From: Methanopyrus sp. SNP6
Lineage (GTDB): Archaea > JAADCQ01 > Methanopyri > Methanopyrales > Methanopyraceae
DNA length: 64,000 nucleotides
Direction of reading: 5' to 3'
NCBI RefSeq assembly: GCF_002201895.1
Contig: NZ_CP019436.1
Location: forward strand, 199,456 to 263,455
Both the position numbers and the translations under genes were made by a program. Positions 1 to 64,000 of the stretch are shown here, in pieces (position 1 is the first letter of the stretch; the number at the start of each line of letters is the position of its first letter). Under the pieces are notes generated by a model. It was not told where the DNA came from, ran no database searches, and worked only from the letters and a program-made list of their open reading frames with translations.

Positions 1-1
1 A

Positions 2-661
2 CTACAGTTGGGACGTTCCGTAGTGTCCAAGAACAATTTCTGGTCCAACGTCGGTTTCATCACCGGCTATTTGGCTTCTTCCCACGTACGGGACCCGTTC
101 GGTATCTGCTCGGTCCTCAGCGTACTCGCCGCGGTCTTAAGTCTTCCACTGTTGACGCTGAGGATCCAACCGTTGGAAGACGTAAGCGCGTATCACGGGT
201 ATCCGGTGGCGTTCGGAGCTGCGCTCGCACTTACGCTGGCCTCGACACTACCCAACTCAGCCATCACACTCCTTGCCCCCAAATACGGAGGTGATTACGG
301 GCTCGTAATCGCCATGATGACCGCGGTCGGGGGAGTAGCTCAACTTCTAGGTCCCAGGCTCGGTGAACTCGAGTCAACACTGCTGGCGACCGTACTCTGC
401 GTGGTCAGTGCTGCTCTCGGCTACTCGATAGCGAGCGTGCTCGCGGCCGGAACCGCCACAGGTCTCATGTACTACGCGGCTAACGTCTACAGCGGTGGAG
501 GTAGGGGAGTTAGGGCCGTTTCCACGGCAATAGGAGTGGGTTACGCCGTGAATCAGACGATAGTGGGAGCGATCCTGTCCGCGGGACTCGACGGTTGGAG
601 GTTCGCCACTCTCGCGGCGGCGGCGATAACACTGGTATCTCTCCTCGGGGTGAGGCGTTGA
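2..661 (+). CDS. MFS-type transporter, C-terminal part (gene enters from the left edge)
   Basis: The reading frame is open from the first bases, so the start lies outside the window. About 215 residues are visible with roughly six hydrophobic segments separated by short loops, as in the second half of a 12-helix major facilitator. The piece begins in a segment like the end of helix 5 (GFITGYLASSHV) followed by an arginine-containing loop. The stop codon TGA overlaps the TTG start of the next gene, so the two are probably cotranscribed. Substrate cannot be told. The MFS assignment rests on general layout only; another polytopic permease is possible. Confidence 0.55.
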   Translation, partial: LQLGRSVVSKNNFWSNVGFITGYLASSHVRDPFGICSVLSVLAAVLSLPLLTLRIQPLEDVSAYHGYPVAFGAALALTLASTLPNSAITLLAPKYGGDYGLVIAMMTAVGGVAQLLGPRLGELESTLLATVLCVVSAALGYSIASVLAAGTATGLMYYAANVYSGGGRGVRAVSTAIGVGYAVNQTIVGAILSAGLDGWRFATLAAAAITLVSLLGVRR

Positions 662-1539
662 GCCGCGTCGAGGAGCGCCTTCAGGAAGTTCGTAGAGGTG
701 CGCTGATAGGGATCTACGGAAACGTCCTTTTATCGGCTCTCAAAATAGCGATAGGATATATCGCCAGCAGCTGGGCGTTGGTCTCCGACGGCGTTCATTC
801 CCTGGGAGATACCGTATCTTCCGTAATGGTACTCTTGGGCGCCAAAGTCGCCCGAAAACCGCCGGACGCCCGTCACATGTACGGTCACTACAAGGCCGAA
901 GCCCTCGCAGGACTGGGAGTTTCCATGATGGTCACGTTCACGGGTCTTCTACTGCTATGGGAGTCAATGATGCGTCTTCACAACCCGGAACCACCGACTT
1001 CCACACTGCCCTTAGCGGTGGCCCTCGGAACCGTGGCGGCTAAGGAAGGTATGTACAGGTACACACTGAGGCTGGCCGAACGCATAGGAAGCTCGGCGCT
1101 GAAAGCGGACGCTAAGCACCATCGCAGTGATGCCCTATCCTCGGTGGCTGCTAGCGTCGGTATCGCCGGAGCACTCTTGGGATATCCATGGGCGGATCCC
1201 GGTGCCGCGCTCGTAGTCTCGCTGATGGTCGCGCACATGGGTCTGGAGTTGTGTTGGGAGAGCATCCACGAGCTTATGGACGTGGCTCCCGAGGACGAAC
1301 TACTCGAGCGCGTTCACGAGATCGTGGAGAACACACTTCAAGACGTTGATTTTGACGTTGAACTCATCGCGGTGCGTGGCAGGAAGATGGGTCCGGCCTA
1401 CCATTTCGACGTTTTCATAGCCGCGGATCCTGAAGCACATCTCCAGGAACTCGATGTCGTCAGGAGACGGATCGTGAATGGGATCCGCCGAGAAATATCC
1501 GCCGCCGAGCTCGTAACCGTGGAATTCGTCCCAACGTAA
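658..1539 (+). CDS. Cation diffusion facilitator (CDF) family metal transporter
   Basis: A membrane antiporter that exports divalent metal (Zn, Fe, Mn or Co class) in exchange for protons. The protein of about 293 residues has the CDF signature: SDGVHSLGD in helix 2 near residue 44 and HHRSDALSS in helix 5 near residue 155, whose D/H residues form the transport site. A cytoplasmic C-terminal domain (from about residue 205) has the ferredoxin-like fold pattern of the family. I place the start at TTG 658, which overlaps the preceding stop (TTGA) and has a GGGGTGAGG ribosome site just upstream. A longer frame back to 595 would run through the upstream gene. Confidence 0.88.
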   Translation: MSRVEERLQEVRRGALIGIYGNVLLSALKIAIGYIASSWALVSDGVHSLGDTVSSVMVLLGAKVARKPPDARHMYGHYKAEALAGLGVSMMVTFTGLLLLWESMMRLHNPEPPTSTLPLAVALGTVAAKEGMYRYTLRLAERIGSSALKADAKHHRSDALSSVAASVGIAGALLGYPWADPGAALVVSLMVAHMGLELCWESIHELMDVAPEDELLERVHEIVENTLQDVDFDVELIAVRGRKMGPAYHFDVFIAADPEAHLQELDVVRRRIVNGIRREISAAELVTVEFVPT

Positions 1540-1722
1540 GCATATAGTTCGAGAACCAGATTCACTTTATGTGCACTCTTAACTATCTAAGTGCCCCTTC
1601 ACCATCGGCGAATCACGCGGTGATAGGATACGCTGTCACCGTGGCTCATTCGAGTTCATTCGACATAGTCTGAATACCTCCGAGAAAAGTCCACGTAGAC
1701 TGTCGAGTCGCGGAGTGGCTGG

Positions 1723-3069
1723 GTGGTCTCGATGCTAGCCGTGGCCGTCGCCGGAGTTCGAAGTGGCTGCGGTAAAACCTCGCTCTCGATAGGGTTGGCG
1801 AGGGCACTACGTGAGGAGGGAATCCGGGTACGCCCCTTTAAGGTAGGTCCAGATTACATAGACCCTACGTACTTGGAAGTCGCGGCCGGTCGGGAGGCGT
1901 TCAACCTGGACGTCTGGATGATGGGAGAAGGCGGCGTGGTAGATGCTTTCGAGAGGTATACACGGGGATGCGATGCGGCGGTCATAGAAGGCGTGATGGG
2001 AATGTTCGACGGGCACGGGGAAGGCACTATCGAGGGGAGTACCGCCCACGTGGCGGCCCTTTTAGGCGTCCCGGTGATTCTGGTAGTGGATTGTAGGAGT
2101 TACGCCACGACGGTCGCAGCCGAGGTCCGCGGGTTCCTGGACATGGCCTACGAAATCGGAGCCAGACTCGAAGGGGTGATTCTCAACAGGGTCGGGAGCG
2201 AGCGTCACAGGCGACTGCTAATCACAGCGCTGAGACGTTACTGTCCCGGTGTTCGGGTGTTCGGGATAATCCCCAGACTCGAGGACGCCGTCATACCGGA
2301 CAGACATTTGGGCCTCATCCCGGCGGACGAGCGCAACGGGTTCGCCGAGCGGGTGGCGGAGTACTGGGGTGAGGTTGTCGCCGAACACGTAGACCTCGAC
2401 GCGCTCCGAGAGCTGGAGGTCGAAGGATCCTCAGTAGAGCCCAGTCCACCCCCCGAACCGGAGCGAGTCGAAGCCAGAGTTGCGGTAATCTCGGGCCGCG
2501 TATTCACCTTCTACTACAGGGAGAACTTGCGCTTTTTAGCGGAATCCGCGGAGATCGTGCCGGTGGATCCAGAGAAGGATCGGCTTCCGGACGTCGACGC
2601 CGTGTACATTCCGGGCGGATACCCAGAAGTGTACGCAGATAACCTCGACGGCCGGTTGATGAGGGACCTCCTGGAGTTCCACGAGGAGGGAGGTAAGATC
2701 CTGGGAGAATGCGGAGGACTGATGTACCTGTGTTCAGAGATAGTGGACGCGGATGGAAATCGTCATGATATGGTGGGAGTGTTCGATGCGGTGGCACGGA
2801 TGCGGGAACGGTTGGCTGCGCTGGGATACGTCGAAGGTAGTGTGACTGACGCGCACCCGTTTGCACCGTCCGGATCCGAGATCCGTGGTCACGAGTTCCA
2901 CTACTCAGTAGTGGACGTGAAGGAGGATCTGGAGTACGCGTACAAACTCTCACGGGGAACCGGGGTAGAGGATGGCCTAGACGGACTCGTTAAGGGGAAC
3001 ACGGTAGCTTCGTACACGCACCTCCACATCAGGTCGGACGGTGGTGTGTTCCAAGGTCTGGTGAAATAG
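1723..3069 (+). CDS. CbiA/CfbB-type a,c-diamide synthase (first of two in the window)
   Basis: Glutamine-dependent amidotransferase that amidates the a and c acetate side chains of cobyrinate (CbiA) or Ni-sirohydrochlorin (CfbB, on the way to coenzyme F430). Residues 1-240 form a P-loop synthetase domain with Walker motif GVRSGCGKTSLS at the N-terminus and the family strings FKVGPDYIDP and EGVMGMFDG. Residues 250-448 are a class I glutaminase-like domain with the nucleophile in GECGGLMYLC and the partner histidine in GHEFHYS. Length 448 is normal. GTG 1723 has GGAG seven bases upstream; ATG 1732 is an alternative. A paralogue lies at 56816-58180, and I cannot tell from sequence which serves F430 and which B12. 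Confidence 0.88.
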   Translation: MVSMLAVAVAGVRSGCGKTSLSIGLARALREEGIRVRPFKVGPDYIDPTYLEVAAGREAFNLDVWMMGEGGVVDAFERYTRGCDAAVIEGVMGMFDGHGEGTIEGSTAHVAALLGVPVILVVDCRSYATTVAAEVRGFLDMAYEIGARLEGVILNRVGSERHRRLLITALRRYCPGVRVFGIIPRLEDAVIPDRHLGLIPADERNGFAERVAEYWGEVVAEHVDLDALRELEVEGSSVEPSPPPEPERVEARVAVISGRVFTFYYRENLRFLAESAEIVPVDPEKDRLPDVDAVYIPGGYPEVYADNLDGRLMRDLLEFHEEGGKILGECGGLMYLCSEIVDADGNRHDMVGVFDAVARMRERLAALGYVEGSVTDAHPFAPSGSEIRGHEFHYSVVDVKEDLEYAYKLSRGTGVEDGLDGLVKGNTVASYTHLHIRSDGGVFQGLVK

Positions 3070-3082
3070 GGGGTTCCGTCGG

Positions 3083-3703
3083 GTGGTGGCCGAGATCACA
3101 ATAGTGGTGGACAACCGGGTCGGTATGGTCCGCGATCCTTACGTCGCCCGACACGGTCTGGCGATCGTCGTGGAAACCGACGACTCGCTGATACTCTTCG
3201 ACACCGGTCCTTCCGCGAATGTTTTGGTTAACAATTTGAAGCTGGCAGGATTCGACGTGAGCTTCGACCACGTAGTGGTATCTCACGAACACTGGGACCA
3301 TACGGGCGGTTTGGAAGCCGTTGAGGGAACCGTTCACCGACCCGGCGGCGGAGAGGAGACCCTCGACGATGTTGTCGTGACGAGGACGTTCGAGGGAGAG
3401 TACGAGGGTAGACCAATGCCAGAGCAGGCGTTGATCGTTGGGAACGTAGCGCTGATAGGATGCTGTCATTTCGACTTGGAGGAGCTACTGAACGAGTACG
3501 AGCCGAGGACGGTGGTCGGCGGCCTGCACCTGATGGGTGCCACCGAAGAGGAACTAGAGCGGACTGCCGAGCTGTTCTGGGAATACGGGGTTCGAGAAGT
3601 TTACGCGTGTCATTGTACGGGACTCTCGGAATCTGCATACTTGGCGAAGGTCGTAGGTGGAGAGCCGGCGTACGTGCCGATGCGGATTTCGGAGAGGCTC
3701 TGA
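3083..3703 (+). CDS. Metallo-beta-lactamase-fold hydrolase
   Basis: Di-metal hydrolase of 206 residues. The zinc-binding HxHxDH motif is present as SHEHWDHTGG near residue 71, further ligands are in CCHFD and GGLHLMG, and a late histidine lies in ACHCTG. The overall pattern resembles the archaeal group often labelled 7,8-dihydropterin-6-methyl-4-(beta-D-ribofuranosyl)-aminobenzene-5'-phosphate synthase, but that label has little experimental basis for most members. It starts 13 bp after the CbiA-type gene and is probably cotranscribed with it. GTG start at 3083. Confidence 0.8.
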   Translation: MVAEITIVVDNRVGMVRDPYVARHGLAIVVETDDSLILFDTGPSANVLVNNLKLAGFDVSFDHVVVSHEHWDHTGGLEAVEGTVHRPGGGEETLDDVVVTRTFEGEYEGRPMPEQALIVGNVALIGCCHFDLEELLNEYEPRTVVGGLHLMGATEEELERTAELFWEYGVREVYACHCTGLSESAYLAKVVGGEPAYVPMRISERL

Positions 3704-3888
3704 TCTCGGTCCCCCAAGGGACGCCTCCCCATCTCTCGTCGGAACCCGCCCGACAGGTCATCCCGGTCCTCAGGAACCACCGTTTCGGTCGTCGTCGCCC
3801 TGTAGGTGCGTATCTCATCGGCGGATTCAGCCGCCGCGGTAGGAGGGCCTCCGATCATCCGGACGTCACCAGCGACGGGCCTCATCAC
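3704..3888 (-). CDS. Possible small protein coupled to the m5C methyltransferase gene (uncertain)
   Basis: A leftward frame begins with GTG-ATG exactly at the stop of the upstream methyltransferase gene (TGATG arrangement) and stays open through the 181-bp gap and on into the antisense of the MBL gene (stop near 3610). The first about 60 residues are charged, with DEIRTYRAT and EDRDDLSGGF. Third codon positions look GC-rich, like real genes here, but the tail overlaps another gene on the opposite strand. I do not recognise it. It may be a real C-terminal fragment or an accident. Confidence 0.22.
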
Positions 3889-5240
3889 GCCTCAACTCGG
3901 GCCACGAAGAAACCGTCGGTATCGTGACGATGCGGCCAGATCCTGCGAGCTTCCGGCATCCTTATACCGGGCGAGGCCCATTCCAACGGGACGTCTACGA
4001 GCTCGAGGTCCCGGTAGCGCCGAACGAGACGTTCGATCAAGCGCTCGTTCTCAGTTAGCGTGATCGAACAAGTGGAGTACACCACTCTTCCTCCCGGCTT
4101 CAGCAGCCTCACGGCGACCTTCAGGAGCTCCCACTGGAGCTGAGCCCACTTGGTCGGTTCGCCGGTTGTCTCCCGATCCCACCTCTTCTCAGGCTTGGAA
4201 TAAACGGACCCCGTGCCCGTGCACGGCGGGTCGACGAGGACTAAGTCCGCGATCCCCTCACCCAGCTGATCGGGCGCGTCGCGCGCGTCCATGCGCAGTG
4301 TTTCCACGATATCGTCCGCGTGGAACTGCCTGACCCGCTTCTTCAGCGTCTCGAACCTCTTCGGGTGCATGTCGATCGCGATGATCTCCCCGCAACCTTC
4401 CATCAGCTGGGCTAGATGGGTGGTTTTCCCACCTGGAGCCGCGCACAAGTCGACGACGGTCATCCCGGGCTCAGGTTCGGCGGCGTGAGCGACGGCTGCG
4501 GAGGCCTTCGTCTGAGGGTATACTACGCCCTTCTTGAACTCCGGAGTCTTGATGACCGGTGTTCCGGCGGACCTTACGCGGAGTACATCTGGTACGTCCG
4601 GGTCCCGTTCTGCTTCGATTCCCCTCCTTTTCAGCCGTCTCACGACTTCTTCAGGGTCGGATACTAAGGTGTTGACACGGACGTACCGGGCAGGCCTCCG
4701 GTTGCAGGCTTCCAGGAACCTGCTCAACTCGTCCATGCTGTCAAAGGCCGAGCGCACGAGCTCCACGTACCACTTGGGGAAGTTATAACGGGCCGCGAAG
4801 CGGGCCGTAGGGTCCCTAATGGAACTTACGACTTCCTCGGGGCTCACACGCTCCACCTGCCTGAGAATGGCGTTGGCGAAACGGGCGTGTTTAGGCCCGA
4901 CGCGCTCCTTGACGACGTCCACTACTGCCTTAGTGACTGGCCCAGGGTGCTCACGACGCCAGTGAATCTCCCACGTACCTACCCGTAAAGCGTTACGGAG
5001 ATACGGGTGAAGGTCCTCGACCGTGGAACCGCGGAGGACGTTATTGAGGACTAGGTCTACGTTACCTAGAACTCGTACGAGCTCGTGGGCTAAAGCCTGA
5101 ACGAACCTATGTCGGCGTTCATCAATACCGCGAAGTGCGTTACGAAGGGCGGCTTTAAGCGAGTAACCTCGCTCTTCCATGTCTGTGAGCGCGTCGACGA
5201 GGGTTCCGATGACGGCGCGTATGGGAGGGGAGGCCCCCAT
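3885..5240 (-). CDS. NOL1/NOP2/Sun (RsmB-like) RNA m5C methyltransferase with N-terminal NusB-like domain
   Basis: Predicted to methylate C5 of cytosines in rRNA or tRNA using S-adenosylmethionine. Residues 1-140 are helical and match the NusB-type RNA-binding domain of RsmB. A PUA/ferredoxin-like linker follows, then a Rossmann methyltransferase from about 240: motif I VDLCAAPGGKTTH, motif IV DPPCTGTGS with the releasing cysteine, and motif VI YSTCSITLTENE with the nucleophilic cysteine. Length 451 fits the family. The ATG start overlaps the stop of the permease gene (TAATG), so translation is coupled. A paralogue is at 47244-48584. Confidence 0.9.
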   Translation of the reverse strand: MGASPPIRAVIGTLVDALTDMEERGYSLKAALRNALRGIDERRHRFVQALAHELVRVLGNVDLVLNNVLRGSTVEDLHPYLRNALRVGTWEIHWRREHPGPVTKAVVDVVKERVGPKHARFANAILRQVERVSPEEVVSSIRDPTARFAARYNFPKWYVELVRSAFDSMDELSRFLEACNRRPARYVRVNTLVSDPEEVVRRLKRRGIEAERDPDVPDVLRVRSAGTPVIKTPEFKKGVVYPQTKASAAVAHAAEPEPGMTVVDLCAAPGGKTTHLAQLMEGCGEIIAIDMHPKRFETLKKRVRQFHADDIVETLRMDARDAPDQLGEGIADLVLVDPPCTGTGSVYSKPEKRWDRETTGEPTKWAQLQWELLKVAVRLLKPGGRVVYSTCSITLTENERLIERLVRRYRDLELVDVPLEWASPGIRMPEARRIWPHRHDTDGFFVARVEA

Positions 5241-6733
5241 TACTCAGGTGGTATAGTCATTAGGCGCTCCCTGGCCTTCTCCGGACCCAGCTTCTTCACG
5301 GTCCTGTTGTACGCGTAGTAGAAGATGAACGGTCCCGGCACCATCAGGGCGATCCACCAGTAGAAGCTCGTCGAATCGCTGATGGCGATCTCACCCAGGA
5401 AGAGTAAACTCAGCACGGTACCGATGGCTCCCAACCAGTTAACAGCCTTCTTGGTCTTGTCACCCAACGGGGCCTTCTCGTAGATGTCCGGTCTCACGAA
5501 CTTCCAGACCAGTCCGGTCATACAGATGAACAGATATGTGAACAGTAGTGCTACCGTCGTGATGTCTACGGCCGCCAGGAACTCACCGACCGCCCACGTC
5601 AGGATCACCGAGATTATCATTAGGACCGTCAGCGCCCAGTGCGGGGTACCGAAGCGCTTGTGCACCTTGGCGAGCGCCTTCGGGAACATCCCGTCGTAGG
5701 CCCAGGCGAACGTCATCCTGCTAGTCGACAGGAACATCGGCGGCAGGTCGCTTAGCAGCGCGATAGCGGCTACGAACGCCACGTATCCCGCGAGTGCGCT
5801 CGGCATTATCGGAGCCATCGCCTCGGGGACAGTGAAGTTACTGCCAGCCTTGTCGGCGAGCGCCGCCTTAGCGTAGATGTACTCCCAGGGCACGGCGTGG
5901 TACACCGCGGCCGAGTACAGCAGATAGTACGCCGTGATGATTCCCAGTGCGATCAGCATGCCTCTGAACACAGTCTTCTCCGGCTTCTTGACCTCACCGG
6001 CCGCCTGCGTACCCGTCTCGAAACCTACATACGCGAACACCAGCGTCGCTGCCGCCGAGAATATCGCGCTGAGGGTGCCCACGTCTTTCGGTAGTCCTCC
6101 AGCCTGAGATATCAACGATTTCAGTGCGGTCGTTCCGCCTATCGCCTTGAGGTACTCGGCAGGGGAGTGTGTGAATCCATACCCGACGACGATGAAGAAA
6201 CCCGTCAGTAGGATGAAGAACATCACATCGACGACGGCTTCATAAATCCGGATTCCTAAGACGTTGACTAGCCACGTGAAAATGATGATGGCTGTCGCCA
6301 CTTCGAGGGTATGGGCGTTGAGCCAGTTTCCGGCTCCTGGTGCACCCCAGAACTTGCACATCGCAGCCAACAGTGCCACGTCTCCGATCGCGATCGCTAC
6401 GAAGGCTCCGATCTCACCCACGAATCGGCTCCAAGAGCTGAAGAATGCCAAAAACGGGTCGAACAGTCTGCTCACGTACGTGTAGTGACCGCCTGCCCGT
6501 GGAACAGCCGCGCTGAGGGCTCCTGCTACGATACCGGCTACTAAGCTCGGAACGGCTCCGATCAAGAACGCCAACGGAACGTAAGGACCGACTCCCGGTG
6601 CCTTGACTTGTATCATACACGTCAGGACGTTGATTCCTCCTCCGATCACGGTGCAGCAGATCGTTGAAATGAAACCCAACATGGTAAGCTCACGCTTCAG
6701 ACCCACCTTCTCCAATTCAGCGTCTCCGGTCAC
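5240..6733 (-). CDS. APC-superfamily amino-acid permease
   Basis: Integral membrane amino-acid transporter of 497 residues with about 12 hydrophobic helices. The N-terminus carries the APC helix-1 glycine motif (TVIGGGINVL near residue 28) and helix 2/3 features GALSAAVPRAGGHYTYVSRLF, typical of the family. Helix 6 reads FAYVGFETGTQAAGE, a substrate-binding region in APC carriers. Substrate not predictable. First gene of a two-gene unit with the RNA methyltransferase. An A/T-rich stretch on the minus strand near 6760-6770 could be its TATA box. Confidence 0.85.
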   Translation of the reverse strand: MTGDAELEKVGLKRELTMLGFISTICCTVIGGGINVLTCMIQVKAPGVGPYVPLAFLIGAVPSLVAGIVAGALSAAVPRAGGHYTYVSRLFDPFLAFFSSWSRFVGEIGAFVAIAIGDVALLAAMCKFWGAPGAGNWLNAHTLEVATAIIIFTWLVNVLGIRIYEAVVDVMFFILLTGFFIVVGYGFTHSPAEYLKAIGGTTALKSLISQAGGLPKDVGTLSAIFSAAATLVFAYVGFETGTQAAGEVKKPEKTVFRGMLIALGIITAYYLLYSAAVYHAVPWEYIYAKAALADKAGSNFTVPEAMAPIMPSALAGYVAFVAAIALLSDLPPMFLSTSRMTFAWAYDGMFPKALAKVHKRFGTPHWALTVLMIISVILTWAVGEFLAAVDITTVALLFTYLFICMTGLVWKFVRPDIYEKAPLGDKTKKAVNWLGAIGTVLSLLFLGEIAISDSTSFYWWIALMVPGPFIFYYAYNRTVKKLGPEKARERLMTIPPE

Positions 6734-6822
6734 TTCTGACCACCACCCGGAAATCGTTTTCCGGTTTTATTGCGTCTACCCCGCAGAGTCGGATTAATGC
6801 CGATTATAACCTTTCCGGTTCA

Positions 6823-7407
6823 TCACCGACCTTTGAGCGCTCCGCGGGACTTTAAAAGTCGGAACGCCTTTCTCACGGCACGCCTGATTACGTCCCGCTT
6901 TCCGAGGCCGCCTAACGCTTTGGCGGCCTTACGAATGCTTCCGCATTCTACTAAGAGCTCCAATAACTCACGGTCCCGCGGGCTCATGGGGATATCCTCC
7001 TCGAGGGCCAGCTTGGCGATCTTGATAGGATCGTGGCCCTCGTACGGAAGGTGTTCTGAAAGGATGGGTTCGTCGAAGCGCTCTACCCATTTGAACTCGA
7101 TGATAGTGACAATATCGTCGTCCCGGAGGTTCGGGTAGTGATCCCGAAGGGCCTTCAGCAACTCCTCACGGTTTTCGAACCCGTCGAGCTTAGCATCTTC
7201 GTCCGTCAAATCCCTGACTCTCTTTGTTCGAACGTTCGTGATCCTGACTTTTCCGTACACGTAGCCACCACAGTGAATGTACACCACTTTACCGGGTCGC
7301 GCTCCAGGAACACGTCCCACTCGGATCGTCGCTCGTTTCTCACCCCGGAGGAGCTTATCCCTGTACTCACCACTTATCTCTATGTGCTTCGAGATTCCGT
7401 AGGTCAT
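6823..7407 (-). CDS. ASCH-domain protein with C-terminal helix-turn-helix-like region
   Basis: Residues 1-105 match an ASCH domain (PUA-like fold, implicated in RNA binding): ISGEYRDKLLRGEKRATIRVGR is followed by a beta-rich segment and KVRITNVRTKRVRDLTDEDAK. Residues 135-194 are helical and basic and look like a winged or helix-turn-helix DNA-binding unit (RDRELLELLVECGSIRKAAKALG). Role unknown; a nucleic-acid-binding regulator or RNA-modification cofactor is likely. It lies 18 bp downstream of rps2 and probably belongs to that transcript. Confidence 0.65.
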   Translation of the reverse strand: MTYGISKHIEISGEYRDKLLRGEKRATIRVGRVPGARPGKVVYIHCGGYVYGKVRITNVRTKRVRDLTDEDAKLDGFENREELLKALRDHYPNLRDDDIVTIIEFKWVERFDEPILSEHLPYEGHDPIKIAKLALEEDIPMSPRDRELLELLVECGSIRKAAKALGGLGKRDVIRRAVRKAFRLLKSRGALKGR

Positions 7408-7425
7408 GGGGGCGTGGACCCCGGT

Positions 7426-8037
7426 TCACTGCGGGGGTGGTCCTTCGAAGTCCTCCAGATCGTACTCGAACTCCTCGTCTTCCTCCAGACGATCCAGCTT
7501 TTTCAGGAGCTCGCGTGCCAACAGCCAGTACACCAGGGCCAGTGCCTTCCTGCCCTTGTTGTTCGTCGGAATCGCCAGGTCCACGTTACCTGTGAAGTTG
7601 TCCGTGTCGCACAGTGCCACGATCGGGATCCCGACGCTCTGTGCCTCGACGAGTGCCTGGAAGTCCGCACGCGGATCTGTGAGGACGATCACCTCGGGCT
7701 CCAGATATCCATCGTACTCTGGGTTCGTCAGTGTTCCGGGCACGAACCTGCCCGGAATCGCGGTAGCCCCGGTGGCCTCTGCAAACTTACTGACAGGCTT
7801 CTGACCATAATAACGCCTGGATACTACAAGTATCTCGTCGGTATTGTACATGGACAGGAAGTTGGCCGCGATCCGGATGCGCTCGTCGGTCTTACGTACG
7901 TCGATGACGTGGAGTCCGTCGGCCCGCGTCCTGTAAATGAACGGTTCCATATCCTTCGTTTTCTGCTGGGTACCGATGTGCACGCCTGCCGCCAAGTAGT
8001 CGTTCAGCGGAACGAGCAAATCGTCGTTTTCAGACAT
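7426..8037 (-). CDS. rps2: 30S ribosomal protein S2 (uS2)
   Basis: Small-subunit protein on the back of the 30S head/body junction. Clear uS2 strings: [37 protein letters not shown] at the start, [12 protein letters not shown]-type segment around residue 80, [27 protein letters not shown] in the middle, and [20 protein letters not shown] at the end. Length 203 is normal for archaea. It sits downstream of rpoK and a ferredoxin; rpoK with rps2 is a classical archaeal arrangement. Confidence 0.97.
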
Positions 8038-8073
8038 CGAGTCACCCCCGGAAGATACGTCAGGGGAGAGGGA

Positions 8074-8265
8074 TTACACCTCGACTACAATGGCACCGTG
8101 TGGACAAGCTTGCTCGCAGAGGCCACAGCCGGTGCAGTCATCCTCGTTCACGACGACCGGCTTGTCGTCCTCCTCATCAAGGACGTCCATTGGACAGGCT
8201 TCGATACATTCGCCACACTCCGATACTCCGACGCACGCATCGTAGTCGATCACGACCTTCGGCAC
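8074..8265 (-). CDS. 2[4Fe-4S] ferredoxin
   Basis: Electron carrier of 63 residues with two cysteine clusters. The second is the usual CTGCGLCEQACP; the first has a wider initial gap (C-VGVSE-C-GE-C-IEA-CP), as in ferredoxins whose first cluster has an unusual insertion. The region between is acidic. It is placed between rpoK and rps2, so it is probably expressed constitutively with the transcription/translation genes. Redox partner unknown. Confidence 0.9.
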   Translation of the reverse strand: MPKVVIDYDACVGVSECGECIEACPMDVLDEEDDKPVVVNEDDCTGCGLCEQACPHGAIVVEV

Positions 8266-8286
8266 CTTCCCTTACCCCCATACCCT

Positions 8287-8457
8287 CTATCTCCGGATCA
8301 CCACGACGGGCACAACGCCCTCGTCGAACTCCCTTTTAGCAATTTCCAGCGGGTCCTCATCTCCTTCGACCTCTACCAGCACTGGTGACCCCATAGCGAT
8401 CTGGAGGGCACGTGCTCCAACGATCCTTGCGATCTCGAATCGCGTCAAGTCCTCCAT
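8287..8457 (-). CDS. rpoK: DNA-directed RNA polymerase subunit K (Rpb6 homologue)
   Basis: Read directly from the minus strand: 56 residues from ATG at 8457 to TAG at 8287. It has the conserved Rpb6/omega core [19 protein letters not shown], then PVLVEV, and ends PVVVIRR as in other archaeal RpoK proteins. It helps hold the polymerase clamp and core together. First gene of the rpoK-ferredoxin-rps2 unit, with a TATA box about 35-40 bp upstream. Confidence 0.93.
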
Positions 8458-8489
8458 AGGATGCTCCCCCGTGGATCTTGGGCCAGAGC

Positions 8490-8499
8490 TGTTTATACG
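8490..8499 (-). promoter_or_regulatory. TATA box for the rpoK-ferredoxin-rps2 unit
   Basis: Minus-strand sequence ACGTATAAAC lies about 35 bp upstream of the rpoK ATG. With the usual archaeal spacing, transcription would begin near 8466, giving a leader of about 10 nt. Confidence 0.5.
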
Positions 8500-8615
8500 T
8501 TGCTTGAGAACACGACACGTGAACTCTAGAACTCAGATAGTGAACAAGGCTCTTCATCCCTTACGCGGGACTCGGATAAGTGTGTGCCCGTGACCCTCCG
8601 AGGGCACTTCAGAGG

Positions 8616-9728
8616 GTGAACGATCTAGAGCTCGACCCGATTGAGCTCCTGAAGGATGCCGTAGCCACTCCGAGTGTGACCGGAGAGGAACACGAGATGG
8701 TTCGTCTCCTGACGGAAGTGTTAGACGAACACGGCGTGCCTTACGAGGTAGACGATATGGGCAACGTCCTCGCTGGTGATCTGAGCGGGCTGATACTGAA
8801 CGCGCACCTCGACACGGTCCCTCCTGGTGACGGGTGGGAAGTTACGGACCCTTTCGATCCCACAATCCGCAACGGGAAGCTGTACGGACGCGGTGCGGCC
8901 GACTGTAAGGGAGGACTGGCAGCTGCGACGGCGGCGGTGGTTCAAGGGCACTACGAGGAAGTGCCGATAGGCTTGTTGGCGACTGTCGGGGAGGAATCGA
9001 GTAGTGAAGAGGACAACGGGGCCCTCCACGTCTGCAGGACCCGTGAGTTAGAGGCCCGAGCCGGAATAGTGTGTGAGCCGACGGACGGTCAAGTTCACGT
9101 GGGTGATCGTGGGAGGATTACCCTTCGAGTCACGGTGCGTGGTCGCAGTGCCCACGCCTCGACCCCGGAAATGGGGAAGAATCCCATAGAGGCCGCAACT
9201 CGCGTCGTGGAGGAACTCTCCAAGATGAGACCCACGGAGTACAGGCTGCCGGGAATCGGCATCGTGAGGTCGGACTTAACGGTCACTGGAATCGAAACGG
9301 ACGGACCTTCGAACGTGATACCGGAGCAGTGCGAGATGACCGTGGATTACAGAACGGTACCTGGGGAGAGTGCGGAAGAAGTGAAGAGGCGAGTCGAAAG
9401 GGCCGCCAAGCGGGCCGTACCCTCGGGGTTCGAAGTGAGTGTGGGTGTAAAGTCGGCTTCTCGGGCCACAGTTGTGAACGTTGAGGCGCCAGTGGTTAAG
9501 GCCGCGGTAATCGCCGCTCGTAAGGTCGGCTTACAGGGTGAGCTAGATTTCAAGCGGGGGCACTGTGACATCGAGTACTTGGTGCATGAAGCCGGACTAG
9601 ACGCCGTTATACTGGGTCCCAGCGGTGGAAACATACACGGACCGGACGAGTGGGTCAAAGTGGAGGATGTGGTGCGATGCGCCAGAGCCTATCTGACGTG
9701 TGCGAACATCCTCCCTGCACCTTACTAG
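8616..9728 (+). CDS. M20-family amidohydrolase (ArgE/DapE/LysK type)
   Basis: Zinc-dependent deacylase/peptidase. Metal ligands are visible: NAHLDTVPPG (H, D) near residue 68, GRGAADCKGGLAA near 98 and GEESSSEEDNGA near 128 (catalytic E). A dimerisation domain (VTVRGRSAHAS) is in the middle, and the final ligand histidine lies in SGGNIHGPDEW. About 370 residues, normal. It could be acetylornithine deacetylase, DapE or LysK; with argD and argB elsewhere in the window an arginine role is possible but unproven. I prefer GTG 8616 to an upstream GTG at 8580, because the homologous region begins there. Its end overlaps the opposite DUF1611 gene by 4 bp. Confidence 0.82.
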   Translation: MNDLELDPIELLKDAVATPSVTGEEHEMVRLLTEVLDEHGVPYEVDDMGNVLAGDLSGLILNAHLDTVPPGDGWEVTDPFDPTIRNGKLYGRGAADCKGGLAAATAAVVQGHYEEVPIGLLATVGEESSSEEDNGALHVCRTRELEARAGIVCEPTDGQVHVGDRGRITLRVTVRGRSAHASTPEMGKNPIEAATRVVEELSKMRPTEYRLPGIGIVRSDLTVTGIETDGPSNVIPEQCEMTVDYRTVPGESAEEVKRRVERAAKRAVPSGFEVSVGVKSASRATVVNVEAPVVKAAVIAARKVGLQGELDFKRGHCDIEYLVHEAGLDAVILGPSGGNIHGPDEWVKVEDVVRCARAYLTCANILPAPY

Positions 9729-10786
9729 CCGGGAGCCATCAAGTCTAGGACCAAGTCGCTGAACTCTTCCTCCATCTTAATCGGATCGGCCGCCGGCAGT
9801 CCGAACTCGTCCTCGATCCTTTCACACACTTCGCGGACTTCTTCCTCACAATAGTCCTTGCCGTTCACGCTCACGAACTGCACCCTCGCTCCCGTGAGCA
9901 GCGTGACCACTTCGACGACGTCCTGGAGCTCGTTAAGCAGCTCCGGTCGTGTGGTTACGACTACGCGGTCCGGGTCGCTACCTAGTAAGATAGTGAGAGC
10001 GGCTAGGGACCCACCACGTCCCGTCCCCACTTCTAACGGGTCAGCGGTGATCCCTGTCTGCGCACCCACGAGGATCAAGTCGGGTTCGTACTCCTCGTCC
10101 AGCTTCTTCACTGCACCGTAGACGGTACCGGCCGCGTGAGCCATCGGTAGGACCTGTGGGATTACCATAGCCTCCGAACCCGTAAGCAGGCTGCTAGGTT
10201 CGGTCCCTACCGAGCGTACGTTGATACCCTCTTCCTCCAAGATCCTCCTGGCAGTGTTCAAGGTGGTGAACTTCCCTGTACGGCGGCCTGTACCTACGAT
10301 CGAAACTACATCGGCGTTCACGCCCTCCTCACGCGCCTTCATTCCGTAGTGGAGGTATTCCAAGTACAGTTCGGGATCGCTCGTGTCAAAGTACTGGACC
10401 CCTCTCTTATGGGCTTCTAACCTCCAGTTCGGATCCTGAGCAACCATGTGGAGACGACCCATGTTGTACACATTAACGCCTTTCACGACGGCCTCGTCCA
10501 CAGCCTCTCTCCATTTGAGGTAATGCACGTCCTCATCGAAGACTTCCTTGGTCCATATCAGCCACTCCGCTTCCTCGAGTAGTTCCCCGAGATCCTCTAT
10601 CGGTCTTATCTCGAACTCGGGAACGTCGTCACCTACCAGCTCTTTGGTTGTTTTTCCGACCTTCCTATCCCGATAGTCGCAAATACCGACGATCTCGATG
10701 TCTGCGAACCTCAGGATCCCGGCGGCAACCTTAGTGAACGGCACCATCACGGCCCGAGTGACTTCGGGATGTTCCAACGGATCCAC
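9725..10786 (-). CDS. DUF1611 family P-loop protein
   Basis: 353 residues. The N-terminal half (1-150) looks Rossmann-like. A Walker-type loop GTGRRTGKFTT is near residue 165, and GAQTGI and the C-terminal ATP-binding strands follow. DUF1611 proteins are found in archaea and bacteria; one bacterial relative is linked to D-glutamate metabolism (DgcN), but function here is unknown. GTG start. It lies 24 bp downstream of the PolD small-subunit gene on the same strand. Confidence 0.7.
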   Translation of the reverse strand: MDPLEHPEVTRAVMVPFTKVAAGILRFADIEIVGICDYRDRKVGKTTKELVGDDVPEFEIRPIEDLGELLEEAEWLIWTKEVFDEDVHYLKWREAVDEAVVKGVNVYNMGRLHMVAQDPNWRLEAHKRGVQYFDTSDPELYLEYLHYGMKAREEGVNADVVSIVGTGRRTGKFTTLNTARRILEEEGINVRSVGTEPSSLLTGSEAMVIPQVLPMAHAAGTVYGAVKKLDEEYEPDLILVGAQTGITADPLEVGTGRGGSLAALTILLGSDPDRVVVTTRPELLNELQDVVEVVTLLTGARVQFVSVNGKDYCEEEVREVCERIEDEFGLPAADPIKMEEEFSDLVLDLMAPG

Positions 10787-10810
10787 CCCGTCCGGATGCT
10801 GTAGCGGGGT

Positions 10811-12397
10811 TCAATCGGTGAGATCCACGATTGTAAACCTACGCTTCGGGTTCTCGTACTCATCTCGACGCATGTTCAGCACGATGACGCGGCCAACCGT
10901 GGGACTTATCCCGACCTTTTTCTGGAACTCAGTCTGTTCTTGGAAAGTCGCCGTCGATATCACGTTACAACCGTTCCAGACCTCGACAGCGCTCACGTGG
11001 GTGTGTCCCACGGCGAGGACGTGCGGAAATTTCCGTATCACTAGGCGATCCTCTGGAAGTGGAGCTATCGGGACGGACCCCCCGTATATAGGTACCAGGT
11101 GACGCGCGCGGAGGCACAGCTTGACAGCTTTCCTCACCCCGTCTGGGTTGTGTTCCGCGTCGGGGTGATCGATGATTATATCGTCCAGGGACTGCCCGTG
11201 GAACAGGAGTACGTCTAGTTCTCCGTGGATCCGCACGAGCGCAGGGTTGGACGGCAAGTGAACGCCGTCGAGCTCGGTGAGTGGTTGAGCCGGATCCGAG
11301 GAGCTGAGGCTCGGCTGTGGGAGCGCTTGTCGGATGGCATCGTGGTTCCCCGGTATCACGATCACTTCGATCCAGTCCGGCAGGAGTTCCAGGTACTCCG
11401 CGAACCGCTGGTATTGCTCGTCTATATCTGCGATCTCGAGCTCTTCGCGCTGACCTGGGTAAATCCCGATCCCGTCGACCACGTCTCCGGTCACTATGAC
11501 GTACTTCACGTGACCAGCTACGGAGTCGTTCGGGTTGTTCAACCATTCCAAGAACCTGCGGAAGAGATCCTCCCTGAACTTCTTCGATCCGATGTGCACG
11601 TCTCCGATGAAGACGGCCTTCACGTCGTCCTCCACGGCCGGAACTCGACTCTTACGGTCTCCCTCACCCGGTAACGTCACCTCACCGTACCGGTCGCCGA
11701 CGAACACAACAGGACCGCGCTCGACTTTGGCGAACCCTTTGACACCGATCACCATCCCGGGAGCGACGTCTCGCCTGACCTTCTCCGAGATTTTCGGGGC
11801 TTTAGATTTCGAGATCACCACCCTGACCTTTCCCACTTCATCCTCCAAGTCGAGCAAGAACGCGCGCTCCGTTTCCCGTAAATCCGTCACCACTCCGGCG
11901 ACGCAGTAATTCCCGGGCTCACGGCGCGCCCGCTCCACGAGCTCCTCGATGTTCTTTACCCATTCCCCGTCGAGCTTGGCTTTAACGAGCGGTCGGAGTT
12001 TCTCGAGGCGATCTCGGAAGTGCGCCACGAATCCCTTCACACTACCGTCCGCGGACACGGAACGTACCTCTTCGAGGATTTCCACTTCCGCATCGACCTC
12101 GGCGGCAGGGGGCAACTTGGAGGGACGCTCCACCCGCGGGCGCGCCTCATGTTCCTCTTCACTTTCTTCCGCTCCGAGTATTTCGTAAACGTCCCCTTCC
12201 ATCCCCTCGAGGAAGTCCGGATCCACCTCTCCTCGAATCAGCTTGGCGGTGAACACGGGAAGATCCACTTCATCCGACCTCTCAAGCATTTCGGGGATAT
12301 CGTCGTCTCTCAGCTTCCGGAGCGCTTCGGGTGTTAGGAGTACGCCGTACTCTTCCGCGACCTTGCGCGCCAGTTGTTTAGCCTTTTCACTTTTCAC
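10811..12397 (-). CDS. polB: DNA polymerase D small subunit (DP1), 3'-5' exonuclease
   Basis: Proofreading and scaffold subunit of the archaeal replicative family-D polymerase. Residues 1-90 form a helical N-terminal region, followed by an acidic linker, an OB-fold domain (about 130-260) and a calcineurin-like phosphoesterase domain with all metal motifs: GDVHIGSKKF, GDVVDGIGIYPGQ, GNHDAIR and GHTHVS. The histidine-rich LLFHGQSLDD is also typical. Length 528 is typical. GTG start; only 26 bp separate it from the divergent gene at 12424, so the promoters must overlap neighbouring coding DNA. Confidence 0.95.
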   Translation of the reverse strand: MKSEKAKQLARKVAEEYGVLLTPEALRKLRDDDIPEMLERSDEVDLPVFTAKLIRGEVDPDFLEGMEGDVYEILGAEESEEEHEARPRVERPSKLPPAAEVDAEVEILEEVRSVSADGSVKGFVAHFRDRLEKLRPLVKAKLDGEWVKNIEELVERARREPGNYCVAGVVTDLRETERAFLLDLEDEVGKVRVVISKSKAPKISEKVRRDVAPGMVIGVKGFAKVERGPVVFVGDRYGEVTLPGEGDRKSRVPAVEDDVKAVFIGDVHIGSKKFREDLFRRFLEWLNNPNDSVAGHVKYVIVTGDVVDGIGIYPGQREELEIADIDEQYQRFAEYLELLPDWIEVIVIPGNHDAIRQALPQPSLSSSDPAQPLTELDGVHLPSNPALVRIHGELDVLLFHGQSLDDIIIDHPDAEHNPDGVRKAVKLCLRARHLVPIYGGSVPIAPLPEDRLVIRKFPHVLAVGHTHVSAVEVWNGCNVISTATFQEQTEFQKKVGISPTVGRVIVLNMRRDEYENPKRRFTIVDLTD

Positions 12398-12423
12398 GGA
12401 ACTACCCCCGAAACGGGATTAAG

Positions 12424-13065
12424 ATGGGATCGGTGTGGCCGTTCGGGGGCCGGCCCGGGTTGCGGTCAGTGGTATGGACGGTGCGGATAGCGGCCGCCGC
12501 GATCATCCTCGTAGCGATGACGGCTTCCGGCTTCCTTTTCGCCGTGTCGCTGACCGGGAAGTCCCCGGTCGACCCTCAGTTAGTTATGAGGATGTCCTCC
12601 GACCTGGCGCGAGGTGACTACGATGCGTTCAACCGTGATTTCGCAATGGCGTATCTACAGTTAACGTCTAGACTCCACGAAGGTTTACAAACGTTACTAG
12701 AATACCTCGGAATTAAGGCCAGATTCATAAAGGAAGAAGTTAAGGAGAAACTATTCAGGTATAGGGTCAGGGCCGCTAATTCGGAAGATGTTTGCACTAA
12801 GTTGATGGAACTAGCGCATGTTGATGATATTGCTAAAGGTAAGTTAATGGTATACGCGGATACAAAACCCGAACCGAATAAGGGTACAAAAATACTAATA
12901 AAAGCCGTCGGATATGTGGAAAGAGTGAAGATTAAGGGGGAAACTATAATTATATATTCGACACCTTACTACATTGAAGCTGAGGGAATGGGAGTTTACA
13001 ACGAGGATAAAGAGGTTGTTGTCGATGTGAACACCATCAAGCTTCGGCAGGTGAGAAAATTATGA
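12424..13065 (+). CDS. Membrane-anchored protein of unknown function with mosaic composition
   Basis: 213 residues. One N-terminal membrane segment (about 18-42, VVWTVRIAAAAIILVAMTAS) precedes an extracytoplasmic, lysine-rich, mostly helix-beta domain (SDLARGDYDAFNRDF onward). No family recognised. The first about 220 bp are GC-rich like the rest of the genome, whereas from about 12650 to 13060 the DNA is strikingly A/T-rich with codons such as AAA, ATA and TTA, suggesting that the domain was acquired or evolves differently. The stop overlaps the next ATG (ATGA). Confidence 0.6.
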   Translation: MGSVWPFGGRPGLRSVVWTVRIAAAAIILVAMTASGFLFAVSLTGKSPVDPQLVMRMSSDLARGDYDAFNRDFAMAYLQLTSRLHEGLQTLLEYLGIKARFIKEEVKEKLFRYRVRAANSEDVCTKLMELAHVDDIAKGKLMVYADTKPEPNKGTKILIKAVGYVERVKIKGETIIIYSTPYYIEAEGMGVYNEDKEVVVDVNTIKLRQVRKL

Positions 13066-13634
13066 AAGTGCCCTCTAGCTCGTTTGCGGGATTGAGGAGA
13101 ACCGTCGCAGAACTGTGTAAGGAAGTACATCGGACCGGTCTTACGATAGGAGGATCAGGGAACGTTAGCGTGCGCTCCGGTCGCTACGTAGCGGTATCGC
13201 CCTCCGGGTTCAGGTTGTCCGATGTGCGCCCGCGGCACGTGCCGATCGTCGACATAGAGGGTCGCGAAGTCCTGGGGGTCACGAAACCCACATCGGAACT
13301 GCTCATGCACTTATCCATCTACCGGGAAGTCGGTAATGGGGTCATAATTCACACTCATTCACCATACTTGACGGTGCTGGTTCACTCCGGGAACCGCCCG
13401 CTGGAGACGGAGGACATACGGAGATCCGTCGGAGAAATCGTATGGGTGGAATACCAGCCGCCCGGAAGCGAGCGTCTAGCTGAAGCCGTGGCGGAAGTAG
13501 CCCGTAAACCCATGGTAGCCGCACTGGAGCGTCATGGCGGCCTCGTCGTCGCGGATAGACCCGATGCGGCCTTGAGACTCGCGGAAGCCTTAGAAGGGGC
13601 AGCCAGGTTGGCGGTATTTAAACTTCATCCTTAA
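13062..13634 (+). CDS. Class II aldolase/adducin family protein (FucA-like)
   Basis: Zinc-dependent aldolase fold of 190 residues. GLTIGGSGNVSVR near residue 25 is the phosphate-binding start, PTSELLMHLSIYR carries the catalytic-acid region, and HTHSPYLTVL near 103 holds two zinc histidines; a third lies in RHGGLVVAD. In methanogens an L-fuculose-phosphate aldolase of this class supplies lactaldehyde for coenzyme F420, which is a plausible but unproven role. Coupled to the upstream gene by a 4-bp overlap. Confidence 0.82.
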   Translation: MKVPSSSFAGLRRTVAELCKEVHRTGLTIGGSGNVSVRSGRYVAVSPSGFRLSDVRPRHVPIVDIEGREVLGVTKPTSELLMHLSIYREVGNGVIIHTHSPYLTVLVHSGNRPLETEDIRRSVGEIVWVEYQPPGSERLAEAVAEVARKPMVAALERHGGLVVADRPDAALRLAEALEGAARLAVFKLHP

Positions 13635-13887
13635 CTTGTTCGAGGGTCGCTATCACTTGCAAGAGCACGGTGCGGGCGTATTCGGGCGTGTTTTGGTCGT
13701 TTACAACTTCCTCCAGGGTAGAGATAGCCGTGCTGGCCCGGACGCCTGGGGACTGTCCCTCTTCTTTCAACGCCTCGATCGCCTGCTTAGCCGCGCGGCG
13801 CACGTTCCTCGGGATCTGGTCGTCTTGGATAATCCGCTGTTCCAACAGGGTGCAACACTGTTCGAACTTCTCCTCGTAGTCCGACAA
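13618..13887 (-). CDS. UPF0147 family small helical protein
   Basis: 89 residues, all helical, with the family features DDQIPRNVRRAAKQAI and QNTPEYARTVLLQVI. Conserved in archaea, function unknown. It converges with the aldolase gene and the two 3' ends overlap by 17 bp. The divergent upstream neighbour is the HTH regulator at 13978; the 90-bp gap contains an A-rich box usable by either promoter. Confidence 0.85.
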   Translation of the reverse strand: MSDYEEKFEQCCTLLEQRIIQDDQIPRNVRRAAKQAIEALKEEGQSPGVRASTAISTLEEVVNDQNTPEYARTVLLQVIATLEQVKDEV

Positions 13888-13977
13888 GTCGCCACCCCCC
13901 CTCCGGTGAGGGCTGTTGCCGGGCTTCCGACACTTTGAAAAAAATCTTTCGGAACTGGATCTCGGGGGTCGTTCCTT

Positions 13978-14463
13978 ATGCGTTCCGTGACAAACCGAGA
14001 CGTAATCGAGGTGCTGATGAACGTATACAACTTGACAGAACGGCAGGCTACAGTCTCGGTCATGAGATCGGAAGGGATGTCGTATCGGGAAATAGCTGAG
14101 GAGCTAGGCATTACGGTATCGGGTGTAAGAAATCACTTAGAACAGGCTCGGATGAAGATGAAAGTAGATAATGACTTCCAAATGGCTAGGATCATAGGCA
14201 AGCTCGAAATGAGTTTAGGACCGGCGCTAGTTATTGCTATAGTGCCGGTCGATAAGTCGGAGGATGTGATCAATAGACTAATTCAGGAAGGCGAAGGAGT
14301 TACGGAAATGACTGGACGTGGCGGGTACACAGGTGAAGAACAATCCGTCCTGTTTATTATCACAGAGAACGAGAAGAATGTGCGTGAGATCATTGAAGAG
14401 GAGGTTGGACGAGAAGTCCCGATGTTCGTGATGAGGGCACCGACAGCGTTCCCTTCACACTGA
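13978..14463 (+). CDS. Predicted transcription regulator: LuxR/sigma-4-type HTH plus DUF2179-like domain
   Basis: Residues 1-62 contain a helix-turn-helix of the sigma-region-4/LuxR type (LTERQATVSVMRSEGMSYREIAEELGITVSGVRNHLEQAR). Residues 80-155 resemble the small DUF2179/PII-like domain, with ALVIAIVPVDKSEDVINRL and TGRGGYTGEEQSVLFIIT, where a GRGxYTG loop often contacts nucleotides. This suggests a one-component sensor that binds a nucleotide or anion. The gene is less GC-rich than its neighbours. ATG start; an A-rich stretch at about 13934-13944 could be its TATA region. Confidence 0.62.
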   Translation: MRSVTNRDVIEVLMNVYNLTERQATVSVMRSEGMSYREIAEELGITVSGVRNHLEQARMKMKVDNDFQMARIIGKLEMSLGPALVIAIVPVDKSEDVINRLIQEGEGVTEMTGRGGYTGEEQSVLFIITENEKNVREIIEEEVGREVPMFVMRAPTAFPSH

Positions 14464-14501
14464 GGGGGGAACCCGTCATCAAAAGGTCAGATCTGAACAA
14501 G

Positions 14502-14936
14502 ATGGCGGAACGATTGCTCGCGGGACACAAAATGCTTGGTATCCACTGCCCCGAGTGTAAGGTACCGCTGTTCCAGGACCCGAAAACGGGAACCGTGAGC
14601 TGCCCAATCTGCGGAACGGAGTTCGAGGTGATAGAAGAGGAGAAGGCGGAGAAAGTCAAGAGAGAAGCGAAGGAGCGCAGGAAGCGGGCCGAAAATGGGA
14701 AAAGGAAAACGAAGCGGGTGAAAAAGAAACTGGATAGTGGCAAAGAGGAACGGGAACCTGAGAAGGAAAAACAGAAACGTAGGCAGGAGCTCCGAAGTGG
14801 TGAGGACGTACAGAAGGTTGTCCTTCAAGTGGTCACCACCAGGTTGAAGCGGGCCGCCGAGACGAAAGATCCGGAACACGCTTTGCGGGAGCTGGAAGTT
14901 GCCGAGAAGGCACTCGAGATTCTCAAAAAGCTGTAA
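14502..14936 (+). CDS. Sjogren/scleroderma autoantigen 1 (p27)-like zinc-binding protein
   Basis: 144 residues. The N-terminus has the family pattern MAERLLAGHKML, then a zinc ribbon CPECKVPLF ... CPICGTEFEV (residues 13-40). A long highly charged Lys/Arg/Glu helix (45-100) and a helical tail follow. Role in archaea unknown. The family usually has a few more residues before the MAERLL segment, and a non-ATG start slightly upstream is possible, because the strong GGGGGG ribosome-like site at 14464 lies about 30 bp before this ATG. Confidence 0.72.
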   Translation: MAERLLAGHKMLGIHCPECKVPLFQDPKTGTVSCPICGTEFEVIEEEKAEKVKREAKERRKRAENGKRKTKRVKKKLDSGKEEREPEKEKQKRRQELRSGEDVQKVVLQVVTTRLKRAAETKDPEHALRELEVAEKALEILKKL

Positions 14937-14940
14937 GCTG

Positions 14941-16056
14941 GTGTTCGTGGGGGTGGTAAACCGCCAGTTCTCGGAGCTAGCGATCGAGTTGGAGCTCGAA
15001 GTAGGTGCCGTTCAGTTCTATGACCCAGATGACCAGCCGGGCGACGTCATGTCGTACGTACGGGAAGGGCCAGGTAGATTACTGCCCAGGTTCAGACCTC
15101 CGAACTATCGGTGGCTGATTAGGGCGCTCGAAGAACTTCAGCCAGATGTGATGGTACCCACCTCGGAGTTCGCCGTCGAAGCGGCGTTTAGGACATCCAA
15201 AAAGCTCGGCGCGGAATACGCGGGCAACGAGCCCGAGGTAGTGAACATCGCGGCGGACAAGTTGGAGCTGTTCAGTAGACTCTCCGACGTCCTTCCCATG
15301 CCAGAAACCTCGGAAGATCCATCGGAGCTCGACGTCGAGACCTTAGTCGAGAAACCCGTACGGGGAGCCGGTGGCCTAGGAGTTCGAAAGGTGAAACCCG
15401 ACGAAGCCGATCCGCGCCCGGGCACGATCTTCCAGGAGTTCGTACCTGGTCGTCACGTCAGCGTGACATTCGTCTCCGACGGGTCGGATGTCAAGGTGCT
15501 ATCGGTCAACGACCAGCTGATCAACCTGCGATCCGAGTATTCTTACAAGGGGAACCTCGTACCGTCTCCGTACTACCTGGTGCCGAGCGTAAGGGAGGAG
15601 GCACGGAAGGTCTGTGAGGTGTTAGTGGACGAGTTGGGCTTGGTCGGTTTGAACGGTATCGATGCCGTACTCAACAAGGATGGACTCCACGTCATAGAGG
15701 TTAACCCTCGACCGACCGCGGTTACGGAGTGTCTGGCACGGGTATCATGGGACAACCCCATTCGCCTTCACCTGCGAGCCTTCGATGGTAGCTTGCCAGA
15801 ACGATGGAAGATACGAGGCTGGTCGTGCAAGAGGGTCATATACGCCCCGGACACGGTGCGCGTGCCTTATCTCTCATGGGCCCGAGACAGACCACGTCCC
15901 GGTACGGTTATCCCTCGGGGTGAACCGGTGTGTTCAGTCATCTCCTCCTCGAGTACGCCTTCCGGGGCCAGATCGATGGCGAAGCGTTTGGAACGGATGG
16001 TGGTGAACCGCTTAGAGCGTGTGTCGTCGACGCCACCCACGGAGGGTTGGTACTGA
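14941..16056 (+). CDS. ATP-grasp carboxylate-amine ligase
   Basis: About 371 residues with an N-terminal Rossmann part, a central ATP-grasp nucleotide site (AADKLELFSRLSDV near 105; VEKPVRGAGGLGVRKV near 140, the lysine and glycine loop) and metal-binding end motifs GIDAVLNKDGLHVIEVNPRPT near 245. Substrate unknown; relatives ligate amino acids in cofactor synthesis (for example MfnD, PylC). The downstream neighbour is a CfbE-like ligase. GTG 14941 is chosen because it follows the previous stop by 4 bp; an in-frame TTG at 14899 is possible. The last 127 bp overlap the next gene in another frame. Confidence 0.75.
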   Translation: MFVGVVNRQFSELAIELELEVGAVQFYDPDDQPGDVMSYVREGPGRLLPRFRPPNYRWLIRALEELQPDVMVPTSEFAVEAAFRTSKKLGAEYAGNEPEVVNIAADKLELFSRLSDVLPMPETSEDPSELDVETLVEKPVRGAGGLGVRKVKPDEADPRPGTIFQEFVPGRHVSVTFVSDGSDVKVLSVNDQLINLRSEYSYKGNLVPSPYYLVPSVREEARKVCEVLVDELGLVGLNGIDAVLNKDGLHVIEVNPRPTAVTECLARVSWDNPIRLHLRAFDGSLPERWKIRGWSCKRVIYAPDTVRVPYLSWARDRPRPGTVIPRGEPVCSVISSSSTPSGARSMAKRLERMVVNRLERVSSTPPTEGWY

Positions 16057-17153
16057 GCGACGAACTGCATGAGATGGGACACGAGGTCGTACTCGTCGAT
16101 GTCTACGGGACGTGCGATGAGGCCCGGCCTTACCCGATCCTCCGTCGGGCCTTCGGAGGGTTCGATTTCATTGCCGTCCCAGTTCACTGTGGCGTGGATT
16201 TCGGAAACGTAGAAGGGCCGCAGGTAACTCATCACGCACTCGCCGGAGCCCTCGCGACTCGCTACAAGCAGGACTTTCTCTTCGAGGTTACCGGAGTAAG
16301 AGGGAAGACGACGACCGCGACTTACCTCGCGTGGATACTGGAGGAAGCAGGACACCGGCCGGCTCTGTCGACTACGGACGAGTCTCCAGTAGGTCGTCCC
16401 TCGGTCACGCCTGCCCGCGTCCTCGAAGTAGTACGCGAGACGAGCGGACCCTACGTTTGTGAGGTCTCGTTGGGGATCACTTCGGCGGCGGACTACGCGG
16501 TATTCACAGGGGCCCCTTACGACTACCCGATAGCCAGCGGATCGTCGTCCGCACTCCGCGCGAAGAAGAAGACGTTACTGGAATCGGGTGCTGAGGTAGT
16601 GGTCGAGCACCGTGAAGCAGTGAAGCTTTCGCTGATGGGTCCTAAAGTGCATCGAGTCCGTATTTCCGATGGAACCGTGAAATACGACGACATCCACGTC
16701 GAGTTCGAAGCTTTCGGCATCCCGTTCCACGACCGCTGCTTCGGACTCGCGTCCGCTACCGCGTTAATCTCCGGCCTAGCGGACAGCGAGGACGTGGAGG
16801 CTGCTCGGGCTCGGGGACCAGTCCCTTCCCGACTTGAACTCAGTGGAAACGAGCTCGTCGACGCACATCCGGCGGTGAACGAGCAGACTGTCCGGTACGC
16901 GTTGAGCGTGGCTTCGGATCTGTGGGGTAAGTACGGAGCGGTGATCGGAGGCACGTTAGGTGGTTACTGTGAGGAAGTCGATCCGGAAGCCGTGGCGGAA
17001 GTCCTGCAGGAACGCATCGAGAGAGGCGAGTTATTAGCACTGAAACTGGAAGGAAAACTCGGACGGGAAGTCGAGCGGTACCTTGAGAACGTCGATCTGC
17101 CGGAACCCGGACCGGATACTCCCACTGTTAGGATCGTCCGCAAAGGTGATTAA
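15930..17153 (+). CDS. cfbE: CfbE-like Mur ligase (putative coenzyme F430 synthetase)
   Basis: Mur-ligase family ATP-dependent ligase; in methanogens CfbE closes the gamma-lactam ring of F430. VVDATHGGLVLSDELHEMGHEV and a DVYGTCDEAR segment occur near the start, then the P-loop TGVRGKTTTATYLA near residue 118 and ASGSSSALRAKKKTLL in the centre. About 407 residues from GTG 15930. The recognisable protein begins about residue 29, but no ATG, GTG or TTG lies between, so either the 127-bp overlap with the ATP-grasp gene is real or an unusual start codon is used. Family assignment from memory of CfbE features. Confidence 0.68.
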   Translation: MFSHLLLEYAFRGQIDGEAFGTDGGEPLRACVVDATHGGLVLSDELHEMGHEVVLVDVYGTCDEARPYPILRRAFGGFDFIAVPVHCGVDFGNVEGPQVTHHALAGALATRYKQDFLFEVTGVRGKTTTATYLAWILEEAGHRPALSTTDESPVGRPSVTPARVLEVVRETSGPYVCEVSLGITSAADYAVFTGAPYDYPIASGSSSALRAKKKTLLESGAEVVVEHREAVKLSLMGPKVHRVRISDGTVKYDDIHVEFEAFGIPFHDRCFGLASATALISGLADSEDVEAARARGPVPSRLELSGNELVDAHPAVNEQTVRYALSVASDLWGKYGAVIGGTLGGYCEEVDPEAVAEVLQERIERGELLALKLEGKLGREVERYLENVDLPEPGPDTPTVRIVRKGD

Positions 17154-17186
17154 ATTGAAGGAAGGCGCGGCTCGGGGGTTCGTCCG

Positions 17187-17651
17187 TTGGCGGAAGTTCA
17201 GAGGGAGTTCGTTATGATCAAGCCGGACGGCGTGGTTAGAGGTCTGGTCGGAGAGGTGATTCGACGCCTCGAGCGCAAGGGTCTCAAAATAGTCGCGCTG
17301 GAGATGCGTCAGCTCGACCGCGAGACGGCGGAGAAGCTCTACGAAGAACATCGAGACAAGCCGTTCTTCGATGATCTCGTCGAGTACGTGACATCCGGCC
17401 CAGTTGTGGTGATGATAGTCGAGGGCCGAGAGGCCGTGAAGGTAGTTAGGAATATTATCGGCGCGACGGATCCCGCCGAAGCTGCGCCGGGTACGGTCCG
17501 CGGAGATTTCGCGCTGGATATCGGCAGGAACGTGGTACACGCCTCCGACTCTCCAGAGTCCGCCGAGCGGGAGATCGAGATAGTGTTCGGCCAGGATCTA
17601 CGCACGATAGATTACGAACGATGCGATGAGGAGTGGCTGTATGAATTATAG
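17187..17651 (+). CDS. ndk: Nucleoside diphosphate kinase
   Basis: Equilibrates nucleoside tri- and diphosphates through a phosphohistidine. 154 residues with [19 protein letters not shown] at the start, the [20 protein letters not shown] loop, and the catalytic histidine in [16 protein letters not shown] near residue 118. TTG start. Its 3' end overlaps the convergent DHH gene by 6 bp. Confidence 0.97.
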
Positions 17652-18968
17652 GAACTTCTCGAGCTCTAGAAGGAATTCCTCCAGCCGATCTTCAGGGACT
17701 TCAGCACCCGCAGCCCTCTCGTGTCCTCCTCCCTTTCCATCCACGCGATTAGCCGCGTCTTTGATCACTTCGGCGGCATCCACGTCCGAGTTCTCCGGAC
17801 AGCGTATCGACACCTTCACGAGACCCTCTTCCATTTCAGCCACACCTACGGTCACACGCTCCCGCTCCTCACACACGAACTGGGCCACGATCCCCACTAC
17901 GGTGTGCGGGATTCCGAGCTCGCGACCATCGATCACTACCATGCTCTCTCGGTCCGTGATGCCTTCCCCGCGACTAAGCTTACTTAAGGCTTCCCGAATG
18001 ATGGCCTTGTGTTTGCTCCTGAGCTTCTTGGCCAGTTGCAGAGGATCCCAGGATCCCATGGCGATTAGGACACCCGCCCATCCTTCCCCGTACCTGCCGC
18101 AAGCATTGAGAAGCGTGGCCGTCTCTAAGGGATCCCGAAGGGCCTTGAGAGGACGCTCCTCGTAGAACACGTGGATGCGACCCGTTTTGGACTCGAGCTC
18201 CTTCCTTTTCTCACCGTTCAGAAGTTCTCGATGCTCTCGAACTATTTCGGCTTCATCCTCTCGACTCAAATCCACAGGGACCACATCTAGATCGCCGAAC
18301 CTGGCCTCTAACGCCTCCCGTACCGAGGCGCCGGAAACTCGCTCCACGATCTCCCCTACGGTCATCGACGCGCGTCCGAAAACCCAGTAGGCTGGGTCTC
18401 GGATTTCGATGATTTCATGCTTCTCTCCGTCCTCTTCCGGTACCCTGTTCAAACCTCGGACTCCTCTCTTGCCAGCTTGGTTGTCACCGTAGGCACCGAC
18501 CAGCGCGGCCTTCGGCAGACACGTCTCTTCGACTTTAACCACGCGTCGGCACAGCAAGTACGCTACTGTGGAAGCCGAGGCTTCCGTACCACCGTCGACG
18601 CCGTGCTCTCGAGGATTCACCAGAAGTACGTTGTCCGAAGGTTTCGAGGAAATCTCATGGTGGTCGACGACGAGCACAGGATGGTCGTTCCGCAATTTGT
18701 TCAGGATCCCGCTTCCCATATCCACGACTACGGTGGGGCCGTCGAGATCCTCCTTTAACAGCTCCGTTTCCGTGTTCAGTACCCGAAGCCGTGTGGGCAC
18801 CTCGAGGCACCGGAGCGTGAAGGCCATCAGCGCTCCTGCCGTGAGCCCGTCCGCGTCGTTGTGGACGTATAGGCGGACGGCAGTTCCTTCCAGATCCTCT
18901 AGGAATTCAACAGCTTCTTCCAGAGTACTTTCGAACCCGTCTTCGCTCAAAGTACCGCCCCGCTTCAC
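17646..18968 (-). CDS. DHH-family phosphoesterase (RecJ-like, archaeal GAN type)
   Basis: 440 residues. DHH motifs: [14 protein letters not shown] near residue 36, VVVDMGSG near 80, VVDHHEISS near 97 and GAYGDNQ near 155. A C-terminal DHHA1 domain has [12 protein letters not shown] near 420. In archaea such RecJ-like exonucleases bind the GINS/CMG replication complex (GAN), a plausible role here, but an oligoribonuclease function cannot be excluded. GTG start with GGGG just upstream. It follows rps15 and rdgB on the same strand. Confidence 0.82.
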
Positions 18969-19009
18969 CCCCAGCTGGGTATTTACCGAGTTGTAGCCAT
19001 CGGTCGATC

Positions 19010-19034
19010 GAACGTTAATAGGATCGTAACAATT
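19010..19034 (-). repeat. 25-bp 9-7-9 dyad element, copy after rps15
   Basis: On the minus strand, 15 nt after the rps15 stop, the arms AATTGTTAC and TTAACGTTC flank a 7-nt centre (19019-19025). It is one of five similar elements in the window that lie just beyond 3' ends of tRNA or ribosomal protein genes. It may act as a terminator, processing signal or protein-binding site. It lies between rps15 and the downstream DHH gene. Confidence 0.45.
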
Positions 19035-19049
19035 GAGCGAGGTGGGAGC

Positions 19050-19499
19050 TCACTCCACGTGTAGGGCCTCCGGATCGTACTTCCAATCCTCGGGTAAGAT
19101 TCCCTTCCTCTTGTAGTACTTAACTAACCTGTGGATCTTGGATTCGATGAGCTGGAGTCCCCGCTTCGAATGTAAATCCTTCGGATGCCTCTTCAAGTGC
19201 TCGCGCACTCGCTTGGCTCTGCGAATCAAGTTCAGCAGGTCCTCCGGGAGTTCCGGAGCCAGTCCGTGTTCTTCGAGGATCTCAGTGATTTTCTTACCAG
19301 TAATCAATTTGACGTCAGGTATGCCGTACTCATCGCGTAGCTTGATACCTATCATGGCGGGTTCGTAACCCTGCTTGGCCAGATCGACCACCAAGCTCTC
19401 CACTTCCTCGGGCGAGTACTCTACCCACGACGGAGGAGCTACTCTAGGGGGTCTGGTTGATCCTGACTTGCCTTTGTCACGTGAATGCATACGTGCCAA
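19050..19499 (-). CDS. rps15: 30S ribosomal protein S15 (uS15)
   Basis: 149 residues, the archaeal/eukaryal long form. The N-terminus is [18 protein letters not shown], followed by [42 protein letters not shown] and the rRNA-binding core [29 protein letters not shown]. It lies 6 bp after rdgB on the same strand and is followed by a 9-7-9 dyad element. Confidence 0.97.
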
Positions 19500-19505
19500 G
19501 ACCGA

Positions 19506-20072
19506 TCACCTCCCCGCCACGTTGTTCTCGTACCACTCCGCAAACCTCTCGAGCGCCCTGGTCCGGTGCGATATTTTACACTTTTCCTCGACTCCCAGCT
19601 CCGCGAACGTGCGGTCTTCACCCTCCGGGATGAAGATAGGATCGTAGCCGAAGCCTTCTCCACCCCGGGGTTCCTCCGCTATCCGTCCGCGGATCTCGCC
19701 GGTGAAGGTTACCGGTCGACCGCCAGGCTCGCAGTAGCCTACGACCGAGATGAACTCAGCCTTGCGGTTCTCCTCTCCCTCCAACAACTTCAAGATACCC
19801 TCGTTACCGATCGTGTCGAACACGTAGGCGGAGTACGGTCCCGGGAACCCGTTCAGAGCTTCGATAAACAGACCCGAGTCCTCGACTATCACCGGCTGGC
19901 CCAACGACTCAGCACAGTATCGGGCCCCGTAGGCGGCGATCTCCTCCAAGCTGTCAGATTGGAGCTCCGGATAGTCGATATCAACGCGCTCGACTTCGAT
20001 GCCGTATCGAGCTAATATCTGCTTAACCTCACGGTACTTTCCGATATTGCCCGTTGCAAATAACACTTTCAT
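19506..20072 (-). CDS. XTP/dITP pyrophosphatase (RdgB/HAM1)
   Basis: House-cleaning enzyme that hydrolyses XTP, dITP and ITP to monophosphates. Motifs: MKVLFATGNIGKYREV at the N-terminus (substrate loop), VEDSGLFIEALNGFPGPYSAYV near 65, EGFGYDPIFIPEG near 145 and KISHRTRAL near 170. I use ATG 20072 rather than a TTG five codons upstream, because the conserved sequence begins there. It is divergent from aIF5B with a 72-bp spacer. Confidence 0.94.
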   Translation of the reverse strand: MKVLFATGNIGKYREVKQILARYGIEVERVDIDYPELQSDSLEEIAAYGARYCAESLGQPVIVEDSGLFIEALNGFPGPYSAYVFDTIGNEGILKLLEGEENRKAEFISVVGYCEPGGRPVTFTGEIRGRIAEEPRGGEGFGYDPIFIPEGEDRTFAELGVEEKCKISHRTRALERFAEWYENNVAGR

Positions 20073-20087
20073 ACTCCATCCACCCAA

Positions 20088-20098
20088 GGTTTAAATTC
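20088..20098. promoter_or_regulatory. Symmetric TATA-like box between rdgB and aIF5B genes
   Basis: The palindromic TTTAAATT-type box can serve both directions. For aIF5B it predicts a start of transcription near 20120, downstream of the ATG at 20106, which supports the TTG at 20145 as the true initiation codon. For rdgB it implies an almost leaderless message. Confidence 0.4.
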
Positions 20099-20144
20099 GA
20101 GTAAAATGGCGTTTCGACTAAAAATCTCGAGGGAGTGGTATAAG

Positions 20145-21941
20145 TTGTCCGAGAGCGATAAAGCCATACGACAACCGATAATTTCGGTGCTCGGGCACGT
20201 TGATCACGGAAAGACCACCCTCCTAGATAAGATCCGCGGTACTGCCGTAACGGCGAAGGAAGCCGGGGGTATCACCCAGCACATCGGGGCTTCAGAGATA
20301 CCACTGGAGGTGGTCAAAGAGATCTGTGGACCGTTGCTTGAACAGCTGGACGTGGAAATCACGATACCCGGACTACTGTTTATCGACACCCCAGGTCATG
20401 AAGCTTTCACTAACCTTCGAAGGCGTGGAGGGGCGCTGGCCGACATAGCGATCCTAGTCATCGACATCATGGAAGGCGTGATGCCACAGACCAAAGAGGC
20501 TCTCAGGATACTCAGGAGGTACCGCACCCCGTTCGTCGTCGCCGCCAACAAGGTGGACAGGGTACCGGGATGGAAATCCCACGATGACACCCCGTTCCTC
20601 GAGTCGTTCCAGAGGCAGTCCCCGGAGGTACAGCAGCGGCTGGAAGAGAAGGTCTACGAGCTTATCGGACAGCTCCATCAGCATGGGTTCCAGGCGGAAC
20701 GCTTCGATAGGGTGAAGGATTTCACGAGAACCGTCGCGATAGTCCCCACGAGCGGTGTCACAGGGGAGGGTATACCAGAGCTGTTGATGGTCGTAACCGG
20801 GCTGGCACAACGCTTCCTGGAAGAACAACTGAAAATAGAGGTAGAAGGTCCAGGAAAGGCCGCGATCCTAGAAGTCAAGGAGGAACCTGGACTCGGCCAC
20901 ACTGTCGACGCGATCCTCTACGACGGTATCGTCCGAACGGGCGACACGATAGTCATCGGTCATCCGGAAGAGCCTATCGTCACCCGGGTGAGATCCCTGC
21001 TGAAGCCGAAGCCTCTGGACGAGATGCGCGACCCGAGCGATCGATTCCGTAAGGTGGATGAGGTGACGGCCGCCGCCGGTGTAAAGATAAGTGCCCCGGA
21101 GCTCGAAGAGGCCGTGGCCGGCGCCCCGTTACGCGTCGTCTGGGAAGACGAGGACGTCGAAGAAGTCGTGCGCGAGGTCCAGGAGGAGGTCGAGGAGGTC
21201 ACTATTGAGACAGACCAAGATGGAATCATCATCAAGGCCGATACTCTGGGGACCCTGGAAGCCGTCGTCGGGGAGTTCAAGGAAAAGGACGTTCCGATCC
21301 GCAAGGCCGACGTCGGAGACATTACCAAGAAGGACGTCATCGAGGCGCACGCGGTCGCAGAGAAGGATCCGCTACTCGGTGTGATCGTAGGGTTCAACGT
21401 GGGAGTCACTGAGGAGGCGCGGGAACTGGCCGACGAGTACGACGTCGACATCATCATCGACGATGTGATCTACGAGCTAGTCGAGAAGTATGAGGAGATG
21501 GTCGAAAAGCGGATCGAGCGGGAGCGGCGAAAGCGCCTGGACGAACTCGTACGTCCAGGGAAGATAAAGGTGCTTCCTGGGTACATCTTCCGCCAAAGTA
21601 AGCCGGCGATCGTCGGCGTTCGAGTCTTGGCTGGTGTGATCAAACCCGGATATCCACTGATACGAGAGGACGGTAGAGAACTCGGGGAGATCAAGCAGAT
21701 CCAGATGCACGGTGAACCGATCAAAGAGGCGAAGAAAGGACAGGAAGTGGCCATATCCATCGAGGGTCCCATCGTCGGTAGACACTTCGAGGAAGGCGAT
21801 ATCCTGTATACGGACGTGCCCTCCGAGCACGCGAAGCTCATGTTCGAGGAGTTCAAAGATCTCCTGACGGAGGATGAGCTGGAAGCCCTTGAAGAGATAG
21901 CCGAGATCAAACGCAAGGAAGACCCGTTCTACGGTATGTAA
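20145..21941 (+). CDS. infB: Translation initiation factor aIF5B (IF2 homologue)
   Basis: GTPase that promotes subunit joining and initiator tRNA placement. About 598 residues: G1 LGHVDHGKTTLLDKIRG near residue 15, IDTPGHEAFTNLRRRGG near 80 and AANKVDRVPGW near 132. Domain II, the alpha/beta domain III (KADTLGTLEAVVGEF) and C-terminal domain IV (PGYIFRQSKPAIVGVRV) follow. TTG 20145 is chosen because GAGGGAG at 20129-20134 is a good ribosome site and the TATA box position excludes ATG 20106. Confidence 0.96.
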   Translation: MSESDKAIRQPIISVLGHVDHGKTTLLDKIRGTAVTAKEAGGITQHIGASEIPLEVVKEICGPLLEQLDVEITIPGLLFIDTPGHEAFTNLRRRGGALADIAILVIDIMEGVMPQTKEALRILRRYRTPFVVAANKVDRVPGWKSHDDTPFLESFQRQSPEVQQRLEEKVYELIGQLHQHGFQAERFDRVKDFTRTVAIVPTSGVTGEGIPELLMVVTGLAQRFLEEQLKIEVEGPGKAAILEVKEEPGLGHTVDAILYDGIVRTGDTIVIGHPEEPIVTRVRSLLKPKPLDEMRDPSDRFRKVDEVTAAAGVKISAPELEEAVAGAPLRVVWEDEDVEEVVREVQEEVEEVTIETDQDGIIIKADTLGTLEAVVGEFKEKDVPIRKADVGDITKKDVIEAHAVAEKDPLLGVIVGFNVGVTEEARELADEYDVDIIIDDVIYELVEKYEEMVEKRIERERRKRLDELVRPGKIKVLPGYIFRQSKPAIVGVRVLAGVIKPGYPLIREDGRELGEIKQIQMHGEPIKEAKKGQEVAISIEGPIVGRHFEEGDILYTDVPSEHAKLMFEEFKDLLTEDELEALEEIAEIKRKEDPFYGM

Positions 21942-22154
21942 CTTCGATACCGCCGATGACGACAAACCTGGGCTCGGACCCCGTGAAGAGCCGTGTCCTA
22001 GCCGAGGCGGTGTCGCGGCACTATTGTCGGAAGAACGGGTACTGTGACTTTCACCGAACCCGAAGTCGGAGTCCGCGAACGATTCAGTACACCAGTTAAC
22101 CGCAAGAAGGCCAGGGCCGCATGGTACGCCCTCTCAACGCCCGACAGACCCGCG

Positions 22155-22805
22155 TCACGTGACTTCCAGAGTGATCACGTCAATTCCGAGCCGACGCGCC
22201 ACGGATCTTATCGATCCCCTCGGGGCGCTCTTTACTAAGAGCACGAATCCAGAGGACCTCGCCAGCTCATCCACGAGTTCATCCTTCTCATCGGTTAAAA
22301 GCGCTCCTTGGCGAGGTACCCCACTGCCGCAGTGCATGTCCAACCAATACTTCACTCTATGGGAGAGCGCAAACCGCACGAGATGCCACGTCAGGGATCC
22401 TGGCACATCCGCTACCCGGTTAGGATCTACACCATCGACTAACCTCGAGTTGGCCGCCAACCCCTCCGGGTTAACCGCTGGAATCACGTACACAGTGCCC
22501 ACTGCGGAGGCCGGGTCCAGTTCGTCCAATAATTTTAGCAGCGCTATCACTGTCCACACCTCGTCGCCGTGAACTCCAGCGGTCAAGAGCACGGCAGGTC
22601 CAGGGCCTCCACGGAATTCGAAGACTACGGTGCCTTCGACGGAGTGCTTGTATACCGCCTTCGAGCGTGGGCCGTGGGGCGCGTGCTGGACTAGAATAGG
22701 GTTCTTCAGTATGTTACCCTTGGAACCCCAATCATACACCGTCCACACCACCTCACAACATCCGGACGTCGAGAGCGCGAGCAGGACTAACAGAACCGCG
22801 ATCAA
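22155..22805 (-). CDS. Secreted M14-like zinc carboxypeptidase/deacylase
   Basis: 216 residues with an N-terminal signal peptide (IAVLLVLLALSTSGCC; the LSTSGC could be a lipoprotein-like site). Zinc motif TAGVHGDEVW near residue 75 (H and E ligands), NPEGLAANSRLVDGVDPNR near 112 (substrate arginine) and LDMHCGSG near 153 (third ligand) match the M14/aspartoacylase fold. The protein is short and the usual late glutamate is not obvious, so activity is uncertain. Lies 7 bp after pth2. Confidence 0.62.
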   Translation of the reverse strand: MIAVLLVLLALSTSGCCEVVWTVYDWGSKGNILKNPILVQHAPHGPRSKAVYKHSVEGTVVFEFRGGPGPAVLLTAGVHGDEVWTVIALLKLLDELDPASAVGTVYVIPAVNPEGLAANSRLVDGVDPNRVADVPGSLTWHLVRFALSHRVKYWLDMHCGSGVPRQGALLTDEKDELVDELARSSGFVLLVKSAPRGSIRSVARRLGIDVITLEVT

Positions 22806-22812
22806 CCCTCTG

Positions 22813-23163
22813 TCACCTCAGTAACGGCAAGTCGCCCGTAACTCGGTCGATCTCCTCCTCTCGCTCGGGCCCGATCCCGAGGCAAGTTATCGTCTCGGGC
22901 TCTAGCTCCGTAAGCCCCGCGTCTCGAACCAAGAACGACGGTAAGCCTCTTTCCTTAGCCAGCTCGTGGAGTTCCAGTAGTTCCTCCTCGTCTCTACACT
23001 TGAGCACTACCTTCTTCTGACCTTCTCTTAACCACTCCTCAACCGGCGCCCCTGACTCTTTAGCGCGTAGAAAGGCCCCCAGTGAGGCGTGTGCCACCTG
23101 AGCCGCGAGCTTCCCACGACTGAGTTTCAAGTCTTCCCTAACCACTATCACCTGTTTGTACAA
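22813..23163 (-). CDS. pth: Peptidyl-tRNA hydrolase, Pth2 family
   Basis: Recycles peptidyl-tRNA. 116 residues with the full Pth2 pattern: KQVIVVREDLKLSRGKLAAQVAHASLGAF at the start, KKVVLKCRDEEELLEL in the middle, and GLPSFLVRDAGLTELEPETITCLGIGP at the end. It heads a short leftward unit with the secreted M14-like gene and diverges from L7Ae. Confidence 0.96.
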   Translation of the reverse strand: MYKQVIVVREDLKLSRGKLAAQVAHASLGAFLRAKESGAPVEEWLREGQKKVVLKCRDEEELLELHELAKERGLPSFLVRDAGLTELEPETITCLGIGPEREEEIDRVTGDLPLLR

Positions 23164-23247
23164 GGTAAACCCCCTCGGCTGAGAGGAGTCTCGTCACAGA
23201 CTCGGCCCGTCAGCTCCTCTTCATTGGGGCCGCGAGGTACCGGCGAA

Positions 23248-23261
23248 ACTTTATTTATTTC
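23248..23261 (+). promoter_or_regulatory. TATA box for the L7Ae gene
   Basis: ACTTTATTTATTTC is the only clearly A/T-rich segment in this GC-rich intergenic stretch. At standard archaeal spacing it predicts a transcription start near 23277-23282, about 55 nt before the L7Ae ATG. Confidence 0.45.
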
Positions 23262-23276
23262 AACCGATCGGCGGGT

Positions 23277-23336
23277 ATGGGCGAGGAGATCGACCACGAG
23301 GATGAGGATGAACCGATGAGTGGGGGTGATGGTTGA
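23277..23336 (+). CDS. Possible 19-residue leader peptide upstream of L7Ae
   Basis: A short frame starts with ATG at 23277, is strongly acidic ([11 protein letters not shown]) and ends with TGA overlapping the L7Ae ATG (TGATG). The ATG lies almost exactly at the predicted transcription start, so it would be translated as a leaderless message and could couple to L7Ae. Low confidence; it may simply be 5' untranslated sequence. Confidence 0.25.
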
Positions 23337-23707
23337 TGTCCAAGCCCATGTACGTGAAGTTCGAGGTCCCGGAGGAACTGGCCGAGAAGGCTTACGAGGC
23401 CATAGAAATCGCTCGAGACACCGGTCGTATCCGTAAGGGTACTAACGAGACAACTAAGGCCGTCGAGCGTGAGGAAGCCGTGCTCGTGCTGATCGCTGAA
23501 GACGTGGACCCAGAGGAGGTAGTCGCTCACCTACCGGAGCTCTGCGATGAGAAGGGTATCCCGTACGTGTACGTCCCTAGCAAGGACGAACTGGGCGCCG
23601 CCGCCGGCATCGACGTAGCAGCGGCCAGTGCGTGCATCATCGACCCCGGAGACGCCAAGGACCTCGTGGACGAGATCATTGAGGAGGTCGAAGAGCTACG
23701 CGAGTAA
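23336..23707 (+). CDS. rpl7ae: Ribosomal protein L7Ae
   Basis: K-turn-binding protein of the 50S subunit that is also a core protein of archaeal C/D and H/ACA guide RNPs and of RNase P. 123 residues with [18 protein letters not shown]-type RNA-binding strand ([10 protein letters not shown] near residue 34), [14 protein letters not shown] and [20 protein letters not shown] 23336 follows a TGATG junction; an in-frame TTG lies one codon earlier. Confidence 0.97.
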
Positions 23708-23732
23708 GCCGATCCTTCCCTCCCGCAGCTCC

Positions 23733-23757
23733 TATCGTTACAGTTATCGTAACGAAT
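23733..23757 (+). repeat. 25-bp 9-7-9 dyad element, copy after L7Ae
   Basis: The arms TATCGTTAC (23733-23741) and GTAACGAAT (23749-23757) flank a 7-nt centre. The inner 7 bp (TCGTTAC/GTAACGA) are a perfect inverted repeat. It lies 25 nt past the L7Ae stop and is the most symmetric of the five copies. It could form a hairpin in the 3' end of the L7Ae message or bind a dimeric protein. Confidence 0.5.
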
Positions 23758-24041
23758 TCTGCACTTGGTCGGCTTCATGACCGTTGAGCGGCCACGGATC
23801 TGGCACATCCGAGTGCTTGTCTGATAATGGAGTAAACTGATGCGGGCGACGACTGGAATCTGCCGCACGAACCGCGTCCCACATTACCACATTTCTGTTT
23901 CCGATCCACCGCACGCTGCCAGGGGTACAGGCCTTCTAGCAACCGTTGTACAGTCTCGGGACAACTAATGTGATGCCGCCCCTATCCAGACATTTGAGAG
24001 TTACTAGATGGACTCCTGCGTGGACGATGCAATAGTACGGC
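23758..24041. other. Intergenic DNA between L7Ae and a membrane protein gene
   Basis: Together with the dyad element this gap is about 330 bp. I see no convincing gene: only very short frames, no tRNA-like fold and no strong hairpin beyond the dyad. The composition is closer to 50-55% GC than to coding DNA here. Confidence 0.4.
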
Positions 24042-26391
<2,350 letters not shown>

Positions 26392-26412
26392 TTAAAGATT
26401 GCGCGAGGGAGG

Positions 26413-26982
26413 TTACTCGGACTCCTCTGCCTCCTCCGTTTCAAACGCTCTGCGCTCCAGTTCCTCGACTCGTTCGGCCAGGTTTTCCGCCAACTCCTCC
26501 AGCTTATCTCGGAACACCTCGTAGAATCCTGTAGCGGCCTTGACTAGGAGTAGTCCACCGAAGCCGATACCGACCAGCAGTACGAGGAGGCTCAGTACGG
26601 CTCCAGCTCCTGGTATGGAGACCATCAGCGGGGACAGTAGAACGGCCACTACGAGAACGATTGCCGCCAGTACCAGGTTGTACGTGGCTGTATGGAGATC
26701 TTCCTCTCGACGGCCTAGCAGTGCCATCGATACGAGGTCAGCGGCAGGAGTGATTATCGGTTTCACGTGCTTTAGCACGCCGTAAGCGAAGTATAGTGCC
26801 AGTACCACACCCACGACGGTGAGCACCATGTTCACTGGCACACCGATACCTGGTACTATCGTTCCGAGCGACGCCAGTGGAGGCACCACTAGCTGGACTA
26901 CCACTATCACAATGATCAGGCCGATCGCATTAAGCGTGGCCGGAACTAAGTGCTCACGGACAGCATCCGCGAGCTCACCCAT
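26413..26982 (-). CDS. Four-helix membrane protein with acidic coiled tail, unknown
   Basis: 189 residues. Four hydrophobic stretches lie at about 15-40, 52-72, 100-122 and 128-150, rich in Val/Leu/Ile. They are followed by a cytoplasmic helical tail (YEVFRDKLEELAENLAERVEELERRAFETEE) likely to form a coiled coil. The layout resembles small mechanosensitive-channel or pore-like proteins but no diagnostic motif is present. It precedes guaB on the same strand, separated by a long hairpin. Confidence 0.6.
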   Translation of the reverse strand: MGELADAVREHLVPATLNAIGLIIVIVVVQLVVPPLASLGTIVPGIGVPVNMVLTVVGVVLALYFAYGVLKHVKPIITPAADLVSMALLGRREEDLHTATYNLVLAAIVLVVAVLLSPLMVSIPGAGAVLSLLVLLVGIGFGGLLLVKAATGFYEVFRDKLEELAENLAERVEELERRAFETEEAEESE

Positions 26983-27034
26983 CTCCTTCCACCCCGAAGG
27001 GTACGGAGCCTGGAAGATAATAAATGGGTCGATT

Positions 27035-27748
27035 TCAGGCGAGCGCCTCGGCCAGTTTCCGGACTAGGTGGCTGCGGATCGTCCCACGGTTACGATCACC
27101 GCGCTCACAGGCCGCTCCCCGAATTCCTACTATGTCCGCTCCGAGGTCGCGTACGATAGGCATGTCTTCGTGCCGCAGAGACCCGGCGAGTGCCACCTCG
27201 AGCCCGTGCTCGTGGGCTAAATCGACGAACTCCCCCACCTCTTCCTCTCTCAAGAAATCGAACAATCGCTTACCGTCCTTTACCGCCGTATCCACCATTG
27301 CCACATCGCACTCAGCTTCGGCCGCTACCTCCGGAACGGACATGGGATCTATGCTATCAACCCGATGGGCGTCCGCGTAGCCGGCTGCAACTACGCGCGT
27401 GTCGTACCCGAACTCACGGACCGCTCGGGAGCAAGCCCGCATGACTTCCAGCGCTTCTTCTTCAGTCTTGGTTCCGTAAAGTCCTACCTTCGCGTAGTCC
27501 ACTCCTACGGCGGCTACACCGAGCACAGCCTGAGCCACCGTACCAGGTTTGTAGGGGACGTCTCCAACGGTGGCACTGACCTCGCGATCCTCCGGGACTA
27601 CTTCCATTATCTCACGTATCACCCACGGAAAGTTCGCGCCTAGGGATCCTTCCTCGGGGTTCTTCACGTCGATGATGTGAGCTCCACCTTCCACGGCCTC
27701 CAACGCCTCATCACGGTTTACGGGACTCACAAGGAGCCTCGGTCGCAT
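27035..27748 (-). CDS. mfnB: 4-(hydroxymethyl)-2-furancarboxaldehyde-phosphate synthase (MfnB)
   Basis: Makes the furan precursor of methanofuran, the C1 carrier of methanogenesis, from two glyceraldehyde-3-phosphate. A TIM-barrel protein of about 237 residues with LLVSPVNRDEALEAVEGGAHIIDVKNP EEGSLGANFPWVI at the start (the lysine of DVKNP is the expected Schiff-base residue), DYAKVGLYG near 108 and GLEVALAGSLRHEDM near 185. ATG 27748 has GGGGTG upstream; a longer frame to 27823 would run into the divergent promoter region. Confidence 0.92.
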   Translation of the reverse strand: MRPRLLVSPVNRDEALEAVEGGAHIIDVKNPEEGSLGANFPWVIREIMEVVPEDREVSATVGDVPYKPGTVAQAVLGVAAVGVDYAKVGLYGTKTEEEALEVMRACSRAVREFGYDTRVVAAGYADAHRVDSIDPMSVPEVAAEAECDVAMVDTAVKDGKRLFDFLREEEVGEFVDLAHEHGLEVALAGSLRHEDMPIVRDLGADIVGIRGAACERGDRNRGTIRSHLVRKLAEALA

Positions 27749-27843
27749 GGTCACACCCCAACAACTTCGGAACCGGTTTACCGTAAATAGCTCCTTTGGG
27801 ATAGGTGTTGGCGTCGCGTTCAAGGTAGTCGGGGTCGGTCACC

Positions 27844-28393
27844 GTGAGGTTGCTCTCCGTGCTCATAGCACTGGCGACACCCTTAGGAGTTGCAGGGCAA
27901 GTCATGACACCCGAAGAAGTGTCCGAACTGTCGTACAATCACCCTGTGATCGTGGACGTCGTAGCCGGGCCGCCGGAAGCCGATTCGATCGAGGCGTACA
28001 CCCGAATCGTATGGGTGGATCCGATAACACATGAGCGTCATATAGAGGAAGAAGTCAGAGTGAGGACATCAAACACGCTACTGCTCAACGTGGTCGTCGC
28101 TTCCCCCTCACCGCCCGACCACCTGTGCACTCACTGTGTCCTTCGACGATCGAAGGATCTTGGAACGTACGGTAAAGTTACAGGCTAACGGGATAATTCA
28201 GGAATCCTTGGAGCTCGATGTCACGCCCGGTCATCATACACTGTCCGTCCAGGTGACGGACGGGAGCACCGAGGATATCGTGTCCTGCAACCTCCGTGTG
28301 GAACCCTTAGAGGCGAACGGAGGCGAGAATAACCAGGTTCTTCCCTTTCAGGGGCTCGTACCATGGCCTCGTCGTCGAAGGAGACTATGGTAA
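27844..28393 (+). pseudogene. Secreted Ig-like protein interrupted by a frameshift
   Basis: The first frame (27844-28188) has a signal peptide (LLSVLIALATPLGVAGQ) and a beta-rich domain up to about residue 90, then turns into unlikely sequence. Another frame (usable from about 28110, GTG at 28136, stop 28393) continues with an Ig/CARDB-like pattern: SFDDRRILERTVKLQANGI, ESLELDVTPGHHTLSVQVTDG. The two parts together would give one domain of ordinary length, so a +1/-1 shift near 28110-28140 is likely, either natural decay or a sequencing error. The tail overlaps the topoisomerase start by 31 bp. Confidence 0.5.
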
Positions 28394-30126
28394 TCATAGC
28401 CGAAAAGCCAAGTCTCGCGGGAACGATCGCGGGGTTCCTCCGGGGAAGATGGAACGGTAGGAAGTTGCTGGGGTTCGGTAAATACCGAGGTAGGCGGTTC
28501 GCTATCACCAGTCTGTCGGGCCACGTCCTGGAGTGGTGGCCTAAAGACGACCCGGGATTCAGGCACCCTGATTACTTCCCTGATCCGGACGACTTCGAGT
28601 TGAGACCTATCGACGGCAAAGAAAGGTTCCTGCGGGCCGTGGAACGTGTCGTGGAACGCTACGCCGGCAGTCGAGCCGACAGGATCATCGTAGCGACCGA
28701 CAACGACGCGGAGGGAGAGTTAATCGGTTGGGAAGCACTTGTATGGTTGAAACGGCAGGGTGTCCTCGACGACCCTGAGTGCGCTCGGCGAATGCGGTTC
28801 TCAGCGTACACCCGCGAGGATATCCTCAGAGCGCTCGAGGAAGCACTCCGTGGTGAGAGAATCGACCCGAGTCTGGCTTACTCGGCGCTCGCACGCACGA
28901 TTGCGGACTGGCTGTACGGAATACCGCTAACCCGTCAGCTGTCGCTCTGCAACGACGACATCGTCTCCGTCGGTCGAGTACAGACACCTACACTCAAACT
29001 GGTCGTGGAGCGGGAACGGGAACGCAGGAAAGCCCAGAAGAAGCGCAAATATCACTGGGTACTCCAAGCTGAGACCCCGATCGGAGAACTTAGAACTGAA
29101 GAGAAGTTCAAAAACGGGCGTCGGGCGAGGGAGCTTGCCTCCGAAATCGAATCGATAAGAGTCGTGGAAGTGCGACGAGAGCACCGGTCCGTAAGACCAC
29201 CAACCCCGTTCAATCTGACTACCCTCCAACGGGCCGCCGGTGAGATCCTTCGGATATCGCCGAAGCGCACTCTCGATTTGGCTCAGCACCTCTACGAAGA
29301 AGGAATGATCACGTACCCTAGGACCGCGACTAACCGATACCCATCCACGTTCGATCACGAAAAGCTTCTCCGCAAGATGAGGAACGCCCACCCCGACGCC
29401 TTCCGAGATTTCCAGCGCGCCGGTCGAAGGTCCGAACCCGTCTCAGGTAGGGAGTACGACGGAGCCCACCCACCGATCACTCCCACCGGTCGGAGGAAGT
29501 ACATCCGCGGGAAACTAACTTGGCTCCTGTATGATCTGATCGTCCGTCGATATCTGGCGACGCTGTCCGAAAACGCCCTGATAGTGAAGTGGCGGATCGT
29601 AGCCGAGCATCCAGAGACCGGGACGAAGTTCGTGATGGAAGGCACGGAAGTCAAGCGGGACGGGTGGTACTCAGTGTACCCGTGGAAGAGGCCTCGGGAA
29701 AGGACCATGCCCGACGTGTCTGAAGGAGATGAGTTGCCGGCGAACGTAAACGCTTCCCGCCGTAGAGAACCTCTCCCTCGTCGGTACTCGCAGTCGCGGT
29801 TGGTGGCAAAGATGAAGAAGCTTGGATTAGGTACCGAGTCCACACGAGCGGAGATCGTGAAAAAGCTCTTCGATAGGGGTTACGTCAGGAGAGTGGGGTC
29901 AGGAGTGGCACCTACGAAGAGGGGAGAGCGCCTGGTAGAGCTACTCGAGGATCGAGTCCCGGAACTCGTGAGCGTCGAACTCACCAGGCGCATTGAGCGC
30001 GAGATGGAGGAGATTTCAGAGTTACCACCGAAGCGAGCCAGGGAACGATTGGAACGCGTAGCTCGGGAGATCCGAGAGACCGTCCGCAGGAACTCCAAGA
30101 AGCTGAAGTCGGTCAAGGTGATCTGA
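28363..30126 (+). CDS. DNA topoisomerase type IA
   Basis: Relaxes negative supercoils or decatenates single-strand-containing DNA by a transient 5'-phosphotyrosine link. 587 residues: Toprim domain with MVIIAEKPSLAGTIAGFL and the metal site IVATDNDAEGELIGWEAL near 110; SAYTREDILRAL and SLAYSALARTIADWLYGIPLTRQLS near 175 (family motifs); the active-site tyrosine in EEGMITYPRTATNRYP near 315; and AHPPITPT near 370. No C-terminal zinc ribbons are present, unlike many TopA. ATG 28363 or ATG 28387 could be the start. Confidence 0.94.
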   Translation: MASSSKETMVIIAEKPSLAGTIAGFLRGRWNGRKLLGFGKYRGRRFAITSLSGHVLEWWPKDDPGFRHPDYFPDPDDFELRPIDGKERFLRAVERVVERYAGSRADRIIVATDNDAEGELIGWEALVWLKRQGVLDDPECARRMRFSAYTREDILRALEEALRGERIDPSLAYSALARTIADWLYGIPLTRQLSLCNDDIVSVGRVQTPTLKLVVERERERRKAQKKRKYHWVLQAETPIGELRTEEKFKNGRRARELASEIESIRVVEVRREHRSVRPPTPFNLTTLQRAAGEILRISPKRTLDLAQHLYEEGMITYPRTATNRYPSTFDHEKLLRKMRNAHPDAFRDFQRAGRRSEPVSGREYDGAHPPITPTGRRKYIRGKLTWLLYDLIVRRYLATLSENALIVKWRIVAEHPETGTKFVMEGTEVKRDGWYSVYPWKRPRERTMPDVSEGDELPANVNASRRREPLPRRYSQSRLVAKMKKLGLGTESTRAEIVKKLFDRGYVRRVGSGVAPTKRGERLVELLEDRVPELVSVELTRRIEREMEEISELPPKRARERLERVAREIRETVRRNSKKLKSVKVI

Positions 30127-30513
30127 CACCCCATGAGGAGCAAAGTTACTCAACCCCATACTTAGGGAAATGATCGTAATGACTCCATCCAAGAGGGCTC
30201 GAACCTTGTCACTACCACCACTGAAACAGCACTTATACGAACCAACGTTTGACCTTGAGCTTCTACACTCTGGACACATTGTGATAGCATGGTGGCAGTA
30301 TCTTATCAACATTCACAACGGCGCCAGTGCTTTAGCTTCACCTATTCGATCCAATAATGTAACTGTAAACCGTATCGCAGTCTTTCACCGGCTACTTTTC
30401 GACTTAACCCCACCACGTCAAAGACCTTTCGAATATTCACCGATGATGATTCGAAACCCGAAGGCAATAACCCACAGCCTGAAAGGCGAGGCTTTTCATG
30501 GGGTTGTAGGTAC
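30127..30513. other. 387-bp A/T-richer intergenic stretch
   Basis: No convincing gene. CAACCCCAT near 30153 and its inverse ATGGGGTTG near 30500 lie close to the two ends, and CACCCCATGA at 30128 also matches TCATGGGG there. An ATGATGA box at about 30444 and a CTGA about 30 nt later recall a guide RNA but the spacing is wrong for a complete one. A short minus-strand frame with CPEC and CC pairs could be a decayed zinc-ribbon gene. Confidence 0.3.
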
Positions 30514-31227
30514 ATGACCTCGACTGGAAAGGCTAGGATCCGGAAAGCAGTGTGGGAAGAGCTCAAGGAGTCAGGCGAGGCCGCGCCCCCGTTCCCAGTC
30601 GAGGGTAGGATTCCGAACTTCAGAGGCGCCTTGGTGGCGGCTCGACGGCTCACTTCGACGCCCGAATACGAAGAGGCCGAAGTAGTGAAGGTGAATCCGG
30701 ACTCACCCCAACGGCCTGTACGTGAACGAGTTCTTCGCGACGGTAAGGTCCTGATAATGCCGACACCGAGGCTCAAACGTGGCTTCCTCGTCGTGAAGAA
30801 CCCCAGGGATCCTCGACGTGCCTCAACGATTAGTGGGGCCTTCCAGGAAGGAAAGATAACGATGCCGGACGAACTCCCCGCGGTCGACTTGGTAGTTGCT
30901 GGATCCGTGGCGGTGGCTTCGGACGGCGCCAGGGTTGGAAAAGGAGGCGGATACTTCGACTTGGAGTGGGGGATTTTGGCACAATTGGATCTCGTGGATG
31001 AAAACACTCCCATACACACGACCGTTCACGATATCCAGGTACTTCCACCGGGAGAGATACCGATGGAAGAGCACGACGTACCGGTGGACGTCATCCACAC
31101 GCCGACGGGGACGACGGAGTGCGATCGACGCTACGAGAAGCCAGAGGGACTCCTGGAAGACCGCATCGGCGAGAAAATTATGGAAATAAGGTGGTTACGG
31201 GAGTACGTTTCATCCGGAGGCACGTAA
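30514..31227 (+). CDS. 5-formyltetrahydrofolate cyclo-ligase-like protein
   Basis: 237 residues of the MTHFS fold: KARIRKAVWEELKESGEA at the N-terminus, a central VLIMPTPRLKRGF, the phosphate-binding glycine loop VASDGARVGKGGGYFDLEWGIL near 145, and HDIQVLPPGEIPMEEHDVPVDVI near 180. The same signatures occur in eukaryotic MTHFSD and archaeal homologues whose substrate may be a pterin other than folate. ATG start 30514. Its 3' end overlaps convergent argD by 18 bp. Confidence 0.78.
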   Translation: MTSTGKARIRKAVWEELKESGEAAPPFPVEGRIPNFRGALVAARRLTSTPEYEEAEVVKVNPDSPQRPVRERVLRDGKVLIMPTPRLKRGFLVVKNPRDPRRASTISGAFQEGKITMPDELPAVDLVVAGSVAVASDGARVGKGGGYFDLEWGILAQLDLVDENTPIHTTVHDIQVLPPGEIPMEEHDVPVDVIHTPTGTTECDRRYEKPEGLLEDRIGEKIMEIRWLREYVSSGGT

Positions 31228-32346
31228 CGCGTCGACTAGTTCGACCAAGGCCTTCTCGAGTTCGTCCTCTCCGATCACGAGCGGAGGTACGAGTCTGATC
31301 ACGTCTCCTGAGGTTACGTTCACGAGAACTCCACGGTCCAACATCTCCCGAGCCACGTCTTCCGCTCTTTCGTCGTCGCCGACTTCCACCCCAATCATCA
31401 GACCGCGACCCCGAACATCTTCCGCGACGTCCTCCGCTTCGGACAGTATCCTCATCGCTAGCTTCCCTTTCCGCTCTGCGGCCTCCGGAAGGTTCTCCTC
31501 GAGTACTGTGCGGACCGCCGCACATACTGCCGCGCAGGCCAGCGGATTGCCACCGAAGGTGGACCCATGATCGCCGGGCTCGAACGCTTCGGCCACCTCC
31601 TCCCGCGCTATCGTCGTGCCTACTGGCACACCGCCTCCGAGCCCCTTGGCCAGACAGACGATGTCCGGCAGAACGCCCTCGTGTTCGAACGCGAAGAACT
31701 TGCCGGTTCGTCCCATACCGGACTGCACCTCATCGACTATCAGGAGCACCCCGTGTTCGTCGCATAGCTCTCGTAATTCCCGGAGGAATCCCTCAGGCGG
31801 TATCCTCACCCCCGCCTCACCCTGCACGGGTTCCACGATGACTGCGGCGGTGTCGTCATCTATCGCTTTCTCCACAGCACTCACGTTGCCGTAAGGTACG
31901 TGCTCGAACTCCGGTACTAGCGGCTCGAATGGCTCACGGAACTCAGGCTTCCAGGTCGCCGATAGAGCCCCCATCGTCCTGCCGTGGAAACCGCCTTCGA
32001 ACGCTATGAACTTGGTACGTCTGGTGAACTTGCGTGCCAACTTTATCGCACACTCCACACTCTCCGTTCCGGAGTTACAGAAGAAGACCTTGTTCAAATC
32101 CTTGGGAGCCGCCTCAGCCAAAATCCTTGCAGCCTTCGCCTGCGGCTCGTTGTAGTAGAGGTTCGAACAGTGAATTAGCCGCTCCACTTGCTCTTTAACC
32201 GCCTCAACCACGGCCGGATGGCAGTGTCCGAGGACGTTGACCGCTATCCCGGCCACCAGGTCTATGTACTCGTTCCCCTCGTCGTCCCAGACTCTGGCAC
32301 CTTCACCACGGATCAGGGTGACCGGGAACCTGGAGTACGTGTTCAT
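31210..32346 (-). CDS. argD: Acetylornithine aminotransferase (class III, ArgD)
   Basis: PLP enzyme of arginine biosynthesis; class III enzymes of this type may also act on succinyl-DAP or LysW intermediates. 378 residues: YSRFPVTLIRGEGARVWDDEGNEYIDLVAGIAVN at the start, FCNSGTESVECAIKLARKFT near 90, FHGRTMGALSAT near 122, the cofactor aspartate in LLIVDEVQSGMGRTG near 205, the PLP lysine in CLAKGLGGGVPVG near 235 and STFGGNPLACAA near 262. It precedes nothing on its strand for 18 bp and follows dapA at 36 bp, so it is an amino-acid operon. Confidence 0.93.
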   Translation of the reverse strand: MNTYSRFPVTLIRGEGARVWDDEGNEYIDLVAGIAVNVLGHCHPAVVEAVKEQVERLIHCSNLYYNEPQAKAARILAEAAPKDLNKVFFCNSGTESVECAIKLARKFTRRTKFIAFEGGFHGRTMGALSATWKPEFREPFEPLVPEFEHVPYGNVSAVEKAIDDDTAAVIVEPVQGEAGVRIPPEGFLRELRELCDEHGVLLIVDEVQSGMGRTGKFFAFEHEGVLPDIVCLAKGLGGGVPVGTTIAREEVAEAFEPGDHGSTFGGNPLACAAVCAAVRTVLEENLPEAAERKGKLAMRILSEAEDVAEDVRGRGLMIGVEVGDDERAEDVAREMLDRGVLVNVTSGDVIRLVPPLVIGEDELEKALVELVDALRASG

Positions 32347-32382
32347 GTGGTACCTATCGATTAGCTCACGCGCGTCCAGTGG

Positions 32383-33285
32383 TCACTCCCCCTCGGACAA
32401 CAACCCTAGCTTCTCGAGTTCCCTACGGAGTAACTCCTTGGTGTCTTCACGGGCTTCCTTGAGCGGAGGCCTTGGGGGACTCGAAGCCATCCCTACGAGC
32501 TCGGCTGCGGCCTTTACGGGTATTGGGTTCGTTTCGGTGAACAATGCCCTGTGGAGTGGCAAGAGCTCGTAATGGAGCTCTCGGGCGCGCTTTACGTCGC
32601 CGCCCTTCCACGCCTCGTACATCTCTACCATCAATTCGGGGGCTACGTTGGCCGTTACAGATATCACACCGGCTCCTCCGACGGCTAGGATCGGAAGAGT
32701 CAACTCGTCGACTCCGGAGATTAGAACGAAATCGTCGGGAGTCTCTTCGATGAAACGCTGAACCACGTCCATGTCGCCACTGGCTTCCTTGATGCCGACG
32801 ATGTGAGAGTGTTCTTCAGCTAGCTTGGCGGCCGTTTCCGGTTCCAACGCGCAACCAGTCCGTGACGGTATGTTGTAGAGGATGATAGGACACTCGACGG
32901 CTTCCGCGATTTCGGAGAAGTGGATGAAAAGACCCTCTTGAGGTGGCTTGTTGTAGTAGGGAACCACGGAAAGGATCGCGTCTGCCCCTACGTCTTCAGC
33001 GTACGTGGAGAGTTCGAGGGCCTCGCGCGTCGAGTTCGAACCTGCTCCGGCGATCACGGGCACCTTCCCATTCACCTCGTCAACGACGATTTCGATGACG
33101 CGTCGATGTTCCGCGTGACTCAGCGTGGACGATTCCCCTGTGGTCCCTGCGGGTACCACGCCATGCACGCCGGCCTCAAGCAATCGTGAGACGTTCTCAC
33201 GGAGTCCTTCTTCGTTTATCCCCTTCAGGTCGTCCGTAAAGGGAGTTATCAGGGCTGGGATGACTCCTTCAATCTGAAATCCCAA
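32383..33285 (-). CDS. dapA: 4-hydroxy-tetrahydrodipicolinate synthase (DapA)
   Basis: Condenses pyruvate with aspartate semialdehyde on the way to lysine. 300 residues, TIM barrel: VIPALITPFTDD near 9, GVVPAGTTGESSTLSHAEHRR near 40, the catalytic tyrosine in VVPYYNKPPQEGLF near 108, YNIPSRTGCALEPETAAKL near 137 and the Schiff-base lysine in VGIKEASGDMDVV near 163. Alternative substrates in this superfamily (KDG aldolase) are less likely given the full motif set. It lies 18 bp after rps17e. Confidence 0.93.
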   Translation of the reverse strand: MGFQIEGVIPALITPFTDDLKGINEEGLRENVSRLLEAGVHGVVPAGTTGESSTLSHAEHRRVIEIVVDEVNGKVPVIAGAGSNSTREALELSTYAEDVGADAILSVVPYYNKPPQEGLFIHFSEIAEAVECPIILYNIPSRTGCALEPETAAKLAEEHSHIVGIKEASGDMDVVQRFIEETPDDFVLISGVDELTLPILAVGGAGVISVTANVAPELMVEMYEAWKGGDVKRARELHYELLPLHRALFTETNPIPVKAAAELVGMASSPPRPPLKEAREDTKELLRRELEKLGLLSEGE

Positions 33286-33303
33286 CGGGTACGCCCCTCC
33301 CGG

Positions 33304-33516
33304 TCACTCTGTCCATTCTTCCCTCTGACGCTCCTTGAGGCGCATGAGGTGCGTAACGTAGCCGGCGATCATGTTTCTGAGCTTTTTGGTCTTAGGTCTC
33401 GCTACGATCTCAACTACCTTCTTATTGTGCTCGAAGTCGGTGGTGAGGTACTCCTCGTATTTCTCCACGATCTCTCGGGCAGGACGCTTCACGAACGTCG
33501 GTCGAACCTTACCCAT
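33304..33516 (-). CDS. rps17e: 30S ribosomal protein S17e (eS17)
   Basis: 70 residues with the family core MGKVRPTFVKRPAREIVEKYEEYLTTDFEHNKK and a basic tail. The short archaeal form. The ATG overlaps the chorismate mutase stop by 8 bp, so the two are translated together. Confidence 0.96.
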   Translation of the reverse strand: MGKVRPTFVKRPAREIVEKYEEYLTTDFEHNKKVVEIVARPKTKKLRNMIAGYVTHLMRLKERQREEWTE

Positions 33517-33781
33517 CCTCGATCACCCCCCGCTGGACTTTTTTGCTAACCTTTAGGATAGAAGCGAGCACGATATCCGCGAGCGCCGGGTCCAGCCCCT
33601 CAGTTTTAAACCTCTTCCTCCACCTCTCCCGGAGCTCCTTTTCCCGCTCTTCGTCCGTCAGTGGTAACCCCTCTTGAGCCTTTACACGCCCTATTTCCCG
33701 CGCTACCTTCAGGCGGTCTATGACCGCGTCCAGTAAACGTTCGTCGATGCGGTCTATTTCACGTCTGAGCTCCTCGAGCAC
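33509..33781 (-). CDS. Chorismate mutase (AroQ class)
   Basis: Converts chorismate to prephenate for Phe and Tyr. About 90 residues, all helical: LEELRREIDRIDERLLDAVIDRLKVAREIGRVKAQEGLPLTDEEREKEL matches the AroQ first helix with the Arg and Lys ligands; LADIVLASILKVSKKVQ is the third helix. GTG 33781 has GGGG seven bases upstream and is preferred to ATG 33817, which would overlap the shikimate kinase gene by 59 bp. Next to aroK, so an aromatic unit. Confidence 0.9.
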   Translation of the reverse strand: MLEELRREIDRIDERLLDAVIDRLKVAREIGRVKAQEGLPLTDEEREKELRERWRKRFKTEGLDPALADIVLASILKVSKKVQRGVIEDG

Positions 33782-34601
33782 GTTCAGGCCCCACGGTCCT
33801 CGTTTCCAGTACCTCACCTCTATCAGACCAAACTTCGGATACCTCCCTAACGTCCGATTTCGTCTCGCAGAGGGCGACGAACGCTGGACCGGTCCCCGAG
33901 AGCCCTGCCGCCGCAGCGCCTGCTTCTAAAGCTTCGACCACGGGTTCGAATTCGTGGCCCAGAGCGGAGCAGTACACTGCCGAGTTGATCATCATTGCTC
34001 CCCGATAATCCCCCGTCATCGCCCTCCGGAAAGCGGTCTCGGCTGCAGGAGCTAGCAACTCGAGACGGTTCACATCCACATCCGAGGTTTCGACCTTACC
34101 ACCCGGGAGCAGGATTACCGCGTAGGGATACGGAAGCTCGCGGATATCCAGAATTCGGCGTTGATCGTTCAGCGTCAGCACTAAGCCACCTAAGTACGAT
34201 GCACAGGCATCGTCGTAGGCCCCCGTTACCGTCACATCTGCCCTGATGCTTGCCTCGGCGCCGAGTCGGACGACCTCGAGGGGTTCCGGCTCACGTCCTA
34301 GCTCTTTAAGCAGGGCTTCAACCACGGCGTTGGACACAGCACTGCTGCTGGCCAGTCCCATCGCAACTGGGATTTCGGAGTCGACTTCGATCTCGAAATT
34401 CAGTTCCTGACCGACGTGTTCGCCGACGACCTTCACGCACTGTTCAACGAGTGATGTGTCCTCCACGTCCGTGTGAATCTCAGTGGAATCGGAAAGTTCT
34501 GCTTTGACTGAAACCGTTAGATCTATCGCGTAAGCACAACCTTTTTTGGCGGAGATAGCGTTGACGATGGTGCCGGCGGCGTATGCCGTTCCTTCTCCCA
34601 A
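33759..34601 (-). CDS. aroK: Archaeal shikimate kinase (GHMP family)
   Basis: Phosphorylates shikimate; archaea use a GHMP-type kinase unrelated to bacterial AroK. 280 residues: GTAYAAGTIVNAISAKKGCAYAIDL at the start, the ATP loop IPVAMGLASSSAVSNAVV near 77, GAYDDACASYLGGLVL near 127 and the C-terminal GLSGTGPAFVAL near 230. TTG start with GGGGTGAG upstream. It overlaps the chorismate mutase start by about 23 bp. A GC-rich structured stretch lies directly upstream. Confidence 0.92.
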   Translation of the reverse strand: MGEGTAYAAGTIVNAISAKKGCAYAIDLTVSVKAELSDSTEIHTDVEDTSLVEQCVKVVGEHVGQELNFEIEVDSEIPVAMGLASSSAVSNAVVEALLKELGREPEPLEVVRLGAEASIRADVTVTGAYDDACASYLGGLVLTLNDQRRILDIRELPYPYAVILLPGGKVETSDVDVNRLELLAPAAETAFRRAMTGDYRGAMMINSAVYCSALGHEFEPVVEALEAGAAAAGLSGTGPAFVALCETKSDVREVSEVWSDRGEVLETRTVGPERARGAQT

Positions 34602-34621
34602 ACGTTCTCACCCCGGAAAGC

Positions 34622-34800
34622 TCTGATCAGAGCCCGAGTGCGGGCCCGCCCCGGTTCGGCAGGCGGCGGTGAGGTGGGAGGTCACCCATCGATGAACCGC
34701 CGTTCAACGGCCGGGGTACACGGGCGATGAGCCCCGTGGCCCGACCGGGCGGAGGCGGGCTCGGTTCCCGGCGATGACGCCACGGTCCCGTCGGGCGGGG
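34622..34800. other. Highly structured GC-rich element, possible RNA gene or leader of aroK
   Basis: Nearly 180 bp without a plausible protein gene but full of inverted repeats: GAGCCCG (34630) with CGGGCTC (34756), CGGCGGT (34664) with ACCGCCG (34695), and CGACCGGG with the later CCCGTCG. On the plus strand three CGATGA strings recur, two as hairpin loops: GGGC-GATGA-GCCC and GGCG-ATGA-CGCC. On the minus strand it would be the 5' leader of aroK. I could not fold it into a tRNA, SRP RNA or RNase P RNA. Confidence 0.4.
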
Positions 34801-34805
34801 CACAG

Positions 34806-35249
34806 TCACTCCATATTCTCCATCACAAACCGACACTCTTCATCATCGACGTCGATACTCACGATCCTCATCTTAACTCCGAAAGTCTCCTCGGCCGCCT
34901 TTAGCACTAGGGAGGTGAATGGACACACCACCGGGACCTTGTCACGGTTCAAGAGTTCCCGCTTCACATCCGAGAACGGACACTCGGCGATTATTAGCTC
35001 AATAGTATCCTCTCCTTCTTTCACTAGAACATCACCGACATCACCAAGTGATTCAATGGTTTTCTTCACGTCATGTGCTAATGAATTAGCCGTATCCCCA
35101 GTTATCTCTAGTAGTTCTTCATCTTTTATGTATTCCATCATTGCTCTACCTGCAACTCTATTTAGTGCCAACGCCATTTCACCGTGAGTCTCGAATAAGG
35201 CTTCTTGAAGCCCTACGATAAACGCTTTATGCACTCGTTCTCTCGACAA
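34806..35249 (-). CDS. Small V4R-like ligand-binding protein (uncertain)
   Basis: 147 residues. The N-terminal helix-rich part resembles the start of V4R/hydrocarbon-binding domains, and the C-terminal half has their order of features: IIAECPFSDV, VPVVCPFTSLVLKAAEETFG and ECRFVME at the end, where cysteines may bind metal or ligand. No fused partner. The gene is more A/T-rich than its neighbours, especially at 35000-35160. It follows srp54 by 4 bp, so it is cotranscribed with the secretion genes. Confidence 0.5.
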   Translation of the reverse strand: MSRERVHKAFIVGLQEALFETHGEMALALNRVAGRAMMEYIKDEELLEITGDTANSLAHDVKKTIESLGDVGDVLVKEGEDTIELIIAECPFSDVKRELLNRDKVPVVCPFTSLVLKAAEETFGVKMRIVSIDVDDEECRFVMENME

Positions 35250-35253
35250 CTAC

Positions 35254-36597
35254 CTACCCCCTCAGCACGTTTCGAATTACTCTTCCGAGCTCTCCGCCGA
35301 TGCGTGGAATCCTTCCGCTCTGAATGTCTTCGATTACGTCCTTCATCATGCGATAGTGGTTCAGGAGCTCGATTACGTCGCGCTCTGACGTGCCCGAACC
35401 GATGGCGATGCGTCGGATCCGTGACTTGTTGAGAATTTCGGGGTTTTCCAGCTCCTTCTCCGTCATCGAATCCATGATAACCTTGTACTTCTTCAAGCGC
35501 TCCTCGGTGATCTGTGAGACCTTCCTAACGTTCCTTCCGCCTCCCATGCCGGGTACGTACTGCAGGAGCTTGTCGACAGGCCCCATCTTATTCAGTGTCT
35601 CTAGCTGCTCGTAGAGATCCTTGAGCGTGAACTTTCCTTCCAGGACGTCCTCTGCCTTTTCCTCTTCTTCCAGCATCTCTTCGGTCCGACGCAGGAGCTC
35701 GTCGATGTCCCCGATGCCCAGGAGCCTCGCGACGAAGCTCTTCGGGTTGAATTCTTCCAGGTCATCCACGCGCTCTCCGGTGCCGACGAACTTGATCGGA
35801 GCTCCGGTCCGCGCCACCGCGGAGAGGGCTCCACCACCTTTCGCCGAGGTATCCAATTTGGTGATGACCACGCCAGTGAGCTGAACCGCATCGTGGAACG
35901 CCTCCGCGTGATCTCCCGCCTTCTGTCCTATCGTGGCGTCCAGCACCAAGAGTACTTCGTGCGGTTCGATACGTTCCGCCATCTCCCGAAGCTCGTCGAT
36001 GAGGTCCTCGCTCAGGCGGTCTCTACCCGCCGTGTCCACGATCACGACGTCACATTCGTCCTTGAGAGCTTCCACACCTTTGACGGCCATCTCGACGGCG
36101 TCGTCCACGTTCTCCACGTGGGCCGGGACGTCTACCTCTTCGGCAAGTTGACGCAGTTGTTCACCTGCCGCGGGGCGGTACGGATCCGCACCGACGAGTC
36201 CGACACGGTATCCCTTCCGCTGGAGATATCTGGCCAGTTTCGCGGCAGTAGTAGTCTTACCCATACCGTACAGTCCGACAAGCATGATGATGTTCACGTC
36301 GCGGGAGAGGTCGATGTCGAGACCCTCCGTCTTCTCACCTCCGAGAAGCTCCACGAGCTCCTCGTACACTATCCTCAGTAGGTAGTCACGTTTCGGTACT
36401 CCCGTGGGTGGTTCCTCCTCAAGGGCTCGCTTCTCGATACGTTTACTTAGTTCTAATACTAACCTTACGTCGACATCCGCCTCCAGAAGCGCGCGTTGAA
36501 CGTCGCGTACCACCTCCTTGACGAAGTCCTCATCGATTATCGAGGCACCTTTGATCTTCTTGGCGATCTCAGCGAGCTTATCGGCGAATCCTATCAC
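35254..36597 (-). CDS. srp54: Signal recognition particle GTPase SRP54
   Basis: Binds signal sequences and 7S RNA and targets ribosomes to the membrane. 447 residues: N-domain 1-95; G-domain with GLYGMGKTTTAAKLARYL near 107, DTAGRDRLSEDL near 190 and ITKLDTSAKGGGALS near 245; M-domain from about 300 with GMGGGRNVRKVS and the RNA-binding KSRIRRIAIGSGTS near 400. The ATG start overlaps the ftsY stop (ATGA). Confidence 0.97.
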   Translation of the reverse strand: MIGFADKLAEIAKKIKGASIIDEDFVKEVVRDVQRALLEADVDVRLVLELSKRIEKRALEEEPPTGVPKRDYLLRIVYEELVELLGGEKTEGLDIDLSRDVNIIMLVGLYGMGKTTTAAKLARYLQRKGYRVGLVGADPYRPAAGEQLRQLAEEVDVPAHVENVDDAVEMAVKGVEALKDECDVVIVDTAGRDRLSEDLIDELREMAERIEPHEVLLVLDATIGQKAGDHAEAFHDAVQLTGVVITKLDTSAKGGGALSAVARTGAPIKFVGTGERVDDLEEFNPKSFVARLLGIGDIDELLRRTEEMLEEEEKAEDVLEGKFTLKDLYEQLETLNKMGPVDKLLQYVPGMGGGRNVRKVSQITEERLKKYKVIMDSMTEKELENPEILNKSRIRRIAIGSGTSERDVIELLNHYRMMKDVIEDIQSGRIPRIGGELGRVIRNVLRG

Positions 36598-37676
36598 GAT
36601 TCTTCACCCCCAATTACGCGCTCGACGAACCATTCCGATGAGAACGCCTTTAAGTCGTCGTAATCCTGGCCGACACCCAGGTACAGTATGGGGGCTCCCG
36701 TAACTTTTGATATGGAAAGTACGGCACCACCCTTAGCGTCCGCGTCAACTTTAGTCAGTATCGCACAATCGATTCCAACGTATTCATGGAATGTCTTGGC
36801 CTGCTCGATAGCATCGTTTCCGGCCAGCGCGTCACCTACGAACACGACGAGATCCGGCTCCAGAACGCGCTTCATCTTTTTCAATTCTTCCATTAAGTTA
36901 ACGTCGGTGTACGCCCGCCCGGCGGTGTCGACGAGGACGACGTCCTTCCCCTTCGCTTCCGCGTGCTGCACGGCGTTGAAGGCTACCGCCGTCGGATCGT
37001 CTCCACGCTCACCCTTGATCAGAGTGACACCGAGCCTTTCCGCGTGCTCCTCCAATTGTTCAATAGCGGCCGCCCGGAACGTGTCGGCCGCGGCGATTAC
37101 GACCGAGTAACCGCGGTCCTTGAGCAGTTTCGCGACCTTGGCGATGGTGGTAGTCTTACCGCTCCCGTTCACGCCGACGAACATGATGATGGCCGGTCGA
37201 CCATCTCGCCGAGCCTTTTCAACGGTCTCTATAAGATCAACCTCTCTCTCCGGCTCGAGTACCGATAGGAGCGCTTCGCGTAATCCTTCCTCTACGGTCT
37301 TAGGAATTTCCGATTTGCCCTTAACCCGACGGCCGACCAGCTCCTTCTTGAGCTCCTCTCGGATGCTCTCGGCGACTTCGACCGCGACGTCGTTTCTTAT
37401 GAGTTCCAGCTCAAGCTCGTCAAGGATATCCTCGATGTCGGCCTCCGTGATCGTAACCTCACGCTTGACTACCCTTTTCATGCGTTCCTTCAGCGTGGGC
37501 TTCTTGAGGTCCTCCGACATCGTTTCGACTTCCTTAACTTTTGCTTCCTTAGCCTCCCCTGCACGCTCCTCCACGCGCTTCGACACCTTCTCCTTTACCC
37601 TGCTCAAAACACTCTTCATCTTACCGAACAAGCCCTGGGGCACCCCCGAAAAACGTCGGGTTTCGGGAAGGATCAT
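36594..37676 (-). CDS. ftsY: SRP receptor FtsY
   Basis: Membrane-associated GTPase partner of SRP54. 360 residues: a charged amphipathic N-terminus (SRVKEKVSKRVEERAGEAKE), the N-domain, then G motifs MFVGVNGSGKTTTIAKVA near 168, VDTAGRAYTDVNLMEEL near 248 and LTKVDADAKGGAVLSIS near 308. ATG 37676 overlaps the pfdA stop as ATGA, which favours it over downstream GTG 37643 or TTG 37631 starts. Confidence 0.96.
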   Translation of the reverse strand: MILPETRRFSGVPQGLFGKMKSVLSRVKEKVSKRVEERAGEAKEAKVKEVETMSEDLKKPTLKERMKRVVKREVTITEADIEDILDELELELIRNDVAVEVAESIREELKKELVGRRVKGKSEIPKTVEEGLREALLSVLEPEREVDLIETVEKARRDGRPAIIMFVGVNGSGKTTTIAKVAKLLKDRGYSVVIAAADTFRAAAIEQLEEHAERLGVTLIKGERGDDPTAVAFNAVQHAEAKGKDVVLVDTAGRAYTDVNLMEELKKMKRVLEPDLVVFVGDALAGNDAIEQAKTFHEYVGIDCAILTKVDADAKGGAVLSISKVTGAPILYLGVGQDYDDLKAFSSEWFVERVIGGEES

Positions 37677-38146
37677 TCTCCACTAGACTGTTGGACGGTC
37701 CGCTGGGCACCTTCGAGTTGCTGCGCAAGTTCTTGTGCCTTCCTCTGCTTCTCCTGCAGCTCCTGAGCCAGCTCCTGGAGCTTCTGCTGTGCTTCTGCAC
37801 GGGCTTTCTCTAGCTCCTGCCGCTGGCCGTCGATGCTCTCGAGTGCCTCATCGATCGTCCTCTCCACGGCAACGCCAGCTCCGATACCCACGATCACGCG
37901 CTCTGTGTCGGTGACACACGCTCTAACGAACGATTGAGCGCCCACCGGTACGAGGACTTCCTCGTCGCCCTCCAGCTCCTTGACGCCCTTCAAGGTCTCT
38001 TCGACACGGTTCAGCTCGCTGATCGAGGACTCTATGAGGTCTATCTGCGCGTTGATCGCCTCCATTTGCCCTTGAAGTCTGTTGATCTCGACTATCAGTC
38101 GCTGTAGTTCCTGTTGGATCTCCTGTTCGTTCTTCTTCTCCGTCAT
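37673..38146 (-). CDS. pfdA: Prefoldin alpha subunit
   Basis: Chaperone subunit with two long coiled-coil arms (residues 5-60 and 105-150, Gln/Glu rich) around a beta hairpin core LVPVGAQSFVRACVTDTERVIVGIGAGVAVERT. 157 residues, usual length. The start overlaps the preceding stop (TAATG) and the stop overlaps ftsY (ATGA). Confidence 0.95.
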   Translation of the reverse strand: MTEKKNEQEIQQELQRLIVEINRLQGQMEAINAQIDLIESSISELNRVEETLKGVKELEGDEEVLVPVGAQSFVRACVTDTERVIVGIGAGVAVERTIDEALESIDGQRQELEKARAEAQQKLQELAQELQEKQRKAQELAQQLEGAQRTVQQSSGE

Positions 38147-38388
38147 TACTCTTCCACACCCAGGAGCCGCCTTAGTATCGGGTCCTCTACTTTAGATATG
38201 TCTATCTCTCGGATCTCTTCGATCTGAATCTCCGTGCGGCTGACGCCGTGCTCGCTACCGAGATCTGAGTACACCTTCTCCAGCGCTTCCTCTTCGGACG
38301 TGGCCGGAACCTGACGCGTGAACGGTTGTCGAGGCTCGTCACCCATGCGGAACGTACCGCGGACCTCGAACACCTTCACCTCGGACAT
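38146..38388 (-). CDS. rpl20e: 50S ribosomal protein L20e/LX (L18a)
   Basis: 80 residues: VKVFEVRGTFRMGDEPRQPFTRQVPATSEEEALEKVYSDLGSEHG matches the archaeal LX protein. ATG 38388 is chosen; a longer frame would run back into the aIF6 gene. Part of the conserved aif6-LX-pfdA-ftsY string. Confidence 0.93.
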   Translation of the reverse strand: MSEVKVFEVRGTFRMGDEPRQPFTRQVPATSEEEALEKVYSDLGSEHGVSRTEIQIEEIREIDISKVEDPILRRLLGVEE

Positions 38389-38407
38389 CGGGAATACCCC
38401 CCACGAT

Positions 38408-39073
38408 TCAAATGAGGTATAATGCATCCTCCAGACGGGCGAGTTCGGGACCCGTCGTATCCTCACCGACGACAGCACCTTTAGAGTTCACCACGACACC
38501 CACACCGACGTAGGGAGATCCGCGGTTCACCGTGCCGACTTCCACGTCCACCCCTAGCACCTCCGAGACACGCTCCATTTCCTCCTCCGTCGCCCCCGGG
38601 TGTACCACAGCCCCCTTAGAGTTCGCTACACCTGCCGACCCTACAGTCTTCACACCACCGAGCTCACCACGCACCACCTTCCCGCCGAGGACTGATTCGA
38701 TCACCTCCAATGCGTGATCGTCGAGATCCGGATGAACCAGCGCTCCATAATCGTTAGTGAGAACGAGATTGCCGACAGCGTTCATTTTGGAGGGGAGCAC
38801 GTCGACTTCCACACCCAGCTCACGGACGGCCCGTATCTCGTACTCTCGAGCGTGTCTAGGGAACAGGGCGCCGTTGGAGTTCACGGCCAGTAGAGCGCCT
38901 ACGAGGTTGCTGCCAGCCACGGTGGTCCGAACGACTTCAACGTCCAGTGCCTCTTTCATTCTTTCGACGATGTCATCCGGGACTTTGGGAGCGATGACGG
39001 CGTATTCCTCTGAGGCAGCTATCCACGCCCCGACGTTGGGGTCCCCGTGGACCGAAGCTTTGACTACGGTCAT
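38408..39073 (-). CDS. eif6: Translation initiation/anti-association factor aIF6
   Basis: Binds the 50S subunit and blocks premature joining. 221 residues with the pentameric repeat pattern typical of IF6: GAWIAASEEYAVIAPKVPDD, NLVGALLAVNSNGALFP, NAVGNLVLTNDYGALVHPDL, TVGSAGVANSKGAVVHPG and YVGVGVVVNSKGAVVGEDTTGPEL. Confidence 0.97.
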   Translation of the reverse strand: MTVVKASVHGDPNVGAWIAASEEYAVIAPKVPDDIVERMKEALDVEVVRTTVAGSNLVGALLAVNSNGALFPRHAREYEIRAVRELGVEVDVLPSKMNAVGNLVLTNDYGALVHPDLDDHALEVIESVLGGKVVRGELGGVKTVGSAGVANSKGAVVHPGATEEEMERVSEVLGVDVEVGTVNRGSPYVGVGVVVNSKGAVVGEDTTGPELARLEDALYLI

Positions 39074-39075
39074 GC

Positions 39076-39336
39076 TTACTCCGCCAGCATGACTTTGACG
39101 GTGCCGTCCGCGTACTTCACGGCGCGGACTCTGATTTTAGATGGTGGTTTCTTGATACCCCGCTCCCAGATCTTCTCGTTCACGTCGTTGCCGATCTTGA
39201 CCTCCTCCGCCTTCATGTGTCGTTCGATGAACTGTCTGAGCGCCTTGACGGCCCTCGGTGCGCGCTTCTTAAGCGGTGCCTTCTTCGCATCGCGAAGCGG
39301 CACGGTGTAAACACGCTCGTCGACGACTTCAGCCAC
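39076..39336 (-). CDS. rpl31e: 50S ribosomal protein L31e
   Basis: 86 residues: ERVYTVPLRDAKKAPLKKRAPRAVKALRQFIERHMK, then VKIGNDVNEKIWERGIKKPPSKIRVRA, the standard L31e sequence around the peptide tunnel exit. Only 2 bp separate its stop from aIF6. Confidence 0.97.
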   Translation of the reverse strand: MAEVVDERVYTVPLRDAKKAPLKKRAPRAVKALRQFIERHMKAEEVKIGNDVNEKIWERGIKKPPSKIRVRAVKYADGTVKVMLAE

Positions 39337-39351
39337 GTTCCAATACCCCCA

Positions 39352-39507
39352 TTACGGCTTCAGCTTGCTACGTCTCCAGTGCCTCCGCTTCGGATTGTCG
39401 ATGACGCGACCGCCTGTTTTAGCCACAACCCACGGTGGGACACGACGGTTCTGCTTGATCGCTTTGGCCATACGAAGCTTCTTACCCAATGGTTTCACAC
39501 GGGCCAA
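39352..39507 (-). CDS. rpl39e: 50S ribosomal protein L39e
   Basis: Read directly from the minus strand: 51 residues from TTG at 39507 to TAA at 39352. Contains [24 protein letters not shown] and the closing [12 protein letters not shown], diagnostic for L39e, a small basic protein lining the exit tunnel. GAGGGGG lies about 9 bp upstream of the start. It sits between L31e and the PDCD5 homologue, as in many archaea. Confidence 0.95.
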
Positions 39508-39519
39508 TCGACTACCCCC

Positions 39520-39873
39520 TCACTTCCGTTTGAACCTTATCCGATACTCCTTTCGTGTAGCGTCCGAGACTTGTTTTAGGATTCTCTTAAGTTGATCCTC
39601 GTCGATCTTCTCCCTCAGCTGACCCGTTTGAGCCATCTGTAGTAGGTAATTTTCAACCGCCTGAGCCAGCTGTGGCCTGGCGAGCCGGACTCTAGCCAGA
39701 CGTTCCCGAGCTTCTGGAGTTAAGATCCTACGGAGCATCGCCCGGCGCTGGGCTTCCTCCAGTGTTTTCTTCTCCCTTTCTTCCTCGACCTTCTTCTCCT
39801 GCGACTCCTCCAGCTTGCGTTGGAGTTCCATGATCTTCTTACGCCGGATGCGCTCGAGCTCGGGGTCGGTCAT
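39520..39873 (-). CDS. PDCD5-family DNA-binding protein
   Basis: 117 residues, strongly charged. It has an N-terminal long helix (ERIRRKKIMELQRKLEESQEKKVEEEREKK), then the three-helix core RILTPEARERLARVRLARPQLAQAVENYLLQMAQTGQL and a basic tail. Homologues are conserved in the archaeal rps19e-rpl39e neighbourhood and bind DNA in vitro; cellular role unclear. Confidence 0.92.
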   Translation of the reverse strand: MTDPELERIRRKKIMELQRKLEESQEKKVEEEREKKTLEEAQRRAMLRRILTPEARERLARVRLARPQLAQAVENYLLQMAQTGQLREKIDEDQLKRILKQVSDATRKEYRIRFKRK

Positions 39874-39902
39874 AGTGGCGACCTCCTACCCCCGATCGGT
39901 GG

Positions 39903-40367
39903 TTAGATGGGAGACGTGAATTTATCCGTGTACCCCTTCTCCCTAGCTATCTCATGGGCGGTTGAGTCGACGAGGGATCTGCCTTCAGGTGTAACCACTC
40001 GGCCTTCTTCGGTCTTCTCTATCAGTCCGGCCTCCTCCAACTGCTGAAGGATCTTGCGGATGATCGCGCCACTTCCCTTCCGGAACCGCTCGGGCCGAGC
40101 TCCCCGGTCCTGACGACCTCCGTAGTACGTGCGCAGTCGGGAGATTCCCACCGGACCGTCCATGTACACTCGACGCAGGATCGACGCCGCCCGCATGTAC
40201 CACCAGTCCTGATCCTCCGGCGGACGCTCCTTATGGCGGCCTGTCTTAACGTACTTCGCCCACTCTGGCGGTTTTATCTCCTCGAAGTCCTTGAGCTTCT
40301 CCGCCAGACGCTCCACGAGCTCCGATCCGGGCACCACGTATGCATCGTACACGGACCTAACCCCCAT
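39903..40367 (-). CDS. rps19e: 30S ribosomal protein S19e
   Basis: 154 residues: [83 protein letters not shown] and the winged-helix end [29 protein letters not shown]. Full-length. Confidence 0.97.
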
Positions 40368-40397
40368 CTGCCGGCCGCAAAGGGCGCGTTAATGGGT

Positions 40398-40715
40398 TTA
40401 ACGGGAGAGCCCGTGGAACCTTCGCCATCCTTCCCTCGGTCGGAAGAGTACCGCTGTACGTCCGCGTACGTCGATTAGCTCCGCGTTGACCTTCCTAGCG
40501 AGTTCCTCGGCCAGCTCCTTCCGGTCGTACCGACGTAGGATGTTTCGCTCGAACCTGACCTTGATGAGTCCGCGCTCCTCCAGCTGTCGATCGACTTCCT
40601 GGATAACCCCGGAAGTCAGCCCTTTCTTCCCTATTTTCACTACGGGATCCAGCAGGATCGCGCGTGCTCGGAGCGCCCTACGCTCCTTACCACTCAGGCG
40701 TTTAACCTGCGTCAC
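40398..40715 (-). CDS. YhbY/CRM-domain RNA-binding protein
   Basis: 105 residues, a single CRM domain: RRALRARAILLDPVVKIGKKGLTSGVIQEVDRQLEERGLIKVRFE, containing the conserved GKKGLT loop (GxxG) for RNA contact. Bacterial YhbY associates with pre-50S particles; the placement in the ribosomal operon supports a ribosome-assembly role. GTG start. Confidence 0.9.
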   Translation of the reverse strand: MTQVKRLSGKERRALRARAILLDPVVKIGKKGLTSGVIQEVDRQLEERGLIKVRFERNILRRYDRKELAEELARKVNAELIDVRGRTAVLFRPREGWRRFHGLSR

Positions 40716-40721
40716 GATCCC

Positions 40722-41057
40722 TCACCCCTCCATACGCCTACGTCTCCGCTCCTTTACCTCCCGTAAATACGGATACCGATATATATAGCCACACTCAAGG
40801 CAGGTGACCGACACGTGGGGCATGCGGTTCTGTCTCAAGCGTACCCGGGCCGTGACCCCGGGGATGAGTGGGGTATTACAGCGCTTACAGAAGCTACGCT
40901 TGAGGTGCTTCGGGAGCTTAACCCGAGCTTTCATAGCTATCCTCCTGGCGAGCTCCACGTACCTCCGCGCCCTATCCGGGTCCTCGTAGTACACCGTCCG
41001 AGCCAGCCTCAACAGCCGCTCAGTGCGCTCCAAGGCTATCCTGCGCAACAGTAACAC
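40722..41057 (-). CDS. rnp4: RNase P protein component 4 (Rpr2/Rpp21)
   Basis: 111 residues. Two N-terminal helices (ERLLRLARTVYYEDPDRARRYVELARRIAMKARVKLP) precede a zinc ribbon with FCKRCNTPLIPG and CLECGYIYRYPY. It binds the specificity domain of RNase P RNA together with Rpp29. First gene of the long leftward translation operon; it diverges from a secreted-protein gene 26 bp away. Confidence 0.93.
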   Translation of the reverse strand: MLLLRRIALERTERLLRLARTVYYEDPDRARRYVELARRIAMKARVKLPKHLKRSFCKRCNTPLIPGVTARVRLRQNRMPHVSVTCLECGYIYRYPYLREVKERRRRRMEG

Positions 41058-41082
41058 CCCCCCGGACTAAGGGGACTCGACA

Positions 41083-42291
41083 TTGCATACTTGGCTCCTG
41101 ATCTGGCTCCTGCTACCGATGATACCCGCGCAGGCCAATCCGACAAGCCGCTACCTGGAAGTCCATCCGGATACCGTCCCGGTGACATTCGAGGGGAATC
41201 CGCTGGTTCCTGCTTACGTGGAACTAACGGACGAGGGGAAGGAGGCCGCATTCTCCATACTCGAGCGTCTAGGAATCCCGTCGAAGGATGCTGCGGTGGG
41301 GTACCTGACCGATGTTTTCGTCGGGGAATCGTGCCGTGGAGACTCCCGGTGCCTCGTAGTTTACAGCCCTCAAGATGGTACCGTCGAGGTGCGACCGTGG
41401 AAGGAAGATCGGCTCTCCCTAAGGCTACCACCGCTCCGATTGGACGACCACCTTACGGAACTGCTCCTGTGTCTACCGGTACGGAAGCAAGTTGTCCTCC
41501 AGCCAGCCGTTCTCGAGCTCGGTCGGAACGTCGACGAAATGATACAACGGCGCGTCGAAGCCGTCCACTTGCATAAATTCGGCGAGCCGACGGCCGTGAC
41601 CGCGGTTTACGTACCGACCGAGATGGTTGCCCTCCGGGCGTTCGAATCGTTACTTCCCGAACCACGGAACGTTGCCCGGGCCATGCTCGAGCGTCTCTCC
41701 TCCGAGGTCCGCGATGCGATTAACGAGTACCTCGTGCGAGACCGGCTGGAAAAGTTGGTAAAATCGAGGCTAGGGAGTGACGTCTACGGTCGGGTCAGAG
41801 AGTACTTCTCTTCGATGATACATCTGATGATCAGTAGAATCGAGGAGGTATACTACGATAAGGTCTTCCCGACACTGATCGAATGGTGTGCCGCCATCGT
41901 GCGGTACGTCGAAACTTCACTCATCACCACGTTCGCACTCCTGTACCCTGACAACCCGAGCGCGGACGTCCTAGAGCGTCGGGTGGTCGTGTACAACTCT
42001 CCCTGCTTCCGGATGCTCCGAAACTGGGTGCTTGAACCTTCATACACGGCCTGGAAGAGCGTTCTGTACAGCCTAGCCGTCACCGTGGCCGATTTGATCT
42101 TCGAGGCAGTGCGACCGGCCCTGTCGGCTTTGGGGTTGGAACCAGAATCGAGCCGAACAACGCTCGAGGAAATCACGAAGTCCGCCGTGAAGAACCTCAT
42201 TGAAGCCCTCGATCCCTGTCTGAGGACGGTGTTAGAGCTACTTCTACTGGACACATTAACGGGGCTGACGGGAGCTTGCTGGGGTTCTTAG
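41083..42291 (+). CDS. Large secreted protein of unknown function
   Basis: 402 residues from TTG 41083. The signal peptide LLIWLLLPMIPAQA is followed by an extracytoplasmic region with two N-terminal cysteines (GESCRGDSRCLVVY), a long mainly helical body (VRDAINEYLVRDRLEKLVKS, YFSSMIHLMISRIEEVYYDKVFP) and hydrophobic C-terminal helices ending GLTGACWGS. No family recognised; it has the look of the lineage-specific surface proteins of Methanopyrus. It overlaps the hydrogenase protease start by 16 bp. Confidence 0.65.
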   Translation: MHTWLLIWLLLPMIPAQANPTSRYLEVHPDTVPVTFEGNPLVPAYVELTDEGKEAAFSILERLGIPSKDAAVGYLTDVFVGESCRGDSRCLVVYSPQDGTVEVRPWKEDRLSLRLPPLRLDDHLTELLLCLPVRKQVVLQPAVLELGRNVDEMIQRRVEAVHLHKFGEPTAVTAVYVPTEMVALRAFESLLPEPRNVARAMLERLSSEVRDAINEYLVRDRLEKLVKSRLGSDVYGRVREYFSSMIHLMISRIEEVYYDKVFPTLIEWCAAIVRYVETSLITTFALLYPDNPSADVLERRVVVYNSPCFRMLRNWVLEPSYTAWKSVLYSLAVTVADLIFEAVRPALSALGLEPESSRTTLEEITKSAVKNLIEALDPCLRTVLELLLLDTLTGLTGACWGS

Positions 42292-42785
42292 AAAGGCGTG
42301 TCCTCATCGTCGGGTGCGGGAACAAGTTGTTCGGAGATGACGGGTTCGGGCCCGCGGTGATCGAGGAAATGGAGCGCCGTGAGTGGGAGCACCCGGACGT
42401 GGAGATCTTGGACGCAGGAGCGGGGGCTCCGCAGAACGTGTTCTCGCTGATCGACGAGGATTCGAAGGTCGAGTATATGATAGTGATCGACGCAGTGGAC
42501 GTAGGAGCGGAGCCGGGAACACTCCTGGAGTTCGGTCCAGAAGATCTCGACCCCGACCATCGCGTAATACCAGTGGACGCTCACGGATGGAGCATAGAAT
42601 CCGCACTGCTGGACCTCAACGAGAAAGTCGGTCTCGACTTCCGGATATTGGGATGCCAGGTGAAAGAGCTACCGATCCCTGAGGTCCAACCTGGTCTCTC
42701 CGATCCAGTCCGTAAGGCGGTACCGAAAGCCGCCGATCGCGCGATCGAGCTCGCTGAGCGTTATTTGAGTGGAGAGACCCGATAG
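42276..42785 (+). CDS. Hydrogenase maturation endopeptidase (FrhD/HycI type)
   Basis: Clips the C-terminus of a [NiFe]-hydrogenase large subunit after nickel insertion. 169 residues: [25 protein letters not shown] near residue 9 (first nickel-sensing acid), [14 protein letters not shown] near 72 and a histidine in [14 protein letters not shown] near 100, the standard metal-binding set. No hydrogenase subunit gene is adjacent. TTG start; the 3' end overlaps the convergent HTH-ferredoxin gene by 25 bp. Confidence 0.85.
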
Positions 42786-43246
42786 ACCAGACCGCGGTAC
42801 CTGACGCTGAGTGACCTAGCTCCCGAAGGACACGCCCGAACGCACTCTCCGCACCCCAGGCACTCACCATCCGGCGATGGACAGATTTCGGAGCATCGGC
42901 TGCACGCTAGGCACTTCTCATCGTCGACATCTGGTTCCGCCTCGGTCCGAGGACCCATCACCCACTTCAACGCCTCAGCAGCGACGTCCACGCCCAACGC
43001 TTCACGGAGCTGGGGCCAGAGTCCGAAGGGCGGGATCTCTTCGATTATCCGACGTATCTTGTCACGCGCCTCTTCCGACGGGTAATCACCGCTGAGGTAA
43101 TGTGAGGCTGTGGATGGGTCAACGCCGAGCCGTGCCGCCACTTCGACGAGAGGCAGCTCGGACGCCATCCGCTCGGCGGCCAGGGCGCGGATCACGGCCT
43201 CTAAGTTGAGTTTACCGCGCCGTAAGGCCGACCACCCCTGAATCAC
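42761..43246 (-). CDS. HTH regulator fused to an iron-sulfur ferredoxin domain
   Basis: 161 residues. Residues 14-60 contain a lambda-repressor-like helix-turn-helix ([37 protein letters not shown]). Residues 110-150 carry eight cysteines in the order [18 protein letters not shown] and CGECVRACP, enough for two clusters. Such fusions probably sense redox state or oxygen. It overlaps the flippase gene upstream (GTGA) and converges on the hydrogenase protease gene, an attractive but unproven regulatory target. Confidence 0.72.
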
Positions 43247-44802
43247 GGTTTAATGCGTCCTAGGAGTTCTAGCGATCGTGCGAGCCGTACGACCCGTACA
43301 ATCCCAGGTGATCCAACTCGACGTGCTCCCTTTTCCAGCAACTCCCATTCTAAGTCGCTCACACCGCCTAACACCACAAGCAGTATCGAGTACGTAAGTG
43401 CTCCCACAGCGGATCCGAGTAACAGCTTCAGCAGAGACCCGTGGGTTAAGAGCATGGACCACTCGGTCGTGAACCACGCTGCGACGCCTGCAATCACGGG
43501 AACTAGCACCCATCTCAGCTTGAGGTGTGTCTTGGCATGTACCATTACAGCGCGGACTATCAGGATCATTGCGAGCCAATCGGAGATAGCCGTGGCGACG
43601 GAAGCCCCGAAGATACCCCACTTCGGTACCATGATAGCGTTCAGGACTACGTTCGCGACCAGCGAAAACGAGAGGACGACCAGCGGCAGGCGCTCGCGCC
43701 CTATCCCCTGGAGCAGGCTCGCACAGCTGCGAAAGACCACTATGAAGGCCATGGCGGTTGGCAGCACGTAAAGCGCCTGAGCACCGGGCCGAAAGGCGGG
43801 ACCGAAGAAGAGTGTGATAAGGGGCTCCGCCAACACACCCGTCAGGACCGCCACCGGGATCAACAACGTCCACATCGTCTTGATCGCTATATGGGCGTAC
43901 TGTCGTAGTGTCCGCTCATCCTTTAGGGCTTCGGCCTCGGAAGCCGCCGGAAGCAGCGCGGTCGCCACCGCCGCGCACAACGTGGTCGGGAGGCGGGCGA
44001 TGGGACCGGCCGCGTCGTAGTATCCGACCCAAATTGTCCCTAAAAAATACCCTATCACCAGGAGGTCGACGTTCGACTGGATCATGTCCGCGATACCGGT
44101 TAGTGCGACCGGAAGACCGAAAGTCAGGGCGCTCTTGGCAACACGGTTCGGAGGGAGCGGTTCATCCTCTCTGGGTATCTTCGGGAGGTACTCGCTCCTA
44201 AGCTTGGCCGCCCCATAGAGTCCCGATGTGGCGTACGCCAGCGTCGCCGAGGCGAAGACGGCACCGGTCGGTCCGTACCCAGCCAGGATGAGCGCGGGTG
44301 CTCCACCCACCCGGGTCCCCTGCTCGACGAACTGCGTGAGGACGTACCGCCGCATGTCTTGGAATCCTTGGAAAACACCACGAACACACGAGGCGAAAGC
44401 TGCGAAGGGCAGTCCAATAGCCGTGATCAGGAGCGGCGTGTAGAGGCGTGGATTGTGGAAGTACCACGAGGTCAAGTAAGGAGCGGCCAACGCAAGTATC
44501 AACGCGGCGAGGGTGGACAGGGCGACCAGAACTAACGTCGGGACCACGATGAACTGGCGGACCTTCGTCCCCTCACCGAGTGCGTGGTACTTGGCTACGT
44601 ACCTCGCGACGGCGGGCGGCACCCCGAAGGTTGCCAAGAACATCACGATCGTCTGTATTACCATGGTAGACGACACTATTCCGTACCCATCGGGCCCCAG
44701 CAGGCGGCCCACAAGGAGTCGGTACACGTATCCTCCCAATCTAAGGAACAACGAACCGACGAGGACCGTGAGACTGCCTTTAACGAGCTTGAGTAGGGGC
44801 AA
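43243..44802 (-). CDS. Polysaccharide/lipid-linked oligosaccharide flippase (MOP/Wzx-like)
   Basis: 519 residues with about 14 membrane helices. The N-terminus [39 protein letters not shown] is typical of Wzx/SpoVB-type exporters, as are [17 protein letters not shown] and [26 protein letters not shown]-type helix 7/8 ([21 protein letters not shown]). Probably moves lipid-linked sugars for cell-surface glycoconjugates. TTG start; it lies 12 bp after ilvE. Confidence 0.85.
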
Positions 44803-44814
44803 TGAGAGACCCCG

Positions 44815-45702
44815 TCACTCTTCGTACACCGGCGTACCTTCCTTCTTCGTGAGCTCCCGGAACGTCTCCATAATACGCCTCGTGATGGGTCCTGGGCATT
44901 CCTCGCCGATCTTCCGCCCGTCGACCTTTCTAACGGGCGCCACTTCCGCTGCCGTGCCCGTTAGGAACACCTCGTCCGCCGCGTACAGTTCCCCCAATGT
45001 TATCCTCTTCTCCTTCACTGGTATATCGAGCCTCTCGCAGATCTCCATCACGGTCGCCCTTGTAATCCCACGGAGAATGGTATCCTCCGGTGGAGTGTAC
45101 ACGGTCCCACCTTCCACTACGAACACGTTGTCACCGGTACCTTCGCAGACGTATCCTTCGTGATCCAACATGATGGCCTCGTCGGCGCCCGCCAGGTTAG
45201 CTTGGATCTTCGCCAGGATGTTGTTCAAGTAGTTGCACGATTTGATCTTCGGATCTAGCGCGTCCGGTGGAATACGACGCACGGAAGCCGTGATCACCTC
45301 GATCCCCTTCTCGTACAGGTCCCCGTACAGCGGCTCCATAGGTTCCGCGATTATCACAACATTAGGTTCTGGACATTTCTCCGGGTCCAACCCGAGATCA
45401 CCTTCACCGCGTGAAACCACCACGCGAATGTAAGCGTCCCGCAGCTTGTTGGCCCGTACGGTTTCGATGATGGCTTCCTTCATCTCCATCTTGGTCATCG
45501 GTATCTCGAGCATGATAGCCTTCGCGGAGTCGTAGAGTCTGTCGACGTGCTCATCCAACTTGAATATCCGACCGTCATAGGCCCGAATGCCCTCAAAAAC
45601 ACCGTCGCCGTACAGGAACCCGTGATCGTAGACGGAGATCTTAGCCTCCTCTCTGGGGACTAGTTCGCCGTTCAGGTAGATGAGTTGCCCACGCTTGGAC
45701 AA
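44815..45702 (-). CDS. ilvE: Branched-chain amino-acid aminotransferase
   Basis: PLP fold-type IV enzyme making Val, Leu and Ile from 2-oxoacids. 295 residues: [41 protein letters not shown] at the N-terminus, [17 protein letters not shown] near 93, the PLP lysine in [19 protein letters not shown] near 155, [13 protein letters not shown] near 192 and [19 protein letters not shown] near 250. Confidence 0.95.
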
Positions 45703-45804
45703 CCCGAAACCCCCCGACCGCTGCTCGTCGGAATGATGTTAAAACACTCTCCCTCACCTTCCTCGTCGTGAAACGATGCACATCGATATGTGGGGTGCCG
45801 AAAG

Positions 45805-47238
45805 GTGGTCCAGATCCAGTACGTGATTTTGGAAACCACCATCAGCAACATTATATCCACGATTGTTGAAAAATACGCGAAGGACCCCATCACCAAACGG
45901 TATGTCAGGCAGATGGTTGAGAACATTGTTTCGGATGTACTAAGGGAAGCTCGAAAACGCGATATTGGTCTGAGTGACCTGTTTGACTCCGAGGGATGGG
46001 TACTAAGGGAAATATCCGAGCGTATCTCTAATACGATAGAATCGATCGGAATACCATCCGAGGATGTTCAGAAAACAGTCCTAGGGACCCTCTCATCAGA
46101 GCTTAAGTCACCCTCTACGTATTTCAAGTCGATAGCCAAAACGATGTCGGAAGTTCTATCCGGCAAGAACGAGGACGTCCCTGATGAGTACTTCTTTGAG
46201 AAAGTTCTCAACCGGCTAATAGAAAGCGCTGACGAGTTCGTGTACCTAGCCAGCCCTTGGGTGTCAAGTCCTGAAGATTTAGTAAACGAAGGTGTCATAT
46301 CACTGAAGGGATTGAAGAATTCAAACATTGAGCTTTGCCTTCTAGTAGCGTCGGGAGAAAATGACGAGAAAGTATTGAAAGAATGGGCGGCTTTAGGGTT
46401 CGAAATTAGAGAAGCAGAAGGTAGACGTAAGGACGAGTTAGGAATCCATTGTAAAGTGTATGCGAACGAGAAGATGGCGCTCGGGGCCAGCTGGAACCTC
46501 ACCGTATCGGGTCTTCGACGTCTTCGAGCCATGCGCGAAGTGCACACACTTAACCCGAAAACAGAAGAGTGCGACGTGTGCAAAACCAATTATGAACAAC
46601 TGATTTCAGAGTTTAACTTTCGGTGGATGGAGTCTAAGCAGAAGTTTTTCAGTGACGAAGGAATCGATGGCAGAGCTGTTTTTAAAATTGAATGGGACGA
46701 CGACAGACCTAGAAAGATTTTAATCTACCGGGAGAACGGTAAGCGTTGGCTCACAATCAACCTTAGGGAAGACCACGATGGGTTCGTGTTCAACGGTCGA
46801 GTGTACCGATACGTCGAGGAATACCACGGGTTCACAACTTTGTTCTTCCAGGACCCAGACATTGCAGCCAAAGTTGTCTATCCTTTCGTCGGACTGAAGC
46901 TTAAGAGGATCCGGCCCGAGCACTTGGACATTGTGGAAAAGAAAGTGGACTGGAAGGACAACGCGAAGAAGTACGTGCTGAGATTCACGGACAGTCTCTA
47001 CGACGGAGCGTTCGTCGTTTGGGGGCTGGACCCGGATCCTAACTCATACTTCTACGTCTACGGTGGTAGACTCTTGGTTGCTAAATGTGAAGAGGATGGC
47101 GGTACGATCACGGTGAAGTTCATCGACTCCGCGGATCCGGACGACATGCCGGATTGGGTATTCGGAATGGTAGATATAGGATTGCTCTTCGATAGTTCTT
47201 CTCTGGAGGGGACACCGACGCTCTTCGTCTACGATTGA
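45805..47238 (+). CDS. PLD-fold protein of unknown function, possible nuclease
   Basis: About 477 residues. The first 120 are helical. From about 130 a phospholipase-D-like domain is visible: FLVYLASPWVSSPEDLV-type strand (EFVYLASPWVS), then the half-HKD motif LGIHCKVYANEKMALGASWNLTVSG (H, K and the G-S-x-N-like end). Only one copy is apparent, so activity would need a dimer. Residues 260-477 are beta-rich with many aromatic residues and two late DPDP turns. The gene is A/T-richer than neighbours, suggesting transfer. GTG 45805 has GGGGTG six bases upstream; GTG 45790 is possible. Confidence 0.55.
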   Translation: MVQIQYVILETTISNIISTIVEKYAKDPITKRYVRQMVENIVSDVLREARKRDIGLSDLFDSEGWVLREISERISNTIESIGIPSEDVQKTVLGTLSSELKSPSTYFKSIAKTMSEVLSGKNEDVPDEYFFEKVLNRLIESADEFVYLASPWVSSPEDLVNEGVISLKGLKNSNIELCLLVASGENDEKVLKEWAALGFEIREAEGRRKDELGIHCKVYANEKMALGASWNLTVSGLRRLRAMREVHTLNPKTEECDVCKTNYEQLISEFNFRWMESKQKFFSDEGIDGRAVFKIEWDDDRPRKILIYRENGKRWLTINLREDHDGFVFNGRVYRYVEEYHGFTTLFFQDPDIAAKVVYPFVGLKLKRIRPEHLDIVEKKVDWKDNAKKYVLRFTDSLYDGAFVVWGLDPDPNSYFYVYGGRLLVAKCEEDGGTITVKFIDSADPDDMPDWVFGMVDIGLLFDSSSLEGTPTLFVYD

Positions 47239-47243
47239 TTTCC

Positions 47244-48584
47244 TTACCCCTTCATTTTCGCGACGAAAAATCCGGCAGTGTCGTGCCTGAACGGCCAGTA
47301 CCGTCGCACCTTCCTGTACTCACGGAACCGCTCCCCACGAAACTCCTCGATCCCGGGTGACCCTGGTACGTCGACGTCAACTAGTTTCACGTCGAACTCC
47401 TCCAGGGCGCGTTTCACGATCGCCTCGTTCTCCTCCCACGATACCGAGCACGTCGAGTACACCAACGTGCAACCGTATTCTTCCGCGATACGGAGCGCGG
47501 GTTCCAGTATCTCCCATTGCCTTTCCGCGAACCGTTCCAACGGCTTAGGCTTCCACCGGCTGTCCGGGTTCCTGTTCCAGACCCCTGTGGTCGAGCACGG
47601 TGGGTCCACCAATATACGATCCGGGACGCTGGGCAAGTCGTCCACCGTCAGCCCACGGGCGTCCCGACAGATCGTTCGGACACAGGTTATCTCGAGCCGA
47701 CGGCACCGGCGTTCCAAGACCCGGAGTCCCAGTTCCGATTTGTCCACGGCCCACACCTCACCTTCGTCGAACATGCGCTCCGCCGTGTGTGTGGTTTTAC
47801 TACCCGGTGCTGCGCAGATGTCGAGCACGGTCTCGCCCGGCTCGGCCCCCAGGGCGGCGGACGCGGACGCCGACGCGAGATCCTGCACGTCGAACAGTCC
47901 CTCCCGCCAAGCCTTCGATCCGTACCCTCTGCCCCTGACCAGCGCACGCACCTCCTCTAAGAAGGTGGGCTCTGTCACGATACCATACTCTCTCTCCAAT
48001 ACGTCATCCGCGGTCAGCGGGTCCAACTTCAACCGATTTACTCGGAGGTACTGCGGCGGTACCCGGTTGTTCGCGCGCAGAAGTAACTCGACTCTATCCC
48101 GATCACCTCCGAAGATTTCCAGCATGTAGAGCACGAACCACTCGGGATGCCCGTACTCCAGCGCGAGGCGTTCCGTCCATGGGCGATCCTCCAGCACGTT
48201 CTTCACGGAGACGCGTTCCACGCCGCGGAGTACGGCGTTGACGAAAGCTCCCGCCCTGCTCCCCACTAGCTTCTTCGCGATCCTGACCATGCAGTCGGTC
48301 ACCGCTGGTGAAGGGTTCCTCCAGATTTTCATCTCCATGGTGCCGACCCTGAGTATCTGGCGCACGTAAGGCGACCTCACGTCCTCTGGATGTACGTCCG
48401 AACCCGTTGCTATGAGTTCGTCCAATAGGTTCCGCCGCTTGATCGTTTCGTACACGAATGCCTGCACGGATCGTCGGACGTCGGTCGAACGGTCCCGGCA
48501 AGTACGCTCCACGGCCTCTGGTATCGGCATTCCACGGGTTTCCACGAGGACCAAGGCTTTAACCGCAAGAAGTTGGTTCTCCAT
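47244..48584 (-). CDS. Second NOL1/NOP2/Sun (RsmB-like) RNA m5C methyltransferase
   Basis: 446 residues. N-terminal NusB-like helical domain (VRRSVQAFVYETIKRRNLLDEL, PYVRQILRVGTMEMKI), an RNA-binding middle part, and a methyltransferase with VLDICAAPGSKTTHTAERM near 265, the cysteine motifs DPPCSTTGVWNRNPDSRW near 330 and VYSTCSVSWEENEAIV near 385, and the end PFRHDTAGFFVAKMKG. It shares the architecture of the gene at 3885-5240, so these are paralogues with probably different target cytosines. It converges with the PLD gene 5 bp away and is divergent from argB with only 26 bp between. Confidence 0.9.
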   Translation of the reverse strand: MENQLLAVKALVLVETRGMPIPEAVERTCRDRSTDVRRSVQAFVYETIKRRNLLDELIATGSDVHPEDVRSPYVRQILRVGTMEMKIWRNPSPAVTDCMVRIAKKLVGSRAGAFVNAVLRGVERVSVKNVLEDRPWTERLALEYGHPEWFVLYMLEIFGGDRDRVELLLRANNRVPPQYLRVNRLKLDPLTADDVLEREYGIVTEPTFLEEVRALVRGRGYGSKAWREGLFDVQDLASASASAALGAEPGETVLDICAAPGSKTTHTAERMFDEGEVWAVDKSELGLRVLERRCRRLEITCVRTICRDARGLTVDDLPSVPDRILVDPPCSTTGVWNRNPDSRWKPKPLERFAERQWEILEPALRIAEEYGCTLVYSTCSVSWEENEAIVKRALEEFDVKLVDVDVPGSPGIEEFRGERFREYRKVRRYWPFRHDTAGFFVAKMKG

Positions 48585-48610
48585 GCACCGCCACCCCGGC
48601 GGGTGATACG

Positions 48611-49351
48611 GTGGAAGTCATCAAAGTGGGTGGAGAGATACTGGACCGTGTTGAAGACCTAGCCCAGGTCATCGATGACACCATCGTGGTGCACGGTGGC
48701 GGTCCGGAGGTCTCGGACGTGATGGAGCGCATGGGACTCGAACCGAAGTTCGTCCGCGGACTCAGAGTCACCGACCGAGAGACGTTGCACGTGGTGACGA
48801 TGGTCTTGGCCGGTTTAGTGAACAAACGCTTGGTGGCCGAGCTGCGCTCGGAAGGCATCAACGCGTTAGGCTTGTCCGGAGTCGACGGCGGTCTCCTGAT
48901 AGCAGAAAAGAGGTCGGAGGTTATTGACGGGAAGGAGGTGGATCTTGGGTACGTGGGGGACGTTAAGCGCGTCAATGCCGAGTTACTCGAATCACTGCTG
49001 GATGCCGGGTATGTCCCGGTGGTTGCCCCTATTGGGGTGGGCGAAGACGGGACCTTGTACAACGTGAACGCCGATACAGCCGCTGGGGCCATCGCCGGGG
49101 TAATGCGCGCGGATCGGCTCGTACTACTGACGAACGTGCCAGGAGTCCTGGAAGATCTAGACGACCCCGAGACCATTATCGGACTGGTGCGCCCGGAGGA
49201 CGTCGAGGAGCTTGAAGAAAAGGGAATCGTCACCGGAGGTATGGTGCCGAAGCTTGAAGCCGCCAAGATGGCTGTGGAGGCGGGATGCCGGGAGGCCGTG
49301 ATCACGAACCTTGAAGGGTTGCTCGAGGGGAGGGGAACTATCATGAGGTAG
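48611..49351 (+). CDS. argB: Acetylglutamate kinase-family enzyme (ArgB/LysZ)
   Basis: Amino-acid kinase fold, 246 residues: VIKVGGEIL at the start (ATP lysine), TIVVHGGGPEVSDVMERMGLEPKFVRGLRVTDRETL near 24-60, GLSGVDGGLL near 97, VNADTAAGAIAGVMRADRLVLLTNVPGVL near 155 and TGGMVPKLEAAKMAVEAGC near 205 (second ATP lysine). Probably the arginine pathway; a LysW-linked aminoadipate kinase has nearly the same motifs and cannot be excluded. GTG start. Confidence 0.88.
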   Translation: MEVIKVGGEILDRVEDLAQVIDDTIVVHGGGPEVSDVMERMGLEPKFVRGLRVTDRETLHVVTMVLAGLVNKRLVAELRSEGINALGLSGVDGGLLIAEKRSEVIDGKEVDLGYVGDVKRVNAELLESLLDAGYVPVVAPIGVGEDGTLYNVNADTAAGAIAGVMRADRLVLLTNVPGVLEDLDDPETIIGLVRPEDVEELEEKGIVTGGMVPKLEAAKMAVEAGCREAVITNLEGLLEGRGTIMR

Positions 49352-49398
49352 CCGAGCACCTTGGCGAGAAAATCGAAAAATACAAACTCCCGAGTGTA

Positions 49399-49587
49399 TT
49401 GGACGGGTGCGAACCTAGGGACCGCGCCGTAGAGCGTCTACTAGACATGGAAGGTAGGTACTCCCCCATGTCCGGTACTTCCTCGGTAGGGATGATCGTG
49501 GGGATATCCTTCATACGTCTCTTACGCGTGGGTCCTTCTGAGAGCCGAGGCCGAAGCGTAGGCGTACTGGACGTCCCGGAAGGGTGA
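49399..49587 (+). CDS. Short unrecognised protein, possibly a gene fragment
   Basis: 62 residues from TTG 49399, with an ordered, protein-like sequence: RAVERLLDMEGRYSPMSGTSSVGMIVGISFIRLLRVGPSE, ending GRSVGVLDVPEG. The frame is open about 50 bp further upstream with coding-like sequence (AEHLGEKIEKYKL) but no ATG, GTG or TTG, so the gene may be truncated or frameshifted. After its TGA the same frame stays open for 30 more codons to TAA at 49680, the stretch that also holds a guide-RNA candidate. I do not recognise the family. Confidence 0.38.
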   Translation: MDGCEPRDRAVERLLDMEGRYSPMSGTSSVGMIVGISFIRLLRVGPSESRGRSVGVLDVPEG

Positions 49588-49600
49588 AGTGTGTCCTGCC

Positions 49601-49668
49601 CGCAGGTGATGATTGTCATCCCGGCTGACCCCCTCCCGGGCATGATGGGGACCACCCAGCTGAAGGGG
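49601..49668 (+). ncRNA. Candidate C/D-box guide RNA
   Basis: Boxes in the correct order: C GTGATGA (49606-49612), 12-nt guide, D' CTGA (49625-49628), 13-nt spacer, C' ATGATGG (49642-49648), 11-nt guide, D CTGA (49660-49663). Guides of 11-12 nt directly before D' and D are what archaeal C/D sRNAs need to direct 2'-O-methylation, and M. kandleri is known to have very many. The C' box is imperfect and the spacer slightly long; the same DNA is also an open frame, so this is a candidate only. Confidence 0.42.
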
Positions 49669-49682
49669 GTGTCGTCGTAAAA

Positions 49683-50291
49683 TTGGTCCGACTCGTGTCG
49701 GTAGGGAAGCATGGCGGTGTATCCGTCGAAGTCCTACACCCGCAAGATCTTCCCCCGCAGTTGACTTCATTCTGTAAGATTAAGATCAACGGAGCCAGAG
49801 TCATCTCTCGTAAGAGCAATATCGTAGCCTTCCGTGGTAGACCGTCCCTGGAGCCGCTCGACGAACCAGGCAATTTCATATCGATCGCCGCTCGTGAGAG
49901 CGAGGTCATGATAGTCGGTGATCCGTATCTGCGAGTGCTTGCGATCGATGAGGGCGAACGGATCGTCGTGAATACGGACCGTCTCCTCGCCTGCCTTGAC
50001 TTCGAGACCGTGGAACTACAGAACGACGAGATTACGGTGGTCGAGTGCGTAGGACCTGATATCGTGGTTCTCGCGTGTTCGAGCCCCGTAGTCGCGTCGC
50101 TGAAGCTGGAAGGAGACACCGCACACGTACAGACGGGGAGCATCCTGTGTTGGTGGGGAAATATCCACATGGAGACTGTCAGTGGCTTCCTCAAGCTCTC
50201 CGGCCAGGGTCACGTGATATTGTCCATCACCAAGAAACCAGACACCACCGAGAAGGCCGTCACATCGAGAAAAGTCAGCCCTTGGATTTAG
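49683..50291 (+). CDS. AIM24-like beta-sandwich protein (tentative)
   Basis: 202 residues, almost entirely beta strands: VSVEVLHPQDLPPQL, KSNIVAFRGRPSLEPL, ERIVVNTDRLLACLDFETVELQ and the glycine turn GFLKLSGQGHVILSITKKP near the end, which resembles the closing strand of AIM24/TIGR00266 proteins. Function of that family is unclear. TTG start 49683; GTG 49695 is an alternative. It is followed by tRNA-Gly on the other strand. Confidence 0.42.
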   Translation: MVRLVSVGKHGGVSVEVLHPQDLPPQLTSFCKIKINGARVISRKSNIVAFRGRPSLEPLDEPGNFISIAARESEVMIVGDPYLRVLAIDEGERIVVNTDRLLACLDFETVELQNDEITVVECVGPDIVVLACSSPVVASLKLEGDTAHVQTGSILCWWGNIHMETVSGFLKLSGQGHVILSITKKPDTTEKAVTSRKVSPWI

Positions 50292-50311
50292 CGGCTTCCC
50301 ACGATCCTCAG

Positions 50312-50336
50312 TAATGTTACGGCTCTTGTAACGATT
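50312..50336 (-). repeat. 25-bp 9-7-9 dyad element, copy after tRNA-Gly
   Basis: Read on the minus strand, 7 nt past the tRNA 3' end, the arms AATCGTTAC and GTAACATTA flank the 7-nt centre AAGAGCC. The left arm is the consensus form. It lies in the 52-bp gap between tRNA-Gly and the convergent gene at 49683. Confidence 0.5.
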
Positions 50337-50343
50337 CGAGGTT

Positions 50344-50419
50344 TGGTGCGGCCGCCGGGATTTGAACCCGGGCCACGGGCTCGGCAGGCCCGCGTCCTAC
50401 CAGACTAGACTGCGGCCGC
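50344..50419 (-). tRNA. tRNA-Gly (GCC), with C at position 8
   Basis: 76 nt folding fully: acceptor GCGGCCG pairs CGGCCGC, the anticodon stem CGGGC/GCCCG encloses CTGCCGA (anticodon GCC), and the T arm CCGGG-TTCAAAT-CCCGG follows, with A73 and an encoded CCA. Position 8 is C rather than T; in M. kandleri such C8 is known to be edited to U by the deaminase CDAT8. The minus-strand TATA-like ATATTTAG at 50456-50463 lies about 40 bp upstream. Confidence 0.95.
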
Positions 50420-50455
50420 TCGCCCCGTTGTCATCCCGGCTCCTCAGTCTACTTA

Positions 50456-51133
50456 CTAAATATCTTTTTCGGCCTCACGCAACGCCGCCTCTATTGCCGG
50501 GACTGCCTCTCCGATCACCTCGTATCCGTGCCCGGGGAATATCGACCGAACGCCCGTGCTCAACAGCCGCTCCAAGGACTCGCACAGCTTCTCCCTATCC
50601 CCGCCCGGGAGGTCCCACCTACCAGGACCGAACCCGAACACGGTATCCCCGGTGAACGCCAAGTCACCGAGCAGGAAACAGCAGCTCCCGGGGGAGTGTC
50701 CTGGGGTGTACAGGACCTCCACCTCTTCACCACCCACGTCGAACGTCTCCCTGTCTCGGAACGTGAAGGATGGCTCGTACGCTGGCATCGAACGTCCGAA
50801 AAGGTACGCCGCCGACAGTTCGGCGTCTCCCTCTCGCAGCACCTCGGCCTCCGCTCGGTGCACTCCTATCTCGAGCCCGGCTTCCAGGGCGTCAGGACCC
50901 GAGGCTGCGTGATCGAAGTGGCAGTGCGTGAGCAAGGCGTACCTGACGTCCACGTCCCCGGGTAACTTCTCGATGATCTCTCCGGAAGCTCCTAGATCGA
51001 TGAGGATCCCCTCGCCACCCACGGCCAACAGGTAACAGTTGCAGTCCGGCGAGGGTGTAATCCCCTTACCGCCGACCCGGAACACCCTCACTTCGCCGTC
51101 TGAGTACACCTCCAACAAAGGGGACTCCCCCAT
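50456..51133 (-). CDS. Metallo-beta-lactamase-fold hydrolase (glyoxalase II-like)
   Basis: About 220-225 residues: LLAVGGEGILIDLG near 30, the zinc motif LLTHCHFDHAASG near 60, a histidine in GVHRAEAEVL, YTPGHSPGSCCFLLGDLAFTGDTVFGFGPGRWDLPGG near 140, and FPGHGYEV near 190, a complete metal set. Likely a thioester or lactone hydrolase. ATG 51133 would share its bases with the divergent ATG at 51132 (CATG), so TTG 51118, with GGGGGAG upstream, is a good alternative start. Confidence 0.83.
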   Translation of the reverse strand: MGESPLLEVYSDGEVRVFRVGGKGITPSPDCNCYLLAVGGEGILIDLGASGEIIEKLPGDVDVRYALLTHCHFDHAASGPDALEAGLEIGVHRAEAEVLREGDAELSAAYLFGRSMPAYEPSFTFRDRETFDVGGEEVEVLYTPGHSPGSCCFLLGDLAFTGDTVFGFGPGRWDLPGGDREKLCESLERLLSTGVRSIFPGHGYEVIGEAVPAIEAALREAEKDI

Positions 51134-51986
51134 GCGACCAGAGGAACTCGCGCTGAAAGCCGTACGGGAGGCTCTCCGGAGGACCGTGTTCGACCCGGAC
51201 GCCTGGACGCACGTCACCGTGGTATCCGACGACGCTCTCCACGTGCATATCCTGACCAATCAGCGTAAGAACGTTGAGGGAAAAGGCGGCCGTAACCGCC
51301 AATACCTCGAAGGGTACACCGAGGGATACCTGGCCGCCCACGGGCACGACGTCGTGGTCCATGTCTCCATCGTCGGGGCGGGCCTCAAGGACGAGACCGA
51401 GGAGTTCCGGTACCTGCCGCTGGAACGAGCCCTGAAAGAAGGGGTGATCGAGGAGGATTCCCCCATCCACAGGGTCTGTGATCGGTTGGGCATCGAGTAC
51501 GTCGTCCTCGGCGCCCGCGAGATCGTCGGGCCAAACCCGGCCCTCGTCGAGGTCGTCGAAAGCCTCAAAGGGGAGCGCGCCGTCGACGTCTTCACCGGGA
51601 CCGGTGCGGGGGCGCTCGCCGCGGTCGAGGCGGACTTCAAAGAGGTCTACGCGATCGATCTGAAGGTGCATCCCAAGGTCCGCGAACGTCTAGAGTCGGA
51701 AGGGGTCGAGGTAATCGAGGCCGACTTCCGCGACGTCGACTTGCGGGAGTTCGAACCGATCGACCTCCTCACCGCAGACCCACCGTACGCGTCCACCTTC
51801 GAGTTCCTAGAAAAGCTCTCCGAGGAACGTCCACGAGTCGACACCGCCGTCGTCTGCCACGGCTTCTCCTCCTGGACGCGAGCCGTGCGGGAGATCCGAG
51901 GCTTTCTGATCGAGCTGTTCGAGGACGTCAAGCCGGTGTCCAAGTACGATCACGAGCTCAGCGTCTGCCACCGCCTACGAGACTGA
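51132..51986 (+). CDS. SAM-dependent methyltransferase
   Basis: 284 residues. N-terminal 135 residues are a separate alpha/beta domain (HILTNQRKNVEGKGGRNRQYLEGYTEGYLAAHGHDVVVHVSIV). A Rossmann methyltransferase follows with AVDVFTGTGAGALAAVEADFKEVYAID near 150 (motif I) and LTADPPYAST near 212 (motif IV DPPY, typical of amino-group methylation of nucleic acid or protein). Target unknown. ATG start 51132, with GGGGA upstream. Confidence 0.78.
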   Translation: MRPEELALKAVREALRRTVFDPDAWTHVTVVSDDALHVHILTNQRKNVEGKGGRNRQYLEGYTEGYLAAHGHDVVVHVSIVGAGLKDETEEFRYLPLERALKEGVIEEDSPIHRVCDRLGIEYVVLGAREIVGPNPALVEVVESLKGERAVDVFTGTGAGALAAVEADFKEVYAIDLKVHPKVRERLESEGVEVIEADFRDVDLREFEPIDLLTADPPYASTFEFLEKLSEERPRVDTAVVCHGFSSWTRAVREIRGFLIELFEDVKPVSKYDHELSVCHRLRD

Positions 51987-52576
51987 CCCAGAGACGGCCA
52001 CCCCCCTACGATGTCGCCTTACGTAGGTCCAATGTCGCCACCTCCTTCCCCTACCCGTAGTGCGTCGGGAGGTACGAACGTTTACGTACTATTGGCCACA
52101 ATCGCTCATGTTAAAGTTGTACTGTTTACGTACAAACATTCAACAATAGTAGTGTAGTCATTTCGGTTTTGAAGTGATTGTAAAGTAGTTACATTAGAGG
52201 GTCTGAAGACGACAATGATTTAACTAGTATAGGACCGGTTTCAATCGTAAATGACATCCACACAAGTATTCGCGAACTGTTACAGATGCTAATATCAGAC
52301 AGAGCGCCCCGGATCGTCGTCAGTGCCGTAAACAGTCCCAGATCGAACCGTCATCGGGAACTTCGTGTCGAGGGACTTGCACAGACCCGGATGGCCTCGT
52401 TCAGGTAGCCCGAATAGTGCATCGGTTCCCGGGGGTTCTAACGACGAAAGACCCCCCAGTCGGACCCATCGAGGGAGTCACCAGTCCGAGGACCTCACGT
52501 TAAGAGACCTGATGAGAGTGCCTCTCCCAACCGTCTGAATTGTGAGGGCGAGGGAGAGAGGATAGTTCGAGCCTCC
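51987..52576. other. Long A/T-rich non-coding stretch with a direct repeat
   Basis: About 590 bp without a recognisable gene. Between about 52075 and 52300 the DNA is markedly A/T-rich for this genome. GTTTACGTAC occurs twice (52080-52089 and 52124-52133, 44 bp apart). Further right, GGGGGTTC and GAACCC-type complementary pieces occur but give no convincing RNA fold. It looks like relict or regulatory accessory DNA. Confidence 0.35.
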
Positions 52577-52920
52577 CTAACTGGGGACCCACATACCCGG
52601 ACGGAACGGGAACGAGTCGAGGCTAACCGCATGCTGGAATGCACCAACTAGCTCCGATCCCGACGTGGACCCACCGCACCGACGCCCTCTACCGACGTTT
52701 CGATATACGCCATCCTGCTGGGCACCAGGCCACCTGGCAGGCACCGATTCTCGACGAACCGACGATAGCGCAGGTAAGCCCCGGTCCACAACACGCGCTC
52801 CCGTTTCCGGACCGAGTAGTCGAAGGGAACGATGGTGAAGAATTCCTCCTGAGAGCCGGCGCGAACCTCGAATTCCTCAGCACACGCTGTACAGTCCGGA
52901 TAACAGCTCACGTACCGCAT
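52577..52920 (-). pseudogene. Small cysteine-containing protein gene, probably frameshifted near its end
   Basis: From ATG 52920, with GAGGG five bases upstream, a minus-strand frame reads MRYVSCYPDCTACAEEF, then an aromatic-rich body (FFTIVPFDYSVRKRERVLWTGAYLRYRRF) and stops at 52648 after an implausible RRDRS tail. In the neighbouring frame the sequence resumes as ELVGAFQHAVSLDSFPF and ends at 52577, suggesting a frameshift near 52650-52700. The CxxxCxxC cluster could bind metal. Family not recognised. Confidence 0.4.
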
Positions 52921-53003
52921 GGGGACCCTCGGACATCCAGTTCGGAATTTGAGGGAAAAACAGTCACGGTTTGCCGACGTCTTCTTTTTGTAACTTGGAA
53001 ACG

Positions 53004-53028
53004 ATACGTTCTGATATTCATAACGATC
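53004..53028 (-). repeat. 25-bp 9-7-9 dyad element, copy after tRNA-Phe
   Basis: Read on the minus strand, 6 nt past the tRNA 3' end, left arm GATCGTTAT, centre GAATATC, right arm AGAACGTAT. It is the least symmetric copy but keeps the spacing and the GTT/AAC cores, and its centre differs by one base from that of the tRNA-Pro copy (GAACATC). Confidence 0.42.
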
Positions 53029-53034
53029 ATGGGG

Positions 53035-53140
53035 TGCCGCGGCCGGGATTTGAACCCGGGCCCACCGGATGGCCATGGGCCCGCGGGATACCCGCGGGCC
53101 CTCTTCAGTCCGGCGCTCTCCCAGGCTGAGCTGCCGCGGC
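53035..53140 (-). tRNA. tRNA-Phe (GAA) with an intron after position 37 and C at position 8
   Basis: Acceptor GCCGCGG pairs CCGCGGC; position 8 is C; D arm GCTC/GAGC; anticodon stem CCGGA/TCCGG with loop CTGAAG|A (anticodon GAA); T arm CCGGG-TTCAAAT-CCCGG; A73. A 32-nt intron (53071-53102) splits the loop at 37/38, the canonical archaeal site, and carries a strong GGGCCCGCGGG/CCCGCGGGCCC hairpin. CCA is not encoded: after A73 the gene reads CCC. TATA-like AGTTAAATAG at 53171-53180. Confidence 0.94.
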
Positions 53141-53170
53141 TCCGACGTCATGGCCGGCGATACACACTTT

Positions 53171-53180
53171 CTATTTAACT
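53171..53180 (-). promoter_or_regulatory. TATA box for tRNA-Phe
   Basis: Minus-strand AGTTAAATAG about 31 bp upstream of the tRNA 5' end, the expected distance for an archaeal tRNA promoter. Confidence 0.5.
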
Positions 53181-53360
53181 TTGTCGCCAGCCTGATGTCT
53201 GGGTCGGGCGTCCGTATTAGGCTCTCGCAGCGGCCTGGCTATTTGTGCAACTTAAGGGGCTGTTCGCGGAGCTCGCGCCGACGACCGAAGGTAGGCTAGG
53301 TGTAAGGGGAGAATCGTCGACATCCGTCTGCGAGGGCTATGATTGGTGGGGTGTCCGGGA

Positions 53361-54425
53361 TTGTACCTGACGAAAGAGGAGGAGCGGATCCTGAACGGCG
53401 AGGAGGGCGAGCTGAAGGCCAAGCTCATGGAAGTGTTGGTAAAGCTCGGGGATGTCTTCGACGCGGAGCGACTCGTGAGGCCCGCCTCGGTGCACGTATC
53501 CGGGGTGTCGTACGGAACGATCGGTGACGCGGGACTGAGGTTCCTGAGGAAGGTAGCGGAGGCTGGTCTGAAGGTCTCGGTCCCGACGAGCGTGAACCCA
53601 TGTGGCATCTGTCTGGACGGTAACCTCCCGGTAGACGAGGAGTTCGAGCGGAGGCAACGCGAGATCATGGACGCCTTGGAGTCACTGGGTACGGCCCCGG
53701 TGTACACGTGCGTGCCGTACCAGCAGGGGTTTCAACCCTCACGCGGTGATCTCTTGGCGTGGGGGGAATCCTCCGCCGTCTTCGTGGCGAACACGTATTA
53801 CGGTGCGCGGGCGAACCGTGAAGGGGCACCGGCGACTGTCGCGGCGGCGGTCGTGGGGAGGATCCCGGAGTACGGGATGCACCTGGACGAGAATCGGGTG
53901 GCGGAGTACGAAGTAGTCGTCGAGTTCGAGCCGCGGAACGACTTTGAGTGGTCGGCGCTGGGATACTACCTTGGGGAGGTGCTCGACGGGATCCCGGTAC
54001 TGAGATTGCCAACGGTTCCCTCGCTGTCGAACGTGAAGTACATGGGAGCCGCGGCGGCGGCCTCGGGAGCGCTGGCTATGGCTTACATTCCAGGGATCAC
54101 GCCGGAGGAGCCACGGGTGGACGGTACCGAAAGGATCGAGGTGGAGCGGAAGGACGTGTTCGACCTTGTAGAGGAGAGGTTCGGGACGGAGCGTGAGGGG
54201 TTCTCGTTCACCGGGTGTCCTCACAGACCCGACGGTGAGATTCCGAGGTTCGACGGCTGCGCGATCTGCTGTCCGGCGAACGCGACACTCGACGGGCACA
54301 GGCTCCGGGGAACGTGCCCCGTAGTCGCGCCGATCGAGGACGTCTACGACGTGGTGTTCACAGACTCGCTGAAGGCCGCCCACTACTTGGCGTCACGGGT
54401 CGAGGTGAACGTGGGTCCGCTGTGA
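53361..54425 (+). CDS. Aconitase X large subunit (putative phosphomevalonate dehydratase)
   Basis: Catalytic subunit of the AcnX enzyme that in many archaea dehydrates 5-phosphomevalonate in the modified mevalonate pathway. About 354 residues: LYLTKEEERILNGEEGE at the start, HVSGVSYGTIGDAGL near 48, NPCGICLDG near 80, FVANTYYGARANREGAP near 145, and CAICCPANATLDGHRLRGTCP near 305. The cysteines are the expected iron-sulfur ligands. TTG 53361 is chosen from homology and a GGGGTG seven bases upstream. The small-subunit gene is not in this window. Confidence 0.87.
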   Translation: MYLTKEEERILNGEEGELKAKLMEVLVKLGDVFDAERLVRPASVHVSGVSYGTIGDAGLRFLRKVAEAGLKVSVPTSVNPCGICLDGNLPVDEEFERRQREIMDALESLGTAPVYTCVPYQQGFQPSRGDLLAWGESSAVFVANTYYGARANREGAPATVAAAVVGRIPEYGMHLDENRVAEYEVVVEFEPRNDFEWSALGYYLGEVLDGIPVLRLPTVPSLSNVKYMGAAAAASGALAMAYIPGITPEEPRVDGTERIEVERKDVFDLVEERFGTEREGFSFTGCPHRPDGEIPRFDGCAICCPANATLDGHRLRGTCPVVAPIEDVYDVVFTDSLKAAHYLASRVEVNVGPL

Positions 54426-54431
54426 TCGGGG

Positions 54432-54443
54432 AAAAATCATAAG
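54432..54443 (+). promoter_or_regulatory. TATA-like box for tRNA-Pro
   Basis: AAAAATCATAAG ends about 30 bp before the tRNA 5' end, in the 47-bp gap after the aconitase X gene. Confidence 0.42.
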
Positions 54444-54472
54444 TAGGACTAAGTCCGGAACGGCTCCGGGTC

Positions 54473-54550
54473 GGGGCCGTGGGGTAGCCTGGTCTATCCT
54501 TCCGGCTTTGGGGGCCGGAGACCCCGGTTCAAATCCGGGCGGCCCCACCA
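54473..54550 (+). tRNA. tRNA-Pro (TGG)
   Basis: 78 nt: acceptor GGGGCCG pairs CGGCCCC; position 8 is T, unlike the other two tRNA genes here; anticodon stem CCGGC/GCCGG with loop TTTGGGG (anticodon TGG); T arm CCCGG-TTCAAAT-CCGGG; A73 and an encoded CCA. An integrase-like gene begins 60 bp downstream, a placement typical of elements inserted at tRNA genes. Confidence 0.94.
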
Positions 54551-54558
54551 ACCTCAGG

Positions 54559-54583
54559 AATCGTTGCGAACATCATAACGATT
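54559..54583 (+). repeat. 25-bp 9-7-9 dyad element, copy after tRNA-Pro
   Basis: Left arm AATCGTTGC (54559-54567), centre GAACATC, right arm ATAACGATT (54575-54583), 8 nt beyond the tRNA CCA. The outer 7 bp AATCGTT/AACGATT are a perfect inverted repeat. It lies between the tRNA and the convergent integrase-like gene. Confidence 0.5.
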
Positions 54584-54610
54584 CGGATTCTGATGAGTGA
54601 GCGAACAATG

Positions 54611-55450
54611 TTACCGACGTAGCTCGGGTAGCCGCAGTATCCTTGTGGCTCTGGTGAGATCCTTGATCCTCCACTCGGATTCTCCTATTACGCTCCGTTG
54701 GGCTTCACGCCAGCGATACGTCAGCCTAGCCCTCCAGGAGTCCACGCGCTGCGCGTCCGTGTGGTACTCGTCGTCCTCGCTCATTAGTACCGGACGCTCG
54801 GGTTCCTCTGTCGGATCTATACCGGTCCATTCCGCCAGCTCTCGGAGTGCCTCCAGTCCTCGTTCGGTGATGGAGAACTCGATGGTCTCCTCCGGTTTCT
54901 CGACCCTCAGACGGGGCTCGTCCGGTGTTCCTTCCAGCCAAGGCTCGCCGGGACACACGTCCTCCCAACGCATTCTCACTAGGTCCATCACGCTGATTCC
55001 CGATTCGGCGATGATTCTGAACGGCGCCCACCAGGATGCGTCCTTGTTTTCTTTTGCCCATTCCTCGATCAAATCTACCAGCTCTAAAACTTCGCGAGCG
55101 TCCTGCTCGGTCATCTCAGGCGATGCGGGCGATCCGTACGCCTTCACGGTCAGGATGAGCAGTGGATCCCTACCAACGGCTCGTAGGGCCTTAGTGAGCG
55201 CGTACCAGCACAGTCTACCCATTTCGTGGTCCAACTCCATGTTACGGACTGACTCTACCAGAAGGTTACGGAGCTCGCGTGCCACCTCTAAAATCTCCTC
55301 GTCTGGAGCCTTCTCGAGCCACTCTTCCGGCTCCTCGTCCTCCAAGATCCTCCGGAGGAATTCGTCCAGTCTTCGTAAAACGAAGCGGTACGAGTGTCTG
55401 GTGTTTTCGTTACGTACGTCCAGCAGATCCACCAGATTCTCCAAAGCCAC
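54611..55450 (-). CDS. Tyrosine-recombinase (integrase)-like protein, probably degenerate
   Basis: 279 residues. Residues 1-110 form a helical SAM-like core-binding domain (NENTRHSYRFVLRRLDEFLRRI). The catalytic domain shows the first box as FRIIAESGISVMDLVRMRWEDV near 150, where the usual leading Arg is partly preserved. The end (EWRIKDLTRATRILRLPELRR) resembles the HxLR box but stops before any HxxR...Tyr, so the nucleophile seems missing. Proximity to tRNA-Pro suggests the remnant of an integrated element, or a domesticated recombinase. Confidence 0.55.
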   Translation of the reverse strand: MALENLVDLLDVRNENTRHSYRFVLRRLDEFLRRILEDEEPEEWLEKAPDEEILEVARELRNLLVESVRNMELDHEMGRLCWYALTKALRAVGRDPLLILTVKAYGSPASPEMTEQDAREVLELVDLIEEWAKENKDASWWAPFRIIAESGISVMDLVRMRWEDVCPGEPWLEGTPDEPRLRVEKPEETIEFSITERGLEALRELAEWTGIDPTEEPERPVLMSEDDEYHTDAQRVDSWRARLTYRWREAQRSVIGESEWRIKDLTRATRILRLPELRR

Positions 55451-55591
55451 CGGGACTCCCCCTACGTGAAAGTTTTACGTGGCGCTCGAATGGACCCCTG
55501 CTCCCAGCCGTAGCGCCGACGCACTAACGCACTGGCCGTTGTACTATATCAGTTATGTCGAACACAGAGAACACCGAAGGGGTATCGCGAC

Positions 55592-56473
55592 GTGTCTGAG
55601 CCGAACGTAGTGGAGCTGTTCCACGGCGACCTGTACTCTATCGCGTACCGAGCGGGGCTGGACAAGTTCCTACCAATAATCGGAAGGGCGCGCATCACCC
55701 CGGCAGAACTGACGCTCGCGGGACTGTTGGAGCTAGGGTATGATGTGGAAGTCACTACGCTGGAGGGGAAATCGCTACCCGGCCGGAGGAGAATAGAACT
55801 GGCGGACGAGGTGAAGGAGGTTGTGACCGGACGGTACGTGGAGAACCTCTTGGACTCGGACCGCGTGCATCACCTCAGGCTTTCCGCTAGGTGTCTCGGG
55901 GCGAAGGTCAAAATACATTACTCATCCGACTGGGGGATGGAGGTAGGAGGCTACGGGGTGAATCCTTCGAAGCTTCATAAGAACCGAGCGTTGGTGAAAT
56001 TGTTGGAGTTCGTGTCGACGCGTGAGCCGTCCTTCACGGATCTCGTGGTGGACTTAGGGGCGGCTCCCGGAGGCTGGTCGTCCTTCGCGGCGCAGGTTGC
56101 GGAGAACGTGGTCGCCGTCGACCCAGCGAGGTTGGAGGATCGAGTGAGAGAGCTGGAGAACGTGCATCACCTGCGTATCACGGCCCACGAGTTCGTCCTC
56201 CCCGAGATGATCGTGGTCGGATTCCCCGGGGAGAAAGTGACGCTGCTCTCGGACATTTACTCCGGAAACCCCGAGGACGACCTGTATGCGGTCCTTCGGC
56301 TGCTGGAGCGTCTCGAGAACGATGTCGCGTGGGGTTTCGTGAAGGTGGCGCCGGCGGGGGACGATGTGTTGGAATGGTTCATGGAGGAGATCGAAGAGGC
56401 GGGGTTCGCGGTGGAGAACGTTAATCTCGAGTCGGCGAGCTCGAACGAGACGTTCGTTTACTTCCGAGAGTGA
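55592..56473 (+). CDS. FtsJ/RlmM-like SAM-dependent RNA methyltransferase
   Basis: 293 residues. The N-terminal 130 residues look like a THUMP/RNA-binding region with KIHYSSDWGMEVGGYGVNPSKLHKNRALVKLLEFV just before the catalytic part. Motif I is VVDLGAAPGGWSSFAAQVAENVVAVDP near 150, as in FtsJ/RrmJ and RlmM 2'-O-methyltransferases. The lysine tetrad is suggested by K in the LHKNRAL and FVKVAPAGD segments. GTG start. Possible TATA ACTATATCAG near 55540. Confidence 0.78.
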   Translation: MSEPNVVELFHGDLYSIAYRAGLDKFLPIIGRARITPAELTLAGLLELGYDVEVTTLEGKSLPGRRRIELADEVKEVVTGRYVENLLDSDRVHHLRLSARCLGAKVKIHYSSDWGMEVGGYGVNPSKLHKNRALVKLLEFVSTREPSFTDLVVDLGAAPGGWSSFAAQVAENVVAVDPARLEDRVRELENVHHLRITAHEFVLPEMIVVGFPGEKVTLLSDIYSGNPEDDLYAVLRLLERLENDVAWGFVKVAPAGDDVLEWFMEEIEEAGFAVENVNLESASSNETFVYFRE

Positions 56474-56819
56474 TGGTGGTCTCGTGGCGGTAAGGAGGAG
56501 AGCACACACAAAGTATCCTCAGCGTCTCCGAGCCGTCGTTCTCGACCCAGTGTACCGAGCCACGGGGGATTTCCACACAGTTCTCCGGATGAACCTCCAA
56601 AGATCTAGATCCGACGTGTACGATGCCCCGACCCTCCAGGACCCAGTACACCTCGTCAAAGTCGATGTGGTAGTGAGGTACCGTGGACTCTCCTGGTGGA
56701 ACCTCCGCGACAGCCAGGCTCACGGTCTTAACGCGGGAGAACTCTGGACGTACGACTTCGTAGATCAGCGAGCCGTCGAGTGTTACGTAGGGTTCGGAGT
56801 CACGCGGGCTACGTTTCAA
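56421..56819 (-). CDS. Cupin-domain protein
   Basis: 132 residues, single small beta-barrel: VPPGESTVPHYHIDFDEVYWVLEGRG near 40 (His, His, Glu metal ligands) and ENCVEIPRGSVHWVENDG near 82 (last His). Could be an isomerase, epimerase or metal-binding regulator. The 3' end overlaps the convergent methyltransferase by 53 bp, and its start overlaps the end of the CbiA-type gene, so it is part of that leftward unit. Confidence 0.85.
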   Translation of the reverse strand: MKRSPRDSEPYVTLDGSLIYEVVRPEFSRVKTVSLAVAEVPPGESTVPHYHIDFDEVYWVLEGRGIVHVGSRSLEVHPENCVEIPRGSVHWVENDGSETLRILCVCSPPYRHETTITLGSKRTSRSSSPTRD

Positions 56820-58180
56820 GACTCGACACTCCCCGCGAAGTTAGTGGCGAACGTCAGATGGGAGGCCGCGTGTACGTGGACGTACGTTCCCAACACGTTC
56901 GGGAAGTCTTTGGGTCGGAACCCCTCCCGTCCGCGCCAACCTTGACCGCGGATTATCCGATACGCACTCTCGAGACCTTCTGGCCTCACGAGGCGTGAGT
57001 AATGGAACTCGTGGCCCTTGAACATCTCACCCTTACGCGTTACCGGGGTGTCGTCCACGGCGCGGGCGATCGTGTAGCTGAGACCTTGAACCCTATCCGT
57101 CATCTCGACCGCTACGTCAAAGACTCCTACCCACCTGTACCTGTCCTCGTTCCACCTGAGCTCCTTACACAAGTACATAAAGCCGCCGCATTCCGCGTAT
57201 ATCGGAGCACCCGACTCCGCCAACTCTCGGATGGAGTCACGCGTACTCTCGGCATCTTCCAGCTGACGTGCGAACAGCTCCGGATAGCCACCTCCGATGT
57301 AAAGTGCATCAGCGTCGGGTGGAACGTCCTCGTCGCGTACTGGGCTGAACTCCAGGAGCTTCGCGCCGTTCTCCTCGAGCGCCTCCAGGTTCTCCGGGTA
57401 GTAGAAGTTGAAGGCTTCATCCTTAGCCACGGCGATGCGGCATTTGGTCGGGTTCACTTCCCAGGGACGCTCCCCTGGCCCCAGTGGGCCGGCGGCCTTC
57501 GCCACATCGATGAGCGCGTCCAGGTCCACGTGCTCGGAGATCACTTCAGCCACTGTGCGGAGACGTTCCCTCATCTCCTCGAGGCGTTCGGGAGTCGGTA
57601 CCAAACCCAAATGCCGGTACTCCACCTTGAGCCTGCGGTCCCTGGGGACGTAACCCAGGACTTTGACATCGGTGTACTTAACCAGAGCGCGTCGCGCCTT
57701 GCGGTAGTGAACCTCTGACCTGATGCGGTTCAGTATCACGCCGACTATGTTCGCTCCTTCCAGTTCTGTGTATCCCTTCACCAACGCCGCCACACTCTTG
57801 GTGAGACTCCGGGCGTCGACGATCAACACTACGGGCGCGTTGAGGACCTCGGAGACGTGGTACGTGCTTCCCCTAACACCGACAGCGCCGATACCCTCGT
57901 AAAGCCCTCGAACTCCCTCCACGACGGCGAGATCGGCGCCCTCACATCGGTGCTGGAAGAGCCATATAACGTGCTCCTCGCGGAAGAGGAACGTGTCGAG
58001 GTTACCACACGGTCGCCCGGAAGCCAGCCAGTGGTACGACGGATCGATATAATCGGGGCCTACCTTGAACGGTTGCACCTCATATCCGTCGTCTCGTAGC
58101 GCCCGAATTATGCCAGCGGTGATCATAGTCTTACCGCAAGCGCTGGACGAGCCAGCGAGTACGATCCGGGGTATCGGCAA
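56816..58180 (-). CDS. CbiA/CfbB-type a,c-diamide synthase (second copy)
   Basis: About 454 residues from TTG 58180: P-loop IVLAGSSSACGKTMITAGIIRAL, FKVGPDYIDPSYH near 40, EGVRGLYEG near 95, and the glutaminase-like half with ALYIGGGYPELFA near 295, AECGGFMYLC near 330 (nucleophile) and GHEFHYSRL near 400. TTG 58180 fits the family start and has GGGGTG five bases upstream; a minus-strand TATA-like box at about 58205-58215 lies over the ATG at 58207, which argues against that start. Together with the copy at 1723-3069 it gives the cell one enzyme for F430 and one for cobamides, order unknown. Confidence 0.88.
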   Translation of the reverse strand: MPIPRIVLAGSSSACGKTMITAGIIRALRDDGYEVQPFKVGPDYIDPSYHWLASGRPCGNLDTFLFREEHVIWLFQHRCEGADLAVVEGVRGLYEGIGAVGVRGSTYHVSEVLNAPVVLIVDARSLTKSVAALVKGYTELEGANIVGVILNRIRSEVHYRKARRALVKYTDVKVLGYVPRDRRLKVEYRHLGLVPTPERLEEMRERLRTVAEVISEHVDLDALIDVAKAAGPLGPGERPWEVNPTKCRIAVAKDEAFNFYYPENLEALEENGAKLLEFSPVRDEDVPPDADALYIGGGYPELFARQLEDAESTRDSIRELAESGAPIYAECGGFMYLCKELRWNEDRYRWVGVFDVAVEMTDRVQGLSYTIARAVDDTPVTRKGEMFKGHEFHYSRLVRPEGLESAYRIIRGQGWRGREGFRPKDFPNVLGTYVHVHAASHLTFATNFAGSVES

Positions 58181-58262
58181 CAGGACACCCCTGTTTCCGT
58201 GTACCATAAAATTTGATATACAGGACTTCCACGCCGACCGCTCGGGGGAAAGCTTTACGGCC

Positions 58263-58457
58263 ATGCGATGCAGGGGATGCGGTTCCTCCAACCTGGAGGA
58301 GCGTGACGAAGGAGACTACGTCGTCGTTAAGTGCCGCGAGTGCGGCCATACCACCGTCCGCAGGAAAGTGGGGTTGGTAGGTCTGACCACCGAAACACTG
58401 GGCATCGCCGTAGCCGCAGTAGTGACCGCGACGGCGATCGCCTCGACGCTCGTGTAA
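58263..58457 (+). CDS. Small zinc-ribbon protein with C-terminal membrane helix
   Basis: 64 residues from ATG 58263. A zinc ribbon (MRCRGCGSSNLEER ... VVVKCRECGHTTV) of the TFIIB type is followed directly by one membrane helix (LGIAVAAVVTATAIASTLV). Divergent from the CbiA-type gene. Such tail-anchored zinc ribbons are common in archaea and of unknown function. Confidence 0.7.
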   Translation: MRCRGCGSSNLEERDEGDYVVVKCRECGHTTVRRKVGLVGLTTETLGIAVAAVVTATAIASTLV

Positions 58458-58645
58458 AAGGTGGTAAGGAAATAGGGTCATCGGAAGGCCAGAATGGCCC
58501 CTCACCTGTTTGGATGTTCCGGCCCGGTACGCAACGGCGTCCATCCCGGGAGGGTACGCCTCCCAGGTCGCGCCGCCGCTGTGAAGTCGTGTGGCCGGGG
58601 CGGGGGAAACCCGATACCGACGCCCTCACTCCGTATTTTATTGTA
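58458..58645 (+). terminator. GC-rich hairpin region ending in a T-rich tract
   Basis: After the zinc-ribbon gene, about 150 bp contain inverted repeats such as GGGAGG-GTACG-CCTCCC and GGCC-AGAAT-GGCC, followed by TATTTTATTG and further T-rich DNA (58635-58657). T-tracts are the usual archaeal termination signal, so rightward transcription probably ends here. The structured part may also be a small RNA. No protein frame is convincing. Confidence 0.4.
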
Positions 58646-58651
58646 TTGTAT

Positions 58652-59848
58652 TTATTTCATGAGGTGCTTGGCGTACTTCAGGAGCGACGGTTTCCTGGCG
58701 ATCACCTTCTTGGCAACCTTCACGACCCCCTCTCCTTTCACCAACCTGAGGATATCCTCGCGGTCCAGCGCCTCCGCCAGTGCGTTGAGCTCCTCGTTAC
58801 TCATCTCGGAGAGTATCTTGGACGCCTTCAGTGTGTATTTGAACATCCTACCGAATTCTTCTTTCCATTGGTCTTGGTATTGTTTTAGGAAGGTGGCGGA
58901 CGTGTCGTCCTCTTCGATCGCTTCGGCCGCGACCTCACCCGCGATCCGACCACAAACCAGGGAAGTGTGAAGACCACCACCGGTCACCGGGTTAACCTGA
59001 CGAGCCGCATCACCCACCACGAGAATACCATCACCATACGTCCGCCCAACAGGCCCACACACCGGCACACCACCCACATTCACCTCCACGGGGACGGCCT
59101 CCGCTACAGCTTCTGAAATGAGCTCGTGATCCTCCAAGGCGCGGTTCAGTACCTTCAGCGCATCTCCGGGTTCGGATTCGGACCCTCGGATGCCCACTCC
59201 CACGTTCGCCCGACCTTCGCCCTTCGGGAAGATCCAGAAGTATCCTCCCGGAAAGAACTCGGCGTCGACGAAGAAGTGCGTGGCGTCCTCCTCAACATCA
59301 ACACCTATCATCTCGTACTGTGCGCATGTGCATATCTCTGTGGGTTTGAGTGGTGGGACTAGTCCTGCGGTTCTTCCTATGCGAGACTCGATCCCGTCCG
59401 CGGCGATGGTGACGCGTGCTCGAACCTCATGCACACCATCCACTCCCTCGTACTCGACCCCAACCACCCGACCATCATCAACCAACGCCCGACGAGCACG
59501 CGCCAACAACTTAACCTCCGCACCAGCCTCAACAGCCCGAACAACCAACCACTTATCAAACACACGACGCTCCAACACGTACCCGTCACCGGGGACCTCG
59601 AACTCCTTCCCGTTGGGAGCGTAAATGAGAGCACGCGAGATCTCGGTAGCGATCCACTCGTCCTGTGGCTCGATTCCAGCGTGTTCGAGCCCATGTGCGC
59701 TGATACCCTCGGCACACTGTTTTGGGACACCGACCTCGGCCTTACGCTCGAGTACCAAGACATCACAACCTGCCTCCGCCGCAGCCCACGCCGCGACCGA
59801 ACCCGCCGGACCAGCACCAACCACAACCACATCGAACTCCACCTTCAC
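58652..59848 (-). CDS. Geranylgeranyl reductase (digeranylgeranylglycerophospholipid reductase)
   Basis: FAD enzyme that saturates the isoprenoid chains of archaeal membrane lipids. About 398 residues: VEFDVVVVGAGPAGSVAAWAAAEAG at the N-terminus (FAD fold), GVPKQCAEGIS near 52, RVFDKWLV near 95, the GD motif DGILVVGDAARQVNPVTGGGLHTSLVCG near 280. GTG 59848 overlaps the ferredoxin stop as GTGA; GTG 59842 is possible. Parts of the gene use quite different synonymous codons (G/T-rich on the coding strand). Confidence 0.93.
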   Translation of the reverse strand: MKVEFDVVVVGAGPAGSVAAWAAAEAGCDVLVLERKAEVGVPKQCAEGISAHGLEHAGIEPQDEWIATEISRALIYAPNGKEFEVPGDGYVLERRVFDKWLVVRAVEAGAEVKLLARARRALVDDGRVVGVEYEGVDGVHEVRARVTIAADGIESRIGRTAGLVPPLKPTEICTCAQYEMIGVDVEEDATHFFVDAEFFPGGYFWIFPKGEGRANVGVGIRGSESEPGDALKVLNRALEDHELISEAVAEAVPVEVNVGGVPVCGPVGRTYGDGILVVGDAARQVNPVTGGGLHTSLVCGRIAGEVAAEAIEEDDTSATFLKQYQDQWKEEFGRMFKYTLKASKILSEMSNEELNALAEALDREDILRLVKGEGVVKVAKKVIARKPSLLKYAKHLMK

Positions 59849-60006
59849 TCCCCCTCGTCCTCGATGGCGCCCGTCGGGCAAACCTTAGCGCAAATGCCAC
59901 AGTCGTCGCACTCAGGGCCGAACTCTGGTTTCCCACCGGAAATCGTCAGCGCATCCTTGGGGCAGACCGCAGCGCACGCAGCGCACCCGAGACAACGTTC
60001 GACCAT
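59845..60006 (-). CDS. 2[4Fe-4S] ferredoxin next to geranylgeranyl reductase
   Basis: Read directly from the minus strand: 53 residues from ATG 60006 to TGA 59845. Two cysteine sets, CLGCAACAAVCP and CDDCGICAKVCP, each C-x2-C-x2-C-x3-CP. The stop overlaps the reductase start by 4 bp, so it is the likely electron donor for lipid reduction, which in archaea depends on ferredoxin. Confidence 0.92.
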   Translation of the reverse strand: MVERCLGCAACAAVCPKDALTISGGKPEFGPECDDCGICAKVCPTGAIEDEGE

Positions 60007-60030
60007 GACTTTCAACCCCAATCACCTCCC

Positions 60031-61323
60031 TCATTCCAGGAACTCGATCACATCGAGACGTTCACACTCAGCTTCAACCTCAACAAGTTCGGCGAGACTG
60101 GGGCGCGTCCGTCCAGCGTCTCCAGATATTAACTCTTTCACGTACAGTCCCGGGTCGCAGAGGAACTCGACGATGGCTCGATCTCCGTCGTGCTCGACCA
60201 GCTTGGCCTCGTGAACTCTTTTTCTCCTGACCTTGTCCGCCCTCCTGTGGAGCACGCGCCTCGGTGTCCTTTGCTCTATTACACACCTTTTCAGCTCCTC
60301 CAGGGCTTCTCTCAGCTTATCCTCTGGAACTGGTTTTCCGAACTTCACCCACGCTCGGTACCTCTTTCGGGATCGCTCGGAGAGATCTTTCACCTTCCCG
60401 ACGTCTTCGGGCCCCCCGTACTCCAGTTCTACCACCTGTACGTCGTCGCCCACCTTCCGGTTGATCTCTTCTTCAACCCTCTTAAGGTCGACGTTCCTGC
60501 GCTTAGGATACAGGAGTTCCATCACGAAAGGCCTACCATTTCCGAGCATTCTCACGTCGATATCTTCGCGACCCGCAGCGTGGAACTTGTGCGACTCCGC
60601 CAGGAATGCATCCTTCAGCACCATTCCAATGAGTTCCTCCACAGACTCCGTGTACAGCTTACCAGTGAAATCGCAGTTCGGACATCCCGCCCCCCCGCAC
60701 CGCGGGCAGGGCCACTTCGTCTGCGGGATCCCCCTTCTCAACTTAAGGTAGCGCCCTCGCACGTAGACGGGGCGTACGTAGACTTCGAACTTTGGATCCT
60801 CCAAGGAGGACCGGAAGTCGAACACCATCTCTATATCCGGATCTCTCGGGTCCGCGCGCACGTTCAGTAGATTTTCCACCCTTTTACCGACTTCCCTGTT
60901 GAACTCGCGTTTGATTGGTTCACCCTCGACGCCGAGTATCCCCCAGAGCTCTTCCTCGGCTTCCCGTATTTCCTCCGGCCATCTGGATCCCACTACGAAT
61001 CCACGGAACTCGACGTCTTTCAGTTCACACGCGACCACCTCGGCGAACTCGTCCACTTTTTCCAGCACTCCACGGCACACACCGCAGGGTTCAGGTTCTG
61101 GAGGGTCGTCGAGTACCGCTGCGGCCTCCTCCAGCCCGGATCGAGCGAGTAGTTCGAGTGTTTCCTCTTCCCCCTCCAAGTGCGCTAGCATCCCTATGTA
61201 CAGCTTGATGGATCGCCCTCGCTCCCAGTTCTCGAGACCTGTCAACCCGTAGCCGAAAGCCCGGCCTAGGCAGTGGTCGCACGGATTGAACCGTCTCAGC
61301 ACCTCTCGTAGCTTATCGATCAC
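60031..61323 (-). CDS. pus10: tRNA pseudouridine synthase Pus10
   Basis: Makes pseudouridine 54 and 55 in the T loop of archaeal tRNA. 430 residues from GTG 61323: N-terminal zinc cluster FNPCDHCLGRAFG and CGVCRG, a THUMP-like middle, CPRCGGAGCPNCDFTG near 205, and the catalytic segment HAAGREDIDVRMLGNGRPFVMEL near 245 (aspartate in GREDIDVR). The tail has VEFLCDPGLYVKELISGDAGRTRPSL, as in pseudouridine synthases. GGTGGTGG lies six bases upstream of the GTG. Confidence 0.94.
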   Translation of the reverse strand: MIDKLREVLRRFNPCDHCLGRAFGYGLTGLENWERGRSIKLYIGMLAHLEGEEETLELLARSGLEEAAAVLDDPPEPEPCGVCRGVLEKVDEFAEVVACELKDVEFRGFVVGSRWPEEIREAEEELWGILGVEGEPIKREFNREVGKRVENLLNVRADPRDPDIEMVFDFRSSLEDPKFEVYVRPVYVRGRYLKLRRGIPQTKWPCPRCGGAGCPNCDFTGKLYTESVEELIGMVLKDAFLAESHKFHAAGREDIDVRMLGNGRPFVMELLYPKRRNVDLKRVEEEINRKVGDDVQVVELEYGGPEDVGKVKDLSERSRKRYRAWVKFGKPVPEDKLREALEELKRCVIEQRTPRRVLHRRADKVRRKRVHEAKLVEHDGDRAIVEFLCDPGLYVKELISGDAGRTRPSLAELVEVEAECERLDVIEFLE

Positions 61324-63017
<1,694 letters not shown>

Positions 63018-63089
63018 CTTCCGCTCTCCGGTATCACACATTCGACACCACACCGTCTCTACCACAATCTTGGGCTTAAACCAGCCTCA

Positions 63090-63975
63090 GGGAATACACG
63101 GTCTACTGGCATAACTGCGGCTATGGGGAGCGTGATCCACCATAGTTCCGAAAGACGTGATCGAACCCGCTAGAAGTATGGACAACGCGAACATCACTGA
63201 GAAAAGTCATCTTCATCAATTCAGGGAGATCATGGCGATCACTAGTTTGACAACATCCGTAGGGTGCGCGGTTGTAGCGACTCGCGAAGCACCGCGGTCT
63301 CCGACAAGCTCCCGTGAAGGCAGGTACCCAACCCTGAGAATATCGAGATTATCGCCACCAAACCGAAAAAAACACATGAATTCCATGAAGCTCCGCGCTT
63401 CACGCGGTTGTTCACCGAGAACGACGACACCGTCGCCAAAATCCGAGGTGCAGCCGCGAGGAGGAAAATATGCCTTCGGCTCACAGTATTTCAACACGCC
63501 CATGATTACGGCCAGAAGCATCGGGAGTACCTACACTATCGGCAATATACGCAGGATTTCATTGATGCTGAACGCCAGACTCTGCCCTTCGGCGACCTCC
63601 TCGGTCGCGATCACGGTATCCACGGGATCCTCGCGCAGTGTCTGTCCCTTTGCAGCCTTAACCTGCAGAGAGGTCACGCACAGGAACTAGTACATCCACC
63701 TAGGCGCCCACCCGTCCCCGCGGCCCACAGTCTCCCGGCCACACGCTTCACGGACACCCATGTGCTTCGTGCAGGGCCGTTGGTTTACCGACGATGGGTC
63801 TCGTCTTCGTCTCTTGAGCTCGAGGTCCACACTAATCCAAGTGATCTCTTCCACGGGGACTCCCGCGACGTCCTTGTCGTAGATTATCAGCACTTTGTCC
63901 TCCCCGACGACTAGTCCATTCCTCCTCAGAACTCGTAGGTAGGTACAGCAGAGGCGGTAGAAGTGGTGCGACTAT
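63090..63975 (-). pseudogene. Decayed multi-helix membrane protein gene
   Basis: The minus strand shows coding-like pieces in order but in different frames with stops between: VLIIYDKDVAGVPVEEITWISVDLE (about 63890-63815), KAAKGQTLREDPVDTVIATEEVAEG and FSINEILRILPIV then a TAG (63650-63530), MLLAVIMGVLKYC (63521), IFLLAAAPRILATVSS and CVFFGLVAIISIFSGLG (63470-63310, another frame), and MFALSILLAGSITSFG (about 63190-63140). Together they suggest a membrane protein with four or more helices broken by several frameshifts. Family unknown; it may extend beyond the right edge. Confidence 0.35.
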
Positions 63976-64000
63976 CACTGAGGGAGAGATTACTGTCGCT

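Follow-up and report, generated by a model that had tools for sequence, protein, structure and literature searches.

The closest described counterparts of the locus reported here are the archaeal H/ACA guide sRNAs of Pyrococcus and Methanopyrus kandleri. Among productive Pyrococcus H/ACA folds, 14 of 15 have a 10-bp GA stem and the ACA box follows at 14–15 nt (PMC4652768); an excerpt of the same paper gives 14–16 nt from the pocket-closing pair as the criterion for an ACA/ANA box. With the Pyrococcus guides Pab40/HgcG and Pab19, our element has in common the RNA class, the kink-turn of GA and GAUGA, the ACA spacing and the presence of several motifs per RNA, but the guide strands differ and orthology is not claimed (PMC4652768). 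In M. kandleri, six H/ACA sRNAs are supported by RNA-seq (Su et al. 2013, PMC3695527). These six share genus and class with our element, which is probably one of them and may hence already be listed. A literature search for Methanopyrus kandleri together with ACA box sRNA returned nothing beyond PMC3695527.

The element lies in a 64,000-nt stretch of Methanopyrus sp. SNP6 (the window), where a 204-nt gap (34602–34805) separates the shikimate kinase ORF (aroK; 33759–34601, minus strand; a GHMP kinase by Pfam) from the next ORF (34806–35249, minus strand). The latter, of 147 aa and located between srp54 and the element, was without any Pfam match. The original prediction had described a GC-rich gap with no credible protein frame, no tRNA pattern and three CGATGA strings, and our analysis agreed on each point. 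The G+C content of the gap was 73% versus 58% for the window; the ORFs within or crossing it were of 30, 33, and 69 aa, none of them credible, and protein coding was rejected; a tRNA search gave no match at the locus, and a tRNA was likewise discarded. CGATGA occurred on the plus strand at 34690, 34725, and 34772, and three copies in such a stretch were reached in 0 of 5000 Markov resamplings (mean 0.05). From its anatomy and conservation, the gap very probably encodes an archaeal H/ACA guide sRNA on the plus strand. This RNA would comprise two H/ACA hairpins, both of which show a pocket, a kink-turn (GA / GAU-GA) and an ACA (Table 1). The element had earlier been placed at 34622–34800; the ends that we assign are shifted to the right, and near the left margin of the gap a conserved CACCCC (34609–34614) fits a ribosome-binding site, since the minus strand there reads part of GGGGTGA. 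Judged from sequence, this GGGGTGA is likely the aroK ribosome-binding site and lies outside the sRNA.

Table 1. Positions in the window of the predicted H/ACA guide sRNA, its parts and the adjoining aroK signal
Feature	Position	Strand	Basis
Whole element, very probable H/ACA guide sRNA of two hairpins (approximate ends)	34628–34805	+	Conserved block in 5/5 genus genomes; structure counts; strand test
Candidate aroK ribosome-binding site GGGGTGA	34608–34614	-	Sequence; 6 nt before TTG start (34601–34599)
K2, possible long-range kink-turn enclosing H1: GA 34630–34631, stem 34632–34636/34721–34725, GAUGA 34726–34730	34630–34730	+	One compensatory change in G004
H1, first H/ACA motif, 10/5/9 geometry, ACA 34718–34720	34648–34720	+	Alignment, pair counts, fold of H1 alone, published geometry
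H1 5' guide strand CGGCAG	34657–34662	+	Pairs with 16S from nt 14; 8 pairs including two preceding nt; invariant 5/5
H1 3' guide strand UCAAC	34704–34708	+	Pairs with 16S nt 7–11; invariant 5/5
H1 kink-turn: GA 34671–34672, apical stem 34673–34690, bulge GAU 34691–34693, GA 34694–34695	34671–34695	+	Sequence, covarying apical stem
H3, second H/ACA motif, ACA 34802–34804	34731–34804	+	H1-only model matches in 5/5 elements; pair counts
H3 pocket strands	34738–34743 and 34787–34794	+	Pair counts
H3 kink-turn, GA and GAUGA	34752–34753 and 34773–34777	+	Pair counts

The element was detected in 5 of the 41 genomes searched, these being all five genomes of the genus, with 71–92% identity in the four relatives; a plasmid search gave no match. 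The alignment of the five genomes spans 185 columns, in which MAFFT misplaces a few bases of G004 in H1 and H3, so that the pair counts for G004 are conservative. In the whole drawn structure, 94.7% of 243 cells were paired, and seven pairs carried changes on both sides, a number reached by 1 of 500 shuffles and compared with 0–2 in slid controls. The covariation that the original prediction had proposed to seek among other Methanopyrus genomes was present in these five. Its suggestion of a new non-coding RNA was supported as regards a structured RNA, but this RNA falls in a known class, the archaeal H/ACA guide sRNAs, which that prediction had not weighed.

From its 5' side, H1 consisted of a 9-bp lower stem, the 6-nt CGGCAG, a 10-step GA stem (8 pairs plus tandem GA) and a 6-bp apical stem, followed on the 3' side by the GAU bulge, GA, the 5-nt UCAAC, the lower stem, and then ACA. 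With pocket strands of 6/5 nt and a distance of 14 nt between the pocket-closing pair and the ACA, it corresponds to the 10/5/9 fold, subfamily 65, which is the geometry of productive Pyrococcus guides (PMC4652768). Folded alone, H1 gave a closely similar hairpin in all five sequences. Its stems varied with pairing kept (94.7% of 114 cells), and the three pairs of H1 with changes on both sides were not beyond shuffles when counted alone (182/500). In the alignment, the H1 kink-turn of G004 reads GGU-GA and not GAU-GA, and the pair beside GA is non-standard in H1 of G003 and G004. A covariance model built from H1 only, R1, matched H3 in each of the five elements (37.7, 31.9, 27.2, 20.8, and 20.7 bits; highest E 0.023, 17 loci given), and of the H3 copies a genome-wide R1 run reported only that of G004 (E 8.4e-5). 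H3 had the same parts as H1, its ACA following the pocket at 15 nt; its GA stem comprised 8 pairs and 2 GA steps with one bulged nucleotide in G000–G003, and in G004 all 8 positions were paired when aligned by hand.

These structures give the first and third CGATGA a role as the 3-nt-bulge/GA strands of two kink-turns and not as ordinary loops, and the GGCG-ATGA-CGCC hairpin loop read earlier gives way to the better-supported GA stem and kink-turn. The other loop of the original prediction, GGGC-GATGA-GCCC, fared no better, as its closing pair is lost (U/U) in G004. That alignment column pairs instead with the distant upstream position 34632, by G-C in four genomes and by A-U in G004, which suggests a long-range GA / GAU-GA kink-turn, K2. 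This covariation amounts to a single event in five sequences. Nearest-neighbour energies take no account of kink-turns, and by them a local 5' hairpin is preferred to K2 by 1.4–2.7 kcal/mol. We consider the chances about evenly balanced that the middle CGATGA forms this third, long-range kink-turn.

No Rfam family was found at the locus at the gathering threshold. In a permissive scan of 34400–35000, the best two of four matches were archaeal H/ACA RNAs on the plus strand, which gave a lead to the class but did not prove it. They were HgcG (RF00064, Pab40; 19.3 bits, E 0.0031, model positions 198–268 only), short of the gathering score of 77 bits, and Pab19 (RF02794; 20.9 bits, E 0.48), short of 55 bits. 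Whole-genome HgcG matches were weak, and 8 of the 14 control genomes gave them too; the highest-ranking match was this locus in G001 (E 2.3e-4), and in G000 the locus was not listed. An HgcG orthologue was rejected because the score was far below gathering, the guide strands differ and weak matches occur in those control genomes. On the guide RNA reading, an unexplained gap becomes an annotated guide RNA gene, one that Rfam misses.

The element stands directly 5' of aroK with the ribosome-binding site at its edge, and the original prediction had considered a cis-regulatory aroK leader, that is, minus-strand mRNA whose hairpins would control aroK translation or processing. The five-genome alignment offered 243 structure cells in which both sides carried letters; 25 of them were G-U and none A-C. 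Therefore the structure is kept on the plus strand, opposite aroK, whereas a minus-strand transcript would lose part of it. The folding energy of the whole gap was only modestly unusual (z -1.65 on the plus strand, -0.35 on the minus strand), and the kink-turn and ACA motifs are present on the plus strand only. A leader of this kind is accordingly very improbable, and the element is most likely a guide sRNA that runs antisense to the leader of aroK and belongs to a known RNA class. By eye, no promoter was evident on the plus strand. Still less credible is a C/D box sRNA, a reading invited by the resemblance of the three GATGA to C boxes, by a CTGA at 34623 and by the abundance of C/D sRNAs in M. 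kandleri (126; PMC3695527). TGATGA is absent from the gap, the single CTGA falls outside the conserved block, published C/D lengths are 55–97 nt (PMC3695527), and the GATGA of H1 and of H3 each face a GA across the stem, as in H/ACA kink-turns.

A more serious alternative concerns the number of working hairpins. We looked for H3 targets in 16S, in 23S and among 30 tRNA loci of G000, with a shifted register included, and none was convincing; in the rRNA scan, none was beyond shuffles (388/400 as high, and 190/200 in a second scan). One long match was dropped because it lay in sequence flanking the 23S gene, outside the gene itself. The H3 pocket strands are moreover complementary to each other (GCCCGAC/GUCGGGC) in four of five genomes. 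Only H1 might then be productive, with H3 being structural or decayed and its pocket strands paired together; against this, the pocket geometry of H3 is kept, its GA stem covaries and the self-pairing is broken in G004. We regard an RNA with H1 alone productive as possible, though somewhat doubtful.

For H1, the guide matched the 5' end of 16S around U12 (ACUCCGGUUGA-U-CCUGCCGGA) with 5+8 pairs, formed with GUUGA (7–11) and CUGCCGGA (14–21) and leaving U12-C13 unpaired. U12 was the best site of H1 in all four 16S genes examined; it was the best-scoring site in 16S and 23S of G000, G001, and G004 and in the 16S of G003, and in G000 also when the 30 tRNA loci were included. The score was equalled by 10 of 2000 shuffled guides and by 1 of 1000 resampled rRNA sets, which puts chance at about 0.1–0.5%, before the invariance of both guide strands is counted. 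When 16 H/ACA-like hairpins were scanned alike (14 loci, two elements giving both hairpins), two H1 copies scored highest (32), and most others were not clearly beyond shuffles. From these sequence matches, H1 is predicted to guide pseudouridine formation at 16S U12, one precise prediction for an organism whose growth approaches the upper temperature limit of life. We take U12 to be U17 in E. coli numbering, a base on the 5' strand of the universally conserved central pseudoknot. Our literature search, which covered its sources in part, returned no published statement on pseudouridine at 16S U12; this is not proof of absence.

The genome carries genes for Nop10, Gar1 and a synthase of the TruB family (Cbf5-type). 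By the known mechanism of H/ACA guides, L7Ae would bind the kink-turns of the sRNA, Cbf5-Nop10-Gar1 would dock on the pocket and ACA, and H1 would pair with 16S nt 7–11 and 14–21 for Cbf5 to convert U12 to pseudouridine.

The predicted target also recalls the eukaryotic U3 RNA. According to an excerpt of PMC4340053, box A'/A of yeast U3 pairs with 18S nt 6–22, and U3 binding excludes folding of the pseudoknot. Nearly the same rRNA stretch would be held by H1 (16S nt 7–21). However, U3 is a non-modifying RNA of the C/D class, whereas H1 is a predicted H/ACA guide whose pocket would present a uridine, and no homology is claimed. It is conceivable, though improbable, that the Methanopyrus H/ACA sRNP sits on the central pseudoknot of 16S at its 5' side and times its folding during ribosome assembly, besides or instead of pseudouridine formation at U12, while a nested third kink-turn offers L7Ae a further site. 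A guide that simply modifies is likelier, and the folding role is a long shot. If true, the folding role would amount to an archaeal equivalent of that of U3; the portion of the review PMC8339473 on this topic describes U3 and folding-only snoRNPs as not known in archaea.

Outside the genus, a strict guide pattern gave 37 matches in 34 genomes among 389 archaea, none of them a convincing copy. The GA stem was assessed for all 37 (25 + 12), and 35 had at most 5 of 8 GA-stem pairs. One of the other two (L052) had 7 of 8 GA-stem pairs but 2 of 9 lower-stem pairs. The last, in G239, had 8 of 8; it lacks GAU before GA and resembles a protein-coding stretch, and on these grounds was taken as chance. 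Read as protein, it is by eye what we take to be a conserved stretch of glycyl-tRNA synthetase. R1 with strict filters in 394 genomes gave one non-genus match, in G120 (E 0.07). Restriction to the genus is provisional, the search having consisted of the strict pattern and R1, without G-U-paired guides or 10/6/9 spacing in other archaea.

The G120 match (L059:1501–1572), from another archaeal family, is weak; its lower stem pairs well and AGA stands on the 3' side, and G120 may have an H/ACA RNA here. Within the genus, R1 also flags more H/ACA-like loci. Besides this locus, it matched five other places in G000, outside the window (L062, L065, L068, L070, and L071; E 7e-4 to 0.13), and judged from the model these hairpins may be other H/ACA sRNAs of the genome, some of them perhaps corresponding to the rest of the six known from M. 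kandleri; L062 adjoins a tRNA gene. In G002, the 3' guide of an H/ACA-like hairpin (L064:1501–1588) matches 23S at about 1588 of G000 with 8+5 pairs, and 6 of 200 shuffles scored as high. Elsewhere in the window, ARAGORN calls the tRNA at 53033–53140 (minus strand) Ile with anticodon tat, and its Rfam match covers 106 bases, which makes an intron or a misread anticodon probable.
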